Positions 1 through 64,000 of a stretch of 64,000 nt of DNA are shown piece by piece. The stretch comes from Pseudomonadota bacterium (GTDB lineage: Bacteria > Desulfobacterota > Binatia > Binatales > Binataceae): positions 1 to 64,000 of the forward strand of contig JAJPIL010000028.1 of the NCBI GenBank assembly GCA_021324755.1, in the 5' to 3' direction. The translations under genes were made by a program, and so were the position numbers. Under the pieces are notes generated by a model. That model was not told the DNA's origin and did no database searches. It worked only from the letters and a program-made list of their open reading frames with translations. The stretch's first letter is position 1; every line of letters starts with the position of its first letter.

Positions 1-108
1 CGGGCAGAACTACGGCAGCACGACTCGCTCAAGCACGTCGCGAAGCTCCCAGCCGCGCTCGACCATCTCCAAGTAGCCAGCGACCTTAAACACAGTTTAC
101 GATGTTGA
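1..108 (+). CDS. 3' end of an upstream CDS, possibly LpxD (partial)
   Basis: Frame 1 is open from the window edge to a TGA at 106-108 and encodes 35 residues. The helical, charged tail (a leucine-rich stretch reading roughly LKHVAKLPAALDHL) resembles the C-terminal helix that follows the left-handed beta helix in LpxD (UDP-3-O-acylglucosamine N-acyltransferase). lpxD usually precedes lpxA in this kind of operon, which fits the neighbour starting at 343. Only the tail is visible, so the assignment rests on position and a short weak similarity. fabZ, often found between lpxD and lpxA, is not present. Confidence 0.4.
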   Translation, partial: RAELRQHDSLKHVAKLPAALDHLQVASDLKHSLRC

Positions 109-342
109 GGCAAAATCGCGTCGGCAAAGCCTCTACTTGGATGAGCGGTCGTTTCTTCGGTTTACGCTTCAAGCAGTCCGCGCCGGTCTCCGGGTGGGTG
201 TTCGAGCGCCGAGTTTTGTCAAGCGTCAGTTCGAAAAGTTGAGTACTAAGTTTCAAGAAGTCGCGCGGTAATTAGCTTATCTGGCAAAATCAACGCTTAC
301 TGAATTAGGGTCCAAACAATTCTGTAGGTAAGGAGAAGTCAT
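109..342. other. lpxA leader region
   Basis: This is the gap between the probable lpxD tail and lpxA. It contains one short open frame (TTG at 137 to TAA at 269-271, about 44 codons) that I do not recognise and do not call as a gene. The only clear signal is a strong Shine-Dalgarno sequence, TAAGGAG at 329-335, directly ahead of lpxA. No promoter is convincing here. Confidence 0.4.
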
Positions 343-1134
343 ATCGGTAGAATTCATCCGCTTGCGGTAGTTGACCCGCGTGCCGAAATCGACCCCACAG
401 CAACTATCGGGCCAGGAGCGCTCATAGGCCCAAACGTCATCATAGGTCCAGATACCGAGGTGGGGGCCCATGCGGTTATCGAGGGCCACACCATCATCGG
501 AGCGCGCAACAAAATTTTCCAGTTTGCCTCGCTCGGAGCAGCGCCGCAGGACCTAAAATATCGAGGCGAGCCGTCGCGCTTGGAGATCGGCGACGACAAT
601 CTGATTCGGGAATTCACGACCATCCACCGAGGCACTGAGGGCGGCGGGATGGTGACCCGGATCGGCAACCACGTGCTTGTCATGAACTACGTGCACATCG
701 CCCACGACTGTATCATCGGCGATCACGTTATTCTGGCCAATTTGACCAATCTTGCCGGCCACTGCGTGGTCGAGGAGTGGGCAGTTACGATGGGGTTGTG
801 CGGAGTGCACCAGTTCACGCGCATCGGCGCCCATGCCGCCCTTGCAGCTGGCGCGAAGGTCGCCCAAGACGTACCGCCATATTCGCTTGTGGCTGGCGAA
901 GAGCGTGCTCGCCTTGTCGGCCTCAATGAAGTCGGGCTCGAGCGCCGCGGCTTTAGTCGCGAAACAATCCAAGCGCTTCGGCGAGCCATTCGACTGTTGT
1001 TTTACTCCGATCTGAAGAGAGCCGACGCTATCAAACAGATAGTCGAACAGGATGGTCATGTTCCAGAGGTGCAAAGGCTAATCAACTTCATCTTAAGCTC
1101 AAAAAGAGGAGTGGTCGGACGCGCTCGTGACTAG
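343..1134 (+). CDS. lpxA: Acyl-ACP--UDP-N-acetylglucosamine O-acyltransferase
   Basis: First committed step of lipid A synthesis: transfer of a 3-hydroxyacyl chain from ACP to UDP-GlcNAc in the cytoplasm. The hexapeptide repeats of a left-handed beta helix run from the N-terminus (IGPGALIGPNVIIGP). The family stretch QFASLGAAPQDLKYRGEPS and the catalytic-loop region around NYVHIAHDC are present, followed by the C-terminal helical domain (GLERRGFSRE). The first ATG/GTG/TTG start in frame is GTG 460, which would delete the first beta-helix coils. The frame is open back to a TAG at 325, and the homologous N-terminus (IHPLAVVDPRAEID) lies in it. AGGAG at 331-335 is 7 nt ahead of an ATC codon at 343, giving a normal 263-residue protein, so ATC (AUC) is the likely start. 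ATT at 352 is a poorer alternative. The gene overlaps lpxI by 8 nt. Confidence 0.9.
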   Translation: MGRIHPLAVVDPRAEIDPTATIGPGALIGPNVIIGPDTEVGAHAVIEGHTIIGARNKIFQFASLGAAPQDLKYRGEPSRLEIGDDNLIREFTTIHRGTEGGGMVTRIGNHVLVMNYVHIAHDCIIGDHVILANLTNLAGHCVVEEWAVTMGLCGVHQFTRIGAHAALAAGAKVAQDVPPYSLVAGEERARLVGLNEVGLERRGFSRETIQALRRAIRLLFYSDLKRADAIKQIVEQDGHVPEVQRLINFILSSKRGVVGRARD

Positions 1135-1930
1135 CTTTGGCCTCATCGCCGGAAATGGGACTTTTCCGCTCGAAGTGGCCCAGGCTGCCAAAGCACGCGG
1201 CTTTAAAGTAATAGCAGTTGCCCACCGCGGTGAAACTTCGCCCCAGTTGGAACAGCTTTGCGACGCGATAACTTGGATCGACGTCGGCGCTCTTGAGACT
1301 CTCATCGATGTCTTCAAGCTTGCGGGCATTGAGATCGCCGCGATGGCTGGAGGAATATCTCGCCAGCGTCTGATTACGTCTTTTAGGCCCGATTCGCGGG
1401 CCCTTCAAATGCTGGCGCAGGTGGGCAAACTGAGCGACGACGCTGTGTTGCGGGGAGTTGCCGCAGAGCTCGAATCGGAAGGAATTACGGTAATCGATCC
1501 GGTTGAACGGTTCGGTTTGCCCGTCGCAAAGCCTGGGCTGATAGCCGGCCCCGAGCCTCCATCATACGCACTTGAAGATATTCGTCTCGGCTTCGCCGTG
1601 GCACGAGCCTTGGGTACCTTTGACGTCGGCCAGGTCGTGGCCGTTCGGCAAGGTGTAGTCGCGGCAGTGGAGGCTATCGAGGGAACGGACGAAACAATGC
1701 GCCGTGCTGCGAAGCTTGCCGGGCGCGGCCTGGTAATGGTCAAAGTGGCTAAACCCAGCCAAGACATGCGGTTTGACCGCCCCGCCATCGGACCAACCAC
1801 GATCGAGCTTCTGCACCAAATCGAGGCATCGGTTCTGGCTGTCGAAGCGGAAAAAGCGTTGATTCTTGAGCTCGCGCGCACGCTCGAGCTAGCAGAGCAG
1901 TACCAAATATCTGTAGTCGGCCATGTCTGA
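1127..1930 (+). CDS. lpxI: UDP-2,3-diacylglucosamine pyrophosphatase LpxI
   Basis: Hydrolyses UDP-2,3-diacylglucosamine to lipid X plus UMP. It is the LpxI (DUF1009) alternative to LpxH, known from Caulobacter and common in alpha- and deltaproteobacteria. The protein has 267 residues. It opens with the family pattern SFGLIAGNGTFPLEVA, followed by a GGISRQRL segment, and the C-terminal half carries the Asp/Glu-rich hydrolase domain around EGTDETMRRA. GTG start at 1127 inside the end of lpxA; the stop overlaps the next start by 8 nt, so lpxA, lpxI and the oxidoreductase are probably translationally coupled. No lpxH is visible in the window, so LpxI presumably supplies this step. Confidence 0.92.
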   Translation: MTSFGLIAGNGTFPLEVAQAAKARGFKVIAVAHRGETSPQLEQLCDAITWIDVGALETLIDVFKLAGIEIAAMAGGISRQRLITSFRPDSRALQMLAQVGKLSDDAVLRGVAAELESEGITVIDPVERFGLPVAKPGLIAGPEPPSYALEDIRLGFAVARALGTFDVGQVVAVRQGVVAAVEAIEGTDETMRRAAKLAGRGLVMVKVAKPSQDMRFDRPAIGPTTIELLHQIEASVLAVEAEKALILELARTLELAEQYQISVVGHV

Positions 1931-2906
1931 GCTCAAAGCTGCGGTTATCGGCGCGGGCAAACTCGGATGCCTACATGCGGAGAAGTATGCGCAAACCGAA
2001 GGCGTTAAGCTCGCATTTGTTGTAGATATCGACATCGAGCGGGCGCGCATGGTCGCTTCCCGCTATGGTGCGCAGGCGCTGGCAGACTACCACGAAGTTT
2101 TGGGAAAGGTTGACGTCGCTACCGTTGCCACGCCCTCCTCTTCGCACTACGAAATAGCGGCCCAGATGCTTTGCGCAGGCGTTCACGTGCTGCTGGAAAA
2201 GCCGATGGCTGCAAATGCCATGCAGGCGCGAAAACTAGTAGAGATAGCAGCTCAAACAAACAAAGTACTGCAAGTGGGTTACCTTGAGCGTTTCAACCCA
2301 GCGGTACGCTACCTGCGGGAACTTTTACATTCACCCCGATTTGTCGAGTCCCATCGACTATCTCCCTTTACCGAGCGCGGCACGGATGTCGATGTCGTAC
2401 TAGATCTGATGAGCCACGACCTTGACCTTATCTTGAGTATCAGCCAAGCCGAAGTACTTAGAGTCGAAGCCTTGGGCGTGGCGGTTCTGACCGATCTAGT
2501 GGACGTGGCCAACGCTCGAATAAGCTTTGCCAACGGCCTTGTGGCAAACCTTAACGCAAGTCGGGTAGCCGCGCGGCGAGAGCGAAAAATTCGCTTCTTT
2601 CAGGCCGACGCCTACATCTCCACCAACTACGAGACGCGCACTATCCAGGTCTATCGCAAACAGCCATCTCCTTCAGGTTCGCTTCCGACGATTACCACCG
2701 AACGTATTGAGCTCGACGACGGCGACCCGCTGGGCGAAGAGGTAAGTCATTTTGTCCAGAGCGTGCGCTGTGGCACACCGCCCGCAGTAAGCGCGCGCGA
2801 CGGTCTTCGCGTGGTCGAATTGTGTGAGCTTATCACCAACTCGATCGAAGCCGCGTCACAGGCTTTCGCCACAAGTAAAGCTCAGGCAGAACCCCGCCGC
2901 CAGTAG
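1923..2906 (+). CDS. Gfo/Idh/MocA-family oxidoreductase of the lipid A operon
   Basis: An NAD(P)-dependent sugar oxidoreductase of 327 residues. The Rossmann motif VIGAGKLG is at residues 8-15 and the family signature EKP at 92-94; the C-terminal alpha/beta domain carries the substrate pocket (RFNPAVRYLREL and a HDLD segment). It lies between lpxI and lpxB with an 8-nt overlap upstream and a 2-nt gap downstream, so a nucleotide-sugar substrate is likely. GnnA, which oxidises the 3-OH of UDP-GlcNAc so that GnnB can install an amine for amide-linked lipid A, belongs to this family and sits near lpxA/lpxB in Acidithiobacillus. No GnnB-type aminotransferase is adjacent, so the GnnA identity is only a hypothesis. 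Confidence 0.85.
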   Translation: MSELKAAVIGAGKLGCLHAEKYAQTEGVKLAFVVDIDIERARMVASRYGAQALADYHEVLGKVDVATVATPSSSHYEIAAQMLCAGVHVLLEKPMAANAMQARKLVEIAAQTNKVLQVGYLERFNPAVRYLRELLHSPRFVESHRLSPFTERGTDVDVVLDLMSHDLDLILSISQAEVLRVEALGVAVLTDLVDVANARISFANGLVANLNASRVAARRERKIRFFQADAYISTNYETRTIQVYRKQPSPSGSLPTITTERIELDDGDPLGEEVSHFVQSVRCGTPPAVSARDGLRVVELCELITNSIEAASQAFATSKAQAEPRRQ

Positions 2907-2908
2907 AG

Positions 2909-4075
2909 TTGAGCGAGCTTTGCGTGACCACTAACGCAAAAAGCCGCCGAATCATGATTGTGGCTGGCGAAGCCTCGGGCGACCTACACGGAGCGGAGGT
3001 CGCCCGCGAGCTACGCGTGCTCGAGCCGAACTGCGAGCTCGTCGGGATTGCGGGAAAACACATGCGGGCAGCCGGTGTAAAAGCGCTTTTTCGCGCCGAG
3101 GACATCACTGCCGTCGGCTTTGGCGAGCTTGCCGGCCGGCTTACCCGCAACGTCAGGGCATTTCTTACGTTGCGCCAGTTAATCAATACCGACCCGCCAT
3201 CGCTGCTCGTGTTAATCGACTTTCCGGACTTCAACATGCGGCTTGCAAAGGTTGCCAAGCGTCGCGGCGTTCCGGTCCTGTACTACATCGCGCCGCAGGT
3301 GTGGGCATGGCGGCCCAAGCGAGCCTACACGCTCGCCAAAACGAGCGACCGAATCGCGGTTGTCTTTCCTTTCGAGGTGGAGATATTTGCCAAAACCGGC
3401 GCCTCCGTAGAATTCGTAGGCCATCCGCTCTTGGACCGCGTAAAGCCTACGCTTAGTCGCGAGCAAACGCTCGCCAAACTCGGTCTTGCTCCGGATAGCA
3501 GGCTTTTGGCGCTTTTGCCCGGAAGCAGAGGCCGAGAAGTCCAATACTTACTGGAGCCGATGCTTGAAGCTGCTCGCGCCTTACAGCGAACTTATGGGTT
3601 GCGCTTTTGCCTGATTCTTGCGCCAACGCTTACTCGGTATCAGCTTCAAAAACAAAGCAGGGTTGATTTAAGCGACGTGCCGGTAGTAGAGGAGGGGGCC
3701 TACGACGTGCTGGCCGCCAGCGAGCTTGCGTTCGTAGCCTCGGGCACAGCAACTTTGGAAGCGGCTTTACTGGGCTGTCCGATGGTTATCGTGTACAAAA
3801 TGTCAAGGCTCACCTATTACGTGTTGCGCTTGATGGTACGCGGAGTAAGCTTCATTGGGATGCCTAACATTCTGTTGCGCCGCAGGGTCGTACCCGAGTT
3901 ACTCCAAGATAGGGTGAAAAGCGTCAATTTGGTGAGACTGGCACAGGATCTACTGCAGCCCGAAAAGCGAGCGCAGATATCCTCGGCACTCAAGGAAGTA
4001 CGGCAGATGTTGGGTGCGCCGGGCGCGGCGCGCCGAGTAGCGCAGATGGCTTTGGCGATGGCGACGACATCATGA
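2909..4075 (+). CDS. lpxB: Lipid-A-disaccharide synthase
   Basis: GT19 enzyme joining lipid X and UDP-2,3-diacylglucosamine into the beta-1,6 disaccharide at the inner membrane. It has the usual length (388 residues). The N-terminal GEASGDLHG motif (20-28), the IDFPDFNMRLA segment, the YYIAPQVWAWRPKR segment and the C-terminal GTATLEAALLGCPMVIVYKM donor-binding motif are all present. The start is TTG 2909; an alternative within the first 20 codons is possible because the conserved domain begins at RRIMIVAGE. The end overlaps the next gene by ATGA (4072-4075), indicating coupling. Confidence 0.96.
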   Translation: MSELCVTTNAKSRRIMIVAGEASGDLHGAEVARELRVLEPNCELVGIAGKHMRAAGVKALFRAEDITAVGFGELAGRLTRNVRAFLTLRQLINTDPPSLLVLIDFPDFNMRLAKVAKRRGVPVLYYIAPQVWAWRPKRAYTLAKTSDRIAVVFPFEVEIFAKTGASVEFVGHPLLDRVKPTLSREQTLAKLGLAPDSRLLALLPGSRGREVQYLLEPMLEAARALQRTYGLRFCLILAPTLTRYQLQKQSRVDLSDVPVVEEGAYDVLAASELAFVASGTATLEAALLGCPMVIVYKMSRLTYYVLRLMVRGVSFIGMPNILLRRRVVPELLQDRVKSVNLVRLAQDLLQPEKRAQISSALKEVRQMLGAPGAARRVAQMALAMATTS

Positions 4076-5838
4076 CTAAGTTGACTAAACCCGTTTTCTG
4101 GCGCTTAGTACGCTACGTGCGCCGTTATCTTTACCCGCACATTGTGCTGGCGGTTGTGGCGATGCTCGTGCTGAGCGCAAGCAACGGCACGATCCCGTTT
4201 TTGGCCCGGAGTTTCATCAACCAAATTTCAACACTCAAGGATCTCTCCGCAGTACGGATACTGTCACTGGAGCTTCTGGGCGTTTTTATCGTTCGCGCTG
4301 TGGCAAGCTTCTTTGCAAGCTATCTTACGGCTTATATTGGCGAGCGTGCGGTGCTTGACATGCGCTGCGAGCTCAACGACCGCTTGCAGTATTTGCCGCT
4401 TTCGTTTTTTAATCGTACGCCAACCGCCACGCTGCTCTCCCGCATGATCAGCGACGTAGGAATCGTGGCAAGCGCCGCCACGACAAGTCTATTTTCGCTG
4501 GTCGGCGACACGATTTCCCTCATCTCCCTGACCGCTGCCGCATTCGCCATAGACTGGCAACTTGCCCTGGTCGCTTTTGTCGCGTTTCCAGTTGCGGTGC
4601 TGCCCGTGATGCGGTTTTCCAAGCGGATGCGCAAGATGGCGCGTAACGCTCAGCGTCAACTTGGCGGGCTGTCTTCGTTGCTTCAGGAAACGATCCAGGG
4701 CAACCGAATCGTCAAAGCGTTCGGCATGGAAGAATACGAGCGGAGCCGCTTCGCTCGGGAGCTGCAACGGCTCTTCCGTATCAGCATGAAGGTGGCCACG
4801 ATCAGGGCGTTGACCGCGCCCTTAATCGAAGTACTTGGCGCTTTGGGCGTGGTCCTGGTGCTGTGGTACGGTACCGCCTCGGTGTTGAAGCACGAGCGCA
4901 CGCCTGGGGCGTTCGGCGCGTTTTTCGCCGCGATGCTGCTGGTGTATCGCCCGTTCAAGCGCCTTACCAGGACCAACAATACGATTCAGCAGGCTTTAGG
5001 AGCTGCAGAGCGCGTTTTTGAGATTATGGATCAACAAACCGATGTGCCCGATCTACCAGACGCGATTCCTTTGGAACGCCGCCCACATCGGATCGAACTT
5101 CGCAATGTGAGTTTTAGATACGATTCGCATTGGGCGGTGCGAGACCTGAACTTGAAAATCGAACCCGGAGAAGTCGTAGCTTTGGTTGGAATGAGCGGTG
5201 GCGGCAAGTCTACCACGGCAGACCTTATAATGCGTTTTTACGATGTTCACAAAGGGGCGATTCTTATCGACGGTATCGACATCCGCCGCTATTCTCTAAA
5301 ATCGCTTCGCGCCGAAATAGGTCTTGTCACCCAGCACACCTTTCTTTTTAACGACACCATCCGAAACAATATCGCTTACGGCAGCCCGGACAAAACCGAG
5401 GAGCAAATCATCGCTGCGGCAAAGCTTGCCAATGCTCACGACTTTATCATGCGACTGCCTCAAGGCTACGACACGGTGGTGGGCGAGCTCGGCGTGCGAT
5501 TGTCCGGCGGCGAGCGCCAAAGGATAGCGATCGCGCGGGCACTGCTTAAGGACGCGCCGATACTTATTCTCGACGAAGCAACATCTAACCTCGACTACGA
5601 AGCAGAACGAATTGTTCAGGAGGCGCTCGAGCGCCTGGTCAAAAACCGAACCACTTTGCTTATCGCTCATCGCCTGTCCACCGTCCGCCTGGCACACCGA
5701 ATCGCCGTGATGGTGAAGGGCCGAATCGTCGAAGAGGGCACCCATGAAGAACTGCTAGCGTACGGCGGCGAGTACCAAAAACTGTACTCCATCCAGGCCG
5801 GAGACGAAACCACTAACGGTCTGGCTGTAGCCAGGTAA
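4072..5838 (+). CDS. msbA: MsbA-type lipid A flippase (ABC exporter)
   Basis: Half-size ABC exporter of 588 residues, expected to flip lipid A-core across the inner membrane as a homodimer. The N-terminal part (about 20-320) carries six hydrophobic segments. The ATPase domain shows Walker A GMSGGGKST (373-381), a Q-loop in VTQHTFLF, the signature LSGGE (477-481), Walker B ILILDEATSNLD and an H-loop (IAHRLST). Its place between lpxB and waaA supports MsbA rather than a drug exporter; family membership alone would not settle this. Confidence 0.88.
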   Translation: MTKLTKPVFWRLVRYVRRYLYPHIVLAVVAMLVLSASNGTIPFLARSFINQISTLKDLSAVRILSLELLGVFIVRAVASFFASYLTAYIGERAVLDMRCELNDRLQYLPLSFFNRTPTATLLSRMISDVGIVASAATTSLFSLVGDTISLISLTAAAFAIDWQLALVAFVAFPVAVLPVMRFSKRMRKMARNAQRQLGGLSSLLQETIQGNRIVKAFGMEEYERSRFARELQRLFRISMKVATIRALTAPLIEVLGALGVVLVLWYGTASVLKHERTPGAFGAFFAAMLLVYRPFKRLTRTNNTIQQALGAAERVFEIMDQQTDVPDLPDAIPLERRPHRIELRNVSFRYDSHWAVRDLNLKIEPGEVVALVGMSGGGKSTTADLIMRFYDVHKGAILIDGIDIRRYSLKSLRAEIGLVTQHTFLFNDTIRNNIAYGSPDKTEEQIIAAAKLANAHDFIMRLPQGYDTVVGELGVRLSGGERQRIAIARALLKDAPILILDEATSNLDYEAERIVQEALERLVKNRTTLLIAHRLSTVRLAHRIAVMVKGRIVEEGTHEELLAYGGEYQKLYSIQAGDETTNGLAVAR

Positions 5839-5850
5839 GTTCGCGTCGGA

Positions 5851-7155
5851 GTGCTAAGTAGAGAGCACTTTTTTCGCCTGAACGGCTTTAAGCTTGTTTA
5901 TGACGCTCTGTGGTGGCTTGCCCTGTTTCCAGCGGCGTTCGCTTCAACAAGTCTCCAGCGTGAAAAGCTGCTTCAGCGCTTCGGATGTGTCGAACCGCTG
6001 AGTTCTGCAGAGCAGAAGAAAGTCAGCATCTGGCTCCATGCGGCATCGGTTGGCGAGGTGGAAGGCGCGTATCCAATAGCACGGGGCATAGTTGGCGATT
6101 CGCGCAGAAAGTTGTTGTTTGTCACTTCTATGACTGAAAGCGGCTGCAGTGCCGCGCGACAAAGAATTCCTCAAGCACGAGTCGTAAGCCTAGCTCCCTT
6201 GGACTGCGCCTCCTGCGTGCGTCGTTTCCTGCGACGGAGCGCGCCAAGGGTTGTGCTGCTGACCGAAACCGAACTATGGCCGAATTATGTTTTACAAGCG
6301 CGCCGCATCGATGCCCAGATCGCACTTATCAATGCTCGAATGAGCTCACGTTCGCTCTCTCGGTATCGCTTGATCAGGTCGCTTGTCGGTCAAATGCTCT
6401 CGTGTGTCGACCTGTTGCTGGCTCAAAGCGAGCAAGACGCGCAACGTTATGCGCTGCTGGGCATGCCCGAGGCCAAAATAGAGGTGGTGGGGAATCCAAA
6501 GTACGATCTCCAAGCCGATCAGCCGTCGGATAACCTTCGACCCGCCTTGAGTGAATTTGTTCGAGGAAAAAGAGTACTTGTCGCGGGGTCGACCGCACCG
6601 GGCGAAGAGCAGGTGGTGCTAGAAGCCTATAAGCGCTTGCGCTACGAAGTTACGAATCTTGTTTTGGTGCTGGCGCCTCGCCATTTGCGGCGCACGAAAG
6701 ATGTCGCCACTGCGGTGCGCCGAGCGGGCCTCGAGTTCGTTCGGGCAAGTACGCTCGACACGTGCCCTGACTTCAAGCAGGCGCCAGTCTTGATACTAGA
6801 TACCATGGGCGAGTTGCGCAGCCTCTACAAATGGTCCACGCTTGCGTTTGTAGGCGGAAGTCTTTTTCCTGGACGTGGCGGGCAAAGCCTGGCGGAGCCG
6901 GCCGCGGCCGCGGTGCCGGTGATGTTCGGACCGTTTCATGAAAGTCAGCATCCCTTGGCTCAGGCGCTGATCGAACAAGGCGCAGGTTACGTCGTCCGGG
7001 ATGCCGACGAAATCGTGAAGGTCTCGCGCTTGCTTCTCCAGAACGAAGACTTAAGGCAGCAGCTGGGAGATAAAGCTCGCAAGACCCTACAAAGCATGCG
7101 TGGTGCGACGCAGAGGAGCTTGCAAGCACTGTCCCGCCTGTCTAATCTCGGGTGA
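5851..7155 (+). CDS. waaA: 3-deoxy-D-manno-octulosonic acid transferase
   Basis: Kdo transferase (GT30, KdtA) that adds one or more Kdo residues from CMP-Kdo to lipid IVA at the inner membrane. It has 434 residues, with an N-terminal membrane-anchoring helix and the family motif HAASVGE at 63-69. A TETELWPN segment follows, and the C-terminal donor motif is FVGGSLFPGRGGQSLAEPA, in which the His of the common GGHN form is replaced by Gln, a variation also found in other WaaA proteins. GTG start at 5851, 12 nt after msbA; the stop overlaps lpxK by 4 nt. Whether it is mono- or bifunctional cannot be told from sequence. Confidence 0.94.
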   Translation: MLSREHFFRLNGFKLVYDALWWLALFPAAFASTSLQREKLLQRFGCVEPLSSAEQKKVSIWLHAASVGEVEGAYPIARGIVGDSRRKLLFVTSMTESGCSAARQRIPQARVVSLAPLDCASCVRRFLRRSAPRVVLLTETELWPNYVLQARRIDAQIALINARMSSRSLSRYRLIRSLVGQMLSCVDLLLAQSEQDAQRYALLGMPEAKIEVVGNPKYDLQADQPSDNLRPALSEFVRGKRVLVAGSTAPGEEQVVLEAYKRLRYEVTNLVLVLAPRHLRRTKDVATAVRRAGLEFVRASTLDTCPDFKQAPVLILDTMGELRSLYKWSTLAFVGGSLFPGRGGQSLAEPAAAAVPVMFGPFHESQHPLAQALIEQGAGYVVRDADEIVKVSRLLLQNEDLRQQLGDKARKTLQSMRGATQRSLQALSRLSNLG

Positions 7156-8294
7156 AAATGCTACAGCTCGGGCGAAGTTCTCGCGCGCCGCTTATTACGC
7201 GCCTCTGGTACGAAAAAGCTGCGTGGTACGAACGGCTTGTCTGGTGCCCACTGGTGCCTGCCTCCGCAATTTATTTCGTTGCAACTGCGCTGCGGGCACT
7301 ATGGTGGCGTACGCTACCGATTCAAAAGCGGGCCTTACGCCTAAAGGTATTAAGCGTGGGCAATCTGACCGTAGGCGGGAATGGTAAGACGCCGTTTACG
7401 ATTTATTTAGCGAATCTGCTTACCAACCATCGGCTCAGGACCGGCATCATTGCACGTGGCTACCGTTCCGCCAATCGATCGGCGCCCCGGATCGTGGCTG
7501 AAGAGGGCAGGGTAATGGCCGGGCCGAAAGAGGTTGGCGATGAGGCTGTAATGATAGCCAAGTCGTATTCAGCAGGCCCGGTAATAGTGGCTCGACGCAG
7601 GTACGACGCGATCCAGCTTCTGGAGCGACGGTTCGATTTGGACGCCGTGGTGCTCGACGACGCATTTCAGCATCTGGCAGTGGCGCGAGACGTCAATCTG
7701 GTCCTGGTAAATGCCGAGCAAGCGTTTGGAAACGGATGGTTACTGCCGGCAGGACCGATGCGCGAGAGACTTAGCGCGCTTAGACGCGCGAGCGCCGTGA
7801 TTTGGATGGAGCGGGGTGACACCGGCGCGCGACCGCCAGAAAAGCTTTGCGCCGCGCTTGACAATCTGCCGCTTTTATACGCTGCGCTGCGCCCCAAAGC
7901 GATCATCGTTCCGCGCGCTGGCACATGGCATGAATTGCCCCTGGAGACTGTCGCCGAACGTCGAGTGGTCGCGGTCAGCGGTATCGCGCATCCGCAATCT
8001 TTCTATAACACGCTGCGCTCGCTCGAGGCGCGCATCGTCGACACGCTCGAGTACCCTGACCATCACGCATACACCTGGGGCGACTGGCAAAATATTTCCC
8101 GTGCCGCCCGCGGCGCCGATTTCGTCGTGACGACGGAAAAGGATCTGGTCAAGCTCGAAAACTTCCCATTCGCCCGCGATTCGCTGCGCGCCGTGCGCGT
8201 CGGTATCGAGATGGGGGAGCACGAAGAGGAGCTTATGAGAATTATCTTTGAACGGATCTCGAATGGGAGCGACGCGCACCGAAGCCCGAACTAG
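7152..8294 (+). CDS. lpxK: Tetraacyldisaccharide 4'-kinase
   Basis: Phosphorylates the 4' position of the tetraacyl disaccharide to give lipid IVA. The protein has 380 residues. An N-terminal amphipathic/membrane region is followed by the modified P-loop SVGNLTVGGNGKT (68-80), and then IARGYRS and VLDDAFQHLAVARDVNLVLV, all typical of LpxK. The start is GTG 7152, overlapping waaA (GTGA). It completes the lipid A pathway in this operon together with lpxA, lpxI, lpxB and waaA. Confidence 0.95.
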   Translation: MKMLQLGRSSRAPLITRLWYEKAAWYERLVWCPLVPASAIYFVATALRALWWRTLPIQKRALRLKVLSVGNLTVGGNGKTPFTIYLANLLTNHRLRTGIIARGYRSANRSAPRIVAEEGRVMAGPKEVGDEAVMIAKSYSAGPVIVARRRYDAIQLLERRFDLDAVVLDDAFQHLAVARDVNLVLVNAEQAFGNGWLLPAGPMRERLSALRRASAVIWMERGDTGARPPEKLCAALDNLPLLYAALRPKAIIVPRAGTWHELPLETVAERRVVAVSGIAHPQSFYNTLRSLEARIVDTLEYPDHHAYTWGDWQNISRAARGADFVVTTEKDLVKLENFPFARDSLRAVRVGIEMGEHEEELMRIIFERISNGSDAHRSPN

Positions 8295-8325
8295 TCGAAG
8301 ATCTGCGCTGAGCGGAGGTTTCGCC

Positions 8326-8496
8326 ATGGCTATAAGCCAAGAGTTGCTCGAGATTCTTGCGTGCCCCAAATGCAAGGGAGACCTTACGCTTGCCGAAAAG
8401 GGTGATGGTCTAATATGCAACGCATGCCGCCTTGTTTATCCGATAAAGGACGACATACCAATCATGCTTATCGACGAGGCTTTGCCGCTTAAATAA
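8326..8496 (+). CDS. Trm112/YcaR-family small zinc-finger-like protein
   Basis: 56-residue Trm112p-like protein (MAISQELLEILACPKCKG...). Four cysteines in two CxxC pairs (13/16 and 31/34) should bind a metal, and the C-terminus ends in the usual YPIKDDIPIML pattern. The start is ATG 8326, with GGAGG 7-8 nt upstream (8314-8318). In Proteobacteria a YcaR-type gene often follows lpxK, as here. The eukaryotic relative is a methyltransferase activator; the bacterial role is not established, so none is assigned. Confidence 0.88.
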   Translation: MAISQELLEILACPKCKGDLTLAEKGDGLICNACRLVYPIKDDIPIMLIDEALPLK

Positions 8497-8541
8497 ACAG
8501 CCAACTTCGCGTCCGTCAGCCGCCAGATCGCATTCCTAACC

Positions 8542-9633
8542 GTGGTCGAAGCCAACCATACGATTATCGCAAGCCGAAGCCCCCAGGCCTGTACCGCCTC
8601 AACGTTGCGCAAAAAAGCTCGGATTCTGGTACTTCAAACCGGCTTTTTGGGCGATGTAATTCTGGCCACAGCGCTGTTTGAGCCGCTTTTTTCAGCCGGT
8701 TACGAAGTTTACGCCCTGGTAAGACCGGAACATAAGCCGTTAATCGAGGAAGACAGTCTAATCGCCCAGGTGCTAGTCGATGACAAGCGCGGCTCTAGAA
8801 GGGGGCTTCTCGGAATGCTCAATACCGCCAGAGAACTTCGTTCCTACTGCTTCGCGGCAGCGATTTCGCCCCATCGGTCACACCGCACTTCGCTGATGCT
8901 TGCTTTGAGCGGAATTCCGCGACGAATCGGATTTAACACGAGCCCTTTTTTGCGTCTTTTCACGGATTTGGTGACCCCGTCGCGCGGATGCCATCAGCTT
9001 GAACGCAACCTTAGCCTTTTGGAACCGCTGGGAATCTCGGTCTCGAAACCCGATATGCGCTTATGCGTGCCGGAGAAGGCGTCGCGGGAAGCAAGCGCGA
9101 TCCTTTCCGGCGCCCGAGGGGCACTAGTCGGTGTGGCGCCCGGCTCGGCATGGGCAACCAAAAGGTGGCCGCCGGAGCGATTCGGGCAAGTCTTAAGCCA
9201 CCTGCGCCGTTCAGTCGAGTTTACGGCCGTGATATTGGGTGACGAAACCGAGCGCGAGATCGCCGCGCAAGTTGCGCACCAGTGGGATGGGCCAACTATC
9301 GATCTTGTGGGCAAGACCGACCTACAAACTCTGTGCGCGGTTATACAACGGCTAGACCTTCTGATTTGCAATGACAGCGCCCCCGTACATATCGCCGGAG
9401 CTTATCGAATTCCCACGGTAGCGATCTTTCTTGCTACCCATCCGAATTTCGGATTCGGCCCAATCCTTCAGCCGTTTCGAATCGCCCAAGTAGAAGACCT
9501 TGCGTGCCGACCATGCGCTAGGCACGGCGGAACCCGCTGTCCCTTGGGTCATTTCGCATGCGCCTATCGGCTCGAGGTGCAAACGGTTGCCGCGGCTGCA
9601 CAGGAACTTTTGGCTCGCAATCACAGACGATGA
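8542..9633 (+). CDS. waaF: ADP-heptose--LPS heptosyltransferase (GT9)
   Basis: Glycosyltransferase family 9 protein of 363 residues that adds L-glycero-D-manno-heptose to the inner core. The N-terminal acceptor motif is VLQTGFLGDVILATALFEPLF. The C-terminal ADP-heptose site contains GVAPGSAWATKRWPPERF and NDSAPVHIAGAYRIPTVAIF. A Cys-rich tail (about 320-345) is common in GT9. The start is GTG 8542; the first 25 residues are not conserved, so a later start is possible. The TGA overlaps the next ATG (ATGA at 9630). WaaF (heptosyltransferase II) is my best choice over WaaC, by sequence style only. Confidence 0.8.
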   Translation: MVEANHTIIASRSPQACTASTLRKKARILVLQTGFLGDVILATALFEPLFSAGYEVYALVRPEHKPLIEEDSLIAQVLVDDKRGSRRGLLGMLNTARELRSYCFAAAISPHRSHRTSLMLALSGIPRRIGFNTSPFLRLFTDLVTPSRGCHQLERNLSLLEPLGISVSKPDMRLCVPEKASREASAILSGARGALVGVAPGSAWATKRWPPERFGQVLSHLRRSVEFTAVILGDETEREIAAQVAHQWDGPTIDLVGKTDLQTLCAVIQRLDLLICNDSAPVHIAGAYRIPTVAIFLATHPNFGFGPILQPFRIAQVEDLACRPCARHGGTRCPLGHFACAYRLEVQTVAAAAQELLARNHRR

Positions 9634-10877
9634 AACAGCTTGTATCCTGGACATCTACGGATAGCACGCGCAGATGGCTGGCTTGGGGAATCGTGGCCTT
9701 ATACCTTGTCGGCTTGGCGATCGCGTCAGCCCTACGTTACCAAGGCGACTTTGCTATTTACTACCGTGCCGGCAAGCGTTTTCTTGCTGGTGCCGACTTG
9801 TATCCCAGCTCTGACGGAAGCAAGTTTCTGTATGCTCCAGTATTTGGGATGCTGTTCGCGCCGCTCGCGCTGCTTCCTCGCCCGGCCGCCCAGTTCGTTT
9901 TTTTTATTCCTAACGGGCTTGCCTTGATAGCCTTCATTTGCGCTAGCTACAGAATGCTCTTCGGTGCCGAAAAGCAAATCACTGCCGCGCTAATTTTATG
10001 GCCGACACTGTTTTGCGTGCGTTTCATTAACAACAACGTCGAGCATGGTCAGCTCGATATAATCGTTCTTGCACTAGTGGTCTGGAGCATAGTCATGGCG
10101 CAAAACGGAGCATGGAAGACTGCGGGCGCGTTAGCCGGTTTCGCCCTGATGACCAAGCCTCTGGCGCTTGGTGCGCTCCTTTACCTGCTTGCAACCCGAA
10201 AGTACGTAGCGTTGGTCTACACCTTTGTCTTCGTTGCGCTTTTGCTGGCTTTACCGATACCGTTCACTGGGGTAGATCGCGCAGTCGCTCTGAATCTGGG
10301 GTACGCGCACGCGGTCGCGTCAATGGGTTCGAGCTATCGCCAAACGACGATTAATCAGTCGGTGTCTGCGGTGGTATTTCGTATCTTAAGTGCCGAGGGC
10401 GTCTTTAAGGAAACGCTCGAACCAGTAGCGCGCTGGGCTGGGTATTTTTACTTCGCGATAAGCGTTATAGGGCTGTTGCTCTGGTTGCGCCACACCTGGA
10501 ACGAGGGCGCTCCATCGCCACAGCATCGACTCGCTGTGGGCGGGCTTTTCGCTCTGATTCCTTCATTGAGCGCCATAGCCTGGAAGCACTACTTTGTCGC
10601 GCTCTTGGTCCCCTACATGGCGCTCGTCGCGCTTCTCGGACAAGCCGCATCGTTGAAGCGACCGGCGCGAACCGTAGTGTGGATGCTCGTATCTTTGTCG
10701 GTTCTCCTAAATTTTACTGGTGGCGATCGGTTGAATCGTGCGCTGCTCTTCTATGGAGGGCACTTGCTTTCATCCTTGATGGTTTTAACGGCGCTGATCG
10801 TTGCCGCCGTTTCGCTTAACGACAAGGTCGAGCTGCAAGAAGGCTCCGACACTCGGCAAAACTATAACATTGCCTAA
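9630..10877 (+). CDS. GT87-type (DUF2029) integral membrane glycosyltransferase
   Basis: A 415-residue polytopic membrane protein with about ten hydrophobic segments. It resembles the DUF2029/GT87 family of polyprenyl-phosphate-sugar-dependent transferases (mannosyltransferases in mycobacteria). Family traits are the early acidic loop RYQGDFAIYYRAGKRFLAGADLY, the FLYAPVFGMLFAPLALLP segment and NVEHGQLDIIVLALV. ATG 9630 overlaps the heptosyltransferase stop. The position inside the core-oligosaccharide operon suggests it decorates LPS or core from the periplasmic face using a lipid-linked sugar; the sugar and acceptor cannot be read from sequence. Confidence 0.72.
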   Translation: MKQLVSWTSTDSTRRWLAWGIVALYLVGLAIASALRYQGDFAIYYRAGKRFLAGADLYPSSDGSKFLYAPVFGMLFAPLALLPRPAAQFVFFIPNGLALIAFICASYRMLFGAEKQITAALILWPTLFCVRFINNNVEHGQLDIIVLALVVWSIVMAQNGAWKTAGALAGFALMTKPLALGALLYLLATRKYVALVYTFVFVALLLALPIPFTGVDRAVALNLGYAHAVASMGSSYRQTTINQSVSAVVFRILSAEGVFKETLEPVARWAGYFYFAISVIGLLLWLRHTWNEGAPSPQHRLAVGGLFALIPSLSAIAWKHYFVALLVPYMALVALLGQAASLKRPARTVVWMLVSLSVLLNFTGGDRLNRALLFYGGHLLSSLMVLTALIVAAVSLNDKVELQEGSDTRQNYNIA

Positions 10878-10895
10878 GCCGGGCGACGTACAGCG

Positions 10896-11645
10896 TTGAA
10901 CGGAAGCTTGCACAGATACCTGCAAAGCCATTTCGACCGCCAGATAATCGGTGCCACCGACCTGTATTTGAAAGCTGAGCTTAGCGCTCGAAGTGCGTCC
11001 GTTCTGGACATCCTCAGACAGTTGGTGGGCGACGAAACGCGATGGAAAGGCAATCGCCAAAGTATCGCCTACGTCAAGCTGGACGGTATTCCGGAGCTAG
11101 TGGTCCGTCGCGGTCGGCGCGGCGGATGGGTTTCGCCGATGGTTCAGGATATCTATTTGGGTTTTCGGCCACGTCAGTTCGTCGAATTGGCGGTCGCAAC
11201 CAAGGCCTTTAGTCGCAGCCTGCCGGTTGCCGAGCCGGTCGGAGCCATAGTTGAGTGGCTCGCTCCAGGCATCTATCGAGGGTATTACTTGACGCGCAAA
11301 GAGAGCGGCTGCACGCTTTGGGAATTCGTTCAAAAAGCCCGGCCACGTAGCGAGCTCCTGGCCATTTTCAAGCAGGTTCGCCATGCTCTAGACGAACTTC
11401 AGCGTGCCGGCCTCTACCATCGCGACCTTACTTTGCATAACTTTTTCGTGACAAATCGCGGACGCGAGTGCAGAGTGCTGGTTCTCGACCTCGACCGTGC
11501 CAGGTTTACCCAATCACCACTTAGCTCGCGCCTCCAAGAACGCAACCGTCGTCGGCTGCTCCGCTCAGTGCGCAAATTGGATCCGCTGGAAAAAATTTTC
11601 GATGACGAAGCGTTGTGTTGTCTCGGTTTGCATGAGAAACGCTGA
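10896..11645 (+). CDS. LPS core kinase (Kdo kinase/KdkA-WaaP family)
   Basis: 249-residue protein-kinase-fold enzyme of the lipopolysaccharide kinase family (Kdo kinase KdkA, heptose kinase WaaP). The catalytic loop is HRDLTLHNFFV (about residues 174-184) and the metal-binding segment is VLDLDRARF. The nucleotide-binding lobe is short, as in this family. TTG start at 10896, last gene of the 1-11.6 kb operon. It probably phosphorylates Kdo or heptose to give the inner core negative charge. A second family member lies at 18107-18988. Confidence 0.75.
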   Translation: MNGSLHRYLQSHFDRQIIGATDLYLKAELSARSASVLDILRQLVGDETRWKGNRQSIAYVKLDGIPELVVRRGRRGGWVSPMVQDIYLGFRPRQFVELAVATKAFSRSLPVAEPVGAIVEWLAPGIYRGYYLTRKESGCTLWEFVQKARPRSELLAIFKQVRHALDELQRAGLYHRDLTLHNFFVTNRGRECRVLVLDLDRARFTQSPLSSRLQERNRRRLLRSVRKLDPLEKIFDDEALCCLGLHEKR

Positions 11646-11658
11646 CTCGGCTTTTGCG

Positions 11659-12072
11659 CTATGAATCGCCTTCTTGGCGCTTTATCGCGATAGCCTCGAT
11701 TTCCACCAGCGCTCCGCGCGGCAAAGCTGCCACTTGCACTGTCGAGCGCGCCGGATATGGTGGGACGAAGTGCTCCGCGTAAACGCGATTGACCACCGCG
11801 AAATCCGCCATATCAGCCAGAAAGATTGTCGTTTTCACGACGTCTCTGAAAGTCATACCCGCCTGCGCAAGCACCGCCCGTAGATTGTCGAGCGCTCGTC
11901 TGGTCTGAGCTTCTACGCCACCCTCCACAAGTTTGCCGCTTTGGCGGTCAAGTCCAATCTGGCCGGAGCAAAAAAGCCACTCGTCGTGCATTATGGCTTG
12001 CGAATACGGGCCGATAGCTGCTGGCGCGAAGCTGCTCTCGATCGCTTTTCTTTTAGGCTTGCTCACACCCAA
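11659..12072 (-). CDS. ridA: RidA family enamine/imine deaminase
   Basis: 137 residues of the YjgF/YER057c/UK114 (Rid) family. It hydrolyses reactive 2-aminoacrylate-type enamines formed by PLP enzymes. Conserved features are the AIGPYSQAI N-terminal motif, the CSGQIGLD strand, and the C-terminal YPARSTVQVAALPRGALVEIEAIA, which includes the key Arg and the Glu that anchors water. The start is TTG 12072 or the GTG six nt downstream; neither affects the domain. Downstream of the (p)ppGpp synthetase gene on the same strand with a 69-nt gap; convergent with the LPS operon. Confidence 0.93.
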   Translation of the reverse strand: MGVSKPKRKAIESSFAPAAIGPYSQAIMHDEWLFCSGQIGLDRQSGKLVEGGVEAQTRRALDNLRAVLAQAGMTFRDVVKTTIFLADMADFAVVNRVYAEHFVPPYPARSTVQVAALPRGALVEIEAIAIKRQEGDS

Positions 12073-12141
12073 TCCCTATTTCTTTAAAATACGGCGAATC
12101 AGGCTAAAGCCTTCTTTTGACTCGAAACTATTATCAAACAT

Positions 12142-14379
12142 TCACTGCGGGTGGGATGGCCTGTGCTGGTCTACGCGCACGATTTTAAGGACGCCCTCCA
12201 CCTCGCCTAGGGCACGCAACACAGCGTTGAGCTGGCGAGCGTCACTGACGACTATTTCGAAACGCGAATATGCCCGTCCTTCGTCCCCAGACGTCCTCAC
12301 CTGTGCGCCGGTTATGTTGACCCCCACCGAAGCGATCGCCTTGGACATTGCGGCTAAAAGTCCCGGGCGGTCGACCGACATCACGTCCAGACGCACGGTG
12401 CGCGTCACGCTTGCACCGTCCTGCCAGACAACCGGGACGCGCCGCAACGGATCGTTGCGTGGGACAACAGGACAATCGATTAGATGAATAGTAACGCCCC
12501 TTCCACGAGTGATAAAACCGCAAATTGGCTCGCCGGGCAGCGGATTACAACATCCTGCAAAGCGCACCAAAACGTCGGAGAACCCCGAAACGAGAACCCC
12601 GCTTTTGCTTGGCCGCTCCGCGGCGGTTCGCCTCCCGTCCTTGCCAGGCCCGATACCGTCGCCACTGGTCTGCGCACTTGCGCCGTCGCCTTTCTCCGCG
12701 CGCAGGCGCTTCAGTTCCTCAGCTGTGAGCAACTTCGCCACAACCTGCGCTGGAGTGAGCAATCCATAACCCACGGCCGCAAGTAGCGCCTGAGCATTCT
12801 TGTACGAAAGCTCTTTGGCGGCTTCCTCGAGCCGTCCGCTCTTAATCAGCTGAGCCGTGGTATAACCCAAGGGAGCCAATTCCTGTTCCAAAAGGGCGGA
12901 ACCAAGTTCACGCGACCGCTCGGCCTGCTGCGCTCGCAAATAGGCTCGTATCCGACTCTTGGCGCGCGCTGTGACGACATGGGCAAGCCAGTCCTTGCTG
13001 GGTTTTTGACGCTCCGACGTGATGATTTCGACGACGTCCCCGGACTTGAGCTGGTAACGCAACGGGGCGATCCTGCCGTTGACGCGCGCTCCAGCTAGAT
13101 GGTTTCCGATCTCTGAGTGAATTCGATAGGCGAAATCGATAACCGTGGCACCGCGCGGAAAGTCGAATACGTCGCCTTTTGGGCTAAAGACGAAAACCTC
13201 TTCGGCAAAGAGATCATCCTTCAAATTGGCAAGGAATTCGTGGGGATCGCTCAAGTTCTGTTGCCATTCGATTATCCGACGAAGCCACGCAAAACGCTCG
13301 CTTTCGCGCAGCCCCTCGAACTTACCCTCCTTATAGCTCCAGTGGGCCGCAATTCCTTCTTCGGCCACGCGATGCATCTCGCGGCTGCGAATCTGGACCT
13401 CCATTTTTTGCCCGCGCGGGCCAATGACCGTTGTGTGAAGCGATTGATAGTTATTGGGTTTCGGCAGCGCGATGTAGTCTTTAAACCGGCCTGGTACCGG
13501 CTTCCAGCTCGCGTGAATTACGCCAAGAGCCTCGTAACACTCTCTGAGCGATTCGACGATTATTCGGAAAGCGACCAGGTCGTAAATCTGGTCAAACGGC
13601 AAATCCTCCTCTTCCATTTTGCGGCTGATCGAGTAGAAGTTCTTGAGCCGGCCGGTCACCTCCGCCTTGAGCCCAGCCTCCTCGAGCCTCTGCTTGATTA
13701 CCGCAATTACGGCTTGCACGTACTCTTCGCGAGCAGTTTTGGTCTGAGCAACAAGCCGCTCTATCTCCGCGTAACGTTCGGGATTTAGGTAACGGAAGGC
13801 CGCGTCTTCAAGTTCCGACTTGATCCAGTAGATCCCCAGGCGATGGGCCAAAGGAGCGTAAATCTCCAAGGTCTCGCGCGCGATCTCACGCTGCCTTTCA
13901 GGCGGAAGATGCTCCAGGGTTCGCATATTGTGCAGGCGGTCAGCAAACTTCACAAGCACGACTCGGATATCCCGAGCCATCGCAATGATCATCTTGCGAA
14001 AGTTTTCGGCTTGCTTCTCCGCCCTGTTCTGGAAGGTCATCCGCGAGACCTTGGTAACCCCGTCGACGAGCTGCGCGACCTCCGAACCGAACAGCTTTTC
14101 GACCTCTTCCAAAGAGGCCGGCGTATCCTCGACCACGTCGTGAAGCAATCCGGTCACGATCGAAGGCACGTCGAGCTTGAGGCGCGCGATGATTTTAGCG
14201 ACGTTCAATGGATGGGTGACAAACGGCTCCCCAGAGCGGCGAATTTGCCCCCGATGAAGCCGAGCGGCGTATTCGTAAGCGCGTCTTATCAAAGCCTCGT
14301 CGGCCTGGGGATTGTATTCCCGCACCCGAGCCAACAAATCGTTCAGTTCGGGTTCGTATGGCAGCTCGGCTAATTCCAC
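12142..14379 (-). CDS. spoT: Bifunctional (p)ppGpp synthetase/hydrolase (Rel/SpoT)
   Basis: 745-residue long RelA/SpoT homologue. The HD hydrolase domain (about 25-200) has His56 and the His80-Asp81 pair (GLLHDVVEDT), so hydrolysis should be intact. The synthetase domain follows with GRLKNFYSISRKM and RFKDYIALPKPNNYQSLHT. Then come a TGS domain (about 385-445) and a C-terminal ACT domain (RLDVMSVDRPGLLAAMSKAIA). Both activities are predicted, as expected for an organism with a single long RSH. GTG start at 14379, overlapping the gmk stop by 10 nt. The rpoZ gene normally found between gmk and spoT is absent. Confidence 0.95.
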   Translation of the reverse strand: MELAELPYEPELNDLLARVREYNPQADEALIRRAYEYAARLHRGQIRRSGEPFVTHPLNVAKIIARLKLDVPSIVTGLLHDVVEDTPASLEEVEKLFGSEVAQLVDGVTKVSRMTFQNRAEKQAENFRKMIIAMARDIRVVLVKFADRLHNMRTLEHLPPERQREIARETLEIYAPLAHRLGIYWIKSELEDAAFRYLNPERYAEIERLVAQTKTAREEYVQAVIAVIKQRLEEAGLKAEVTGRLKNFYSISRKMEEEDLPFDQIYDLVAFRIIVESLRECYEALGVIHASWKPVPGRFKDYIALPKPNNYQSLHTTVIGPRGQKMEVQIRSREMHRVAEEGIAAHWSYKEGKFEGLRESERFAWLRRIIEWQQNLSDPHEFLANLKDDLFAEEVFVFSPKGDVFDFPRGATVIDFAYRIHSEIGNHLAGARVNGRIAPLRYQLKSGDVVEIITSERQKPSKDWLAHVVTARAKSRIRAYLRAQQAERSRELGSALLEQELAPLGYTTAQLIKSGRLEEAAKELSYKNAQALLAAVGYGLLTPAQVVAKLLTAEELKRLRAEKGDGASAQTSGDGIGPGKDGRRTAAERPSKSGVLVSGFSDVLVRFAGCCNPLPGEPICGFITRGRGVTIHLIDCPVVPRNDPLRRVPVVWQDGASVTRTVRLDVMSVDRPGLLAAMSKAIASVGVNITGAQVRTSGDEGRAYSRFEIVVSDARQLNAVLRALGEVEGVLKIVRVDQHRPSHPQ

Positions 14380-14978
14380 GGCGCGAAATCTCTGCTAAGC
14401 CTACTGACCTTGAGCCGCTCCGCCACCGCTACCGCCCAGAGCTTCTTTACGGCTTCAGTACGTTCGGAATTGATAATTAGATAGTCGTACTCGGGGTAGG
14501 CCTGATATTCTGCCCGCGCCCTCGCAAGCCGCTCCTGAATGCGGACCTCGTCTTCGGTGGCGCGCTGGCGAAGCCGTATCTCGAGGTCGGCGAACGTGGG
14601 CGGAATGACGAAGATACGCACCACGTCAGGACCGTACAGCGCGCTTATCTGACGCGCGCCCTGAACGTCGATGTCGAGCAGCATGTCGCGGCCCTCCGCG
14701 ATCGCCCGCTCAAGGGGCAAACGCAGGGTCCCGTACCAGGCGCCGAACACGTTGGCATGCTCGGCTAGCTCTCCCCTGGCCAGCCGTTGTTTAAATTCGG
14801 CCTCGCTCACGAAATAGTAGTCCACACCGTCGACTTCCCCTTTGCGCGGAGCACGCGTCGTGAGCGATATCGAGAGTTCGAGCGCGGGAATCTTGTTCAC
14901 CGCCTCCCGTGCAAGCGTGGTTTTGCCCGCTCCAGACGGTGCGGAAAGTACGAAAAGTATACCACGGCGAGGCCTCAT
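14370..14978 (-). CDS. gmk: Guanylate kinase
   Basis: Phosphorylates GMP to GDP with ATP. The P-loop LSAPSGAGKTTL is near residues 11-22, TTRAPRKGEVDGVDYYFVS binds GMP, and DIDVQGARQI is the canonical Walker-B-like motif. I take ATG 14978 (202 residues) because a GGTGGAAG Shine-Dalgarno-like sequence sits 8 nt upstream; GTG 14993 would add five residues. It overlaps spoT, linking GTP supply and (p)ppGpp metabolism. yicC lies upstream on the same strand but is separated by a lipoprotein gene. Confidence 0.95.
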   Translation of the reverse strand: MRPRRGILFVLSAPSGAGKTTLAREAVNKIPALELSISLTTRAPRKGEVDGVDYYFVSEAEFKQRLARGELAEHANVFGAWYGTLRLPLERAIAEGRDMLLDIDVQGARQISALYGPDVVRIFVIPPTFADLEIRLRQRATEDEVRIQERLARARAEYQAYPEYDYLIINSERTEAVKKLWAVAVAERLKVSRLSRDFAPWN

Positions 14979-15207
14979 AAACAAAACTTCCACCTATAAG
15001 CCTAACCGAGCGTAGGAGCGCACGAAAGAGGCATCCGTGTCCTCGACGAGTCTCTCAGGTCACCGTCCGGACCTTATGCCCCTTGCGAACGCAGTAATCG
15101 ATCAATTATTGCTCGCAACTCTTGCTAACAGCCAACATCCGTAAAAGCTCCAGCCTCAGGCCAAGGATCCGCTTTTAGCTTCCAGGCGCTTTATGGGTCC
15201 TAAAACT

Positions 15208-15245
15208 TTTTAGAGTCCTTCTCTCTTCTAAGGACAGCGCTAAAA
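15208..15245 (-). terminator. Nested inverted repeat downstream of the lipoprotein gene
   Basis: GTCCTT (15215-15220) pairs with AAGGAC (15230-15235) across a 9-nt loop, and outer arms TTTTAG (15208-15213) and CTAAAA (15240-15245) extend the stem with a bulge. GGTCCTAAAA at 15196-15205 could instead pair with 15208-15218, so two hairpins compete for the same strand. It lies between the lipoprotein stop (minus strand) and gmk. A weak terminator or attenuator is possible; there is no clean U-run. Confidence 0.35.
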
Positions 15246-15268
15246 CGATTTCACGCGATTTTGTCCTT

Positions 15269-15730
15269 TTAACCCGGTCCTTGCTTGGCCGTCAAAAGCG
15301 GAGAGATGGCGCGAAAAATTTTATTTAAGGCCCAATTGATTCCGTCGAGCACCGGTACCAGCGGTCGCAACCACCACGGACGCGGCCCCAATTCGCCTAC
15401 CTTCTGAAGGTCATAAATACATTCGAAGGATATGTCGTCGTTGCTAAGCGGAATAACACCCTTTACCGGACAATCCAACGCGGCCTTTGCGCGCCATTGA
15501 TCGAGCTCGCTAGCAGTCGGGTCGGCAAGAGCGCGTCTTGCCTCCTTGAGGCAAGCCTCATTTATATGCTGGCCGCGCTCGAGCGTACCGCACGACGGCA
15601 AAAGCGACGGTACGGGTTCCTGGTTGGCACACCCAGACAATACCGCTCCAACTAGCAAAGCGATAGTTGAGGCGACAAAACGATACCATCCAGGCTTTAC
15701 CTCCGCTTGATCAGAACTTTCGATCGACAC
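15269..15730 (-). CDS. Putative lipoprotein of unknown function
   Basis: 153 residues with an N-terminal hydrophobic segment (about 19-33) ending in an ideal lipobox, LSGC, with the lipidated Cys at about residue 34. The mature part is short, has four further cysteines, and has a C-terminal amphipathic/hydrophobic stretch (PWWLRPLVPVLDGINWALNKIF). I recognise no domain. The start is GTG 15730. It stands alone between yicC and gmk with 265- and 290-nt gaps, so it probably has its own transcript. Confidence 0.6.
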   Translation of the reverse strand: MSIESSDQAEVKPGWYRFVASTIALLVGAVLSGCANQEPVPSLLPSCGTLERGQHINEACLKEARRALADPTASELDQWRAKAALDCPVKGVIPLSNDDISFECIYDLQKVGELGPRPWWLRPLVPVLDGINWALNKIFRAISPLLTAKQGPG

Positions 15731-15995
15731 TTAAGCTTTGTCCTGTTGCCAAACTCGCCTCAGACGCAACTATTAAACCGTCGTCATTAAACGTCGAGGC
15801 CAGCTTCCCACGCGACGCCAGAGACCGAACCGAATAACGTTGCAGCGCAAGCGTGAAAGAAGTCGAACCTTTTCCTCGCCAATGTCCTTGCACACCTTAA
15901 GAGCCACGTGTGGCGATCCACACACGCAAGGACGTTTCGGTTCGGAGGCTTTGCACGGCAAAATCGCAACTAGCCCCCGGTTAGACAAGCGTTTT

Positions 15996-16871
15996 TTATT
16001 CCACGTTTTGCACCTGCTCGCGCATTTTTTCGATCTCGCCCTTCATCTGAATAACTAATCGAGACAAGCTGATGTCTTGGGATTTGGCGCCTATTGTATT
16101 GGCCTCTCGGTTAAGCTCTTGCAGGATAAAATCGATTTCCTTGCCAACTGGCGCGTTGCGCCGGACTAGATCGCTCAGCGCCCTGAGATGCTCGATTAGC
16201 CTGACTATTTCCTCGCTGACATCGCCGCGCTGGGCCAAACTTGCCGCTTCTTCGAATAGCCGTTTTTGGTCCACGGAAGCATCATCCATCAGCGCGCGGA
16301 GCCTATTTTTGAAATTCTCGGCCGATGCCTTTTGCGCTCTTGCTGCCAGGCGTTTGGCCTCTAGCGCCGCGCTCCTCAGGCGCACAATTCTTTGCGCGAA
16401 GTCGCGTTCAAGGCTTCTGCCTTCACGCTTGCGTTCACGGTCCAGGGCCAAAAGCGCCTTTTTAAGCACCCTGTAGCCAAGGTTTAGCTGCGCGTGCCTA
16501 TCACTCGCCTCCTCTTCGACCACGAAAATTTCTGGAAGTCGCAAAAGCGACTCCGCGCTAATCGAGCCGTTCAGCTTGAGCAGGCGCGCAAGCTTACGTA
16601 TTTCGTCGACGTAGCGGCGCGCCAACTCAAGGTTCACTATTAGGCGGAAAGGTTTGGGCTTAATGTGCTCGAGACGAATCGAAACCTCGACACGGCCGCG
16701 ATTCACGTAGCGTTGGACAAGTTTTCGCAACTCTGTTTCCCACGCCGCCCAACCGCGCGGAAGCAGCAGTCTTACCTCCAGAAAACGCTGGTTCCAGGAG
16801 CGGACTTCCGCGCTGACGCGCACTCCGCGACCCTCGAGCTCGGCCCGCCCAAACCCGGTCATGCTTCTCAT
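15996..16871 (-). CDS. yicC: YicC family protein (endoribonuclease-like)
   Basis: 291 residues starting MRSMTGFGRAE, the family hallmark. The conserved C-terminal half is the DUF1732-type domain ending in GKEIDFILQELNREANTIGAKSQD. YicC proteins are reported to be oligomeric endoribonucleases or RNase-recruiting factors; the substrate here is unknown. ATG 16871 overlaps the stop of the upstream glycosyltransferase (TGATG), so the two are translationally coupled. yicC normally precedes gmk, which is retained here at one gene's distance. Confidence 0.92.
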   Translation of the reverse strand: MRSMTGFGRAELEGRGVRVSAEVRSWNQRFLEVRLLLPRGWAAWETELRKLVQRYVNRGRVEVSIRLEHIKPKPFRLIVNLELARRYVDEIRKLARLLKLNGSISAESLLRLPEIFVVEEEASDRHAQLNLGYRVLKKALLALDRERKREGRSLERDFAQRIVRLRSAALEAKRLAARAQKASAENFKNRLRALMDDASVDQKRLFEEAASLAQRGDVSEEIVRLIEHLRALSDLVRRNAPVGKEIDFILQELNREANTIGAKSQDISLSRLVIQMKGEIEKMREQVQNVE

Positions 16872-17989
16872 CACCGGTTCTCCAGGCAAGACCTGTACAC
16901 GCCAAGCGTCCGCGCAACCGTTGCATCGAGGCTGAAACGTTCGACGACCCTACGGCGAGCCGCGTCACCCAAGGTCTTGCGCAACTCAGGTGCGGCGGCG
17001 AGGCGATCGATCGCTTGCGCGAGAGCTTTCGCATTCGCAGCCGGCACGAGAAGACCGTTTTGTTCGTTCTCGATCACTTCGCTGATTCCACCCACGTCGC
17101 TGCCGACGACCGCAAGCCCACACGCCATCGCTTCTAACAACGAAACGCCTAAACCTTCTCTCAGCGAAGGCATCACGAAAATATCGAGCGCCTGAAGCAG
17201 GGGACGCACGTCGTCTAAGCGATCCAACAATTGCACCTGCGAAGTAAGGCCCATATCGGCTGTCATTGCGGCAAGCCCATTGCGCAGACTGCCGGCGCCC
17301 GCAATAAAACATTTTGGTGTTAGCCCGTTTTGCTTAAGCTCAGCAAGCGCCTGGAGCAAAAAAGAATGGCCTTTGCGGGCCTCGAGCGCTCCGACTGCGC
17401 CCACTGCTAGCTCGGATTCCTCTAATGCAAAGCTCTGGCGTGCTCGCTGGCGCTGGTCTTCTGAGGGCGGCGAAAAGCGCGTGCAATCGACGCCGCTGTG
17501 AATGACCTGAATTCTTGCACGATCGACCCCGGCATTGACCAACGCCTGGGCCACCGCTTCGGAGATCGCCACAACCCGATCCACGCACCTATTGAACAGC
17601 CACGGCGCGAATAGCCGATTCGGCACCTTGTCCGTCCGTCGAGTAACGATGCTCGCACATCCTAAGTCACGCACAAAAGGGGCAAGGGAATGGGCACGCG
17701 CCGTGTGAAAGTGAACGACCTGCCATCGCCGCTCCTTTACATAGGTGCGCAGTTTAAGTCCCGCGCTCAAATCAATTGAGTTGCGTATCGATAAGGGCAG
17801 ACAAAACAGGCGGGCAGTCCGAGCGCGTTGCCACAACGCGCCGCGCGGATCGCAAAGAAGGGTAACGTCATGGCCCATGTCGCGCAGCGCGAGCGCCAAG
17901 CCAAGCACCTGAGTCTCACCACCCGCGAACGCCAGCTCAGGATCCAGAGCAGCAACGGAAAGTCGCGAATTCGACACGCCAGCGCCCAT
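16871..17989 (-). CDS. GT4-family glycosyltransferase (LPS core type)
   Basis: 372-residue GT-B enzyme. The N-terminal domain carries FAGGETQVLGLALALRDMGHDVTLL, and HFHTARAHSLAPF is typical of GT4. The C-terminal donor domain has the E-x7-E pattern in SLREGLGVSLLEAMACGLAVVGSDVGGISE. I take ATG 17989, with AAGGA 6 nt upstream, over the TTG one codon earlier. It lies downstream of an LPS kinase and a GT9 heptosyltransferase on the same strand, so an inner- or outer-core sugar transferase is likely; the sugar is unknown. Confidence 0.85.
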   Translation of the reverse strand: MGAGVSNSRLSVAALDPELAFAGGETQVLGLALALRDMGHDVTLLCDPRGALWQRARTARLFCLPLSIRNSIDLSAGLKLRTYVKERRWQVVHFHTARAHSLAPFVRDLGCASIVTRRTDKVPNRLFAPWLFNRCVDRVVAISEAVAQALVNAGVDRARIQVIHSGVDCTRFSPPSEDQRQRARQSFALEESELAVGAVGALEARKGHSFLLQALAELKQNGLTPKCFIAGAGSLRNGLAAMTADMGLTSQVQLLDRLDDVRPLLQALDIFVMPSLREGLGVSLLEAMACGLAVVGSDVGGISEVIENEQNGLLVPAANAKALAQAIDRLAAAPELRKTLGDAARRRVVERFSLDATVARTLGVYRSCLENR

Positions 17990-18106
17990 CAAAAATCCTT
18001 CCCTAAACCGCGAAGTCGAAAAAGCGGCTAAGCCTTAGGCGCTCTCTACTTCTTCTGCCGCAAAAGTCCAAGTACTCGTTCCGTGCTTTGCAAGTTCTTG
18101 CAACTC

Positions 18107-18988
18107 TCAAACGAGCTTTGCGAAACGGGTCTCCTTGCGCCGACGGGCCAGAATCATCGCGTTGACCCGACGTAGTACCCGTTTTTCTGCTCGCAAGCCG
18201 AGCACCGCGCAGTATGCCTTAAAAAAGCGCATCCGGTCGGTTCTGCTCACGTACTCGAACTCGCGCCATCCAAGTTGCACAAGATTTCGCAACTGGCGGC
18301 GCCTGCGCCAAAACCGAGCCTTAACTGTCCGGTCATGATCCAAGAAGACAAAACGCACGGCGCCTTGCTGCGCGACGAGCACGTTGTAGGGAGTAAGGTC
18401 GCCGTGAATGAATCCAGCAAGGTGAAGCCGAGCCACCTCGGCACCGAGCGCTTTCAACAGCGCTCGTTTGCGCTCCAAGCTTACGCCGTAAGCCGCATCG
18501 CGCAGCGCAAACTGTGTCGCTCGGCTCAGTTGCTGCAATGCCTTGGGCAAGAGCTCGCCGTGGGCGCGTTCTGCAGCCAGCAAGCTGCGCCCAGAGGAAG
18601 GCTCCCATCCGACAAGCAAAGGGACCGGCGTAGCAAAACCATGGCGAGCAAGTTCCTGAGTTATCCGGAGCACTCTGTGCGCCCTACCATTGCTTGCACC
18701 GAACAAGGCGTTAAAGGTGCCTGTCATCGGACGGTAAAACTTGACGAACACATCTCCTCGGTCGGCCTGACCGCAAAGTTGAGCAGGCAAGAGGTAGGTG
18801 ACCGCGTGTCGCGAGCGACGTACCAGGTGCCCACCCGTTCCCTGGTCCGCGCTCAGGACGGCTTGAGCTAACTTTTCGAGTTCGACGCGGTCGCCGCCTA
18901 ACAGCTCGCGCGCAACGCTAAAGAGCCAACCCGAATGCTCGATAACGCTAGATGCCTCAAATTCCAAGCTGGTTCTCGCTGGAAGCAC
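18107..18988 (-). CDS. Second LPS kinase (Kdo/heptose kinase family)
   Basis: 293-residue lipopolysaccharide-kinase-family protein. It has a nucleotide-lobe Lys in DVFVKFYRP, the catalytic loop HGDLTPYNVLV and the metal-binding segment FVFLDHDRTVKARF, then an Arg-rich C-terminus. The frame is open back to 19189, deep inside the preceding GT9 gene. GTG 18988 lies two nt after that gene's TAA and is the most economical start. It is a paralogue of the kinase at 10896-11645. The neighbourhood (GT9 upstream, GT4 downstream) suggests phosphorylation of a core heptose or Kdo. Confidence 0.78.
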   Translation of the reverse strand: MLPARTSLEFEASSVIEHSGWLFSVARELLGGDRVELEKLAQAVLSADQGTGGHLVRRSRHAVTYLLPAQLCGQADRGDVFVKFYRPMTGTFNALFGASNGRAHRVLRITQELARHGFATPVPLLVGWEPSSGRSLLAAERAHGELLPKALQQLSRATQFALRDAAYGVSLERKRALLKALGAEVARLHLAGFIHGDLTPYNVLVAQQGAVRFVFLDHDRTVKARFWRRRRQLRNLVQLGWREFEYVSRTDRMRFFKAYCAVLGLRAEKRVLRRVNAMILARRRKETRFAKLV

Positions 18989-18990
18989 GC

Positions 18991-20076
18991 TTATAACTGC
19001 TTGCGCGAAAATTTTTGCTCGAGCACGCGCCGAATCATCTGCACGATCTGGCCAGGCTCTATCCGTCGCATACATTCGCGGCCGATCGGACATCGGCGCA
19101 GGTAGCATGGATGGCACGGGATTGCGCCGCGCACCGCCAAATCGGCGAATCCCCACGGCGCTGAGCGTTCGGGTGCAGTCGCTCCCCATAGCGAAACGAT
19201 CGGGCAGCCCACCGCCGCGGCAATATGCATCGGACCACTGTCAGGGCCGAAAGCGACCGCGCACCGGGTAAAAACCGTTGCCAAAAGCCGAAGACTCGTC
19301 TTGCCCACCAAATTAAGCATCGGCAGACCGTCGGCGGCATCGAGCACTTCTCGCGCCAGCTCAGCTTCCGCTCGCCCGCCCAGCAGCACAGGGAACAAAC
19401 CTGGCAACCCATCACAAGGCTGTGCAAGCTCGCGTGCCACCTGCGCGATCGCGTCGGCGAAGTAGACTCGGCTCGGCCACGAGGACCCTAAAATGATTCC
19501 GAGCCTAGGCTCTGGGGCGCTCTCTAAAAGTTTGTCGGCCGCTTCCCGTTCAGCAACCGAAGGCTCGATTCCGAACTCTATCGGGGCCGGCGCAAGCCCC
19601 AACGAGTCGCCAAACGCTTGATACTGCAACAGTTTAAGGCGCATCTCCGGCTGCGGCTCAATATAGCGAGTCGAAAAGAGATGGTTGAACTCCTTTGTGT
19701 TTTCGGGGGCGAAACCCAAACGCTCGGGAGCTCCCGACGCAAAGCTAACCAAACCGCTTTTGAGATGACGCTGCAAATCGAGCACCAGGTCGAAGCGCTC
19801 ACGCCGGATCCTCCATAAAAAGGCGATAAACGACCACGGCGCTCTGTCCCGCTCGTAGACAATCAGGCCGTCGAGCCATGGATGGCCTTCAAGAATATCC
19901 CTTGATTTCGGCTCCACCGCCCAGGCAATAAAAGCATCGGGCATCGCCCGTCTGATCCGACCCAGAAGGGGCAAAGCCCGGACGACGTCGCCGATGGAGC
20001 CAAGCAACAGCACCAGTACTCGAGGCCGACGTTTAACTTCGAAACAGTCCGATTTAGGCTTTGCCTCTTCAACCAT
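18991..20076 (-). CDS. ADP-heptose--LPS heptosyltransferase (GT9, WaaC-like)
   Basis: 361-residue GT9 protein. The acceptor motif is VLLLGSIGDVVRALPLLGRIRRAMPDA, the donor motif PDSGPMHIAAAVGCPIVSLWGAT, and a Cys-containing tail (PCHPCYLRRCPIGRECM) follows. Its N-terminal style (initial RRAMPDAFIAWAVE) is closer to WaaC/heptosyltransferase I than the GT9 protein at 8542. First gene of a three-gene minus-strand core set (GT9, kinase, GT4). ATG 20076; a GGAG sequence lies just upstream. Together the two GT9 genes could supply heptosyltransferases I and II. Confidence 0.82.
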   Translation of the reverse strand: MVEEAKPKSDCFEVKRRPRVLVLLLGSIGDVVRALPLLGRIRRAMPDAFIAWAVEPKSRDILEGHPWLDGLIVYERDRAPWSFIAFLWRIRRERFDLVLDLQRHLKSGLVSFASGAPERLGFAPENTKEFNHLFSTRYIEPQPEMRLKLLQYQAFGDSLGLAPAPIEFGIEPSVAEREAADKLLESAPEPRLGIILGSSWPSRVYFADAIAQVARELAQPCDGLPGLFPVLLGGRAEAELAREVLDAADGLPMLNLVGKTSLRLLATVFTRCAVAFGPDSGPMHIAAAVGCPIVSLWGATAPERSAPWGFADLAVRGAIPCHPCYLRRCPIGRECMRRIEPGQIVQMIRRVLEQKFSRKQL

Positions 20077-20340
20077 TCGGAGGAGAAGAAGTATCGAGCG
20101 TCTTGCTAGCCATGCGAGGTTAGTCTTGTACTAGCGAGCCCATAATTCCGCGCATTAATATTTCTTTACCGTCAACTTATCTACGAGGCTCGCCATCTTC
20201 GGCGAACGCAAGGCCGCCCTTGGGGGGCGACGCGTTCGCCCGCTCTCCAATATCTTCTCAAGGCAGCCGACCCTTCTCTGCCACAGCCAAGAGCAAGGAA
20301 TTGGCCGCAACGAAAGGCGCTATCCAGAAGCTGCGCAGGT

Positions 20341-21555
20341 TTACCGGTCGCATTCACCCCCAATCATGTTGATCATGCCGAAGGTGGTTATGATATCGGG
20401 GATCATGTGACCAATCAGCATTTGGCCCAGCGCCGCCATTCCAAAGAAACACGGGGGACGGACGCGCACTCGGTAAGGTCTTCCGCTGCCGTCGCTGACG
20501 ATATAGAATCCGAGCTCGCCGTTGGCACCTTCCACCGCATGATATGTCTCACCGGGCGGAACTTTGACGCCCTCCATAATCAACTTGAAGTGATTCATTA
20601 ACCCTTCGATAGAGCCGTACACGCGCTCCTTGGGTGGAAGGGCAATTCGCGGGTCATCGACTATTATCGGCCCTTGCGGAAGCTCGCGCACAGCTTGCTC
20701 GACGATCTTCATCGACTCGCGGATCTCCGCAAATCGGACCATAAAGCGGTCGAAGTTATCTCCCTCGCTTCCCACCGGAACGTCGAACTCCAGGCGATCG
20801 TATATAAGATAGGGATGAGCCTTGCGGACATCGTAAGGTACGCCGCACGCACGAAGCAGTGGTCCGGTAAGGCTGTAAGAAAGCGCATCCTGGACGGAGA
20901 TTTTTCCGACGCCTACCATGCGGTCGCGAAAGACGCGATTGCGCGACAAAAGTTTGTCGCAATCCTTAAGGATAGCGTCCAGATGCTTGAAGGCTGGGAT
21001 CAGGCGATCGGAAAAGTCTTCGGGCAAATCACGCGCTATTCCTCCCAGCCTACACCAAGTCACGGTAACGCGCGCACCTGTCACAGCCTCGATAAGATCG
21101 TAAAGAAATTCGCGCGCTTCAATGGCGTAGAAGCCCACGGTCTGTGCCCCGACTTCTACCGCTGCCATCCCGAGGCATGTCAGATGGTCGCAGATGCGCG
21201 ACACTTCGCTCATAATCACGCGGGCGTATTTTGCGCGCTCCGGACACTCGATCCCAAGCAGCTTTTCCACCGCAAGCGCAAAGGCGACGTTATTGATTAC
21301 GGGCGAGGCGTAATTGAGCCTGTCCGTATACGGGAACACCTGGGTCCAGGTGCCCTGCTCACACATCTTCTCGAACGCTCGATGGAGGTAGCCGATCTCG
21401 ACGTCGCAATCGACGATCCTTTCCCCGTCGAGTTTCAAGTTGAATTTGATCGTGCCATGGGTCGCCGGATGGGACGGACCCATCTGAAGCTCCATGATCT
21501 CTTCAGCCGTATCCTCGAGCTCGGTTTTCTGGGTCCATCGCTTCGGTAAAGCCAT
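20341..21555 (-). CDS. nuoD: NADH-quinone oxidoreductase subunit D
   Basis: 404-residue 49-kDa subunit of complex I, lining the quinone site at the top of the peripheral arm. It begins with the hallmark MELQMGPSHPATHGT segment and continues with EIGYLHRAFEKMCE, RVTVTWCRLGGIARDLPEDF and a C-terminal GMINMIGGECDR. Length and end are normal. Last gene of a nuoA-nuoC-nuoD run; nuoE-N are not in the window. Confidence 0.97.
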   Translation of the reverse strand: MALPKRWTQKTELEDTAEEIMELQMGPSHPATHGTIKFNLKLDGERIVDCDVEIGYLHRAFEKMCEQGTWTQVFPYTDRLNYASPVINNVAFALAVEKLLGIECPERAKYARVIMSEVSRICDHLTCLGMAAVEVGAQTVGFYAIEAREFLYDLIEAVTGARVTVTWCRLGGIARDLPEDFSDRLIPAFKHLDAILKDCDKLLSRNRVFRDRMVGVGKISVQDALSYSLTGPLLRACGVPYDVRKAHPYLIYDRLEFDVPVGSEGDNFDRFMVRFAEIRESMKIVEQAVRELPQGPIIVDDPRIALPPKERVYGSIEGLMNHFKLIMEGVKVPPGETYHAVEGANGELGFYIVSDGSGRPYRVRVRPPCFFGMAALGQMLIGHMIPDIITTFGMINMIGGECDR

Positions 21556-21663
21556 ACTTAAACTAGCCCTCTGACCGAATTGTTAAACTTGCTTGTTTTG
21601 TCGCAAGGCGAATCGCAGCTTTAAACGCGTTGCCAGAACCGTTGGCACGCCTTTTTTCGAAGC

Positions 21664-22221
21664 TTAGCCTCGTGACGGCCGGTTACGCGAATGCGAAAGA
21701 GGCCTTACTATCGGGTCGGTTTCTTCGACAATTGGCTGGCGTTTCGTAACCGGATAATCCTTGCGCAATGGGTGGCCAACGAAGGAATCGTACATCAGGA
21801 TACGCCGCAAATCCGGATGGCCCTCGAAGCGTATGCCGAACATGTCGTAACATTCGCGCTCCAGCCAGTCCGCGGCTTTCCACAAGGGAGTTAAACTGTA
21901 AACCCACGGGTCGCTTTCTTCAACTGGCACCTTGACCCGTAGCCGATGCTTCAAAGGAAAGGAGTACAAGTGATAAACGACCTCAAAACGCGGCTTTCGA
22001 TTGAGCCAATCAACGGCGGTTATATCAGTGAGAAAGTCAAGCTTGAGATTTGGATCGTCGCGCCATTTCCGAAACAACGTAACTGCCCGTTCGCGGTCGA
22101 CGACCACAACGTTGTCGCCCACTTTAACTTCAGCTGCGAGCAACTCGGAGCCGTAATGCTGTTTCAAGTACTCGATCACGCTCGTGTCAAATCGCCTCCC
22201 ACTACTGATGACCTGGAACAA
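21664..22221 (-). CDS. nuoC: NADH-quinone oxidoreductase subunit C
   Basis: 185-residue 30-kDa subunit of the peripheral arm. Diagnostic stretches are [11 protein letters not shown] and [24 protein letters not shown], ending [12 protein letters not shown] start at 22221. It follows nuoA by 49 nt with no room for nuoB, which in nearly all complex I operons lies between them. It is not fused to NuoD. Confidence 0.95.
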
Positions 22222-22270
22222 CCTGACCTACCAACGTACTCAGGCGCCATAGCCTGACAACGCAGGCTCT

Positions 22271-22624
22271 CTAACTCCAATCCAGCATGCCGCGACGCAG
22301 CGCGTAGATGAGCCCTGCGAGCATCAACACAATGAAAATCCCTGCTTCCACAAGGCCGGTGGCACCAAGTTGGCGAATCGTAACTGCCCAAGGATAAAGA
22401 AACACAACCTCGACATCGAAAACTAGAAATAAAATGGCCGTAAGGTAAAAATGCACTGAAAAGCGCCTCCAAGCGCTACCGCTTGGCGGGTTTCCGCATT
22501 CAAAGGCCTCGCCTTTTACCGGATCTCTGCTTCGCGGCCCAACAATAGCGTTAATCGTCACCATCAGACCGACGACCAGCGCCGCGAAGGCTGTCATGAG
22601 CGCTACCGGAAACCACGTTGTCAT
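22271..22624 (-). CDS. nuoA: NADH-quinone oxidoreductase subunit A
   Basis: 117-residue membrane subunit with three transmembrane segments. The conserved loop FECGNPPSG is followed by RRFSVHFYLTAILFLVFDVEVVFLYPWA. ATG 22624 is preferred over the two GTG codons before it because AAGGGG lies 7 nt upstream of the ATG and abuts the GTG. First gene of the nuoACD set; divergent from amgK at 22895. Confidence 0.96.
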   Translation of the reverse strand: MTTWFPVALMTAFAALVVGLMVTINAIVGPRSRDPVKGEAFECGNPPSGSAWRRFSVHFYLTAILFLVFDVEVVFLYPWAVTIRQLGATGLVEAGIFIVLMLAGLIYALRRGMLDWS

Positions 22625-22894
22625 CACCACACCCCTTCAAGGCAACATTTTCCGCTCTGTAGTTTAATTTAACCGAAAAAACCTGACTGCGATACCGACG
22701 CAGAGCTTTGGTCTGGGGACTTGCCGCCTTAAGGCTTTAATCGTGCTAAAAGCACCTCGCAGACCGCTCAAGGTCGAGCTCGCTTCACCGAAAACGAACG
22801 AAACGGTAGCCAAAAGGCGGAACTGGTTTCGTGATCTCCTGAAGCGCAGATTCGGGCGTGCAACTTAGCCGCTGGCTCGCTACAATGCCCGAAT

Positions 22895-24022
22895 GTGTTA
22901 GAGGGGGTGCCTTCGACGATTCATGACTGGGTTGCGAACGTTGTTGCTCTTCTTTGGCCGGGCGCGCACGTCGGCCTTATAGAGGAGCTTCAGCCGGACG
23001 CCTCGGAGCGACGTTACTGGCGCGTGCGGATTGTGGATGAGCAGGGGCGAGCACCTGCTTCGGCTGTGGTGGCTTATCTTGGAGTCCATGACCTACCTGC
23101 GTACGCCAGGGCGCTCAAGCTTTTGCCTGAACCCTTACCCGAAGCTCTCTATCTCAACGTCAACCGATTTTTACGCGAAATCGGGGTCGCGGTACCGGAA
23201 GTATACTACGCCAAGCAACTGAAGCCTGCTCCGGCAAGACATGGGCCGGTCGATCGCGAGGCGATTGAAGAGAGCCGACTCGTGTTGGTCGAAGACGTAG
23301 GCGAGCTGTCTTTACTCGATGCCGCGCGGGAGAAACCTGAACGAGCGCCTGAACTGTTCCGCAAAGCTATCGACGAGCTGGTGCGCTTTCACGTCGATGG
23401 CACAAAGCGGCGGGATTCGCGCTGCTTTGCGTTTTCGGTGGCGTATGACGAGCGATTGTTTGCGTACGAAATGCAGGAATTTATCGACTACGGAATGAGC
23501 GCGCTAAAGCTTGACGCTGACCCGTCGAAACTTCGCTCGGAGACTGCGCAGCTCGCAACTCAATTGGGAGGTCTTGAACGCGTATTCTCGCATCGTGACT
23601 ATCACGGCTACAATCTCTTCGTTCAAGAAGATGGCAAAATCCGAATCTTGGACTTTCAGGACGCCTTGCTAGCGCCGCCGGTCCAGGATTTGGCGGTGAT
23701 GCTTACGACAAGGGATACCTGTGAAGTTGTGGATCCGCTTCTAGAAGCCGATTTGCTGGCATACTATCTGAATCGCGCCAAACGGCGCGCCAAAGAGCTC
23801 TCCCTAGGCGCGTTTGAGTCGGTCGAGCCTGCAAGCTTCCTCGAACAATACCGACTCGCGGTACTCCAGCACGCACTCAAGGCCATCGGACGCTTTGCTC
23901 GCCTAATTAAGGTCGGCAAAACCCGCTATGCGAAGTATTTGCCGTTTTCGGTATCTCAGGCGCGCCGCATGCTCGACTGTAGCGACGACTTCCCTTGCTT
24001 ACGGACGGCCTTGTGCGGGTAA
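22895..24022 (+). CDS. amgK: AmgK-like sugar kinase (cell-wall recycling)
   Basis: 375-residue phosphotransferase of the aminoglycoside-phosphotransferase fold. The catalytic loop HRDYHGYNLFV begins at residue 233 and the metal site ILDFQDALLAPPVQDLAVML follows. AmgK phosphorylates the anomeric position of MurNAc or GlcNAc in the anhydro-MurNAc recycling route that bypasses de novo MurA. The assignment rests on this pattern plus the overlap with a MurU-like nucleotidyltransferase, the same pairing as in Pseudomonas. GTG start at 22895; the first 10 residues are uncertain. Confidence 0.8.
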   Translation: MLEGVPSTIHDWVANVVALLWPGAHVGLIEELQPDASERRYWRVRIVDEQGRAPASAVVAYLGVHDLPAYARALKLLPEPLPEALYLNVNRFLREIGVAVPEVYYAKQLKPAPARHGPVDREAIEESRLVLVEDVGELSLLDAAREKPERAPELFRKAIDELVRFHVDGTKRRDSRCFAFSVAYDERLFAYEMQEFIDYGMSALKLDADPSKLRSETAQLATQLGGLERVFSHRDYHGYNLFVQEDGKIRILDFQDALLAPPVQDLAVMLTTRDTCEVVDPLLEADLLAYYLNRAKRRAKELSLGAFESVEPASFLEQYRLAVLQHALKAIGRFARLIKVGKTRYAKYLPFSVSQARRMLDCSDDFPCLRTALCG

Positions 24023-24876
24023 ACGATAGGGACAACTTAAGAGTCAGGAAAGCGCTAGTGCTTGCCGCCGGCATGGGAGAGCGGCTTCGCCCCTTAACCC
24101 TGGAAAAGCCTAAACCTCTACTTTTAGTCGGGGGCCGGCCACTGATTCACTATGCCTTGATGATGCTGCGACAGGCTGGGGTTACGGAGGTGGTAATTAA
24201 CCTCCATTACATGGGCGAGGCGATCCGAGCTGCGCTTGGCGACGGAACGGCCTTTGGAATCAAGATAACCTACGCGCCGGAACCCAAATTACTTAACACC
24301 GGTGGCCCGCTAGTGGCCCTGAAAGACTTTTTTGCTGGCGAAACTTTCTGGGTCGTCAACTCCGACTCTATCCTCGATTTCGATCTTCGAGCGATGGTCG
24401 ACTTCCATCGTCGCAACCGCGCGCTCGCAACTTTAGCCCTGACCGAAGAGCCCGCGAACCGAAGGTACAGCCGAATCGAGGTCGACCGGCAGGGAAGGGT
24501 GCGTCGAATACACTTGCTTACAAGGGAGGCCGTTTTAGCCGAAAGCCGCGAGTTTCGGTGTGAGGATGTTTCGGCTCAACCGGGCACCGAGTCCGACGCC
24601 CGTGCGGGAAACGGAGAAGCACGCGAGGAGCTGTTGCCGCGAATGTTTTGTGGTTTGAGCCTGTGCGAGTCGGGGCTTATCAGGTACGCTCCGCAAAGGG
24701 AAGCCTTTGGATTGGTCAGCCATCTGCTCGCCCCATTGGTTGCAAGGGGAGAAGCAATTTACGGTTATACATTTAACGGATTTTTCCGAACCGTCGACGA
24801 CCTCGAAAGCTACGAAGCACTTAAGGAGGAATTTGCTTACGACCCGCCGCAACTGAGTTATCTCAAGCAAGACTAA
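24013..24876 (+). CDS. murU: MurU-like N-acetylmuramate-1-phosphate uridylyltransferase
   Basis: Nucleotidyltransferase of about 287 residues with the signature LAAGMGERLRPLTLEKPKPLLLVGGRPL and the downstream LNTGGPLVALKDFF. It converts the AmgK product to a UDP-sugar, feeding UDP-MurNAc back into peptidoglycan synthesis. GTG 24013 is used; TTG 23995 is equally possible. Either start overlaps amgK, so the two are coupled. It is about 60 residues longer than Pseudomonas MurU, owing to an insertion around residues 170-200 (ESREFRCEDVSAQPGTESDA region). Confidence 0.8.
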   Translation: MRVNDRDNLRVRKALVLAAGMGERLRPLTLEKPKPLLLVGGRPLIHYALMMLRQAGVTEVVINLHYMGEAIRAALGDGTAFGIKITYAPEPKLLNTGGPLVALKDFFAGETFWVVNSDSILDFDLRAMVDFHRRNRALATLALTEEPANRRYSRIEVDRQGRVRRIHLLTREAVLAESREFRCEDVSAQPGTESDARAGNGEAREELLPRMFCGLSLCESGLIRYAPQREAFGLVSHLLAPLVARGEAIYGYTFNGFFRTVDDLESYEALKEEFAYDPPQLSYLKQD

Positions 24877-25262
24877 CTGCCGCCTAGAAGCCCGCATACA
24901 AACGAGCCGACCCAGCGGCTAAAAAAGCACCATTGGAGGCTTAAGCTCCCAAAACCAACCGCTTTCTCTAGATTGCCGGAACGAGCCGCTCGCCGCGTGA
25001 ACACCGATGTTCCGGGGAACTGCGGCTCGACTCTCAAACCAGGCTCGATAGGTGCTTTTTTCTAAGTATCAAAAGGCGCCGAGGTACATCACCCCAGGGC
25101 GATTCGAAAACGGAAATTGTCGCGTGCGAAGATTCGAAACACCCAGCCACAATCGATCACCCCAAACACCGGGTAGTTATCTGCGGCGAGTTTTGCCGGC
25201 GCGATCAAAACTGCAAGCGAGTTTTCTCATGGTAGCATCTCTTTAGGCAGGGACGAGAGACA
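24877..25262. other. Intergenic region before the MscS gene
   Basis: There is no supportable gene in 386 nt. It holds the structured element described at 24921-25061 and an otherwise featureless stretch. The next gene has a GGGACGAGAG ribosome-binding region just before 25263. Confidence 0.5.
24921..25061. repeat. Structured 141-bp element with perfect 11-bp terminal inverted repeat
   Basis: The ends are AAAAAAGCACC (24921-24931) and its exact reverse complement GGTGCTTTTTT (25051-25061). Inside are an 8-bp inverted repeat (CGAGCCGC 24982-24989, GCGGCTCG 25022-25029), a GTTCC-GG-GGAAC hairpin (25009-25020), and a near-palindrome centred on 24942. CCGGAAC (24977-24983) could also pair with GTTCCGG (25009-25015), crossing the 8-bp stem, so alternative folds exist. 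Each strand ends in six U after a stem, so it could be a small RNA or terminator in either direction, or a small MITE-like element. No known RNA family is recognised. Confidence 0.5.
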
Positions 25263-27302
25263 ATGCGTTCGATGGAGCTATCAGAGTGCATCTCTGCGCT
25301 TTACGGATACGGATTTAAAATCGGCCAGAAGGTTGGACTGCTTACTTACGCTGTGGCTACGGGAAGTGCCTTCGACGCAAGTTCGACGAACGGCGGTTAC
25401 TCGCTACCCGCGCAAAAACCGTTAAGCTTAGGTCTGGCCACCCTGAAGCAGCTCAAAGCCATCATCATTTCTTTCCCACAGCAGCTAGGCACAATCTGGA
25501 CGCTGGTTCTGGCACAAGTACGGGTGTTCGGCCCGAAGGAGTACACTTTACTGGCCATTTTAGCCTCTGGCCTCGTCTACGGGTTAATCAAGCGAAATCG
25601 GCTTAAAACTCTGATCGAGCAATTTTTCGCTCTGCCGAACGTTCAATGGCCCGCGCCGGTTCGAGACTGGTACGCCGCGTTACTTAGCGTCGTAAGCGCA
25701 GGTGCATTGCCTTTCTTAGCTTGGTGGGGGTGGCTATCCCTTATAACGCTTACCAGGTATCGGGTGCCCTTCTTTATTGTGACCGAGCGGGCGCTTTTCG
25801 CATGGCTGCTTTACGCGGTCGGAAACGAAATCATCAAGCAAATAATCAAGCGTTTTCTACTCAAGGCTCCTAGTAAGTACACTGCGTTTGTATTCGTCGT
25901 GGCGCGCCGGCTCTTGCTATACGTGGTTGTCCTTTCGGTCGCTCTAGACACGGCCGTCGAGCTTGGCGCCTCTTCCGACTCGATTGCCTTATGGCGCTCG
26001 TTATTCGAGCTTTCGGTAATCGTTTTTTTGGCATACTTTTTCGCTCACCGCCGCATAGTTATCGCGCTCGTTCCGGATATTCCAAGCGCCGCCTACCGCA
26101 AATTCGTTGCTGCTATCGAACAGCTTTACTTTGGGGTATACGCTTTCACTCTCGGTACGGCGCTGCTGCAGTGGGCCGGCTACAGGGAACTGGCGCACTT
26201 TCTATGGCTTAGGACGTGGGCCCTTGCTGGGCTTTTCTTAACAGCGATCCTGGTGCATTACTTCCTCCACGTCACGCTTCACAATCTTCTGCTCGGACGC
26301 GCCCAGCCGAACCAGGAGGCGATAAGTTTCTATCGCGCATTGGAGCAACTTTTGGAATACGCCGCACTGATCGCCTTGCTGGCTTTTGGCCTGTCGATGC
26401 TAGGGCTGAGCGATCCGCTTATGCGTTTTGCCTTGCGCCCGTGGTTTACACTGGGGAACCAAACGGTCTCTTTGTTGACTGTAGTCGAGGCGGTGACGAT
26501 CGTACTTGGCTTCTTCTTATGTGCGCGCCTGATCCGCACCTACCTAGAGTACCGCGTTTATCCTGCTCTCAACATCGATCCTGGCGTTTCCTACGCAGTA
26601 AACACCGTGATTGTGTACGTAATGGTAACCATCGGCATCGTCGAGGCGTGCGAAACAGTAGGCCTAGGCTTCGGCACGCTGCGACTGTTCGCCGGCGCCT
26701 TGGGCATAGGAATCGGTTTCGGGCTTCAATCGTTAGCCCAAAACGTGGTGAGCGGGCTAATACTGATTTTTAGCCGTGCCTTGCGCAGGGGAGACTGGAT
26801 CAGCACCGGAGAAACGCTCGGAATGGTTCAAGAAGTCGGGATTCGCGCTACGCGCCTTCGGACCTGGGACGACGTCGAGTACTTGGTGCCCAACGCTCGG
26901 CTCATAGAGCGCGAACTCATCAACTGGACACGCTCGACCCCGTACGTCCGACTACACGTCGCAGCTAGCGCGGGATACGGCTGCGATCCTCAAGCGGTCA
27001 GGAACGCACTTCTTAAGGCGGCAGCCGAGGCTGCCCACGTCGAACAATTCCCACCTCCGGAGGTGTGGTTCGTCGGTTTTGGCGACAGTAGCCTTAATTT
27101 CGAACTTTTGGTTTGGGTAAACCTCAAAGCTGTGGAACGGCGTAAGGCCGAGAGCGAGCTGCGATTTGCGATTTTTGACGCTTTCAGAAAGGAAGGCATT
27201 GAAATTCCCTTCCCGCAGCGCGACCTTCATATCAGATCTGCTGACGGATTGAGCACTCTTGTCAGGACCGATGAGCGACGCGCGGTTTCCGACATAGAAT
27301 GA
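25263..27302 (+). CDS. MscS-family mechanosensitive ion channel (large, extra N-terminal TM region)
   Basis: 679 residues. About eleven hydrophobic segments occur between residues 90 and 490. The last is the pore-lining helix LFAGALGIGIGFGLQSLAQNVVSGLILIF, with the Gly/Ala pattern of MscS TM3. The cytoplasmic beta domain (RRGDWISTGETLGMVQEVGIRATRLRTWDDVEYLVPN) and the C-terminal alpha/beta cage follow. MscS proper has three TM helices, so this is a YbdG/MscM-like large variant; the first 90 residues show no clear signal peptide. It should open under hypo-osmotic membrane tension. Stands alone on the plus strand. Confidence 0.9.
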   Translation: MRSMELSECISALYGYGFKIGQKVGLLTYAVATGSAFDASSTNGGYSLPAQKPLSLGLATLKQLKAIIISFPQQLGTIWTLVLAQVRVFGPKEYTLLAILASGLVYGLIKRNRLKTLIEQFFALPNVQWPAPVRDWYAALLSVVSAGALPFLAWWGWLSLITLTRYRVPFFIVTERALFAWLLYAVGNEIIKQIIKRFLLKAPSKYTAFVFVVARRLLLYVVVLSVALDTAVELGASSDSIALWRSLFELSVIVFLAYFFAHRRIVIALVPDIPSAAYRKFVAAIEQLYFGVYAFTLGTALLQWAGYRELAHFLWLRTWALAGLFLTAILVHYFLHVTLHNLLLGRAQPNQEAISFYRALEQLLEYAALIALLAFGLSMLGLSDPLMRFALRPWFTLGNQTVSLLTVVEAVTIVLGFFLCARLIRTYLEYRVYPALNIDPGVSYAVNTVIVYVMVTIGIVEACETVGLGFGTLRLFAGALGIGIGFGLQSLAQNVVSGLILIFSRALRRGDWISTGETLGMVQEVGIRATRLRTWDDVEYLVPNARLIERELINWTRSTPYVRLHVAASAGYGCDPQAVRNALLKAAAEAAHVEQFPPPEVWFVGFGDSSLNFELLVWVNLKAVERRKAESELRFAIFDAFRKEGIEIPFPQRDLHIRSADGLSTLVRTDERRAVSDIE

Positions 27303-27503
27303 GCGCATAGTGCTGCTGGCGTCGCTTGCGCGGACAATTGCGCACAATGGTGACAAACTCTAAGCCGCGCAAAAGTCGAAAGGGCCGTTGACCACCATTT
27401 TTCAGGCCACGCGTTTATTCCGCTTTCTGATTAGACCATGTAAGCTTATCACCGAAAATTGGCTTACGTATCGAGCTCTAGCTAACGGGGGAGCTAATAC
27501 GAG

Positions 27504-28700
27504 ATGGACTTTACGCTTTCGCCAAGAGCAGAAGAACTGCGGGCAAAAGTTGCCGCTTTCATGGATGAGTACGTGTACCCAGCCGAGTCGGTCGCTCGGG
27601 AACAAGAGCGCTCGTTGGAAAAGCCCGGTGCCGATCCTCCTATCGTGGTCGAGCTCAGGAAAAAAGCCAAAGCTCAGGGGTTGTGGAACCTGTTTATGCC
27701 CGACCCGAGGTACGGAAAGGGCCTCAAAAACTGGGAATATGCCCCGATATGCGAACTTATGGGCCGAAGCCCAATCGGTGCGCGCGTCTTTAACTGCAAT
27801 GCGCCCGATACGGGCAACATGGAAATTCTGGCCGAGTTCGGCACACCGGAACAAAAAGAGCGGTGGCTTAAGCCGGCGTTAGAGGGTGAAATAAGAAGCT
27901 GCTTTTCGATGACCGAACCCGAAACGGCAGGGTCCGATCCCACCCTGCTACGAACCAGAGCTGTGCGCGACGGCGATTATTACGTGATCAATGGGCACAA
28001 ATGGTTCACCAGCGGCGCGCTGGGCGCCGCCTTCGCGATCGTGATGGCGGTAACTAACCCCGACGCCGAACCCCATCGGCGAGCCAGTCAAATTATCGTG
28101 CCTCTGGACACTCCCGGCGTGAAAATCGTGCGCGCGGTGCCGGTTATGGGAGCCGTTCACGGAGGAGGGCACTGCGAAATACTCTACGAAAATTGCCGAG
28201 TGCCAGTAACCAATCTCTTGGGCAAGGAAGGCGACGGCTTTGCCATCGCTCAGGCGCGGCTAGGGCCAGGACGAATCCATCACTGCATGAGGATGATCGG
28301 TGCCGCCGAGCGCGCCCTTGAGCTAATGTGCAAACGGGCAAATACGCGATGGACCCACGGCAGTTACTTGGCCGACAAAAGCAATGTCCAGGAGTGGATC
28401 GCGGATTCGCGCATCGAGATCGACGCTTCGCGCCTGATGGTTATGTACGCCGCGTGGAAAATGGACACCGTGGGGAAAAAGGAAGCGCGCCAGGAAATCT
28501 CGATGATTAAGGTACTGGCAGCCAATACCGTGATGCGTGTGCTCGACCGCGCGATCCAAGTGCACGGCGCTCTTGGAATGAGCGATGACACTCCGCTTGC
28601 CTTTTTCTGGCGCGAGTTGCGCGGGCTTCGTCTAGCTGACGGCCCTGACGAGGTCCATCGGATGACGATCGCCAGGCGCGAGCTCGCCAAATGGAAGTGA
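27504..28700 (+). CDS. Acyl-CoA dehydrogenase, ACAD10/ACAD11 type
   Basis: 398-residue FAD-dependent acyl-CoA dehydrogenase. The FAD/substrate-binding stretches CFSMTEPETAGSDPT and WFTSGALGAAFAIVMAV are present. The C-terminus carries LRLADGPDEVH (375-385) after HGALGMSDDTPLA, the signature of the ACAD10/11 clade in place of the usual YEGTSQIQ. In animals this domain is fused behind an aminoglycoside-phosphotransferase-like domain; here the kinase is the next gene. Homologues (ACAD10/11; LvaC of the levulinate pathway is analogous) act on a phosphorylated 4-hydroxyacyl-CoA and yield an enoyl-CoA. ATG 27504, GGGGGAG upstream. Confidence 0.9.
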   Translation: MDFTLSPRAEELRAKVAAFMDEYVYPAESVAREQERSLEKPGADPPIVVELRKKAKAQGLWNLFMPDPRYGKGLKNWEYAPICELMGRSPIGARVFNCNAPDTGNMEILAEFGTPEQKERWLKPALEGEIRSCFSMTEPETAGSDPTLLRTRAVRDGDYYVINGHKWFTSGALGAAFAIVMAVTNPDAEPHRRASQIIVPLDTPGVKIVRAVPVMGAVHGGGHCEILYENCRVPVTNLLGKEGDGFAIAQARLGPGRIHHCMRMIGAAERALELMCKRANTRWTHGSYLADKSNVQEWIADSRIEIDASRLMVMYAAWKMDTVGKKEARQEISMIKVLAANTVMRVLDRAIQVHGALGMSDDTPLAFFWRELRGLRLADGPDEVHRMTIARRELAKWK

Positions 28701-28861
28701 AAAGCCCGCCAAGCGCGACCGTAATCCGTGACGGCTAGTGGAGTCGACCGCCCGCTTCCGAGGCTTCATTGGGCAGAGCCCTTGGTCGGCTGCGGGCACA
28801 CCAGTCAGGCTTAAGCGATACATATTGAAAACTTACTTAAATGCCGCAGAGCTAAGGAACG

Positions 28862-29974
28862 ATGACATTATCGGAGCAAACAAACGAGCTCATGGCGGAA
28901 GATGAGGTCGCCGAAGTTGGCAGCGAAGCAGACTTCGACCGCGAAAAGCTTCGCGCCTACCTCGAGGGCAAGATCGCTAGCGCGCACGGGCCGATGGAGG
29001 TTAAGCAGTTCCGCGGTGGCCATTCCAACTTGACTTATCTCTTGCGCTTCGGCGACTCGGAATGGGTTATGAGACGACCTCCACCTGGGCCCTTGCCGCC
29101 TGGTGGACATGACGTTATTCGAGAGTATCGCGTGCTTTCGGTCCTTTGGCAGGCGTATTCGCCGGCGCCTCGAGCCGTCTTGTTATGCGAAGACCCGAGC
29201 GTAATCGGCGCGCCATTCTTTATTATGGAGCGGCGCAAGGGCTTCGTATTGCGGATGCGTCAACCGGTGCCCGCCGAGCTCGATACTTCGGCTGAAAATT
29301 TGCGGCGCCTGAGCGAGGCCTTCATCGACGCGCTCGCCGCCCTGCACAATGTGGACTATCAAGCAATCGGCCTTGGCACGCTTGGGAAACCGCAAGGCTT
29401 TCTCGAACGACAGATAAATGGATGGATGATGCGGTGGGAGCGCGCCAAAACGCGCGAGCTCGCCCTCATGAACAAGCTCGGCGAGTGGTTCCTGGCGAAT
29501 ATGCCAGCGCCTCAGCCTCCGTCGCTGCTACACAACGACTTCTTCTTACATAACGTGATGTTCGATTTTAACGATGTCAGCAAAGTCAATGCAGTGCTCG
29601 ACTGGGAGATGTGCACGCTGGGCGATCCGATGGTGGACCTCGGAATCGCCCTCGGTTACTGGCGAGAGGCTGGCGATGACCCCGAGCTTTTGGCGCTCTC
29701 CGAAGGTCATGCTCACACGACGATGCCCGGCTTTCTTTCTCGCGAGCAACTGGCGCGACGGTACGCGGAAAAAACCGGCCGAGACATATCATCGTTGCCC
29801 TACTATATCGCCTGGGCCCACTGGAAGACCGCAACCGTCGTCGAGCAGCTCTACGGACGTTACCTGCGCGGCCTGACACGCGATGAGCGTTTTGCTTTGC
29901 TCGGCAAACAACCGCCGGTTTTGGCCCGCAGCGCGGCAGCATTGCTTGCCGCACACTACGGGTTTAACGCATGA
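28862..29974 (+). CDS. APH-family phosphotransferase, partner of the ACAD10/11-type dehydrogenase
   Basis: 370 residues. The P-loop region is FRGGHSNLTYLL, the Lys-equivalent region WVMRRPPPGPLPPGGHDVIREYRVL, the catalytic loop HNDFFLHNVMF begins at residue 224, and the metal site VLDWEMCTLGDPMVDLG follows. It closely resembles the N-terminal kinase domain of human ACAD11 and LvaA, which phosphorylate the 4-hydroxyl of 4-hydroxyacyl-CoAs. HND replaces the textbook HGD, a substitution tolerated in this clade. A 160-nt gap separates it from the dehydrogenase. It is expected to act with that enzyme in one two-step reaction. Confidence 0.87.
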   Translation: MTLSEQTNELMAEDEVAEVGSEADFDREKLRAYLEGKIASAHGPMEVKQFRGGHSNLTYLLRFGDSEWVMRRPPPGPLPPGGHDVIREYRVLSVLWQAYSPAPRAVLLCEDPSVIGAPFFIMERRKGFVLRMRQPVPAELDTSAENLRRLSEAFIDALAALHNVDYQAIGLGTLGKPQGFLERQINGWMMRWERAKTRELALMNKLGEWFLANMPAPQPPSLLHNDFFLHNVMFDFNDVSKVNAVLDWEMCTLGDPMVDLGIALGYWREAGDDPELLALSEGHAHTTMPGFLSREQLARRYAEKTGRDISSLPYYIAWAHWKTATVVEQLYGRYLRGLTRDERFALLGKQPPVLARSAAALLAAHYGFNA

Positions 29975-30016
29975 AGCAAACAATGAGCGGTCGAATTTCC
30001 TGGCGGGAGGTAACAA

Positions 30017-30892
30017 TTGCACGAGTTTACCTACGTGGCACCCTCTAGTGTCGAGGAAATCGTACAGTTTCTGGCGCAGCACCGGGAGAAGGCTCGCCCG
30101 TTTTGTGGCGGCACCGACATACTGGTTCAGATGCGCTCCGGAGTGCGACGGCCGAGCTATCTGCTCGACGTTAAAACCGCGCCCGAAACAAGACTGTTCG
30201 AGTTCGATCCCGCAAAAGGGCTCAGAATAGGCGCCGCCGTACCCTGCGCCGATGTCTCTGCCGATCCTGCGGTTAGACGCTATTACCCGGGCCTGGCTGA
30301 GGCAGCAAACCTTATCGGCTCTGTCCAGATTCGAAACCGCGCTTCGTTAGGAGGCAACTTGGCCAACGCTTCGCCAGCCGCTGACACCGTGCCTGCTCTG
30401 ATCGCTTTGGGGGCCAAGGCCGTTTTGCGAAGCGTCCAGGGCCAGCGCGAGGTTCCGGTCGAGGGCTTCGTCACCGCTCCGGGTCGAACGATTCTTAACG
30501 CAGACGAGGTTATTACCGAGTTTGTGATTCCGCCTCCGCAAAGAGGTGGCGCCGACGCATACCTTCGATTCGTCCCGCGCAACGAAATGGATATTGCCGT
30601 GGCAGGCGTCGGGGTATTCGTAAAAATGGAAGGACAGCGCTGCGTCGAGGCAAGAATTGTTTTGGGAGCGGTCGGACCGACGCAGATCGTCGCAAGCGAG
30701 GCGATGGCTTATCTCAGGGGAAGAACGCTCAACGAAGGCGTGGTTTCGCACGCTGCCGAGCTTGCCGCGCAGGCGGCCTCACCAATCGACGACGTTCGCG
30801 GTACGCGCGAATTTCGCCGCCACCTGGTCGCGGTTCTGACGCGTCGAAGCTTGCTCGCCGCCGCAAAGCGCGCCCAGGCAAACCAGAGTTAG
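30017..30892 (+). CDS. Molybdenum hydroxylase FAD-binding medium subunit
   Basis: 291 residues of the CoxM/CutM/HcrB type. FAD motifs are FCGGTDILVQMRSG near residue 31 and IRNRASLGGNLANASPAAD around residue 100. This subunit passes electrons between the 2Fe-2S subunit and the acceptor. The start is TTG 30017, supported by GGAGG 6-9 nt upstream. First of three genes in M-S-L order; the other two are the Fe-S and molybdopterin subunits. Confidence 0.92.
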   Translation: MHEFTYVAPSSVEEIVQFLAQHREKARPFCGGTDILVQMRSGVRRPSYLLDVKTAPETRLFEFDPAKGLRIGAAVPCADVSADPAVRRYYPGLAEAANLIGSVQIRNRASLGGNLANASPAADTVPALIALGAKAVLRSVQGQREVPVEGFVTAPGRTILNADEVITEFVIPPPQRGGADAYLRFVPRNEMDIAVAGVGVFVKMEGQRCVEARIVLGAVGPTQIVASEAMAYLRGRTLNEGVVSHAAELAAQAASPIDDVRGTREFRRHLVAVLTRRSLLAAAKRAQANQS

Positions 30893-30952
30893 CTTAGTTC
30901 TAGCTAACCCACTAAATCGAGCTGCTAATACTTTAGACTTAAAATTGATTAT

Positions 30953-31447
30953 ATGCCGATGAGAAAAGTTGCGGTTCAGACAACGCTTAATGGCGAACCG
31001 GTGGAGTTTCTGTGCGAACCACGGCAAAGCCTTCTCGAGGTGCTTCGCGATGTCCTTAATCTTACGGGCACCAAAGAGGGATGTCTTACTGGAGATTGCG
31101 GGGCGTGCAGCGTGCTGTTCGATGGCCGCGTTGTTTGCTCATGCCTTGTTTTGGGCGTAGAGGCTCAGGGCGCGCAGATACAAACTGTCGAAGGGCTGGC
31201 GCATGGTAATGAGCTTAGCGTTTTGCAACGCAAGTTTTTGGAGCACGCAGCTTTACAGTGCGGTATTTGCACGCCAGGTTTTCTTATCGCCGCGAAGGCG
31301 CTTTTGGACCACAATTTGAACCCGAGCGAGAGCGAAGTCCGTTACGCTCTGGCCGGCAATTTGTGCCGCTGTACGGGTTACGACAAAATCGTTCGCGCAG
31401 TGATGGATGCGGCAAAGGAGATGCGGGAGAGAGAAGCTTATGGGTAG
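30953..31447 (+). CDS. Molybdenum hydroxylase 2Fe-2S small subunit
   Basis: 164 residues with two [2Fe-2S] sites. The plant-type N-terminal cluster uses GCLTGDCGACSVLFDGRVVCSC; the C-terminal helical cluster uses CGICTPGF and NLCRCTGY. It relays electrons from the molybdenum site to FAD. ATG 30953; the stop overlaps the large-subunit start by 8 nt. Confidence 0.94.
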   Translation: MPMRKVAVQTTLNGEPVEFLCEPRQSLLEVLRDVLNLTGTKEGCLTGDCGACSVLFDGRVVCSCLVLGVEAQGAQIQTVEGLAHGNELSVLQRKFLEHAALQCGICTPGFLIAAKALLDHNLNPSESEVRYALAGNLCRCTGYDKIVRAVMDAAKEMREREAYG

Positions 31448-33734
31448 CCATACGACTGAAAGCTCCTTTCGGGTAATCGGAACTCGCCCGATCCGACACG
31501 ATGGCGTCGAAAAGGTAACGGGCCGCGCGAAGTACGGTGCCGACTACTACGTAGCCGGCATGTTGCACGGTAAGGTTTTGCGCAGCCCCCACGCTCACGC
31601 TCGCATAAAGTCAATCGACTTCTCTCGAGCGCTGGCGCTCCCAGGCGTAAAGGCCGTCGTGACCGGCAAAGACTTGCCCGAAGGTGAGAACAAGACCGTG
31701 CCGCTTGGCGAGATGACCGTAAACCCGCGCTACCTCGGCCAGAACATACTCGCCCGCGACAAGGTGCTCTATTACGGCCACGCCGTGGCTGCAGTAGCGG
31801 CCATAAGCCCCCACATCGCCGAACAGGCGCTTGAACTTATCGAGGTGGATTACGAAGTTTTGCCTCCAGTGCTAAGCGTCGAGCAGGCGATGGCCGAGGG
31901 AGCTCCGATTCTCCATCCCGATCTACGCAACGAGGAACTGGGGGACGTGCCGACGAACGTCGCCAAGCATGTGGTGCTGACACGGGGCGACGTCGAAGCC
32001 GGATTCCGCGAAGCGCATTTTATCGTCGAGCGAGAGTTTCGCACCTCGATGGTCCATCAGGGATACATCGAGCCGCACAATGCCCTGGCGATATACAACG
32101 CCGACGGCAAGGCGACGATATACTGCTCCACCCAGGGGCCGTTCGAGGTACGCGGGATGAGCGCGGCCGTGCTGGGCTTGCCCGTCGGCAGTATCAAAGT
32201 GGTCCCAGCGGAGATCGGCGGCGGGTTTGGCGGCAAAACCACCGTCTACCTTGAACCGCTGGCCTTACTGTTGGCGATGAAGACGGGGCAACCGGTGAAG
32301 ATGGTGATGACGCGCAGCGAAGTGCTGCGCGCAACCGGCCCTACGTCCGGTTCGCTCATCAGAGTCAAGATGGGCTGCACTAAAGAGGGCAAGATTACGG
32401 CGGCGAAGATATGGATGGCTTACGAAGCAGGGGCTTTCCCGGGCTCCCCAGTCGGAGCAGCCACGATGACCGTGCTTGCGCCGTACGCGATCCCCAACGT
32501 GCAAATCGACGGCTACGACGTAGTGGTCAACAAGCCCAAAACCGCCGCTTACCGTGCGCCAGGCGCGACCAACGCCGCTTTTGCCGCCGAAACCGTGATT
32601 GACGAACTTGCCGAGCTATGCGGCATCGATCCGCTCGACATACGCATCCTCAACGGCGCTCGCGAAGGCACGCCCCATCCCGCTGGCCCGCCTTATCGGC
32701 GGATCGGCTTTATCGAGACGTGCGAGGCAATAAAGGCAAGCGAGCACTATCGCTCGAATCTCGAAGGCCCAAACCGCGGGCGAGGCGTGGCCTCTGGCTT
32801 TTGGTTCAATGCTGGGATGCAATCCGCCGCGGTCGTAAACATCCATCTCGACGGCACGGCAAGTGTGGTCACCGGTTCGCCTGATATCGGCGGCACGCGC
32901 GCGGCGTGCGCGATGATCGCCGCCGAGGTTCTCGGACTTAACGTCGAAGACGTTCGTCCCGTCGTTACCGACACTGACTCGATAGGACATACGGACGTTA
33001 CCGGGGGCAGTCGAGTTACCTTCGCCACAGGGATGGCGGTTTTTAGGGCTGCCGAAGATGCACTTGCACAGCTCAAGGAGCGAGCAGCCAAGCTTTGGGA
33101 ATGCAAAGTCGAGGAGGTTGAGTTTCGGGACGGAAAGTTTTACTGCAAAACCAACAATGCAACGCCGCTCTCCGTAAGCGAGTTGGCCAAACGGCTGCCT
33201 CGCCTTGGCGGGCCGGTCACGGGCCGCGCAACCGTCAACGCGCGCGGAGTTGGACCATCGTTTGCCACGTGTTGTATCGACGTCGAAGTGGACCCTGAAA
33301 CGGGGCGCGTCCAGATTCTGCGCTGTACGGTGGCGCAAGACGCCGGCCGAGCGATTCACCCCGCATACGTGGAAGGACAAATGCAGGGCGGCACCGCGCA
33401 GGGGATCGGCTGGGCCTTGAACGAGGAGTACATATACGACAGCGACGGTCACTTAATGAACTCAACGCTGCTCGACTACCGAATGCCCACTTGTCCGGAC
33501 CTACCGATGATCGAAACCATAATTGTGGAGGTACCAAATCCCGGCCATCCGCTGGGCGTACGCGGAGTTGGCGAAGTATCGATCGTGCCCCCTCCAGCGG
33601 CGATCGCCAACGCTGTCTACCGCGCCGTCGGCGTGCGGATGACCGAACTACCGATGTCGCCGGCCCGCCTGTGGAAAGCGATTGCGCAGAAGGAGTCGAC
33701 TCGCTCGGGGCTCGGCCGAGCACAACACGGGTAA
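31440..33734 (+). CDS. Molybdenum hydroxylase large (Mo-molybdopterin) subunit
   Basis: 764 residues of the xanthine dehydrogenase/aldehyde oxidase family, N-terminal a/b hammerhead plus Mo-binding domains. The catalytic Glu sits in RGVGEVSI (Glu712, near the C-terminus), and GGGFGGKTTVYLEPLA binds the pterin cofactor. The active-site loop reads AYRAPGA (370-376), not the AYxCSFR of aerobic CO dehydrogenase. The enzyme is thus more like aldehyde/aryl-CoA oxidoreductases such as 4-hydroxybenzoyl-CoA reductase; the substrate is unknown. ATG 31440 is chosen over the upstream in-frame codons at 31407 because it overlaps the previous stop in the usual coupled manner. Confidence 0.9.
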   Translation: MGSHTTESSFRVIGTRPIRHDGVEKVTGRAKYGADYYVAGMLHGKVLRSPHAHARIKSIDFSRALALPGVKAVVTGKDLPEGENKTVPLGEMTVNPRYLGQNILARDKVLYYGHAVAAVAAISPHIAEQALELIEVDYEVLPPVLSVEQAMAEGAPILHPDLRNEELGDVPTNVAKHVVLTRGDVEAGFREAHFIVEREFRTSMVHQGYIEPHNALAIYNADGKATIYCSTQGPFEVRGMSAAVLGLPVGSIKVVPAEIGGGFGGKTTVYLEPLALLLAMKTGQPVKMVMTRSEVLRATGPTSGSLIRVKMGCTKEGKITAAKIWMAYEAGAFPGSPVGAATMTVLAPYAIPNVQIDGYDVVVNKPKTAAYRAPGATNAAFAAETVIDELAELCGIDPLDIRILNGAREGTPHPAGPPYRRIGFIETCEAIKASEHYRSNLEGPNRGRGVASGFWFNAGMQSAAVVNIHLDGTASVVTGSPDIGGTRAACAMIAAEVLGLNVEDVRPVVTDTDSIGHTDVTGGSRVTFATGMAVFRAAEDALAQLKERAAKLWECKVEEVEFRDGKFYCKTNNATPLSVSELAKRLPRLGGPVTGRATVNARGVGPSFATCCIDVEVDPETGRVQILRCTVAQDAGRAIHPAYVEGQMQGGTAQGIGWALNEEYIYDSDGHLMNSTLLDYRMPTCPDLPMIETIIVEVPNPGHPLGVRGVGEVSIVPPPAAIANAVYRAVGVRMTELPMSPARLWKAIAQKESTRSGLGRAQHG

Positions 33735-33830
33735 TCGAAGCAACGTAACGATCCCGGGAGCGGGCAAGGCATTTGCTTCACAACTGTCCCCGGAGATGTC
33801 GACGAGCTAGAGAGCTCGGGCTTCAAAACC

Positions 33831-34094
33831 ATGGCAAACGTGCATATTCCCACGCAGATGCGACAATTATGCGGCGGACAAGAGTTGGTTAAAATTCCGG
33901 GCAAAACCGTCCGCGAATTGATCGAAGAACTGGAGCATCGGTTTCCAGGCGTAAAGAACTACCTTTTAGACGGCAACGATCTCAGGCCTTCGATCGCGGT
34001 ATGGGTGGACGGGGAGCTGGCTCCCGCCGGTTTACTCGAAACGGTCGGCCCCGAAAGCGAAGTTCACTTTATGCCAGCGATCGGAGGCGGATAA
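33831..34094 (+). CDS. MoaD/ThiS-family ubiquitin-like sulfur carrier
   Basis: 87-residue beta-grasp protein ending in GlyGlyGly (MPAIGGG), the terminus that MoaD and ThiS use as a thiocarboxylate. It has a typical RELIEELEHRFPGV helix and a VWVDGEL strand. The nearest genes are a molybdenum hydroxylase upstream and a thiolase downstream, 96 and 284 nt away. A role in cofactor sulfur supply for the hydroxylase is plausible; so is another MoaD-like function such as a tungsten cofactor or protein conjugation. No MoaE is nearby. ATG 33831 lacks a good Shine-Dalgarno. Confidence 0.8.
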   Translation: MANVHIPTQMRQLCGGQELVKIPGKTVRELIEELEHRFPGVKNYLLDGNDLRPSIAVWVDGELAPAGLLETVGPESEVHFMPAIGGG

Positions 34095-34378
34095 AAACCT
34101 TGCAGTCCTCGCAAATCGGGGCCGTAGGCTGCAGGCGCTCGGCCCCGGGACCGCTTGCATCTGGGGCGAACAAGATTCAAGACGGTAGCAAACTGTAAAG
34201 CTATTTTCACGCGACGAGTCGCAATGCACCAAGTAGGCTGATAAACTTGAAGTGCTGATTATAAATTTTGATTTGAAGTACTGACTAAAGAAAACGAAGT
34301 TTATCGTCGTAAGGCGGCCAAGGCAGAATGTGCACACCGGTAGGTGCCGCTTAACCAAAGGCAAAGGGGCGTATAAAG

Positions 34379-35611
34379 ATGGGTGAAGCTTGGATAATCG
34401 ACGCAGTTCGAACTCCTCGTGGCATCGGTAAAAAAGGTAAAGGCGCGCTTTCGGACGTTCATCCGCAGGAACTTTTCGCTCAATGCCTGAACGCGCTTCG
34501 CAGTCGCAACGCTTTTGAGCCTGACGAGATCGACGACGTGGTGTGCGGGTGTGTCTCGCAGGTTGGCGAACAAGGCGCATGTATCGCCCGCATGGCGGTC
34601 CTGTGCGCGGGATGGCCGATTGAACCCAGCGGGGTTACGCTCAACCGGTTCTGCGGCTCAGGGCAGCAGGCGGTTAACTTCGCTGCGATGGGCATCATGT
34701 CTGGCCAACAGGACGCGGTGATTGCGGGCGGGGTCGAAAGCATGTCGCGCTGCCCGCTGTTTAGTGACGGCGGTGGCGTGGCAGGGGAAAATCCCGACCT
34801 TCTCAAGCTTCATCCTTTGGTGCCACAGGGAATCAGCGCTGACCTAATCGCAACCTTGGAAGGCTTTAGCCGCGAAGACTGCGACCGGTTTGCGTATGAG
34901 AGTCAGATGAAGTGCAAGCGCGCGGTCGAGGAGGGTCGTTTTGCCAAAAGCCTAATTCCAGTTAGAGGAAAAGATGGCAAGGTTCTTCTGGACCGCGACG
35001 AACATCCCCGACCTTATACGACTTTGGAAGGATTGGCCAAGCTCGAGCCCGCTTTTGCCAATATTGGAGCGAGCACTTACTTGCTAGGCGACCTGACTTT
35101 TGACCAAGCTGCGCTCAAGCGTTATCCGCAGCTGCGCGAAATTCGCCACGTACACACTGCGGGCAACTCGAGCGGAATCGTCGACGGCGCTGGGGCGCTG
35201 TTACTAGCCTCGCCACAGTGGGCACGGGCGCGAGGACTTAAACCACGAGCACGGGTGCGAGCGATGGCAACCTGCGGCTCCGAGCCCGTGATAATGCTGA
35301 CCGGACCTGTCGAAGCCACAAGGCGATGCCTAAAGCGAGCAGGAATGACGATAAACGACATCGACCTGTTCGAGATTAATGAAGCTTTCGCGGCCGTGCC
35401 GCTTAAAGTGATGCGCGACCTCGAGATCGACCCCGAGCGGGTCAATGTAAACGGAGGCGCGATCGCCTTGGGTCACCCCCTGGGAGCAACCGGTGCGATG
35501 CTGCTCGGTACGCTGCTGGACGAGATGGAGCGTCGCGACAAGGCCACGGGACTTGTCACGATGTGTATCGGCGGCGGAATGGGAATCGCCACGATCATTG
35601 AGCGCTTCTAA
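34379..35611 (+). CDS. Thiolase (acetyl-CoA acyltransferase)
   Basis: 410-residue thiolase with all catalytic motifs: Cys92 (nucleophile, NRFCGSGQQ), His366 (GHPLGATGA) and Cys396 (CIGGGMG). Family members either cleave 3-ketoacyl-CoA in beta-oxidation or condense acetyl-CoA. Its position beside an acyl-CoA dehydrogenase/kinase pair favours the degradative role. ATG 34379 is the first in-frame start; the 284-nt gap upstream suggests its own promoter. Confidence 0.9.
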
Positions 35612-35969
35612 ACCAACTGCGTATTGCCTGTGCAGATGTCGCCGCGATATCTAGGTCGTCTGTTTTCGCCAAGCTAGCAAAGGCGGACACTAAGGAGTCC
35701 GTCTTGTTACGCCCGTCGTTGCTAGCGGGCTTTCACGGATAAGTCCTAAGGGGGCTTTAATTTGTGAGGAAAAAACCGAAAAAGCTTACGCGCGTTTTGG
35801 AGCGCAAACACTGGAGTTCGAGAGGGAGGGAGAGAGCCCAATATTGACTGCGTAATGGATCGCTCGCTAGTAGTGAAAACTGCCGTAAGCTGATTTTTTC
35901 CCCGCACCGCCAGTTTGCTCCGGTCATGACGAGCCTATTGGCAGCGGGTCGACCGCTTCGAAAATCACT
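35612..35969. other. Intergenic region before the ABC-transporter locus
   Basis: 358 nt without a supportable gene. It contains a promoter-like pair (35845-35873, separate entry) and A/T-rich flanks. A GGAC/GTCC inverted repeat near 35687 is weak. Confidence 0.4.
35845..35873 (+). promoter_or_regulatory. Candidate sigma-70 promoter of the ABC/GldG/DUF4340 locus
   Basis: TTGACT at 35845-35850 is separated by 17 nt from CTAGTA (35868-35873), close to a sigma-70 -35/-10 pair. The -10 side continues as CTAGTAGTGAAAACT, nearly identical to a stretch in front of the radical SAM gene at 52850. The first codon of the ATPase gene is 97 nt away. The call is from pattern alone. Confidence 0.4.
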
Positions 35970-36749
35970 ATGATCGAGGTAAAAGGCCTTACAAAATCTT
36001 ACGGTGACTTTCTCGCCATCAAGGATGTCTCATTTACCGCCGAGTCCGGCGAGATTCTCGGCTTTTTGGGCCCGAACGGAGCCGGCAAAACGACCACGAT
36101 GCGTATTCTTACGGGCTTTATGCCCGCTACGTCCGGCACGGTGCTGATCGACGGGCTAGATATCCTGACCAACTCGCTCGAGGCTCGACGCAGAATCGGC
36201 TACCTTCCCGAAAATCCGCCAGTTTACTATGACATGCGGGTCGAGGGCTATTTGCGCTTTGTCGCTAAGCTCAAGGGTGTTCAGCGACAGTCGCTTGATG
36301 AGGCCGTCGAGCTAGCGATCAGCCGGTGTGGGCTCGAAGACGTGAGGTACAGGATCTGTGGGCAGCTGTCCAAGGGATACAAACAACGCGTAGGACTCGC
36401 TGCAGCTATCATTCACAATCCTTCGGTGATGATCTTGGACGAGCCGACGATCGGTCTTGACCCGCGTCAGATTATAGAGATTCGCAAACTCATACGTGAA
36501 CTTGCCAAAGAGCGTACCGTCGTGCTCTCAACGCACATCCTTCCTGAGGTCTCCCAAATCTGTCAGAAGGTCGTGATTATTAATGACGGTCGGGTCGTGC
36601 TCGAGAAGCGGCTCGATGAGATTTCGAAGGAAGGTTCTCTCGAGGACGTCTTTCTAAGGGCAATCGCTAAGGAGAGCACTGGCGGGCTGCTGGCAGAAGC
36701 CGAATTGGAGGAAGTGGAGGCAGGGCGCAGTACATCGGGATCTCTGTGA
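35970..36749 (+). CDS. ABC-2 transporter ATPase (GldA-like)
   Basis: 259 residues. Walker A GPNGAGKT at 34-41, signature LSKGYKQRVGLAAAI, Walker B VMILDEPTIGLDP, H-loop VLSTHIL. Four genes (ATPase, permease, GldG-like, DUF4340) run on one strand with short gaps (7, 28 and 35 nt). In Bacteroidetes GldA/F/G are required for gliding; the same arrangement is widespread in non-gliding deltaproteobacteria, so motility should not be assumed. Confidence 0.9.
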   Translation: MIEVKGLTKSYGDFLAIKDVSFTAESGEILGFLGPNGAGKTTTMRILTGFMPATSGTVLIDGLDILTNSLEARRRIGYLPENPPVYYDMRVEGYLRFVAKLKGVQRQSLDEAVELAISRCGLEDVRYRICGQLSKGYKQRVGLAAAIIHNPSVMILDEPTIGLDPRQIIEIRKLIRELAKERTVVLSTHILPEVSQICQKVVIINDGRVVLEKRLDEISKEGSLEDVFLRAIAKESTGGLLAEAELEEVEAGRSTSGSL

Positions 36750-36756
36750 AGCAGCG

Positions 36757-37530
36757 ATGAGAAACACGCTCACTATAGCTGGACGCGAACTTCAGGCGTA
36801 CTTCGTACAACCTGTTGCTTATGTAGTAATGACGGTGTTTTTGCTGCTTGGCGGATGGTTTTTCTTCGCTCTGCTGCGAAGGTTCGAGCTCGTGCTCGAA
36901 ATGTACGCCGCTTTGCGCAGCACCTCCGGCATGGAGAGTCTCAACCTCAACCAGGCCGTGATCGAGCCGTTGCTTCATAATCTAGCGGTGGTGCTAGTTA
37001 TCCTGGTTCCCGCAATAACGATGCGGACGTTTGCCGAGGAAAAGCGCACGGGGACTTACGAGCTTTTGCTTACCTCTCCGATAAGAATTGGAGAGCTGGT
37101 CGCGGGCAAGTTTTTGGCTGCGGCCCTATTCGTACTGCTGATGGTGTTGCTCGCGGGAATTTTTCCGTTAATCCTCGTTATTTTTGGCAATCCAGAAGTC
37201 CCGGTCATGGTCTCGGGATATCTCGGCCTGGCTTTCGTAGCATTATGCTTTGTGTCCGTGGGTTTATTTACCAGCTCACTTACAAGTAACCAAATCATCG
37301 CCGCCATCAGCTGTTTTGGAGCCTTACTGCTCCTTTACGTTATCTCTTGGCCTGCGGAGGCCGGAGAGGTGGAGTTTGCGGGGCTTCTGCGTTATCTGTC
37401 TTTGCCAGAACACTTCTCTCAGATGGCCAGAGGGGTGATAAGCACCCAAGACATCGTGTATTTTTTAAGTCTGATCGCGATAGCGTTGTTTCTCACCCAG
37501 CGTTCGGCCGAGTCAGTGCGCTGGCGCTGA
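36757..37530 (+). CDS. ABC-2 transporter permease (GldF-like)
   Basis: 257 residues with six hydrophobic segments and no soluble domain. The conserved ABC-2 stretch EEKRTGTYELLLTSPIRIGELVAGKFLAA lies after the second helix. ATG 36757 lies 7 nt after the ATPase. It should form the membrane channel with the ATPase at 35970; the exported substrate is unknown. Confidence 0.88.
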   Translation: MRNTLTIAGRELQAYFVQPVAYVVMTVFLLLGGWFFFALLRRFELVLEMYAALRSTSGMESLNLNQAVIEPLLHNLAVVLVILVPAITMRTFAEEKRTGTYELLLTSPIRIGELVAGKFLAAALFVLLMVLLAGIFPLILVIFGNPEVPVMVSGYLGLAFVALCFVSVGLFTSSLTSNQIIAAISCFGALLLLYVISWPAEAGEVEFAGLLRYLSLPEHFSQMARGVISTQDIVYFLSLIAIALFLTQRSAESVRWR

Positions 37531-37558
37531 AACACGGCGTCCCTGAGTCGATTAAGCT

Positions 37559-39136
37559 ATGGAGCGAAGTGCGTCTTTAGCCGGACTAATTGGTCTTGTC
37601 TGCTTAATCTTTGGGCTCATCGACTACTTTATCGCCTCGAGTTTCGTCTTTTTCGCGGCGCTCAACCTAATATTCGGCGTTGGCTGCATTCTAATTTGGC
37701 TCAGCGCGAATCGCCGGGCTTTGACCTCGATGTTTGGCAGCCGCAAGGCCAAGCATGGCGCCAACACCGTGGTTTATACGGCTGCCGTGATCGGCATCCT
37801 GGTTGCCGTTAACTATATCGCCTCTCAACACGAGTATCGCTTCGACCTCACGGAAGAGCGGATATTCAGCCTGTCACCGCAATCGGTAAAGGTAGTTCAA
37901 AGCCTTAAAAAACCACTGAAGCTTTACGGGTTTTTCGAAGGCGGGGTAAATCCGCGAGCTCGAAGTTTGTACGAGCGGTATGCATACGCTTCGCCCCTGG
38001 TGAGCTATGAAATTATCGATCCTGAGCGCCATCCAGAGCTCGCTGAGCGGTTTAAGGTCACGCTGATGGGAACCACGCACATTCAGTATGGCGGCGATCA
38101 GGGTATCGGAACTAACGTAACCGACCTGAGCGAAAGCGCGATAACCAACGCGATCATCAAGGTAAGCCAGGGCGAAACGAAAACCGCTTGCTTTCTCGAG
38201 GGCCACGGCGAAGCGGATATCGACGACGCCCAGCATAACGGCGGCTTCGCTTTCGTGCGCCAAGCGCTGGAAGGCGAAGCCTACAAGATAAAGAAGGTGC
38301 TTCTCGCCACAGAGCCAACGGTTCCCAAAGATTGCAACGTGATGGTGATCGCGGGACCGGAAAAAGCTCTCCTGCCGCAAGAGCTCGACGAGCTTTCCAA
38401 TTACCTAAAAAGCGGGGGAAACTTGCTCGTGCTTCTAAGGCCTCCCCGGCCAGACATGCCGATCGACGAGAGCGGACTGGTCAAACTGTTGGACCAATGG
38501 GGAGTTAAGGCGGGCAACGACATAATCGTCGACCAGGTCATTCGGCTTTTCGCGGGACCGGCGCTTGGCTTAAGCCCGATCGTTCAGGATTACAACCCCT
38601 CCCAGCCAATCACTCAAAACTTTACTCAACGAACGGTCTTTCCGATGACGCGCTCGGTGGAACCAGAAGACCATACCAAGCCCGGTCTTCACGTGACGTG
38701 GCTTGCGCGTACGAGCAAATCCTCTTGGGCCGAGACCGACCTGGATGGGATTTTCAAACGCCAGGAAGCGTCGCTTGGACCTGAAGACCACAAGGGGCCT
38801 GTCACGGTGTGTGACGCTGTCGAGGCCGACCTCGATCATGCCGGCGGTACGAGCACGAACAAGGCTGGAAAGGCGCGGATGGTAGTTTGCGGCAGCACAG
38901 AGTTCGCGGACAACCAGCACTTCAACGATTTTTACAACCGCGACTTTTTCATGAACAGCGTTGACTGGCTAACGGGTCAAGTCAATGAGATCTCGATCCG
39001 TCCGCGCACCCTTCGTGCTTCTCGGTTTAGGCTTACGGTGGCCCAGTTCGCCATTGTGTTCGCGCTATCGGTACTGCTCCTCCCAGAGCTGCTCCTGATC
39101 ACAGGTATCGTCGTGTGGTGGAAGCGGCGCAACTAA
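37559..39136 (+). CDS. GldG-like ABC-transporter auxiliary protein
   Basis: 525 residues of the ABC_transp_aux (GldG) family. Two N-terminal helices (about 8-50) and one around 70-85 precede a large extracytoplasmic domain. Family stretches are HEYRFDLTEERIFSLSPQSVKVV and TACFLEGHGEADIDD. A C-terminal anchor (FAIVFALSVLLLPELLLITGIVVWW) ends the protein. Directly downstream of the permease and ahead of the DUF4340 protein. Function of this family outside Bacteroidetes is undescribed. Confidence 0.88.
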   Translation: MERSASLAGLIGLVCLIFGLIDYFIASSFVFFAALNLIFGVGCILIWLSANRRALTSMFGSRKAKHGANTVVYTAAVIGILVAVNYIASQHEYRFDLTEERIFSLSPQSVKVVQSLKKPLKLYGFFEGGVNPRARSLYERYAYASPLVSYEIIDPERHPELAERFKVTLMGTTHIQYGGDQGIGTNVTDLSESAITNAIIKVSQGETKTACFLEGHGEADIDDAQHNGGFAFVRQALEGEAYKIKKVLLATEPTVPKDCNVMVIAGPEKALLPQELDELSNYLKSGGNLLVLLRPPRPDMPIDESGLVKLLDQWGVKAGNDIIVDQVIRLFAGPALGLSPIVQDYNPSQPITQNFTQRTVFPMTRSVEPEDHTKPGLHVTWLARTSKSSWAETDLDGIFKRQEASLGPEDHKGPVTVCDAVEADLDHAGGTSTNKAGKARMVVCGSTEFADNQHFNDFYNRDFFMNSVDWLTGQVNEISIRPRTLRASRFRLTVAQFAIVFALSVLLLPELLLITGIVVWWKRRN

Positions 39137-39171
39137 AGTCCACTTACGCTCGTTTCTGAATCCCTAGGCCT

Positions 39172-40608
39172 ATGCAGTTTCGCAACACGGTCATCGCCTT
39201 GATACTTCTGGCTTTGATCGGTGGCTACGCCTACTACACAAGCCGCCATCCGAGCTCTTCTGAGGGCAAGCCTCTTCTTCACGTTAAACCTGAGGATATC
39301 GCCAAGATCGACCTACGCTATCCCGACCGCGAAATCGAACTAGAGTTAAACCGCGAAGGCAAATGGACGATCACAAAGCCGCTGCGAGTCGACGCCGACC
39401 AAACCACGGCTTCGTCGCTGGCGCGCGATATCGCCAATGTCGAGGTGCGAAAGACGATCCTGGAGAATGCAAAAGATCTCGCGCCATTCGGCCTTGACCG
39501 TCCAAAGGCCGTAGTCACGATTACGTTGAAGAACAACAAGCAATTACCAGCGATCGAGGTGGGCAAAAGTACTCCAGTAGGCTTCTCTACTTACATCAAA
39601 ACGGCCGACAAGCCGACCGTTTTTTTAACCTCTTCTACTTTTGCTAGCGAGGTGACCAAAAACCTCGACGATCTTCGCGACCGAACGCTGATCGCCGCCT
39701 CTAACGACCAGGTGAACAAGATTGTACTCGAGCGACCGTCGCAACCTAAAATCGAGCTCGAAAAGCACGACGGAGAATGGAAAATCGTCGCGCCCCGCGC
39801 TTATCCGGCCGACTCGAGCGAAGTGGCAAGCTTCGTCGGGACGCTCACCGGAGGTCGAATCGACCGCTTCGTAAGCGACGCGCCAAAGAACCTGGCCGAC
39901 TACGGCCTTGACAAGCCCCAGCTTACGGTCTCGATCTACGTGGCCAAGGACAAGACGCCTCAAACCCTTGAGTTCGGCAAAGCGACTAGTACAAACGGCA
40001 CTAACGGTTATTACGCAAAACGGGCGTCAAGCGAGTCTGTCTATACTGTTCCTGACTGGATCTTCAAAGATATCAACAAACAGGTCAACGACTTTCGCGA
40101 CAAGACCGTCCTTGCCTTCGACCCGTCAAAAGTGGGCAAGGTTGAGATACAAAACGGCACTCAGAAATTTACGCTTGAACAGGATAAAGATGGAAAGTGG
40201 CGAATTGAAAATGGGGTGTCCGAGCCTGCCGACAACGGCTTGGTAATTCAGTTCCTCAGCAATCTGCGCAACCTCAAAGGAAACGCGATCGTCGCTGAGC
40301 CGGCTCAAAACTTAAAAGACTTTGGCCTCGACCAACCCGCCATGCAACTTGCGTTGAGCGATACCGCCGGCAAATCCATTGGATCGGTCAAACTGGGCAA
40401 GGTGCCTGAGTCCCAAACTGCTGCAGCGAGCACTAGTGGCGCGGCCTCGCCTACGCCTACGCCCGCCGCGCCAACGTACGATTACTATGCTACGTCGAGC
40501 GGCACTCAAGCCGTATTCAAGATCGAAAGCTACAGTTTCGACGACCTGAACAAAACGCCTGACCAACTCAAGGCGAAACCTGCAAGCGCCGCTAGCAAGA
40601 AGAGCTGA
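39172..40608 (+). CDS. DUF4340 domain-containing protein
   Basis: 478 residues with a single N-terminal hydrophobic helix (TVIALILLALIGGYAYY) that should anchor it, and a long extracytoplasmic part. It has repeated DUF4340-type blocks: 'Asp/Glu-Ile-x-Lys-Ile-Asp-Leu' starts, then FGLDRPKAVVTI, YGLDKPQLTVSI and FGLDQPAMQLAL, at least three repeats. The C-terminal region has a Thr/Ser/Pro-rich linker (about 420-445). Last of the four-gene locus; it likely works with the GldG-like protein at the membrane. Confidence 0.87.
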   Translation: MQFRNTVIALILLALIGGYAYYTSRHPSSSEGKPLLHVKPEDIAKIDLRYPDREIELELNREGKWTITKPLRVDADQTTASSLARDIANVEVRKTILENAKDLAPFGLDRPKAVVTITLKNNKQLPAIEVGKSTPVGFSTYIKTADKPTVFLTSSTFASEVTKNLDDLRDRTLIAASNDQVNKIVLERPSQPKIELEKHDGEWKIVAPRAYPADSSEVASFVGTLTGGRIDRFVSDAPKNLADYGLDKPQLTVSIYVAKDKTPQTLEFGKATSTNGTNGYYAKRASSESVYTVPDWIFKDINKQVNDFRDKTVLAFDPSKVGKVEIQNGTQKFTLEQDKDGKWRIENGVSEPADNGLVIQFLSNLRNLKGNAIVAEPAQNLKDFGLDQPAMQLALSDTAGKSIGSVKLGKVPESQTAAASTSGAASPTPTPAAPTYDYYATSSGTQAVFKIESYSFDDLNKTPDQLKAKPASAASKKS

Positions 40609-40785
40609 TAGCTTCTCGCTTTTCTACGAAACGAGCTCAGTAAAACTCTGCTGGGCTGACGGCAGACCTAAGAGGGAAACTCGTCTACGCAGCTTTAGCC
40701 GAACGCTTATCGGGCCCGACCGGCTTGTGCCTCTTAAACGATTTTCGACTGAGCAAATTTAAAACGATTCCGAGCGCTGCTGGCT

Positions 40786-41175
40786 TTACCCTTCCGCGAT
40801 TACGTAAGCGATAGCATAGGATACCGTGTGCGAGATGCTCAGGTGCATCGTCTTGATGTTTCGCTGTCTTGCAAGCGCAGCCGCTTTACCTGACAAAACG
40901 ATTTGCGGCGGCTTACCTGCCTCGCGAACGATTTCGAAATCTCGCCAGCCAGCCTGCCGTCCCCATCCAGTACCGAGCGCTTTCATCGCGGCCTCCTTGG
41001 CTGCAAAACGTGCAGCGTAGCTCTGAAAGCGGGCCACGCCGCGCGATTCGCAATATCGCACTTCTCGCTCGGTGAAAACTCTAAATCGTAAACGCTCCCC
41101 CACGCCAGGCGATTCCAAAGCGCGACGGACTCGTTCCACTTCGATTAGGTCTATGCCAGTGCCTAAAATCGCCAC
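40786..41175 (-). CDS. acpS: Holo-[acyl-carrier-protein] synthase
   Basis: 129 residues. Transfers the 4'-phosphopantetheine of CoA to apo-ACP. Asp9 in GTGIDLIEVERV and Glu61 in ARFAAKEAAMKAL are the metal-binding/catalytic residues. GTG start at 41175. It lies convergent with the DUF4340 gene and upstream of nothing in its own direction. Confidence 0.95.
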   Translation of the reverse strand: MAILGTGIDLIEVERVRRALESPGVGERLRFRVFTEREVRYCESRGVARFQSYAARFAAKEAAMKALGTGWGRQAGWRDFEIVREAGKPPQIVLSGKAAALARQRNIKTMHLSISHTVSYAIAYVIAEG

Positions 41176-41418
41176 CGTTTAATCGCCCCCGTTCCAGGAC
41201 ACGCGTTAGCCGCGCCAGTTAGAAATCATCGAGTTAAAAATCATTATGTCAGGCGATTGCGAAAGCATATAAAATCCCGGACCGTCTAGACTCCGAAAAG
41301 TTACCACCTTGCAAGACAATCTCAACGGGCACTTCCAACCCCAAAAGCGTTACCTTGCTCCCGCTGCACAATGACTATATCCTCGGTGGATGAGAGCGCG
41401 TTTAGGTTGGAAGAGATT

Positions 41419-41652
41419 ATGGCGAAGCTCAGAACAACAGTTAACAAAGACAGATGTATCTCTAGCGGAGACTGCGTTGATACCGCGCCGACAGTGTTCG
41501 CTTTCGGAGACGACGGAAAGTCCGAAGTAATCAACCAAGAAGGTGCGCCAAGAGAGACGATACTGGCGGCAGCTCGGGCGTGTCCTGTGAAAGCGATTAC
41601 AGTTGTCGACGAAGAGACGGGCGAGCAACTCTACCCACCTCGCACGAAATGA
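41419..41652 (+). CDS. [3Fe-4S]-type single-cluster ferredoxin
   Basis: 77 residues with only three usable cysteines, CISSGDC (13 and 19) and CPVKAI (55). The position of the usual second Cys of a 4Fe-4S motif is Ser/Gly, as in [3Fe-4S] ferredoxins that serve P450s and related systems. ATG 41419 follows a GGAAGAGA ribosome-binding site; a longer reading from 41371 would add a non-homologous stretch. No P450 is in the window, so its partner is unknown. Confidence 0.85.
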   Translation: MAKLRTTVNKDRCISSGDCVDTAPTVFAFGDDGKSEVINQEGAPRETILAAARACPVKAITVVDEETGEQLYPPRTK

Positions 41653-41698
41653 CGTGAATATCTCTTGCGCCACACCAGTCAGCTCTACCGCTTCTACC

Positions 41699-42712
41699 TC
41701 AGCCGAATAGATTGAGGTAGCGATGCTTTTCGCGAAACGAGCGAGCCGCTGGCTGCTCCGGCTGTTCATCGGAAGGCCCAAGGTCTAGTATCATGCACTT
41801 TACCGAGCCGCCTCCTTTGGCCATGAACTCGCTTACATTGACGCACACGGGCTCCACCCCTCGTTGTCTTATTTGCACCAGGAGTTCCTGACTTACGCCT
41901 TGCGGCATAAAGAGATAAAAGCGCCCCTCATGTTCCAACGGAAAAGCGTTAGCGGCGTACAATTCGCCATCCGGCCTCGAAATGGGGATCAGGTTTTCAC
42001 CGAAAGCAGCCTTAAGACGCTGGCGCGAATCTTCGCTTAGAGCTTCGAGAAAGGCGAGTAAAAACCGTCTTTGTGGGCCGAACGAGCACAGCGCGGTGTC
42101 GCCATGGTAGTGAGTTTCTAAGATTAATTCGAGCGGCAGGATGGGGCGGTCCTTCGCGATAGCAGACAACTCGCTCAAAGCCTCCAGCGAGGAGCGAAAG
42201 CCATAGATGCGCCGCCAGGGTGGCAGTCCCCAACGTAACACAAAGCGCTGCTTTTCGATTCGCCCATAGGTGAAGAGCATGAAGTCACCAGCGGGGAAAA
42301 AGTCAGCTTCGCCTTCAAACCGCGCGCAAATTTCCTGCGTCTGGTAGCCCAGCCCTGACATAAAGCTCCGGTATACGTCGCGCTCCCCAGCTCGAGTGGG
42401 CACGAGGTTCGACAAGTAAAAACGCTTCTCAAGATTGGAGATGGCGGTCTTTTTGTTTGGATCTCGCGCAGACAACGGGTACAAGAAGCCTGCGTTAGCT
42501 GGGTAGACCAGCCCAGTCAGCTTAGGATTCGGGGGAATTACCAATACGTCGACGCCATGGTCGAGCAACACGCGAGCCAGCTGATGCCATTGCTGGCGAG
42601 CAAGCTTTGCGTTGACCCGCTTTTTCAGTCCCAGCCAGTTTCTGGTATGAGGGTTGGCTCCGCCTCGCACCGAAAAGTAGCGCGGATCACCCATCGCGAT
42701 AGTTCTCGTCAC
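41699..42712 (-). CDS. Guanidino-modifying enzyme (amidinotransferase/DDAH superfamily)
   Basis: 337 residues with the pentein fold signature of the arginine deiminase/amidinotransferase superfamily. Candidates for the catalytic set are Glu135/Asp137 (FEGEADFFPAG), His203 (HYHGD) and the nucleophile Cys306 (KGGGSVKCMIL). It is shorter than arginine deiminase and closest in layout to dimethylargininase or amidinotransferase-like proteins; the substrate is not assignable. GTG start at 42712 with GGAGG 8 nt upstream. Convergent with the ferredoxin gene. Confidence 0.75.
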   Translation of the reverse strand: MTRTIAMGDPRYFSVRGGANPHTRNWLGLKKRVNAKLARQQWHQLARVLLDHGVDVLVIPPNPKLTGLVYPANAGFLYPLSARDPNKKTAISNLEKRFYLSNLVPTRAGERDVYRSFMSGLGYQTQEICARFEGEADFFPAGDFMLFTYGRIEKQRFVLRWGLPPWRRIYGFRSSLEALSELSAIAKDRPILPLELILETHYHGDTALCSFGPQRRFLLAFLEALSEDSRQRLKAAFGENLIPISRPDGELYAANAFPLEHEGRFYLFMPQGVSQELLVQIRQRGVEPVCVNVSEFMAKGGGSVKCMILDLGPSDEQPEQPAARSFREKHRYLNLFG

Positions 42713-42982
42713 TCAAAAATCCTCCGTGCTGAGGTCGCTTCTGAGAGTTTTACCGACGTCCCGTTTTGGCTTGACCTGGATTGGGCTTTGAGCACATTTC
42801 CTATTAAAATTGAGAGAGCAAAATCTTGCGAGTAATTTGGACCTATCAGGACCATTTTGCGGCGCGGCGTGTTGGGCAACGTTGCTGAAAACGCGTAAGC
42901 TTTAGTTACGCTTGGATGCCTACCATCGCATCCCAGGGAGTTTCAGGAAAAAGAAATTTAATAAGCGGCAAGGTATCGGCTT

Positions 42983-44125
42983 ATGATTGACTTTGAGCTA
43001 ACGGAAGAACAACGGGAACTTAAAACTTTGGCCCGAAGGTTTGCGGAAAAGGAAATCATTCCGCGCGCCCGCGAATACGATATCAACGCAACCTTTCCGC
43101 GCGACGTATGCGAGAAGGCTTTCGAAGCTGGCTTGATGAATCTGCTGGTGCCAAAAGAGCTCGGCGGACCTGGTCTTGGCGTGCTCGACAGCTGCATCAT
43201 AGGCGAAGAGCTCAATTACGGCTGCGCCGGAATCGCGGGAGCGATTGCAGCTAACGAGCTGGCGACTCTGCCGCTGTTAATAGCTGGCAACGCAGAGCAA
43301 AAGCGCCGCTACCTGGGACAGCTCGTCGAGAAGCTCACGTTCGCTGCTTTCGCGATCACGGAGCCGGGTGCGGGCTCGGACGTCGCCGGAATGAGCACCA
43401 CGTATCGGCGAGAAGGCGACTACTACGTACTTAACGGCACAAAGCACTTTATTTCCAATGGCTCGCAGGCGAGCTGGTATGTGGCTTTTGCCACTGCTGA
43501 CAAGAAGCTTCGTCACAAAGGCATCTCGGCCTTTGTCTTTCCCGCGGATCTCCCAGGAATCCAGCGGCGCCGCATGCACGGCAAGCTTGGTCAGCGCGCA
43601 GGCGACACGGCGGAAATTGTGTTCGAGGATGTCCGGGTGCCCAAAGAAGCTTTGCTGGGAGAAGAAGGCGAAGGTTTTAAATACGCTATGATCACCTTCG
43701 ACCGCAGCCGTCCTTCGATCGGAGCGATCGCTACCGGTATCGCCCAGCGGGCGCTTGACGAATCGGTGAAATACGCAAAACAGCGCCAGGCCTTCGGTCA
43801 GCCGATCGCCAATTTCCAGGCGATTCAATTTATGCTTGCCGACATGGCGATTGAGATCGAGGCGATGCGCTTGCTGACGTACAAGGCTGCTTGGCTGGTC
43901 GATCAAGGCCAGACACGCAACGTGCTTTCGTCTTACGCCAAGGCTTTTGCCGCGGACGCATGTATGAGAATTACGACTGACGCCGTGCAGATCTTCGGCG
44001 GCTACGGCTATATGGACGAATTCCCGGTCCAGAAATTGATGCGCGACGCCAAGTTGCTACAAATCTACGAGGGGACCTCCCAGATCCAACGCGTGATCGT
44101 TGCGCGCCATCTTTTGCGCGATTGA
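42983..44125 (+). CDS. Acyl-CoA dehydrogenase
   Basis: 380 residues of the short/medium-chain acyl-CoA dehydrogenase group. FAD/substrate motifs AFAITEPGAGSDVAGM and FISNGSQASWYVAFA are present. Glu363 in the C-terminal YEGTSQIQR motif is the usual catalytic base, so this is a regular beta-oxidation enzyme, unlike the ACAD10/11-type enzyme at 27504. ATG 42983 is well placed. A single gene; nothing else of the pathway is adjacent. Confidence 0.92.
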   Translation: MIDFELTEEQRELKTLARRFAEKEIIPRAREYDINATFPRDVCEKAFEAGLMNLLVPKELGGPGLGVLDSCIIGEELNYGCAGIAGAIAANELATLPLLIAGNAEQKRRYLGQLVEKLTFAAFAITEPGAGSDVAGMSTTYRREGDYYVLNGTKHFISNGSQASWYVAFATADKKLRHKGISAFVFPADLPGIQRRRMHGKLGQRAGDTAEIVFEDVRVPKEALLGEEGEGFKYAMITFDRSRPSIGAIATGIAQRALDESVKYAKQRQAFGQPIANFQAIQFMLADMAIEIEAMRLLTYKAAWLVDQGQTRNVLSSYAKAFAADACMRITTDAVQIFGGYGYMDEFPVQKLMRDAKLLQIYEGTSQIQRVIVARHLLRD

Positions 44126-44196
44126 CGGCAGACCGGCCGAGGGCGGCAAGCTGGGGCGTTCCTTTTTCGAGTAACTTCCGGCAGGCAATCTCTGCC

Positions 44197-44976
44197 CTAG
44201 CTGTCGCGCGGCCGGTACATGTTCGCGACGATTTGCGCAACTAGACGGCGAGGCGCTAGTCGTGTAAGCTGGGCCATCACGCAATTTAGCCTGCCGTTAA
44301 TGTAAAGCCACCGCTTCTGTCTCATCGCCTTCAGCGCCTGGGCCACGACTTCTTGCGCGCTCATATAAGCCCAACTGGGGATGAGAACGTCTCGGCTCCC
44401 TGCCACCTGTTGAAATTCAGTAAAAGTCGGACCGGGACACAGCGCCATTACGTGAACACCTGTGCCCTGAAGCTCGGCCGCTAGAGCCAAGGAAAAGTTG
44501 AGCACAAAGGCCTTGGTCGCGGCGTAAACCGCCATGTACGGTATCGGCTGGAAGGCGGCGGTAGACGCGACGTTGATTATCACACCGGACCTCCGTTCGA
44601 CCATGCCCGGAAGGAACAATCTCGTCAGAGCGACTAGCGCGCCGATATTGAGATCGATTTGCCCAAGCTCTCGCTCAAGGTTCGACTTATTAAACGGGCC
44701 TCGCGTGCCGAAGCCAGCGTTGTTAACGAGAAGATCAACAGCAACCCCTTCTCGTGCAAGCTCGGCAAATAGGCGCTGAGAAGCATCGCGCTGCGTAAGG
44801 TCCGCTGCTATCACTCGAGTTTCAAGCGCACCCAGAGCTTGCGCCCGCTCTGCCACGGCCTTGAGCCTGTCCTGACGTCGCGCGGTCAACACTAGGCTCA
44901 TCCGCTCTCGCGAAAGCGCGTAGGCAAATTCTTCGCCGATTCCGCTCGAAGCGCCGGTGATCAATGCAGTGGGCAT
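44197..44976 (-). CDS. Short-chain dehydrogenase/reductase (SDR)
   Basis: 259 residues. Cofactor motif TGASSGIG at 7-14, NNAG at 85-88, catalytic Ser138, Tyr151 and Lys155 (YAATK). The frame is open back to 45147, but ATG 44976 has GGAGA 10 nt upstream and begins the conserved fold, so the upstream part is rejected. Reduces or oxidises an unknown carbonyl/hydroxyl with NAD(P)H. Close to the UXS gene at 45203 but separated by 226 nt. Confidence 0.9.
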   Translation of the reverse strand: MPTALITGASSGIGEEFAYALSRERMSLVLTARRQDRLKAVAERAQALGALETRVIAADLTQRDASQRLFAELAREGVAVDLLVNNAGFGTRGPFNKSNLERELGQIDLNIGALVALTRLFLPGMVERRSGVIINVASTAAFQPIPYMAVYAATKAFVLNFSLALAAELQGTGVHVMALCPGPTFTEFQQVAGSRDVLIPSWAYMSAQEVVAQALKAMRQKRWLYINGRLNCVMAQLTRLAPRRLVAQIVANMYRPRDS

Positions 44977-45202
44977 GCGAACAGAGTCTCCGTAACTCGA
45001 TTTGTTGGTCGCCGTTCGCGCAACAGACCGACTTGCGCTGAAGCGATTTCGCTCAAAAGGCCGACTTTGACCCAAGCCTTTACCTTCGGCAGCGTAACTT
45101 CCGACCTCGAAGACAACATTGCGCGGAGACTGTATCGTAGAAGCCAAAAATTTTGAAAGGCACGACTATACGAAAGGAAATTGACCGAAAATTTATGATC
45201 AC

Positions 45203-46144
45203 CTATGCCGACTGCAAACCCAATTCGCGACGGAAATGTTCGAGCGTGCGCTTGAGCCCCTCGCGAAGAGGCGTCGTTGGCGACCAATTCAAGATTTCCT
45301 TCGCAAGCGAGATATCTGGTCGGCGTCGATGAGGGTCGTCAGGCCGTGGAGGACGAAAAACCACCTTCGAAGAGCTGTTTGCCAACTCGATCACCAAATC
45401 GGCCAGCTCTTTAATAGTGAATTCCTCGGGCGAACCGAGGTTAACCGGACCACAAAAGTCCTCCACGTTCATAAGCTTCATCAAGCCGTCAATGATATCG
45501 CTTACGTATGCGAACGAGCGCGTCTGATTTCCGTCGCCGTAAATTTCGATATCTTCGCCGCGCAACGCAGCCACACAGAAATTGGATACCACGCGCCCGT
45601 CGTCGGCAAGCATCCTGGGCCCGTACGTGTTGAACACCCGAGCGATCCGCACCTCGACCTTGTTTTGCCGGTGATAGTCCATCATCAAACACTCGGCCAC
45701 GCGCTTACCTTCGTCGTAACACGAACGAACCCCGACCGGGTTGACGTTGCCCCAGTAGGACTCCTTTTGTGGATGCTCTTTCGGATCGCCGTAGACTTCG
45801 CTAGTGGAAGTAAGAAGGATTCGGGCTTTGACCCGCTTGGCCAGCCCGAGCATATTGATCGTACCCATTACGTTGGTTTTGACGGTTTTGACCGGATTGA
45901 ACTGGTAGTGTACCGGAGAAGCCGGGCAAGCCAGATGGAAGATACGGTCAACCTCAAGCCAGATCGGTTGGACGATGTCGTGGCGAATTACCTCGAAGTT
46001 GGGGTGCGACATCAGATGTTTAATGTTGGACCTGCGCCCGCTGAAGAAATTATCCAAACAGATGACTTCGGCACCTTCGGCAAGCAGTCGCTCGCACAGA
46101 TGCGAGCCGAGAAATCCAGCCCCACCGGTTACTAACGCCCGCAT
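45203..46144 (-). CDS. UDP-glucuronate decarboxylase (UXS-type, NAD-dependent)
   Basis: 313 residues of the extended SDR family. Rossmann GGAGFLG 7-13, catalytic Ser/Thr region [10 protein letters not shown] (about 112-121), and YDEGKR with Tyr143 and Lys147. It converts UDP-glucuronate to UDP-xylose, supplying sugars for surface glycans. Downstream of the ArnB-like aminotransferase gene by 44 nt, so they form an operon. A product with a retained 4-keto group (as ArnA makes) would suit that aminotransferase. Confidence 0.9.
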
Positions 46145-46188
46145 AAAGCCTGTTTCCTTCCCCTAACGTCGACTGACAAGGTTTTTGG

Positions 46189-47373
46189 TCAACGAAGGTT
46201 TTGGCGTGTGACGTCGAGTACTGTGTCAATGACGTAGTTTACGTCGCGGTCGGTCATGGCGGGATATATCGGCAAGGAAAGACACCGGCTATAGACGTCT
46301 TCCGCAACCGGAAAATCGCCGGGTCGATAGCCATATTTCGTTTGATAAACACGCATATAATTCAATGGGATGCAATGAACTGAAACGCCGACGCCGCGCT
46401 CGCGCAGTAGCTCGACAAACTTGTTACGGTGGATTCGCAACCGTTCGGTCCGTAAGCGTAAAACGTACAGATGCCAGGCGTGAACGACGTCAGGCCGAGC
46501 AAACGGCGGCTCCAAAGCAGGCTCGCAGAGGAACGCTTCGGTGTATGCTTTGGCTATTTCGGTGCGTTTGCGCTGAAACTCCTCGACGCGCCGCAATTGG
46601 GCAAGGCCGATCGCAGCATGCACGTCGGAAAGGTTATATTTGAACCCCAGGTCATCGATTTCGTAGTACCAGGAACCGGACGAACTATACCTTTTCCACG
46701 CGTCGCGATTCATCCCATGCAGGCTGGCCACAGCTATCTTGTGAGCCAGCCTGTCGTCCTCCGTCGTCGCGATTCCACCTTCGGCACACGTTATGTTTTT
46801 CGTGGCATAAAAGCTAAAGCAGGTGACGTCGCCAATCGTACCAATCCGAACCATTCCGCGCCCGTTAAGCTTCACTGCAGCTCCGGTTGCGTGGGCCGCG
46901 TCTTCAACCGTCTTAAGGCCGTAGCGGCGAGCGATTGCGATCACGCGCTCCATATCGCACGCCTGACCGGCAAAATGCACGGGCAACAACGCTCGCGGTC
47001 GCGCAAGCTTGCCACTGGCCAATAGCGCTTCGACCTTGTCGAGATCGATATTGAGGGTCTGTGGCTCGATGTCTACGAAGACCGGCCGTGCGCCGAGATA
47101 GGCGATCGCTTCGGCTGTCGCGGTGAAAGTAAAGGGCGTAGTTATCACCTCATCGCCTGGGCCAATTCCGAGGGCAAACAGCGCCAGATGCAACGCTCCG
47201 GTGCAATGCGCAACGGCAAGCGCGTGGCGCGCCCCAACATACGCCGCAAATTCGCGCTCGAAGCGCTTTGCCTTGGGACCCGTTGTGATCCATCCCGAAC
47301 GCAAAACCTCCAGCACTTCGCGCTCTTCTTCTTCGCCAATAGATGGACGATGAAACGGCACCTGGTGAATCAT
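46189..47373 (-). CDS. DegT/DnrJ/EryC1/StrS (ArnB-like) sugar aminotransferase
   Basis: 394-residue PLP enzyme. Starts with the ArnB-like PFHRPSIGEEE and SGWITTGPK segments; the PLP lysine is Lys192 in FYATKNITCAEGG. A GHGHL-type lid and the HAWHLYVLRL C-terminal segment are also shared with ArnB. It transfers an amine from glutamate to a 4-keto nucleotide sugar. It heads an operon with the UXS-type gene. The pairing looks like a nucleotide-sugar amination pathway, but substrate and product are open. Confidence 0.85.
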   Translation of the reverse strand: MIHQVPFHRPSIGEEEEREVLEVLRSGWITTGPKAKRFEREFAAYVGARHALAVAHCTGALHLALFALGIGPGDEVITTPFTFTATAEAIAYLGARPVFVDIEPQTLNIDLDKVEALLASGKLARPRALLPVHFAGQACDMERVIAIARRYGLKTVEDAAHATGAAVKLNGRGMVRIGTIGDVTCFSFYATKNITCAEGGIATTEDDRLAHKIAVASLHGMNRDAWKRYSSSGSWYYEIDDLGFKYNLSDVHAAIGLAQLRRVEEFQRKRTEIAKAYTEAFLCEPALEPPFARPDVVHAWHLYVLRLRTERLRIHRNKFVELLRERGVGVSVHCIPLNYMRVYQTKYGYRPGDFPVAEDVYSRCLSLPIYPAMTDRDVNYVIDTVLDVTRQNLR

Positions 47374-47778
47374 TGGCGACGCCTCCGTGAATTCATGTCT
47401 GGGTTAACTGACCCGCACTGCTCCAGGTGCGGCTAAGTAAAGTAGGCCCGACGTTATCAGTTTCACGTGTTAATAAAAAACCGAGTCCTCTAATAAAAAG
47501 TATTGACCTTTCTTGGGAGCCCGCTTCTAGCTAGCGCCTGCGCCCCCGGCAGTGATTTTACAACGTAGCGCGAGAAGGAATTGGATCGCCGGTTTGGCCG
47601 CGCCGGGCGCGCCCGTCGCTGTTTTAGCCACTCAATTACGAAACTCCCCGGCGCGGGTGCAAGATACAGCGCTATCTCGTAATAAACCGGCCTTGAACCG
47701 CCGAGCGGTCGTTTGGGTCGAATTGGAAGCAACGACTTGGCCCCGCTCGTCGAGCCAAAAAGTAAGGCCTTATTCGAC
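47374..47778. other. Intergenic region between two minus-strand genes
   Basis: 405 nt with no gene I can support (a minus-strand reading at 47490-47813 is Arg/Pro-rich and likely spurious). TAATAAAAA is repeated directly at 47471-47479 and 47491-47499, spaced 20 bp (two helical turns), upstream of the ArnB-like gene; a regulator site is possible but unproven. GGGCGCGCCC at 47605-47614 is a GC palindrome of no known role. Confidence 0.35.
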
Positions 47779-48846
47779 CTAACGGGCAGCTGATGTACTG
47801 GCCGGTTCCTCACCCGGCATCACGTAGGTAGGCACGCCCGTTTTCTCAGCGATCGCTTGTTCGAGTTTCTTGTAATCAATTTTGTCGCTTATGCCCATTC
47901 GCTTGGCCTCATTCAGCGCGAATTGCCAAAGCGCGGGATAGCGCCCGTAGATGTCCCTGTGTACTTCGACATAAAGCGCGTCGCCTTTCCAGCCGAATTT
48001 CACCGGGTAGTAGACAAACCGTCCAGGCGTGCCGATTTTCACCTTGTAAAAAAGCCGTTCAATGTCCTCGGGGTAAAGACGGATGCATCCGTGGCTTACC
48101 TCCATCCCCACACCCCAAGGCTTATTGGTTCCGTGGATTGCGTATTCCGGCAAAGTGAGCTCGATTCGGTAGTGGCCCAAGGGATTTTCGGGGTCTCCTC
48201 CAGGAATTACTCGCTCCGCGTCAGGATCCCTTTCTAGGTGCTCCTTATAAATATCGAGCGGGGCCACCCAGGTCGGATTGACCGTTTTACCGCGCACCCT
48301 AAACGAACCTATCGGAGTCCGCCAGTCATACCGGCCCAAGCCGACGGGAAAGGTGTATACGATGTGATCGGCGATATAGGAGATATGCTTGACCCCGCCC
48401 TTTTTGCGATCCACCACGACTCGACCTGGAAAGTAGTAAAGTCGCATTTCGGGGATATTCAGCACCAGGCCTTCGCGCGGCCCAGGAGGAAGAATCCACT
48501 GCGTCGGTAGAATGATCGTCTTGCCCGGCGGAGGAAGCCACCAGTCTAGCCCGTGATTGGCATCCGAAATTTCTTGGGCGGTAAGGCCGAAACGTCGACC
48601 GATGTCGAGCAACGTCTCCCCTTTTTGAACCTCGTAGGTCTGCAACTCTCCGATGATGTCATCGTTGTCGGACACGGCATAAGCGATTAACGGGCGATGC
48701 GCAAAAACGCTCTCGGACACAGCCCCAAGGGCAAAACGCAAAAAGCCCCGATCGAACGCAAGAAAAGCCATTATCGTCAAAAACCAGACCTTTAACAGCC
48801 TGGCAAAATCTCCACGAACCATCGCTGCCGCACAAAACCGTTTCAT
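47779..48846 (-). CDS. L,D-transpeptidase (YkuD) with LysM domain
   Basis: 355 residues. An N-terminal hydrophobic segment (about 15-45) serves as signal or anchor. One LysM domain covers about 69-115 (YEVQKGETLLDIGRRFGLTAQEI). The YkuD catalytic domain shows HGTNKPWG and SHGCIRL, with the nucleophile Cys254 and His238 in the expected positions. It makes 3-3 peptidoglycan cross-links or anchors outer-membrane lipoprotein. Stands alone on the minus strand. Confidence 0.92.
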   Translation of the reverse strand: MKRFCAAAMVRGDFARLLKVWFLTIMAFLAFDRGFLRFALGAVSESVFAHRPLIAYAVSDNDDIIGELQTYEVQKGETLLDIGRRFGLTAQEISDANHGLDWWLPPPGKTIILPTQWILPPGPREGLVLNIPEMRLYYFPGRVVVDRKKGGVKHISYIADHIVYTFPVGLGRYDWRTPIGSFRVRGKTVNPTWVAPLDIYKEHLERDPDAERVIPGGDPENPLGHYRIELTLPEYAIHGTNKPWGVGMEVSHGCIRLYPEDIERLFYKVKIGTPGRFVYYPVKFGWKGDALYVEVHRDIYGRYPALWQFALNEAKRMGISDKIDYKKLEQAIAEKTGVPTYVMPGEEPASTSAAR

Positions 48847-48901
48847 AAGCGTTAAGTTCTACCTTGGGAATCGAACGAGCCAGCTGTCTATAAATTATAG
48901 A

Positions 48902-51097
48902 TTACAGCGCCCCACCGGCAATTAGCCGCAAGCGTGCGTATTTAACCGCTAGGAGCTTCAAGCCTCCTCGGTCGAAATGAACCCACGCCTTCGTCGATTC
49001 GCCCCGACCTTCGAGTCGTCGCACGTAACCTGGGCCGAAAGTAGGGTGCTCGACGCGCGCACCGACCCGCAGAGTTTGTGTCACACCGGGCGAATCGCCT
49101 TCGCCAAAGAACGGTTGACCATCGCTCAGATCGACGTAGCTGTCCTTCCAAGAAGGCACCACAAAGCTACTCGTTTCGATTGCTCCTGTTCGTCGCACAA
49201 GCGAAGGCTCGAGCTCGGCCAGAAATCTCGAGGGTTGCGCCTCCTGGCGGACGCCGTAAAGCTCGCGAGAACGCACGTTGGTCAGGTAAAGCAGGCGGCG
49301 CGCCCGGGTCATGCCGACGTACAACAAACGGCGCTCCTCCTCCAGCTCGGCTTCATCGTCTTGAGACCGGTTGTGAGGAAAAAGTCCCTCCTCGAGCCCA
49401 ACAATAAAGACCACCGGGTACTCCAAACCTTTCGACGTATGAAGCGTCATCAAGGAAACACCCCTGCCGCCTCTTTCTTCGTCGACCTCGCTTAGAAGGG
49501 CGACCGACTCGACAAAATCCGCAAGTTTACCCGCTCCGTGAGCAATGTCGAAGGCCTGCGCGGCTGACAAAAGCTCGGCAACGTTTTCATGGCGCCCTTC
49601 GGCTTCTGGTAGGGTGGCGAGGTACTCTAAAAATCTCGTTTTCGCCAGCACCTCTTCCAACACCGCTTTGACGGTCATTTGCGACAAACGCTGGCGCAAG
49701 TCGCAAAGCCACTCGTAAAGTTCGGTGACCTTTTTCGCGATCCGAAGCGGGACCTCGCTCAACCCCTCGACATAACCCATCGCTTGCATCAGGTCTATTG
49801 CGTTCCCCTCAGCGTGTCGCTTAAGTGCGCTCAAGGTTTTGTTACCGATTCCGCGGGGTGGGGCGCCGATGAGGCGTTCGAGACTGAGCTCGTCCGAGGG
49901 GTTAACGAGCACCCGTAAGTAAGCCAGCAAGTCTTTGATCTCGCGCCGCTCGTAAAAGCGCACGCCTCCTATCAACCGGTAAGGAATTCGTCTTCGCACG
50001 AGGGCTTCCTCGAGGGGGCGCGATTGTGCGTTTATCCGATAGAAGACCACGATCTCTTCCAGGGTCGCCTCTTTGCGGTTCGCCAGTCGCTGAATCTCTT
50101 TGACCACAAATTCGGCTTCGTCGCGCTCGGTAAGCCCCGTATAAAGCGTAACTGGTTGGCCCACCTCGTTGGCGGTCCAAAGCTCTTTCGGTTTGCGATT
50201 TCGATTGTGGCGGATAAGGCTTTGCGCAGCGCTCAATATAGTTTTGGTGGAGCGGTAGTTTTGTTCTAATTTAAAGACCCGAGCTTGCGGAAAATCGCGT
50301 TCGAAATCGAGGATGTTGCGAATGTCCGCCCCGCGCCATCGATAGATTGACTGGTCTTCGTCCCCTACCACGCACAAATTGGAGCTCGCCCGAGCAAGAG
50401 CCCGGATAACAAGGTACTGAACGTGATTGGTATCCTGGTACTCGTCAACCAAAAGGTAGCGAAACCGCTCTTGCCACCGAGCTAGCACGTCCGGCTGCTG
50501 CGTGAAAAGCTCGTGCACGAGAAGGATAAGGTCGCCGAAGTCGACCGCGTTTAACGCACGCATCCTTTGGCGGTATACTTTGTACACTTCAGCCAGCGCC
50601 AACTGATGCGGACTTTGCGCTGTGGCCGCAAGATCGGAGGGCGTAAGCGCTTCGTTCTTTGCCTGCTCGATTTTTTGTCGCGCCATCTCGGGGGTGGGTC
50701 CGTAAGCGAGGTTGATTTCGCTGACGACAGTCCGGAGCAAAGCGAAGCTATCGCTTTCATCGAAGATGGTAAAATCTCGACGGTAACCCACCGCTTCGGC
50801 GTGCTCGCGCAATATTCTGGCGCACAGCGAATGAAACGTGCCGATCCAAGGCGACTGGGCAGCGGCACCGACCAGCTGCGCCACACGCTGGCGCATTTCG
50901 TTAGCTGCTTTGTTGGTAAAAGTGACGGCTAAAATTTGTTGTGGCGCTGCCTTGCGCGCCGCGATAAGGTAAGCGATACGATAGGTTAGCACGCGGGTTT
51001 TCCCGGACCCAGCGCCAGCAATTATCAGGACCGGTCCATCGAGCGCCACCACCGCTTCTCGCTGCGACGAATTAAGCACGTCCAGACTTATCGGCAT
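48902..51097 (-). CDS. UvrD/PcrA/Rep-type ATP-dependent DNA helicase
   Basis: 731 residues of superfamily 1A. Motif I AGAGSGKT (27-34), Ia TFTNKAANEM, II VDEYQDTN, III GDEDQSIYRWRGA, IV QNYRST, V TLHTSKGLEY and VI VGMTRARRLLYLT are all present. The C-terminal 90 residues include a Tudor-like segment (VEHPTFGPGYVRRLEG) as in UvrD/PcrA. It acts in mismatch/excision repair or replication restart. ATG 51097; divergent from rlmE with a 108-nt gap. Confidence 0.94.
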   Translation of the reverse strand: MPISLDVLNSSQREAVVALDGPVLIIAGAGSGKTRVLTYRIAYLIAARKAAPQQILAVTFTNKAANEMRQRVAQLVGAAAQSPWIGTFHSLCARILREHAEAVGYRRDFTIFDESDSFALLRTVVSEINLAYGPTPEMARQKIEQAKNEALTPSDLAATAQSPHQLALAEVYKVYRQRMRALNAVDFGDLILLVHELFTQQPDVLARWQERFRYLLVDEYQDTNHVQYLVIRALARASSNLCVVGDEDQSIYRWRGADIRNILDFERDFPQARVFKLEQNYRSTKTILSAAQSLIRHNRNRKPKELWTANEVGQPVTLYTGLTERDEAEFVVKEIQRLANRKEATLEEIVVFYRINAQSRPLEEALVRRRIPYRLIGGVRFYERREIKDLLAYLRVLVNPSDELSLERLIGAPPRGIGNKTLSALKRHAEGNAIDLMQAMGYVEGLSEVPLRIAKKVTELYEWLCDLRQRLSQMTVKAVLEEVLAKTRFLEYLATLPEAEGRHENVAELLSAAQAFDIAHGAGKLADFVESVALLSEVDEERGGRGVSLMTLHTSKGLEYPVVFIVGLEEGLFPHNRSQDDEAELEEERRLLYVGMTRARRLLYLTNVRSRELYGVRQEAQPSRFLAELEPSLVRRTGAIETSSFVVPSWKDSYVDLSDGQPFFGEGDSPGVTQTLRVGARVEHPTFGPGYVRRLEGRGESTKAWVHFDRGGLKLLAVKYARLRLIAGGAL

Positions 51098-51205
51098 GAT
51101 CGGGAACTCGCTTGGTCGAAAACAAAGTCAGTTTGATATGTTGGCCTTTGCCGCTCGTGGTCGTCGAGCGTTCGTAATTGCCCGAAAGGAAAAATTGCTC
51201 TGGTA

Positions 51206-51811
51206 ATGGCTCGTTATCAATTGCGCGATAGATTCTACCGGATGGCCCAGGAAAAAGGATTACCTTCGCGGGCAGCGTTCAAGCTCGACGAGTTGCTGAG
51301 TCGCTACCGCCTGCTCAAGCAGGGTGGTCACGCGCTCGACTTAGGTTGCGCCCCAGGAGGATGGCTTGCAATTTTGGCGCAAGCCGTAAGTCCGACGGGC
51401 CGGGTCGTGGGAGTCGATCTCGTGAGCTGTCCTGCACCTTCGCCGCTGGTAACGGTCCTAGTGGGCGACCTGCGCGACAAGGCCGTCCGGCAAGCCGCGA
51501 TGCTCGCGCTCGGCGCCCCCGCCGATTTAGTGACCAGCGACATGGCCCCCAAATTGACCGGAATCCGAGAGCGCGACCGAGCCGCTATGAGCGAGCTTCT
51601 GGAAGCGGCTGCAACCGCGGCGCTCGAGAGCTTGCGCCCGGGGGGAGCGTTTATCGCCAAAACCTTTGTCGGCACTGAGTTTACAGAGGAAACAAAGCGG
51701 GTTCTATCGCTCTTCGGTTCGGTCCATATGACGCGGCCGCGGGCCACCCGCAAGGGCTCGTCAGAACTGTATATGGTCGCACTAAATTTTCGGCAATCAG
51801 GCAGCGTATAA
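51206..51811 (+). CDS. rlmE: 23S rRNA (uridine-2'-O-)-methyltransferase RlmE
   Basis: 201-residue FtsJ/RlmE. The SAM motif LDLGCAPGGW spans 44-53 and the K-D-K-E tetrad is Lys26, Asp112, Lys152 and Glu187. It methylates U2552 in the A-loop during late 50S assembly. ATG 51206; the next gene follows after 25 nt. Confidence 0.95.
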   Translation: MARYQLRDRFYRMAQEKGLPSRAAFKLDELLSRYRLLKQGGHALDLGCAPGGWLAILAQAVSPTGRVVGVDLVSCPAPSPLVTVLVGDLRDKAVRQAAMLALGAPADLVTSDMAPKLTGIRERDRAAMSELLEAAATAALESLRPGGAFIAKTFVGTEFTEETKRVLSLFGSVHMTRPRATRKGSSELYMVALNFRQSGSV

Positions 51812-51836
51812 TAAAAAGCACGCGAGGCAGGCCCCT

Positions 51837-52472
51837 ATGAAAAAGGTCGAATCAGACTTATGGCGAGGCTTGATCTCCAAAGCGCTCAAGGTCGCTTTTC
51901 TTATTATACTTGTCGGCTGGACCCTCGGATGCCACCGCTCAACCACGCCAGCGGCGATTGACGACAGCGTCGAAGTCGAAGTGATGCGAGTTGCTTTTGA
52001 TCCGGCTGCGGGAAGTCCCGTGGTGATTCTCAGAGAGAAAGCGGGCAGCCGACTCCTGCCTATCTGGATAGGGGAGCCTGAGGCCCAAGCTATCTTGTTA
52101 AAACTTCACGGCATTGCGCCTCCAAGGCCGCTCACCAGCGACCTGCTGAAAGAAGCACTGGAGGTAACAGGCAATCGAGTCGACCGCGTGGTTATTAACG
52201 ACCTGCGCGAACAAACTTTCTACGCCAAAATATACCTCGATCACGCCCGCTACCAGCTTGACAGCCGCCCAAGCGACGCGATCGCTCTTGCGCTGGCATG
52301 CAAGGCGCCGATTTACGTGGTGCCGAAGCTGTTCTCGCTCGGCTCGCCCGGACAGTCAGAGAACCCTAAAGTCGTTCTGCCTCAGACGCGCAACGATACG
52401 AGTTCGGAAATGCGCAAAGTGACCGTGCCCTCCGACCCTGCTGAGCTGCGATCGAGAATGCTTCGAAGTTAA
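51837..52472 (+). CDS. Exported bifunctional nuclease-domain (DUF151) protein
   Basis: 211 residues. An N-terminal hydrophobic segment (about 13-30) precedes a possible lipobox (TLGC, Cys about 32; not the canonical L at -3). It is followed by a BFN/DUF151 domain with WIGEPEAQAILLKL and SRPSDAIALALA. BFN proteins are usually cytoplasmic; a membrane- or outer-membrane-facing form is unusual. The nuclease function of bacterial members is not established. ATG 51837 follows rlmE by 25 nt. Confidence 0.78.
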   Translation: MKKVESDLWRGLISKALKVAFLIILVGWTLGCHRSTTPAAIDDSVEVEVMRVAFDPAAGSPVVILREKAGSRLLPIWIGEPEAQAILLKLHGIAPPRPLTSDLLKEALEVTGNRVDRVVINDLREQTFYAKIYLDHARYQLDSRPSDAIALALACKAPIYVVPKLFSLGSPGQSENPKVVLPQTRNDTSSEMRKVTVPSDPAELRSRMLRS

Positions 52473-52907
52473 CCAGATGGTGGAAATCACGGTCTTGCAG
52501 GAATTTTGACCACCTTAGGACCATGAACAGAGGCTGATTTTGTTGCGGTAGCTAATTAAGTCTCCCGCTCAAAAAATAGGAGAATTTGGGGGCAAAGGTC
52601 GGCAGCCTACTGAGTGACAACTACCTGCTGCCTACAATTACCGCTGGGCGACCGGGATCGAGCGACGTGTATGTGAGCTTTCCAAGCTCGAGGGTGCTCG
52701 GACGCCAAGAGCAAGCAATAATTGAGCGCGCTTTCGCGAAAGTGTAGATTTTTAAAAGCAGCGGCACACGGTATCTAGTTGTCGGATAAAGTTTTAGATT
52801 CGGGGATCGCCGAGAGGTCAGAGTTTTGCCGAAATTGGAGCCTAGTCTGTTAGTAGTGAAACTCGGCGTTTTTAAGGTGCCCTCCTACTCCTAAAAGAAA
52901 GAGAATA
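52473..52907. other. Intergenic region before the radical SAM gene
   Basis: 435 nt without a supportable gene. Near 52603-52635 GGCAGC pairs with GCTGCC across a ~20-nt loop. CTTTCGCGAAAG, a 12-bp palindrome, lies around 52733-52744 and is followed by TGTAGATTTTT, possibly a weak terminator for the upstream pair. The promoter-like pair at 52826-52855 is listed separately. Confidence 0.35.
52826..52855 (+). promoter_or_regulatory. Candidate promoter before the radical SAM gene
   Basis: TTGCCG (52826-52831) and TTAGTA (52850-52855) with an 18-nt spacer. The -10 side continues TTAGTAGTGAAACTC, nearly the same as CTAGTAGTGAAAACT at 35868. The start codon is about 50 nt downstream. The weak -35 and slightly long spacer lower confidence. 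Confidence 0.35.
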
Positions 52908-54671
52908 ATGCTCGCCAGCCGCCACCGCTCACTCGAGCGCTTGCGTAAAGAAAAAAGGCTCTTCCCCAAGGGCCCGGACGGACCGGTCCACGTCTGCTTG
53001 GTCTACCCCAACGTCTATCGGCTCGGGATGGCAAATCTCGGCTTCCAGGCGATCTACAAGATTTTTGATGACGACCCGCGTGTCAGTGTTGAGCGGGCGT
53101 TTTTGCCAGACGCTGACGAGCTTCCAGCAATCCGGGCCGGGAAAGAGATGCTCCGCTCCTTAGAGCGTGGCAGACCGTTGAGCGAATTCGAAATTCTGGC
53201 CTTCTCTATCGCCTTCGAGACCGACTACTTAAACGTGCTCTCGATACTTGACATGGCTGGAATTCCGATACGACGCAAGGAGCGGCTTGGGCGAGGCTAC
53301 CCACTGGTCATCGCTGGCGGGTCGGCAATTTTTTTGAACCCCGAGCCTATCGCCGAGTTTATCGACCTGTTTCTCATCGGCGAAGGCGAGGAGATGGTTC
53401 CTGAGTTTTTGGTTCGCTACCTCGAAACGCGAGCGAACGGAACCGTCTCGTTACCTGAGCTAGCCAAGGTCGAGGGGGCTTATTTGCCCGATTACTACCA
53501 TCCCCGCTACGACGAACAGGGGCGGCTTACGGAAGTCGTCTACACGGGGCCTGGCAATCCAAGAGTCAAACGACGCTTGATACGCGATCTGGATCGCTTC
53601 GCTACGACCTCCCTCATCCTCACCGAAGAGTCGGTCTTCGGCGATATGTATTTAGTCGAAGCGAGTAGGGGATGTCAGTGGGGATGTCGTTTTTGCGCGG
53701 CCGGTTTTATGTATCGACCGATCCGCTACCGAAGCCCCGAGAATCTTACGGCGCAGGCGATTGCCGGGCTCAATGAGCGCAGGGTGATTGGGCTCGTCGG
53801 AGCGGAGATGGCAAGCGTGCCTGGCGTTGCAGAGATCGCCGCAGCTGTTGCCGACCGCGGAGCTCGACTTTCTCCGTCGTCGCTCAAGGCCGACTGTATC
53901 TCGGTCGAACTTGCCGAAGCCTTGGCACGTGGGGGCACGCAAAGCGTGACGATCGCGCCCGAGGCGGGAAGCGAGCGCATGCGCAAGGTGATCAACAAAA
54001 ATCTTACCGAAGACGAGATTTTACGCGCTGCAGAGCTTCTCACCGCCAAAGGGGTCGAGTCGCTAAAACTCTACTTTATGGTAGGACTGCCCGAGGAACG
54101 CGACGAGGATGTGGTAGAGATAGCTCACCTTACAGCCAAAATTTTGCAGCGCGCGAACACCAATGGTCGAAAAGTGGGGCGGGTTACGATCTCCCTCAAC
54201 CCATTCGTGCCGAAGCCATGGACGCCGTTTCAATGGGACCCGATGGAAGAGCCTGGCAGCCTAAAGCGCAAGATCGCGCTGTTGAAGAGAGAGGTCAGCA
54301 ACCTAAAACATGTCGAACTCGACGTCGAGTCGCCGCGAGAAGCCTATTTTCAAACCCTTCTGTCGCGCGGTGATCGACGTGTGGGCAATATTCTGGAACG
54401 CTTGAACCGCGAACGTTGTACCGGGCCCGGCGAGATTTGGCAGATGCTGCGAGCGATTAAGTACGGCGATGGCAAGAACCCGGATGGAGAGCTGCCCGAT
54501 CCTGACTTCTACGTGTTGCGCGCTTATGGACACGACGAACTTCTTCCGTGGGATTTTATCGATCATCACGTGCACAAATGGTTTTTGCTCTCCGAAAGAA
54601 AGAAGGCCCGCTACGAGCACCAGACCAAACCCTGCAACGTACTGCGCTGCACCGTTTGCGGGGCCTGCTGA
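52908..54671 (+). CDS. B12-binding-domain radical SAM protein (TIGR03960-like)
   Basis: 587 residues. N-terminal part (about 25-150) looks like a cobalamin-binding Rossmann region (LVYPNVYRLGMANLGFQAIY). Radical SAM core with the cluster motif C256-x3-C260-x2-C263 (CQWGCRFC). The C-terminal tail has four further cysteines, Cys576, Cys581, Cys584 and Cys587, which could bind a second Fe-S cluster. Relatives of this kind are often fused to or followed by a DUF2344 (TIGR03936) protein; that partner is not seen here. Substrate unknown. ATG 52908. Confidence 0.85.
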   Translation: MLASRHRSLERLRKEKRLFPKGPDGPVHVCLVYPNVYRLGMANLGFQAIYKIFDDDPRVSVERAFLPDADELPAIRAGKEMLRSLERGRPLSEFEILAFSIAFETDYLNVLSILDMAGIPIRRKERLGRGYPLVIAGGSAIFLNPEPIAEFIDLFLIGEGEEMVPEFLVRYLETRANGTVSLPELAKVEGAYLPDYYHPRYDEQGRLTEVVYTGPGNPRVKRRLIRDLDRFATTSLILTEESVFGDMYLVEASRGCQWGCRFCAAGFMYRPIRYRSPENLTAQAIAGLNERRVIGLVGAEMASVPGVAEIAAAVADRGARLSPSSLKADCISVELAEALARGGTQSVTIAPEAGSERMRKVINKNLTEDEILRAAELLTAKGVESLKLYFMVGLPEERDEDVVEIAHLTAKILQRANTNGRKVGRVTISLNPFVPKPWTPFQWDPMEEPGSLKRKIALLKREVSNLKHVELDVESPREAYFQTLLSRGDRRVGNILERLNRERCTGPGEIWQMLRAIKYGDGKNPDGELPDPDFYVLRAYGHDELLPWDFIDHHVHKWFLLSERKKARYEHQTKPCNVLRCTVCGAC

Positions 54672-54869
54672 CTTTCACGGTACACACACCCGCTAAACAG
54701 CGTAAGGGATTTTTCTAGCGCGAGCGCTTCGCAAAGCTAAGGCGCAAGCCATGCCTTCAGCAATTAAGCCAATGCTCGGAACGCTCTTGACCGCGGGTCG
54801 ATGGGGCGAAAGCGCTTTGCCTGAGGGAACGGTGCCTGCTAATATTGGTTTATCAAGCAGCGGGTTCAA

Positions 54870-55616
54870 ATGCGCACGCTAATAATCGGCAGTATACTCC
54901 TGTTGCTGGTTTGTCTGCCGACATGGAGCTACGCGCAGTCGGAAACATCGCCGCCCACGGCGGTCATCGAGGAAAGTAACCCCAGTTCGGAGGGTGCCAC
55001 TTCCGCGCCGTCTGCTCAGCCGACCGCAACTGAAACCGCTCCCTCCACTAGTGCCGAGCAACCGACGCCAAAAAAGGAGCAGCGAAAAGCTCAAGCTCAG
55101 CGACGAAGTCGAGTTAGCCAGAAGAAAGTTTCCACCCGCAGGCGAACTAGCTCGCATGCCAAAGCCCGTCCGGTGCCGACCGAACCCGTCGACGTGCGCC
55201 TGCCTATTACGCGCGACTCGTGGGCGTATGCGGAAGCAAGTTCCCACAGTCGGCGAATCAAACGGATCCACGCGGGCCGATACGTGCACGTCACGGGCTT
55301 GACTCCCTACTTTTTGCGTGTCGAACTGCGCGACGGCGAGACGGCCTACGTCGACCCGGATGTCGTAAAGATGGTTGTACCAGCCGATAAGATCCTCACG
55401 CTCATCTCGGACTCTCCAGTCAGGGAGCGCCCAAATCAATGGGCTAAGGAGCTAGCAGAGGTGCACAAGGGACATCACGTGCAGGTGGTCGGTGTGGCCC
55501 CGAACTACGTCCGAATCAGGATGCGCAGCGGGCTTGAAGGCTACATTCCCTACAGCGCCCTCGAGGGCGGAGCTTCCAGCTTGCCGCCAAACGAAATTAC
55601 CAGCGGAAGTTACTGA
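54870..55616 (+). CDS. Secreted SH3-domain protein with Ser/Thr/Pro-rich linker
   Basis: 248 residues. Signal peptide (MRTLIIGSILLLLVCLPTWSYAQ, cleaved near 23). A low-complexity Ser/Thr/Pro/Lys linker covers about 25-108. Two SH3b-like domains follow, roughly 110-170 and 172-240 (each with VHVTGLTPYFLRVEL or VQVVGVAPNYVRIRM style strands). Such proteins often bind peptidoglycan or periplasmic ligands. ATG 54870. No direct partner among neighbours. Confidence 0.75.
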   Translation: MRTLIIGSILLLLVCLPTWSYAQSETSPPTAVIEESNPSSEGATSAPSAQPTATETAPSTSAEQPTPKKEQRKAQAQRRSRVSQKKVSTRRRTSSHAKARPVPTEPVDVRLPITRDSWAYAEASSHSRRIKRIHAGRYVHVTGLTPYFLRVELRDGETAYVDPDVVKMVVPADKILTLISDSPVRERPNQWAKELAEVHKGHHVQVVGVAPNYVRIRMRSGLEGYIPYSALEGGASSLPPNEITSGSY

Positions 55617-55876
55617 TCGATGGCTGCTGGCGCAAACTCGTAGTAGGCGCTGCTCCGTAAGCCGCGCGGATACCAGTACCAAAAAACAAGATTTGCGCAA
55701 CCGTCAACGGTCATTTGCTAACATTCACTGGCAGGCTTCTCTACGATAACCGCACTGTTGCTCATACGGCTGCTCGCACAGCGCCGAGACCTGTCCGCCC
55801 GCAACAATCGACGTGCTCTCGAAAACCAGAAAAGGGCGGCCTGAAAAATAGACGGCCCACAGCTGCGCCTACAGGC

Positions 55877-56509
55877 TCAACCCCGGCCCACCGAGGCAGC
55901 TGCAGCAAGAATTGCGCGAACCTTCTCCGGTATGTTCGCCGAGCTAATCACGTCGGTAATAATCGCCACCGAATCGGCGCCGGCTCGCAGCACTGATGGG
56001 ACGTCGGCCTCGCGGATTCCGCCGATGGCCACAATCGGGAGGCTTACCCTTGCGCGCACCTCGCGCAGACGCTCCAATCCCTGGCCCTGGACCGTGCCTT
56101 TGATTCCCCCGGGGAACATCGGGCCAAAGCCGATATAATCAGCGCCCTCCCGCTCAGCCGCCAAGGCTTGCTCCACGCTATGAGTGGAAACGCCGATGAT
56201 CGCTTTTACCCCGAGAAGTCGACGCGCTGCTCGAAGCGGAATGTCGTCTTGACCAACATGCACACCGTCTGCGCCCGCCAAGAGCGCGATATCCGGGCGG
56301 TCATTCACTATAAGCTTGGCTCCCGCACGATGGCAGAGTTGCGCAATTTCGGTCGCTGCCTTGAAAAAATCTCGGCTCGGAACGTTTTTAAGCCTAAGTT
56401 GCAAAATTCTGGCTCCGCCTTCTAAGAGCAGCTCTGCCAGTTCAACCGGTGTTTGTGCTGCAGCCGAATCGACAATAGCGTAGAAGGGTGGGAAATCAGC
56501 GCGATTCAT
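55877..56509 (-). CDS. thiE: Thiamine-phosphate synthase
   Basis: 210 residues of the (beta/alpha)8 ThiE fold. NDRPDIALLAGADGVHVGQDD binds pyrophosphate and metal; IGVSTHS and the GPMFPGGIKGTVQGQGLE stretch are family-specific. It joins HMP-PP and thiazole phosphate to thiamine phosphate. ATG 56509 is only 6 nt after the response-regulator stop, so thiE seems to be in that operon; no other thi genes are in the window. Confidence 0.93.
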   Translation of the reverse strand: MNRADFPPFYAIVDSAAAQTPVELAELLLEGGARILQLRLKNVPSRDFFKAATEIAQLCHRAGAKLIVNDRPDIALLAGADGVHVGQDDIPLRAARRLLGVKAIIGVSTHSVEQALAAEREGADYIGFGPMFPGGIKGTVQGQGLERLREVRARVSLPIVAIGGIREADVPSVLRAGADSVAIITDVISSANIPEKVRAILAAAASVGRG

Positions 56510-56515
56510 CTAAAG

Positions 56516-58012
56516 TTAAAATTCCTTGCTGAGCGGAATCTTGTGTTCGATGATCTTTTTGCGCAACGTGTTGCGGTTTAAGCCCAGGATACGGGCAGCC
56601 TTTACCTGATTACCGCCGACGCGCTCGAGCGCGATCCCAATTACCGCGCGTTCAAAGTCCGCCAAAAAACGGGGATAAAGATTGTGTACCTCGTCATCGC
56701 TTAGCTCGTCGATCTGCTCTCGAATATGAGCAGCGATAATCTCAGCCAAAGACTCCTTGCCGTGTGCGAGGGCGCTTTCCGCTCGGGCCTGAGCGATCGG
56801 CTCTCGCGCCAGTACTATGTCTTCGGGCCGAATTGTGTCGCCCGGTGCAAGTAACGCCGCCCGAAGCACACAATTCTGAAGCTCGCGCACATTTCCCGGC
56901 CATCGGTACGAAGCAAGCAGCTCTCGGGCTTGCGGGCTTACACGCATCGGTTTTACACCCATCTCGCGCGCCGCCTGAGCCAGGAAATAGTCGGTCAGTT
57001 CGGCAATATCTTCTTTGCGCTCGCGCAGAGGAGGTAGGAAAATCGGAATAACCCGTAGCCGGTAGTAAAGGTCTTCGCGAAAGCGATGGGCCGCTACCGC
57101 CCGTTCGAGCGGCTGATTCGTCGCCGCAATCACGCGCGCCCGAAGACGAATCGGCTCGCTGCCGCCAACGCGAAAGAACTCGCGCTCCTGCAAGACCCGC
57201 AAGAGCTTAGGCTGAAGTTCGAGCGGCAAATCGCCGACTTCGTCAAGAAATATTGTGCCCGCACCCGCTAATTCAAATTTGCCCAAACGACGCTCTGAGG
57301 CGCCGGTGAAGGCACCACGTTCGTGCCCGAATAACTCGCTCTCCAGTAACCCCTGCGGGATCGCCGAGCAATTGACCGCGACAAACGGCTCGTTGCGCCG
57401 CTCCGAGCGAAAATGGATAGCACGCGCCACAAGCTCCTTGCCGGTGCCCGTTTCGCCCTCGATCAGGATGTTGGCGTCGTTGTTGACAAGGCGCCCAATC
57501 AACTTGTAAACCTCGAGCATCGCGGGGCTTCGACCCACGAGCTCGCCCTGAGCAAACTCGGTTCGCTGACCGCTTTCTCCGCCGCTTGCCTGGCGATTGC
57601 GTGCTCCGGCCGCCCGTCTGACTACCTCGACCACCGAGTCGAGATTCTTGAACGGCTTGGTAAGGTAGTCGTAGGCGCCGCGCTTCATCGCCTCTACAGC
57701 GTTACCCATCGTGCTTGCGGCGGTGACTATCACGATAGGAGTGCGAATTCTTTCGCTAAGCGCGCTCGACAAAACCTCGAGCCCGCCGTCTCCCGGCATA
57801 ATAATATCGACCAAGGCTACGTCGAACCGGCCGGTGCGAAGCGCCGCAAGCGCGCTTTGGCTATCGGCGGCCTCCTCGACCTCATAGCCTGCAAATTCCA
57901 GTCGATGGCGCAAAATTAAGCGAATTCCCGGATCATCATCAGCCACCAGGACCGCTTGTCGCCGTCGATAACTTGTGCTTTCGCTCTCCGGTTCAGAGCT
58001 AACGCCAATCAT
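56516..58012 (-). CDS. NtrC-family sigma-54-dependent response regulator
   Basis: 498 residues. A receiver domain has phospho-acceptor Asp69. The central AAA+ domain carries GETGTGKELVARAIH and the sigma-54 contact motif GAFTGA. The C-terminal Fis-type helix-turn-helix ends VKAARILGLNRNTLRKKI. ATG 58012 overlaps the stop of the kinase gene (TAATG). Matching kinase upstream, thiE downstream. NtrC-like and atypical sensors both fit; the signal is unknown. Confidence 0.92.
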   Translation of the reverse strand: MIGVSSEPESESTSYRRRQAVLVADDDPGIRLILRHRLEFAGYEVEEAADSQSALAALRTGRFDVALVDIIMPGDGGLEVLSSALSERIRTPIVIVTAASTMGNAVEAMKRGAYDYLTKPFKNLDSVVEVVRRAAGARNRQASGGESGQRTEFAQGELVGRSPAMLEVYKLIGRLVNNDANILIEGETGTGKELVARAIHFRSERRNEPFVAVNCSAIPQGLLESELFGHERGAFTGASERRLGKFELAGAGTIFLDEVGDLPLELQPKLLRVLQEREFFRVGGSEPIRLRARVIAATNQPLERAVAAHRFREDLYYRLRVIPIFLPPLRERKEDIAELTDYFLAQAAREMGVKPMRVSPQARELLASYRWPGNVRELQNCVLRAALLAPGDTIRPEDIVLAREPIAQARAESALAHGKESLAEIIAAHIREQIDELSDDEVHNLYPRFLADFERAVIGIALERVGGNQVKAARILGLNRNTLRKKIIEHKIPLSKEF

Positions 58013-59289
58013 TATTTACCACCACTGACCTCATTAGCTTTTGTCGCAGCAATAGATGGTTGGTCACGCTCGAGTGCGTCGGCATAGTTGCCATGAGCCG
58101 ACCACTCACGCGACTGTCCGGCTTTTGCTTCCGTGTCCCGATTAACTGAGTCGTCGACCGTAGGCTGCGCAATCGGCAACAGCACCTTGATTGTTAGCCC
58201 ATTGAGCGCAGGTTTAAACTCGACAACTTGCTCGTCCTCACCTACGTAGGCAGCCGCAAGATGCCCTTCATTGCCGCCTATTTCGGCCCAAATTCTTCCA
58301 CCATGAAGACTGACAATATGTTTACTTAAAACAAGTCCCAGGCCCGTGCCATTGGGTTTTGTAGTGAAAAAAGGCGTAAACAACTCAGCCATCTGCTCGC
58401 GGCTGAGCCCTTTGCCGCTATCGCTTATCTCAACCCTCATAAAGCGCCTTCGCTTGCCCTGGGTAGTCAGATGAAACTCGGTTTCCATCCTCGTAGTTAA
58501 GCGAATTCGTCCACTATCTCCGATCGCTTCACGCGCATTTTTAATAAGGTTAAGAAAAACCCGCTCGAGCGCTGCCTCGTCGCCTTCCACTTCGGGCAAG
58601 CTCGGGTCGAAAGACTGCTCCACAATAATCCCCGGGGGAGCAGTCGGCCACAGACCGGCCATCGCCAGCGCATGATGCAGGACTCGGTGAATGTTGAGCG
58701 GCGCGCGTCGCAAGACCTGACGTCCGCTCAGTGCCATAACCTCTTCTACCAGCCCGGCTAAACGGTTCACCCCCGTAAGGATAACCTCGCAATACTGGCG
58801 CGCACGCTGGTCATCAGAAAACAGATCGGCGAGCAGCTCCGCCGCGCCTTTAATCGCCGTAAGTGGATTTTTTATCTCGTGCGCCAGGCCAGCAGCCGAC
58901 AGACCCAGGCCGTTTTTCACACTGTCTGCCAAGGCGCGCTCGATCCCCCTTTGAAAAGCCCTATCTCTCAATAAAACCACGGCACCTTGAATCCGGCCTT
59001 TGCGGTCGATAAGAGGGGAGACTCTCACCGCAACCTCGACAGAATTGTGGTTCGGTAACCGCAAAACAGCTTCGGCATCGCTCAGGGTTTGCCCGCCGGC
59101 GATAGAGCTTTCAACCATGCGGCGAAGCCACGAATTATTCTTGAGAAAAGTGGCCAAAACCTTACGGGTGGGCTTTGAGATTCCCAGCATAGTTTGGGCC
59201 GCAGGATTAGCTGCCCGCAATTCAAGACTGGGAGATACCAATAACAAGGCTTCGGCAAGGCTTTCGAAAACGTCGCGCCAGACGGTCAC
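58012..59289 (-). CDS. PAS-domain sensor histidine kinase (NtrB-like)
   Basis: 425 residues. An N-terminal PAS domain (about 5-120) has no transmembrane helix, so it senses cytoplasmically. Phospho-acceptor His is in GLAHEIKNPLTAIKG (about 137-151). ATP-binding G2 boxes include LINKNAREAIG-like, GKGLS and TGLGLVLSKHI segments. GTG 59289. Cognate partner of the sigma-54 response regulator downstream, co-translated. Confidence 0.9.
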   Translation of the reverse strand: MTVWRDVFESLAEALLLVSPSLELRAANPAAQTMLGISKPTRKVLATFLKNNSWLRRMVESSIAGGQTLSDAEAVLRLPNHNSVEVAVRVSPLIDRKGRIQGAVVLLRDRAFQRGIERALADSVKNGLGLSAAGLAHEIKNPLTAIKGAAELLADLFSDDQRARQYCEVILTGVNRLAGLVEEVMALSGRQVLRRAPLNIHRVLHHALAMAGLWPTAPPGIIVEQSFDPSLPEVEGDEAALERVFLNLIKNAREAIGDSGRIRLTTRMETEFHLTTQGKRRRFMRVEISDSGKGLSREQMAELFTPFFTTKPNGTGLGLVLSKHIVSLHGGRIWAEIGGNEGHLAAAYVGEDEQVVEFKPALNGLTIKVLLPIAQPTVDDSVNRDTEAKAGQSREWSAHGNYADALERDQPSIAATKANEVSGGK

Positions 59290-59485
59290 GGAGTTACGGC
59301 CTCACTCGCTGCGCTCATAAACATTGTCGGGTGTTCAGCAATGCACATCATACCATACTTCGGACCTAATAAGAGCGACGGAAGCCATTCTTTAGTTAGA
59401 GTTGTTTGAAATTAGATTTTCTAAATGCACAACACCTTGCATCTCGTCGCCTGACTCATTAATCTGCGAGCAAGCTTGGACGGCT

Positions 59486-60607
59486 ATGATGAAAGGCGGC
59501 GGGTTTCGATTCGTAGCTCTTCTTGCTGCAGTCTGCACTGCGGGTGCGTTACTGCAGGCGATGATGCGAGGGCACGCACGAGCCCAGGCGATCGGTGCCT
59601 CTACGGGTCAGACCTCAGTTGGAGTGGCGCCTGAAGAGCAATTGAGCCTTCAAAACCCGAAGCGTAATTTAACGGCAACTAGTTCTCCTAGCAGTGCCAC
59701 TGTTCCAGCTACTTCGACCGCAAGCTCTGGGTTTCATAGCGCCGGCTCCTGGACGATACCGCTATCTTATCCGTCAGCGGCCAGTTCAAGACCGGTTGTC
59801 ATTCCCGGCGGCGATGCGCCTTTTGCACTGAGCCCACCACGTAAGGTTGCCCCGTTTCCAATCGTGCTTAACCGAGCAGTAGAACGCTACGTAAACGAAT
59901 ATTTGCGCAACCCAGCTGGTCTTCGCGCCCGATTACTGGCCGTCCATCCTTTTTTACACGAAATGGCAAGTATTCTCGCCAGCTACGGCGTACCGAAGGA
60001 CTTCATCTGTCTTGCCTTTGCTGAGAGCGCTTTTTCGAGCGACAACGGGGGACCTTGGCAACTCACTAAAGCAACGGCACGTAGCTTCGGACTCAGAGTA
60101 AACAGGTGGATAGATGAGCGGCTCGATCCGGTTAAGTCGACCCGTGCGGCGGCCGAGTACTTGACGTTTTTGCATGACTTCGTCGGTAACTGGCTGCTGA
60201 CCATAGTTGCGTGGAACACGGGGGAAAACTCAAATTTGCCTTTCGAAGAGCTAAAAAATGCCGATTATGCCGAGCTATACGAGCACTTGCCCCGGCGCAC
60301 GCGTTTGCTGCTCGAGCGTTTCATGGCGCTGGACTTCATCACTAGCCATCCTTCAATGCTTGGACTGGATATAAGTGTCTTTACCGATGACGAGGCAGCG
60401 CGTCCTCCGCATGCTTTAATCACAGTTCCTCCAGCAACGTCGCTTCGTGAGGCCGCGAAAATGGCTCATACGACCGTCAGTATGCTTCGAATGCTAAACC
60501 CAGCGTTACTTCAGGACAGAGTCCCGCCTGACACAAGCTATACGCTGCGGGTCCCGGCAAAAGTTGCCGATTCGTTCTCTTCCTCAAGCAATTCCAAGCC
60601 TTTTTAG
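59486..60607 (+). CDS. Lytic transglycosylase (MltD/SLT-like) with LysM-like C-terminus
   Basis: 373 residues. An N-terminal hydrophobic segment (about 8-24) is a signal peptide, and a Ser/Thr/Pro-rich linker spans about 30-125. The SLT domain has the catalytic Glu180 (FAESAF) and WNTGEN where the usual form reads YNAGE. The segment between Glu and WQL is about six residues shorter than in MltD. A LysM-like segment (TSLREAAKMAHTTVSMLRMLNP) closes the protein. ATG 59486; 84 nt of upstream in-frame codons are not conserved. Confidence 0.8.
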   Translation: MMKGGGFRFVALLAAVCTAGALLQAMMRGHARAQAIGASTGQTSVGVAPEEQLSLQNPKRNLTATSSPSSATVPATSTASSGFHSAGSWTIPLSYPSAASSRPVVIPGGDAPFALSPPRKVAPFPIVLNRAVERYVNEYLRNPAGLRARLLAVHPFLHEMASILASYGVPKDFICLAFAESAFSSDNGGPWQLTKATARSFGLRVNRWIDERLDPVKSTRAAAEYLTFLHDFVGNWLLTIVAWNTGENSNLPFEELKNADYAELYEHLPRRTRLLLERFMALDFITSHPSMLGLDISVFTDDEAARPPHALITVPPATSLREAAKMAHTTVSMLRMLNPALLQDRVPPDTSYTLRVPAKVADSFSSSSNSKPF

Positions 60608-60911
60608 CCTCGCAATTTTTGGTTCGTTGCGCATCAAGACGTAGATCTTTTAAGTCGGCTCGGTAACCGTACTTGGCGGCTTCAGGACTGGCCTTTTGAG
60701 CCCAACGTGCTGCGTGGCACGCGCTTCGTTTCTCTCCCGAGCCAGTCCAGGCACGATTAGTGTGAGCTTATAAGAGCGCAAGCAACTGAGTATAGTAGTG
60801 GTGAAGAGCTAATTACGGCTAGCTGGAAACTGAAGCCCATCTTGACGAGTTTTAGGGCCCCAGACTTAGCGGTCTAAACACTTTGGGTGCGAAGTAAGAG
60901 AAGCTTTGCGC
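60608..60911. other. Intergenic region upstream of moeA
   Basis: 304 nt without a gene. It holds a promoter-like pair, TTATAA (60768-60773) and TATAGT (60791-60796), 17 nt apart, listed separately. Confidence 0.4.
60768..60796 (+). promoter_or_regulatory. Candidate promoter of moeA
   Basis: TATAGT (60791-60796) is a good -10 and TTATAA (60768-60773) a moderate -35 with a 17-nt spacer. It continues TAGTAGTGGTGAAG, similar in its first eight bases to the elements at 35869 and 52851. Confidence 0.35.
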
Positions 60912-62156
60912 ATGATAAGTGCCGATGACGCTTTGAAGCTTGTCTTAAGCAGCGTTACTGCGGTTGGCGTCGAGCGTCTGACGATCCGACAGGCGGTCGG
61001 CCGAGTGCTTGCGGAGCCTATTTGTTCGCTTCGCGACATTCCAGCCTTTGATAACTCGGCGATGGACGGATTCGCCGTACGGGCTGAGGACACTTTTGGT
61101 GCGACGCAATCGAATCCGGTGAGGCTTAAGATTATCGAAACGATCGGGGCCGGACACGTGCCACAACAAAGGGTCTCCAGGGGACTTGCAGCAAAAATCA
61201 TGACGGGTGCCCCGTTGCCCGAGGGCGCCGACGCAGTAATTCCAGTAGAACAAACTAAGAGTACGGACGATACGGTCGAGGTATTCGCTCCCGTAACCGC
61301 AGGCTACTGCGTTAGGCGGCGTGGTGAGGACTTGCGTGCTGGAGAACAGGTACTGACCTTTGGTCGGCGCCTACGGGCAGCCGACATCGGGCTTCTGGCA
61401 TCCCTTGGTCGGGCTGTAATCGACGTTTACCGCCGTCCACGGGTAGCGATTGTTTGCACTGGAGACGAGCTGGTCGACGTCGACCAGCAGCCGGTTGGTG
61501 CTCAAATTGTCAATTCCAACGCTTACAGTCTCGCCGCGGCGATCGAAGAAAGCGGAGCCGAAGCCTTCGTGCTTCCTGTAGCGCGTGACGACAAAGCTGA
61601 AATGCGCGCTAGGTTCAAGGAAGCGCTCCAAAACGACGCGCTAGTGACCACTGGAGGCGTGTCGGTGGGCCAATTTGACCATGTAAAAGAGGTGCTATCT
61701 GAGCTCGGGATGCAAGAACTGTTTCATGGCGTGGCCCAGCGGCCTGGCAAACCGCTTATGTTCGGGTTGGTAGAGGGACGCCCCGTCTTCGGGTTGCCAG
61801 GTAATCCTGTGTCGACGCTGGTCTGTTTCGAATTGTACGTCCGTCCGGCGCTAAAAAAGATGGCAGGACTGGTAAACAGCGCCATACCACGCGCTAAGGC
61901 CGTGTGCGCAGTCGATATAAAGACCGCTCGCGGTTTAACTGAATTTATTCGGGTAAAACTCGAACGCCGCGCTGAGACACTGTACGCTTCCCCGAGCGGC
62001 GAACAGGGTTCTGCGATCCTAAGTACCATGTCGCGCGCCGATGCGCTGCTCGTTGGCCCAGCGGATAAGACACTTCTTCCCGCTGGCTCTTACGCAGACG
62101 TCTTATTACTGGCCTCGGATGCGATCGTCGACTGGGCTAGCTCTTTCGAGACATGA
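60912..62156 (+). CDS. moeA: Molybdopterin molybdotransferase
   Basis: 414 residues. MoeA inserts molybdate into adenylylated molybdopterin. Family stretches are PAFDNSAMDGFAVRAED, IMTGAPLPEGADAVIPVE, TGDELVD, TTGGVSVGQFDHVKEVL and VFGLPGNPVSTLVCFE. ATG 60912 is preferred to TTG 60906. It could supply the cofactor to the molybdenum hydroxylase at 30017-33734. Confidence 0.96.
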   Translation: MISADDALKLVLSSVTAVGVERLTIRQAVGRVLAEPICSLRDIPAFDNSAMDGFAVRAEDTFGATQSNPVRLKIIETIGAGHVPQQRVSRGLAAKIMTGAPLPEGADAVIPVEQTKSTDDTVEVFAPVTAGYCVRRRGEDLRAGEQVLTFGRRLRAADIGLLASLGRAVIDVYRRPRVAIVCTGDELVDVDQQPVGAQIVNSNAYSLAAAIEESGAEAFVLPVARDDKAEMRARFKEALQNDALVTTGGVSVGQFDHVKEVLSELGMQELFHGVAQRPGKPLMFGLVEGRPVFGLPGNPVSTLVCFELYVRPALKKMAGLVNSAIPRAKAVCAVDIKTARGLTEFIRVKLERRAETLYASPSGEQGSAILSTMSRADALLVGPADKTLLPAGSYADVLLLASDAIVDWASSFET

Positions 62157-62377
62157 CGACGGCGCCACAGGCCCTGTATCGCCAACGTAATCAAGCATCC
62201 AAACAGCATCGCGCCCAGGACCAAGGCCCACAGCCGCACCACCAGTTTTGCCGCCAGGGGAAACACGGAGATCGCCGCAGCCTGGTCAATGTTGGCGTAA
62301 AAAAAATAGCAAAGCCACAAAATAACTAGTGCCGCGCCGACTAGCCGCGGATTTTTGATAAACTTCGGAACTTGCAA
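62090..62377 (-). CDS. LapA-like small membrane protein
   Basis: 95 residues. Two hydrophobic segments (VGAALVILWLCYFFYANI and LWALVLGAMLFGCLITLAIQGL) with a short loop resemble LapA-domain proteins that take part in LPS assembly regulation. TTG 62377 is preferred because AAGGAGG sits 10 nt upstream; an upstream TTG at 62440 would leave the Shine-Dalgarno inside the gene. The 3' end overlaps moeA by 67 nt on the opposite strand. A regulatory role in LPS amount would suit the window, but the similarity is weak. Confidence 0.55.
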   Translation of the reverse strand: MQVPKFIKNPRLVGAALVILWLCYFFYANIDQAAAISVFPLAAKLVVRLWALVLGAMLFGCLITLAIQGLWRRRHVSKELAQSTIASEASNKTSA

Positions 62378-62833
62378 CTCCTCTTCTCCTCCTTGGCTTA
62401 GTTTTCCAATAACTAAAAGCGCTTCTCTGGCCCCATTCAATCCATGCGCACGCCTTTATCCCTTGAAAAAGCCTCCCACGCCGCTAGCGCGGTAGCTGAC
62501 GATCTATTGTGTACTGGTGAGCCGACGCGTCAAACTTTGCTTTATAGTGGCGCAAACGACGAGACCGAATCACTATCGCCTAACTCTTAATCATGTGAGC
62601 CAGCTAAGACACGAAGCGTAAGTATATCGATGGGGCTGCGCCCTATGCGGGATCGCTTTACGCCAAAGATTCGTGTAAGACGACGCACCTGGACCGCTAG
62701 AGCAGGGTGCGTACTCGCGCGTCTGAAGCGACGCGGAAGTGGCGCTAACGAAACTGAACGTGCAGCCCGCAGGCAAAATATTTTGTGACACACTCGCGCT
62801 CTTTTGATCTACGAAAGTCGGAGGACAAGTTCT
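62378..62833. other. Intergenic region between the LapA-like gene and ispF
   Basis: Apart from the two gene starts, I see no gene. A perfect 12-bp palindrome CAAAATATTTTG lies at 62774-62785 and may be an operator for ispF. A minus-strand reading around 62587-62793 is Arg-rich and not supported. Confidence 0.35.
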
Positions 62834-63313
62834 TTGAAGCTGAGAATTGGTCAGGGTTTTGACTTTCATCCGCTAATTGAAGGGCGCACTCTCGTCCTTG
62901 GAGGTGTCGAAATTCCTCACTCGCGGGGTCTCAGTGGGCACTCGGACGCAGACGTCGTCACACACGCCCTCGCTAACGGTATCTTGGGAGCCCTGGGAAA
63001 AGGGGACCTCGGAAGCCATTTCCCCGATCGCGACGAGCGCTACAAGGGGATCAGCAGTTTGAAGCTTTTGAGGCAGGTTTGGGAGCTTGCACGTCAAGAA
63101 GGGTGGTGCCTGGTGAACGCCGACCTGACTATCTTTGCGCAGGAGCCCCGCCTATCGCCTTACGTGGCCACGATGCGCTCGAAACTTGCCGCCACGTTGG
63201 ACGTTGCCGCCGAGCTTATAAACGTCAAGGTGTCCAGCCCTGAGCGCCTCGGTTCGCTCGGCAGAGCTGAGGGAATGGCAGCAGCGGCGGCAGTTTTGCT
63301 CGAGGCACGATGA
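62834..63313 (+). CDS. ispF: 2-C-methyl-D-erythritol 2,4-cyclodiphosphate synthase
   Basis: 159 residues, the normal length. Fifth enzyme of the MEP isoprenoid pathway. The zinc ligands lie in GFDFHPL (Asp and His of the DxH) and in SGHSDADVVTHAL; the C-terminal ERLGSLGRAEGMAAAA motif is diagnostic. TTG 62834 is chosen: GGAGG sits 9 nt upstream, and a reading from 62804 would add ten unrelated residues. Confidence 0.95.
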   Translation: MKLRIGQGFDFHPLIEGRTLVLGGVEIPHSRGLSGHSDADVVTHALANGILGALGKGDLGSHFPDRDERYKGISSLKLLRQVWELARQEGWCLVNADLTIFAQEPRLSPYVATMRSKLAATLDVAAELINVKVSSPERLGSLGRAEGMAAAAAVLLEAR

Positions 63314-63325
63314 GGCCTTGGCAAA

Positions 63326-64000
63326 TTACTCCGTTCGGTCAGGGACTACCACTACGGCTACCGAACACTTCGCGCGGCTCAAAATACGCTCGATCTTTGG
63401 GCCGAGATATATCCCTTCCTCGACACTACGGTGGGGAGCACCTAAAAAGAGCATATCGAAGTCGCCATTGTTGACAAACCGCAGTATAACCGAGTCTGGG
63501 TCCTTTCCTTCGACGAGCAGTGTTTCGACTGGCGTCCTGAAATGCGCGCCTAGTTGCTTGGCCTCCTCGAGCACCGCATTGCCCGGTTGCGCGTCACGCC
63601 TATGAGACCGACCTATGAGGAAGTACCACGGCGCCTCCGCTACGTACAACGCTGTGATATGCGACTTCATTGCATTAGCGCATAGAATGGCAAGCGTCAT
63701 AGCTAGTCGAGAGTAATACGTGCCAGTGACAGGCACCAAAATTCGGCGCACCGTTTCTCCTGTTTCGACGCTTCGGGTGATAATCATTGGTACCGTCACT
63801 CCGTTCATCAGCTCGCGCAACATCGCGCCGCCCAGAGAACCGTGTCCATGTATCTCGGAGGCGCCTGCGAACACGGCGCTATAGCCGCGCTGACTTTCCT
63901 GCAGCACCGCGTCGATCAATCCGTCTTTGGAGACAGGCACTGACCGGCTGTACACCGTCGGCGCTCCGATAGTTTCGGCAAGGAGCTTCAATTGTGCCAA
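63326..64000 (-). CDS. Universal stress protein, tandem UspA domains (partial)
   Basis: The frame runs to the window edge, so the N-terminus is missing; 224 residues are visible. The first 75 end in a Usp-like strand (VFAGASEIHGHGSLGGAMLRELM then TVPMIITR). A second complete Usp domain follows: RRILVPVTGTYYSRLAMTLAILCANAM, ITALYVAEAP, MLFLGAPHRSVEEG and KCSVAVVVV. The C-terminal part of the ATP-binding Gly loop is not well conserved. It could be a stand-alone tandem Usp or the tail of a cation antiporter. Convergent with ispF (12 nt between stops). Confidence 0.8.
   Translation of the reverse strand: MAQLKLLAETIGAPTVYSRSVPVSKDGLIDAVLQESQRGYSAVFAGASEIHGHGSLGGAMLRELMNGVTVPMIITRSVETGETVRRILVPVTGTYYSRLAMTLAILCANAMKSHITALYVAEAPWYFLIGRSHRRDAQPGNAVLEEAKQLGAHFRTPVETLLVEGKDPDSVILRFVNNGDFDMLFLGAPHRSVEEGIYLGPKIERILSRAKCSVAVVVVPDRTE

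Follow-up and report, generated by a model that had tools for sequence, protein, structure and literature searches.

Gene layout of the locus

The window, which is the whole 64,000-nucleotide stretch of DNA analysed here, carries a gene for an acyl-CoA dehydrogenase (ACAD) followed by a kinase gene, the subunit genes of a molybdenum (Mo) hydroxylase, a gene for a MoaD/ThiS-like protein and a thiolase gene. These features, with the codons discussed below and the basis of each assignment, are the following:

27504..28700, + strand: ACAD of the ACAD10/11-LvaC type, predicted to eliminate phosphate from 4-phosphoacyl-CoA (Pfam, PDB matches, HCMR, Asp base)
28257..28259, + strand: codon of R252, counterpart of mouse ACAD11 R626 (alignment)
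28281..28292, + strand: codons of H260-C-M-R263, the HCMR motif (alignment, 15 rows)
28638..28640, + strand: codon of D379, predicted Asp catalytic base, mouse ACAD11 D753 (alignment)
28862..29974, + strand: APH-fold kinase, predicted 4-hydroxyacyl-CoA kinase (Pfam, PDB matches, AlphaFold2)
29531..29554, + strand: kinase catalytic loop HNDFFLHN with D226 and N231, mouse ACAD11 D220 and N225 (alignment)
30017..30892, + strand: FAD subunit of a xanthine-dehydrogenase-family molybdenum hydroxylase (Pfam, NCBIfam, PDB search)
30953..31447, + strand: 2Fe-2S subunit of the xanthine-dehydrogenase-family molybdenum hydroxylase (Pfam, NCBIfam)
31407..33734, + strand: molybdopterin-binding large subunit of the Mo hydroxylase (Pfam, NCBIfam, PDB search)
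33831..34094, + strand: MoaD/ThiS-like protein, 87 aa (Pfam ThiS)
34379..35611, + strand: thiolase (acetyl-CoA C-acyltransferase), neighbour of the cassette (NCBIfam, locus comparison)

The ACAD and the kinase are encoded by two open reading frames (398 and 370 aa, both with an ATG start), which lie where an initial annotation of this DNA had placed them and are separated by a stop codon and 161 bases. The same annotation had described a hydroxylase at 30017-33734. A hydroxylase is indeed found there, but it is made up of three genes (FAD, 2Fe-2S and Mo) and is followed by the MoaD/ThiS-like gene, which had not been listed. The real start of the large subunit may be the ATG at 31440. A promoter and terminator scan found fewer sites in the window than in its shuffles and, consequently, neither backs nor excludes an operon.

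The acyl-CoA dehydrogenase and the kinase

The ACAD carries the ACAD N, M and C domains (Pfam), and its top match in the PDB is 4hr3 (396 bits, 48% identity). ACAD11 chains score 361-364 bits (46-47% identity), while the best ACAD other than those of the 4hr3/ACAD11 type scores 178 bits. The comparison of the predicted model with ACAD11 that had been suggested initially gives the same picture, as 4hr3 (TM 0.94) and ACAD11 (TM 0.93) fill ranks 1-4 and the next structure falls to 0.85. In PMC12440821, substitution of R626, H634, R637 or D753 of mouse ACAD11 abolished or impaired the ACAD step; these residues map onto R252, H260, R263 and D379, respectively. None of the 15 aligned rows (window row included) departs from R252, H260, C261, M262 or R263, and D379 is nearly invariant in these rows, one of which ends before that site. 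These counts come from a 15-row alignment that replaced one of 16 rows, after removal of a locus (L088) aligned in the wrong frame; the search of the ACAD's own genome was run with the 16-row version, wrong-frame row included. The genome has 14 other ACAD matches, and none of them shows HCMR in its ACAD frame. One of them (L194) does have Asp as its base, so an Asp base by itself does not mark the type, and uniqueness within the genome is limited to HCMR. A D-G-x-x-Q-V-H match at another locus (L193) was discarded as evidence because its reading frame differs from that of the ACAD. The LADGPDEVH motif, initially described as the terminus of the protein, is present at residues 377-385 of 398, that is, near the end and not at the very end. 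From its sequence and predicted structure, we assign the ACAD to the ACAD10/11-LvaC type.

The second protein contains the FRGGHSN and HND (residues 224-226) motifs claimed for it, scores 163 bits to Pfam APH (cut-off 23) and gives an AlphaFold2 model with a mean pLDDT of 90. Its PDB matches are 9o56 (339 bits), 3dxp (173), the kinase domain of ACAD11 (151) and 25-hydroxy-steroid kinase (25-HSK; 47); no paper on 9o56, the closest of them, was found in the literature search. By these scores and the model, the protein is an APH-fold kinase related to the kinase domain of ACAD11. D226, N231, R87 and R183 are invariant in 17 of 17 rows. The catalytic loop reads HND and not HGD; the frequency of HND outside the family (70 of 72 loci) was discarded as evidence, since the retrieval pattern itself contained HND. 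For the ACAD11 kinase, R86 and R176 have been proposed as Arg contacts of CoA. R183 aligns with an Arg counted as 175 (176 with Met1) in the 8v3v chain, and R87 with the Arg beside the alphaC Glu, which is counted as 84 with Met1 along 8v3v versus the published R86. All mappable active-site residues of both proteins are present, with the mapping of R86 uncertain. As 25-HSK likewise aligns an Arg at R183, this residue cannot separate ACAD11-type from 25-HSK-type kinases.

The two genes are also linked in other genomes. In 22 of the 23 loci examined in same-family relatives, the orthologues of ACAD and kinase share a strand and are no more than 3 kb apart; this set excludes a second, more diverged pair of Binataceae (L086 and L087). 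Outside the family, 31 of 72 named loci have an ACAD no more than 3 kb from the kinase, 28 of the 31 with HCMR, and none is found within that distance in the other 41, although many loci are short; when only loci flanked by 3 kb or more on either side of the kinase are considered, the count is 16 of 46. The pairing recurs across many phyla. Additionally, LvaA and LvaC of Pseudomonas putida are separate proteins, and separate orthologues from another bacterium have been shown to replace the ACAD10 domains (PMC11342911). The initial claim that the two genes form an ACAD10/11-LvaA/LvaC pair is borne out by sequence scores, predicted structure and mapped residues, but the split arrangement, to which the annotation had drawn attention, is not novel.

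Several differences from the known systems should be mentioned. In animal ACAD10/11 the domains are fused in one chain with the kinase first, whereas here the genes are separate and the ACAD comes first; moreover, ACAD10 has a HAD domain, which the window pair is without. The lva operon, which serves levulinate catabolism, likewise has separate kinase and ACAD genes for which the same two steps are predicted, the comparison being one of descriptions, and LvaC shares the catalytic Asp and other active-site residues with ACAD10/11 (PMC12440821, where LvaC is compared). By contrast, the kinase, ACAD and an acyl-CoA ligase of the lva operon form one cluster (PMC12440821 for part of this gene content), while the window has a Mo cassette with a MoaD/ThiS-like gene, and no AMP-binding (acyl-CoA ligase) match was found in its cluster or contig. 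Elsewhere in the genome there are 11 strong AMP-binding matches of the CoA ligase type and 15 matches to the enoyl-CoA hydratase family over the cut-off.

The molybdenum hydroxylase and other neighbours

All three hydroxylase subunits exceed the Pfam cut-offs for their FAD, 2Fe-2S and molybdopterin domains, and all three fall below the curated cut-off of every NCBIfam model listed for them. The 2Fe-2S subunit has ten cysteines, and the large subunit has a GVGE motif at residues 720-723, which we take to be the site of the catalytic glutamate. The MoaD/ThiS-like protein scores 38.7 bits to Pfam ThiS (cut-off 22.5) and ends in Gly-Gly-Gly; such a gene also follows the large subunit in two relatives (L056 and L063) and in three alphaproteobacterial plasmids.

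The closest solved match of the large subunit is the alpha subunit of 4-hydroxybenzoyl-CoA reductase (1rm6/1sb3; 359 bits). The FAD subunit of that enzyme has an extra [4Fe-4S]-binding insertion, which, judging by length and cysteine count, was not found in the FAD subunit of the window (291 aa, with cysteines only at 30, 77 and 209). The reductase beta subunit (324 aa) matches it at rank 13 only, with 64 bits in two pieces, and the NCBIfam model for this subunit gives 123 bits (cut-off 405). A true 4-hydroxybenzoyl-CoA reductase was therefore ruled out, the FAD subunit being short and cysteine-poor. Similar cassettes occur on plasmids of Sinorhizobium, Mesorhizobium and Ruegeria, with a large subunit about 51-52% identical to that of the window, preceded by the 2Fe-2S gene and followed by one of the MoaD/ThiS kind. 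The kinase-ACAD pair was not found in the three annotated plasmid stretches, and the plasmid records assign no specific function to these cassettes. The annotation table of the Sinorhizobium plasmid, which is incomplete, does not list an FAD gene.

The hydroxylase had been named as a possible partner of the pair, and the comparison of loci argues for this. Of the 39 kinase loci in Binataceae, 26 have a Mo large subunit at most 8 kb downstream of the kinase, compared with 0 of 17 other Binatia genomes that have both genes of the pair and none of the 72 named loci from elsewhere, although some of these are short. The 26 include one genome (G017) with a nearer divergent copy and, on the same strand, another some 4 kb downstream; when only the nearest large subunit per kinase is counted, the figure is 25 of 39. 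No large subunit was found downstream at the other 13 loci; at five of these (G012, G019, G024, G028 and G029) the contig runs on for under 2.5 kb in that direction. For the 17 loci from other Binatia families, part of the large-subunit matches was compared by script, and the rest, inspected by eye, sit on separate contigs or at distances above 1 Mb; as the cassette is found apart from the pair in other families, it need not share the pair's pathway. The pair and the Mo cassette are thus linked in Candidatus Binataceae as a putative conserved operon. No published description of a kinase-ACAD-Mo hydroxylase operon was found in a literature search of limited depth, and the Binatota paper PMC8262859 gave no passage matching molybdenum, CO or acyl-CoA terms.

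The thiolase, also named initially as a possible partner, fares less well: among same-family relatives it adjoins the pair at only 2 of 23 loci, and in the window it is set off by a gap of 644 bases that contains another gene. Both the thiolase and a MscS gene (25263) were rejected as partners, as they are beside the pair only in the loci of the two closest relatives (L054 and L055).

Proposed reaction and its alternatives

From predicted fold, family placement, residue conservation and genomic linkage, from which we infer activities and substrate, the pair quite probably carries out an ATP-driven dehydration of 4-hydroxyacyl-CoA, in which a kinase and a phosphate-eliminating ACAD feed beta-oxidation. 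The kinase would move a phosphate of ATP onto the 4-hydroxyl of 4-hydroxyacyl-CoA, with D226 as the catalytic Asp and N231 in support. The 4-phosphoacyl-CoA would then be bound by the ACAD, where D379 would remove the alpha proton, the FAD would accept and give back a hydride, and R252, H260 and R263 would hold the leaving phosphate. The product would be a 2-enoyl-CoA, entering ordinary beta-oxidation. Several observations count against this proposal: the kinase is nearer to 9o56 than to ACAD11, its loop is HND, 25-HSK stands above ACAD11 in Foldseek, 41 of 72 loci are without a near ACAD, and the contig has no ligase match. As regards the Mo hydroxylase, we tentatively suggest, as its most likely role, that it would supply the pair with the hydroxy acid, for instance by oxidising a 4-hydroxyaldehyde or its cyclic hemiacetal to the acid or lactone with oxygen from water.

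It is possible, though we would not favour it, that the chemistry is the same but serves a special substrate, which the Mo hydroxylase would make and which might be a cyclic, aromatic-derived or branched hydroxyacyl-CoA, and not 4-hydroxy fatty acids generally. The restriction of the adjacent cassette to the Binataceae clade among the loci examined points in this direction, as do the two large subunits in tandem at 8 of 23 same-family loci and the action on CoA thioesters of 4-hydroxybenzoyl-CoA reductase, the best solved match. However, the ACAD has the active-site residues of ACAD11 wherever these were mapped, and the cassette also occurs away from the pair. A further reading, which we consider unlikely, is that in Binataceae the pair belongs to a five-to-seven-gene pathway in which the Mo hydroxylase and its MoaD/ThiS helper hydroxylate with water-derived oxygen and the kinase and ACAD dehydrate the product to the enoyl-CoA. 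Such a pathway would have one or two large subunits, and hydroxylation might take place directly on the CoA thioester. If true, it would be an oxygenase-free activation route, which resembles anaerobic cholesterol degradation in its Mo hydroxylase and kinase steps and differs from it in the family of the Mo enzyme.

It seems doubtful, and decidedly so, that the kinase phosphorylates a non-CoA alcohol, as 25-HSK of Sterolibacterium denitrificans does, with the ACAD acting elsewhere. The folds are related, and 25-HSK (9ft5, 9fsg) ranks 2nd-4th in the Foldseek search with the kinase model versus rank 23 for ACAD11, but the ACAD11 entry was aligned over only 238 columns of a 566-residue chain. The ATP-dependent dehydration by 25-HSK also follows a Mo hydroxylase step, and the lyase acting with the kinase had no known identity in that study (both PMC8449060); the substrate of 25-HSK, however, is a steroid alcohol and not a CoA thioester, and the hydroxylases of the steroid pathway belong to the DMSO-reductase family and not the xanthine-dehydrogenase family (PMC8449060 and PMC6016249). 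In addition, the sequence score is 47 bits for 25-HSK against 151 for ACAD11 and 173 for 3dxp, and linkage to an HCMR-bearing ACAD is strong within the family. Finally, an ordinary ETF-linked acyl-CoA dehydrogenase beside an unrelated kinase would fit the general Pfam domains and the recurrence of the Asp base in another ACAD of the genome, but is hardly credible given the joint occurrence of HCMR, the upstream Arg and the Asp base, the place of ACAD11 among the nearest solved relatives and the conserved linkage to the kinase.

Meaning for the Binataceae

For the most part, normal beta-oxidation cannot deal with 4-hydroxy acids, and the reports on mammalian enzymes for their processing date from 2024-2025 (PMC11342911 and PMC12440821). 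The pairing of kinase and ACAD is already known from other bacteria, and what appears to be new is its conserved putative operon with a Mo enzyme. Dehydration of 4-hydroxyacyl-CoA by the pair would extend 4-hydroxy-acid chemistry to an uncultured phylum (Binatota), and the free-standing domains can be studied apart. The conserved link to the Mo hydroxylase, which among the loci examined is confined to one family, offers a concrete lead to the origin of the hydroxy acids in these bacteria and, likewise, to a function for a Mo cassette to which plasmid records give no specific one.

Gene order and residues of the kinase-dehydrogenase pair

The initial annotation proposed a split ACAD10/11 module, acting on hydroxylated fatty acids, at 27504-29974. 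Both genes, an acyl-CoA dehydrogenase (ACAD) and an APH-fold kinase, were found there, in a genome of 3.07 Mb that is 95.5% complete and is assigned to the family Binataceae, phylum Candidatus Binatota. They are separated by 161 bases, and 42 bases lie between the kinase end and the FAD subunit gene of a molybdenum (Mo) cassette.

Genes of the region; main domains of the three Mo enzyme subunits score above the Pfam cut-offs
27504-28700, + strand: acyl-CoA dehydrogenase, 398 aa
28862-29974, + strand: APH-fold phosphotransferase, 370 aa
30017-30892: FAD subunit
30953-31447: 2Fe-2S subunit
31407-33734: molybdopterin large subunit
33831-34094, + strand: MoaD/ThiS-like protein, 87 aa, with a Gly-Gly-Gly C-terminus
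34379 (start): thiolase

The MoaD/ThiS-like gene, absent from the initial annotation, sits between the large subunit and the thiolase, and is possibly a dedicated sulphur carrier of the cassette. Elsewhere in the window (22895-24876, + strand) there are AmgK/MurU-like kinase and nucleotidyltransferase genes, which score far under the NCBIfam cut-offs (57 vs 500 and 142 vs 250 bits).

By sequence, the dehydrogenase scores highest among solved structures against 4hr3 (396 bits), followed by ACAD11 (361-364 bits), with no other ACAD above 178 bits. The ranking by structure agrees: for the AlphaFold2 model (mean pLDDT 89.6), 4hr3 and ACAD11 occupy ranks 1-4 (TM 0.93-0.94, 46-48% identity), beyond which TM falls to 0.85 and identity to 31%. 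According to a study on mouse ACAD11 (PMC12440821), the Asp base D753, R626 and two residues of an HCMR motif, H634 and R637, are absent from conventional ACADs or shared with LvaC, the Pseudomonas putida ACAD of levulinate catabolism, and their substitution abolished or impaired the ACAD step, only partially so for R637K. Counted along the chain, the equivalents in the window are R252, H260, R263 and D379; R252 and H260-R263 are invariant in 15/15 aligned rows (the window among them), and D379 is nearly so. The genome holds 15 ACAD-family matches, and HCMR is found in the ACAD frame of none of the other 14. The base position of other ACADs with a recognisable base motif is mostly Glu, but it is Asp in locus L194, so the Asp base alone is not unique to the window's enzyme.

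The kinase matches Pfam APH at 163 bits and, among solved structures, 9o56 (339 bits), 3dxp (173), ACAD11 (151 and 147) and a 25-hydroxy-steroid kinase (47). Its catalytic loop is HND rather than HGD in 17/17 aligned rows, where D226 and N231 (equivalent to D220 and N225 of ACAD11), R87 and R183 are also invariant. R183 aligns to the ACAD11 Arg at chain position 175, or 176 when Met1 is included. Numbering that includes Met1 gives 84 for the Arg next to the alphaC Glu, which aligns with R87, so its mapping to the R86 named in PMC12440821 is uncertain. With the kinase model (mean pLDDT 90.1), Foldseek places 3dxp first, the 25-hydroxy-steroid kinase next and ACAD11 at rank 23 (238 columns aligned); therefore, the fold ranking is less clear than the sequence ranking. 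The closest relative by sequence, 9o56, is named merely aminoglycoside phosphotransferase; it is not among the 50 Foldseek matches listed, and a literature search found no paper describing it. Overall, sequence and model support well the reading of the pair as a 4-hydroxyacyl-CoA kinase and an eliminating ACAD.

Distribution of separate kinase and ACAD genes

The emphasis originally placed on the split did not hold up, and the split pair as such is not new. LvaA, the P. putida kinase, and LvaC are separate proteins, and the kinase and ACAD orthologues of another bacterium substituted for the ACAD10 domains in vitro (PMC11342911). A kinase-alignment scan with one genome per species yielded at least 565 loci, and 72 of the best 80 lie outside Binataceae; among these, 31/72 have an ACAD (>100 bits) within 3 kb of the kinase, with HCMR in 28, the Asp motif in 29 and both genes on the same strand in 29. 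When at least 3 kb was present on both sides, the ACAD was near the kinase in 16/46 loci outside the family.

In a tree of 116 rows, paired loci are spread over many phyla, and the Binataceae orthologues form one clade (32 rows, support 100/100). L086 (G011:C71) and L087 (G024:C181), second and more diverged Binataceae pairs with an HCMR-type ACAD, fall outside it; their identity to the window's proteins is approximately 33-35% (kinase) and 51-52% (ACAD).

The Mo enzyme and its linkage to the pair

The Mo enzyme is a xanthine-dehydrogenase-family hydroxylase, scoring under the cut-off of every listed NCBIfam model. Its large subunit is closest to the alpha subunit of 4-hydroxybenzoyl-CoA reductase (359 bits), followed by a CO dehydrogenase (296 bits). 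The best matches of its FAD subunit are 4zoh (137 bits), a Sulfolobus glyceraldehyde-type dehydrogenase, and CO dehydrogenases. Since this FAD subunit matches the reductase beta subunit poorly (64 bits, in two pieces) and has three cysteines only, its sequence makes an oxidative hydroxylase more likely than a reductase.

Linkage was followed in 23 loci of Binataceae relatives holding the kinase orthologue. In 22/23, the ACAD is on the kinase strand and no more than 3 kb away; in 19/23, the FAD subunit lies downstream of the kinase. The latter is missing in L057 (a divergent large subunit only), L061, L092 and L070, where the contig ends close to the kinase on the side of the ACAD. Thiolase and MscS genes neighbour the pair in 2/23. 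Eight of the 23 (L063, L065-L069, L073 and L091) have two tandem large subunits, with a ThiS-like gene in between in at least L063; L203 has three, the window one, and the tandem copies follow one FAD and one 2Fe-2S subunit.

Among 148 Binatia genomes, 39 kinase orthologues were found in 38 Binataceae genomes, and in 26/39 a large subunit is encoded on the kinase strand no more than 8 kb downstream. Within the other 13, less than 2.5 kb of contig remains downstream of the kinase in five (G012, G019, G024, G028 and G029), G012 has a large-subunit fragment at the contig end, G003 and G028 carry a divergent copy on the far side only, and at G016 the large subunit is missing beside the FAD and 2Fe-2S subunits. 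In other Binatia families, the large subunit adjoins the kinase in 0/17 loci from genomes that also encode it. Six of the 80 best-ranked loci from the kinase-alignment scan (at least 565 in all) have a large subunit, all in Binataceae (up to 9 kb fetched per side, some loci being much shorter).

The cassette itself has different neighbours in other Binatia families: an XdhC-type gene in L200 (the one locus scanned from a cluster of 5 of 14 fetched loci) and an ACAD of another type in L204. Sinorhizobium, Mesorhizobium and Ruegeria plasmids carry similar cassettes with a MoaD/ThiS gene (large subunit approximately 51-52% identical), but no kinase-ACAD pair within the stretches read.

Proposed pathway

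The kinase would use ATP to convert 4-hydroxyacyl-CoA to 4-phosphoacyl-CoA, from which the ACAD would eliminate phosphate, its FAD acting in the rebound manner proposed for ACAD11 (PMC12440821), to give 2-enoyl-CoA. Elsewhere in the genome there are genes of the AMP-binding (CoA ligase) type and of the enoyl-CoA hydratase family; the window's contig has none. In a 2021 paper (PMC8449060), no lyase had yet been assigned to the step after the 25-hydroxy-steroid kinase; one type of candidate to seek would be an ACAD-like enzyme that eliminates phosphate.

Among the papers listed by literature searches, and in a term search of PMC8262859, there was no description of an operon of this kind in Binataceae. 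From the linkage, the Mo hydroxylase may supply substrate to the pair, and the new part, relative to the literature found, is the predicted Binataceae operon that joins the two.
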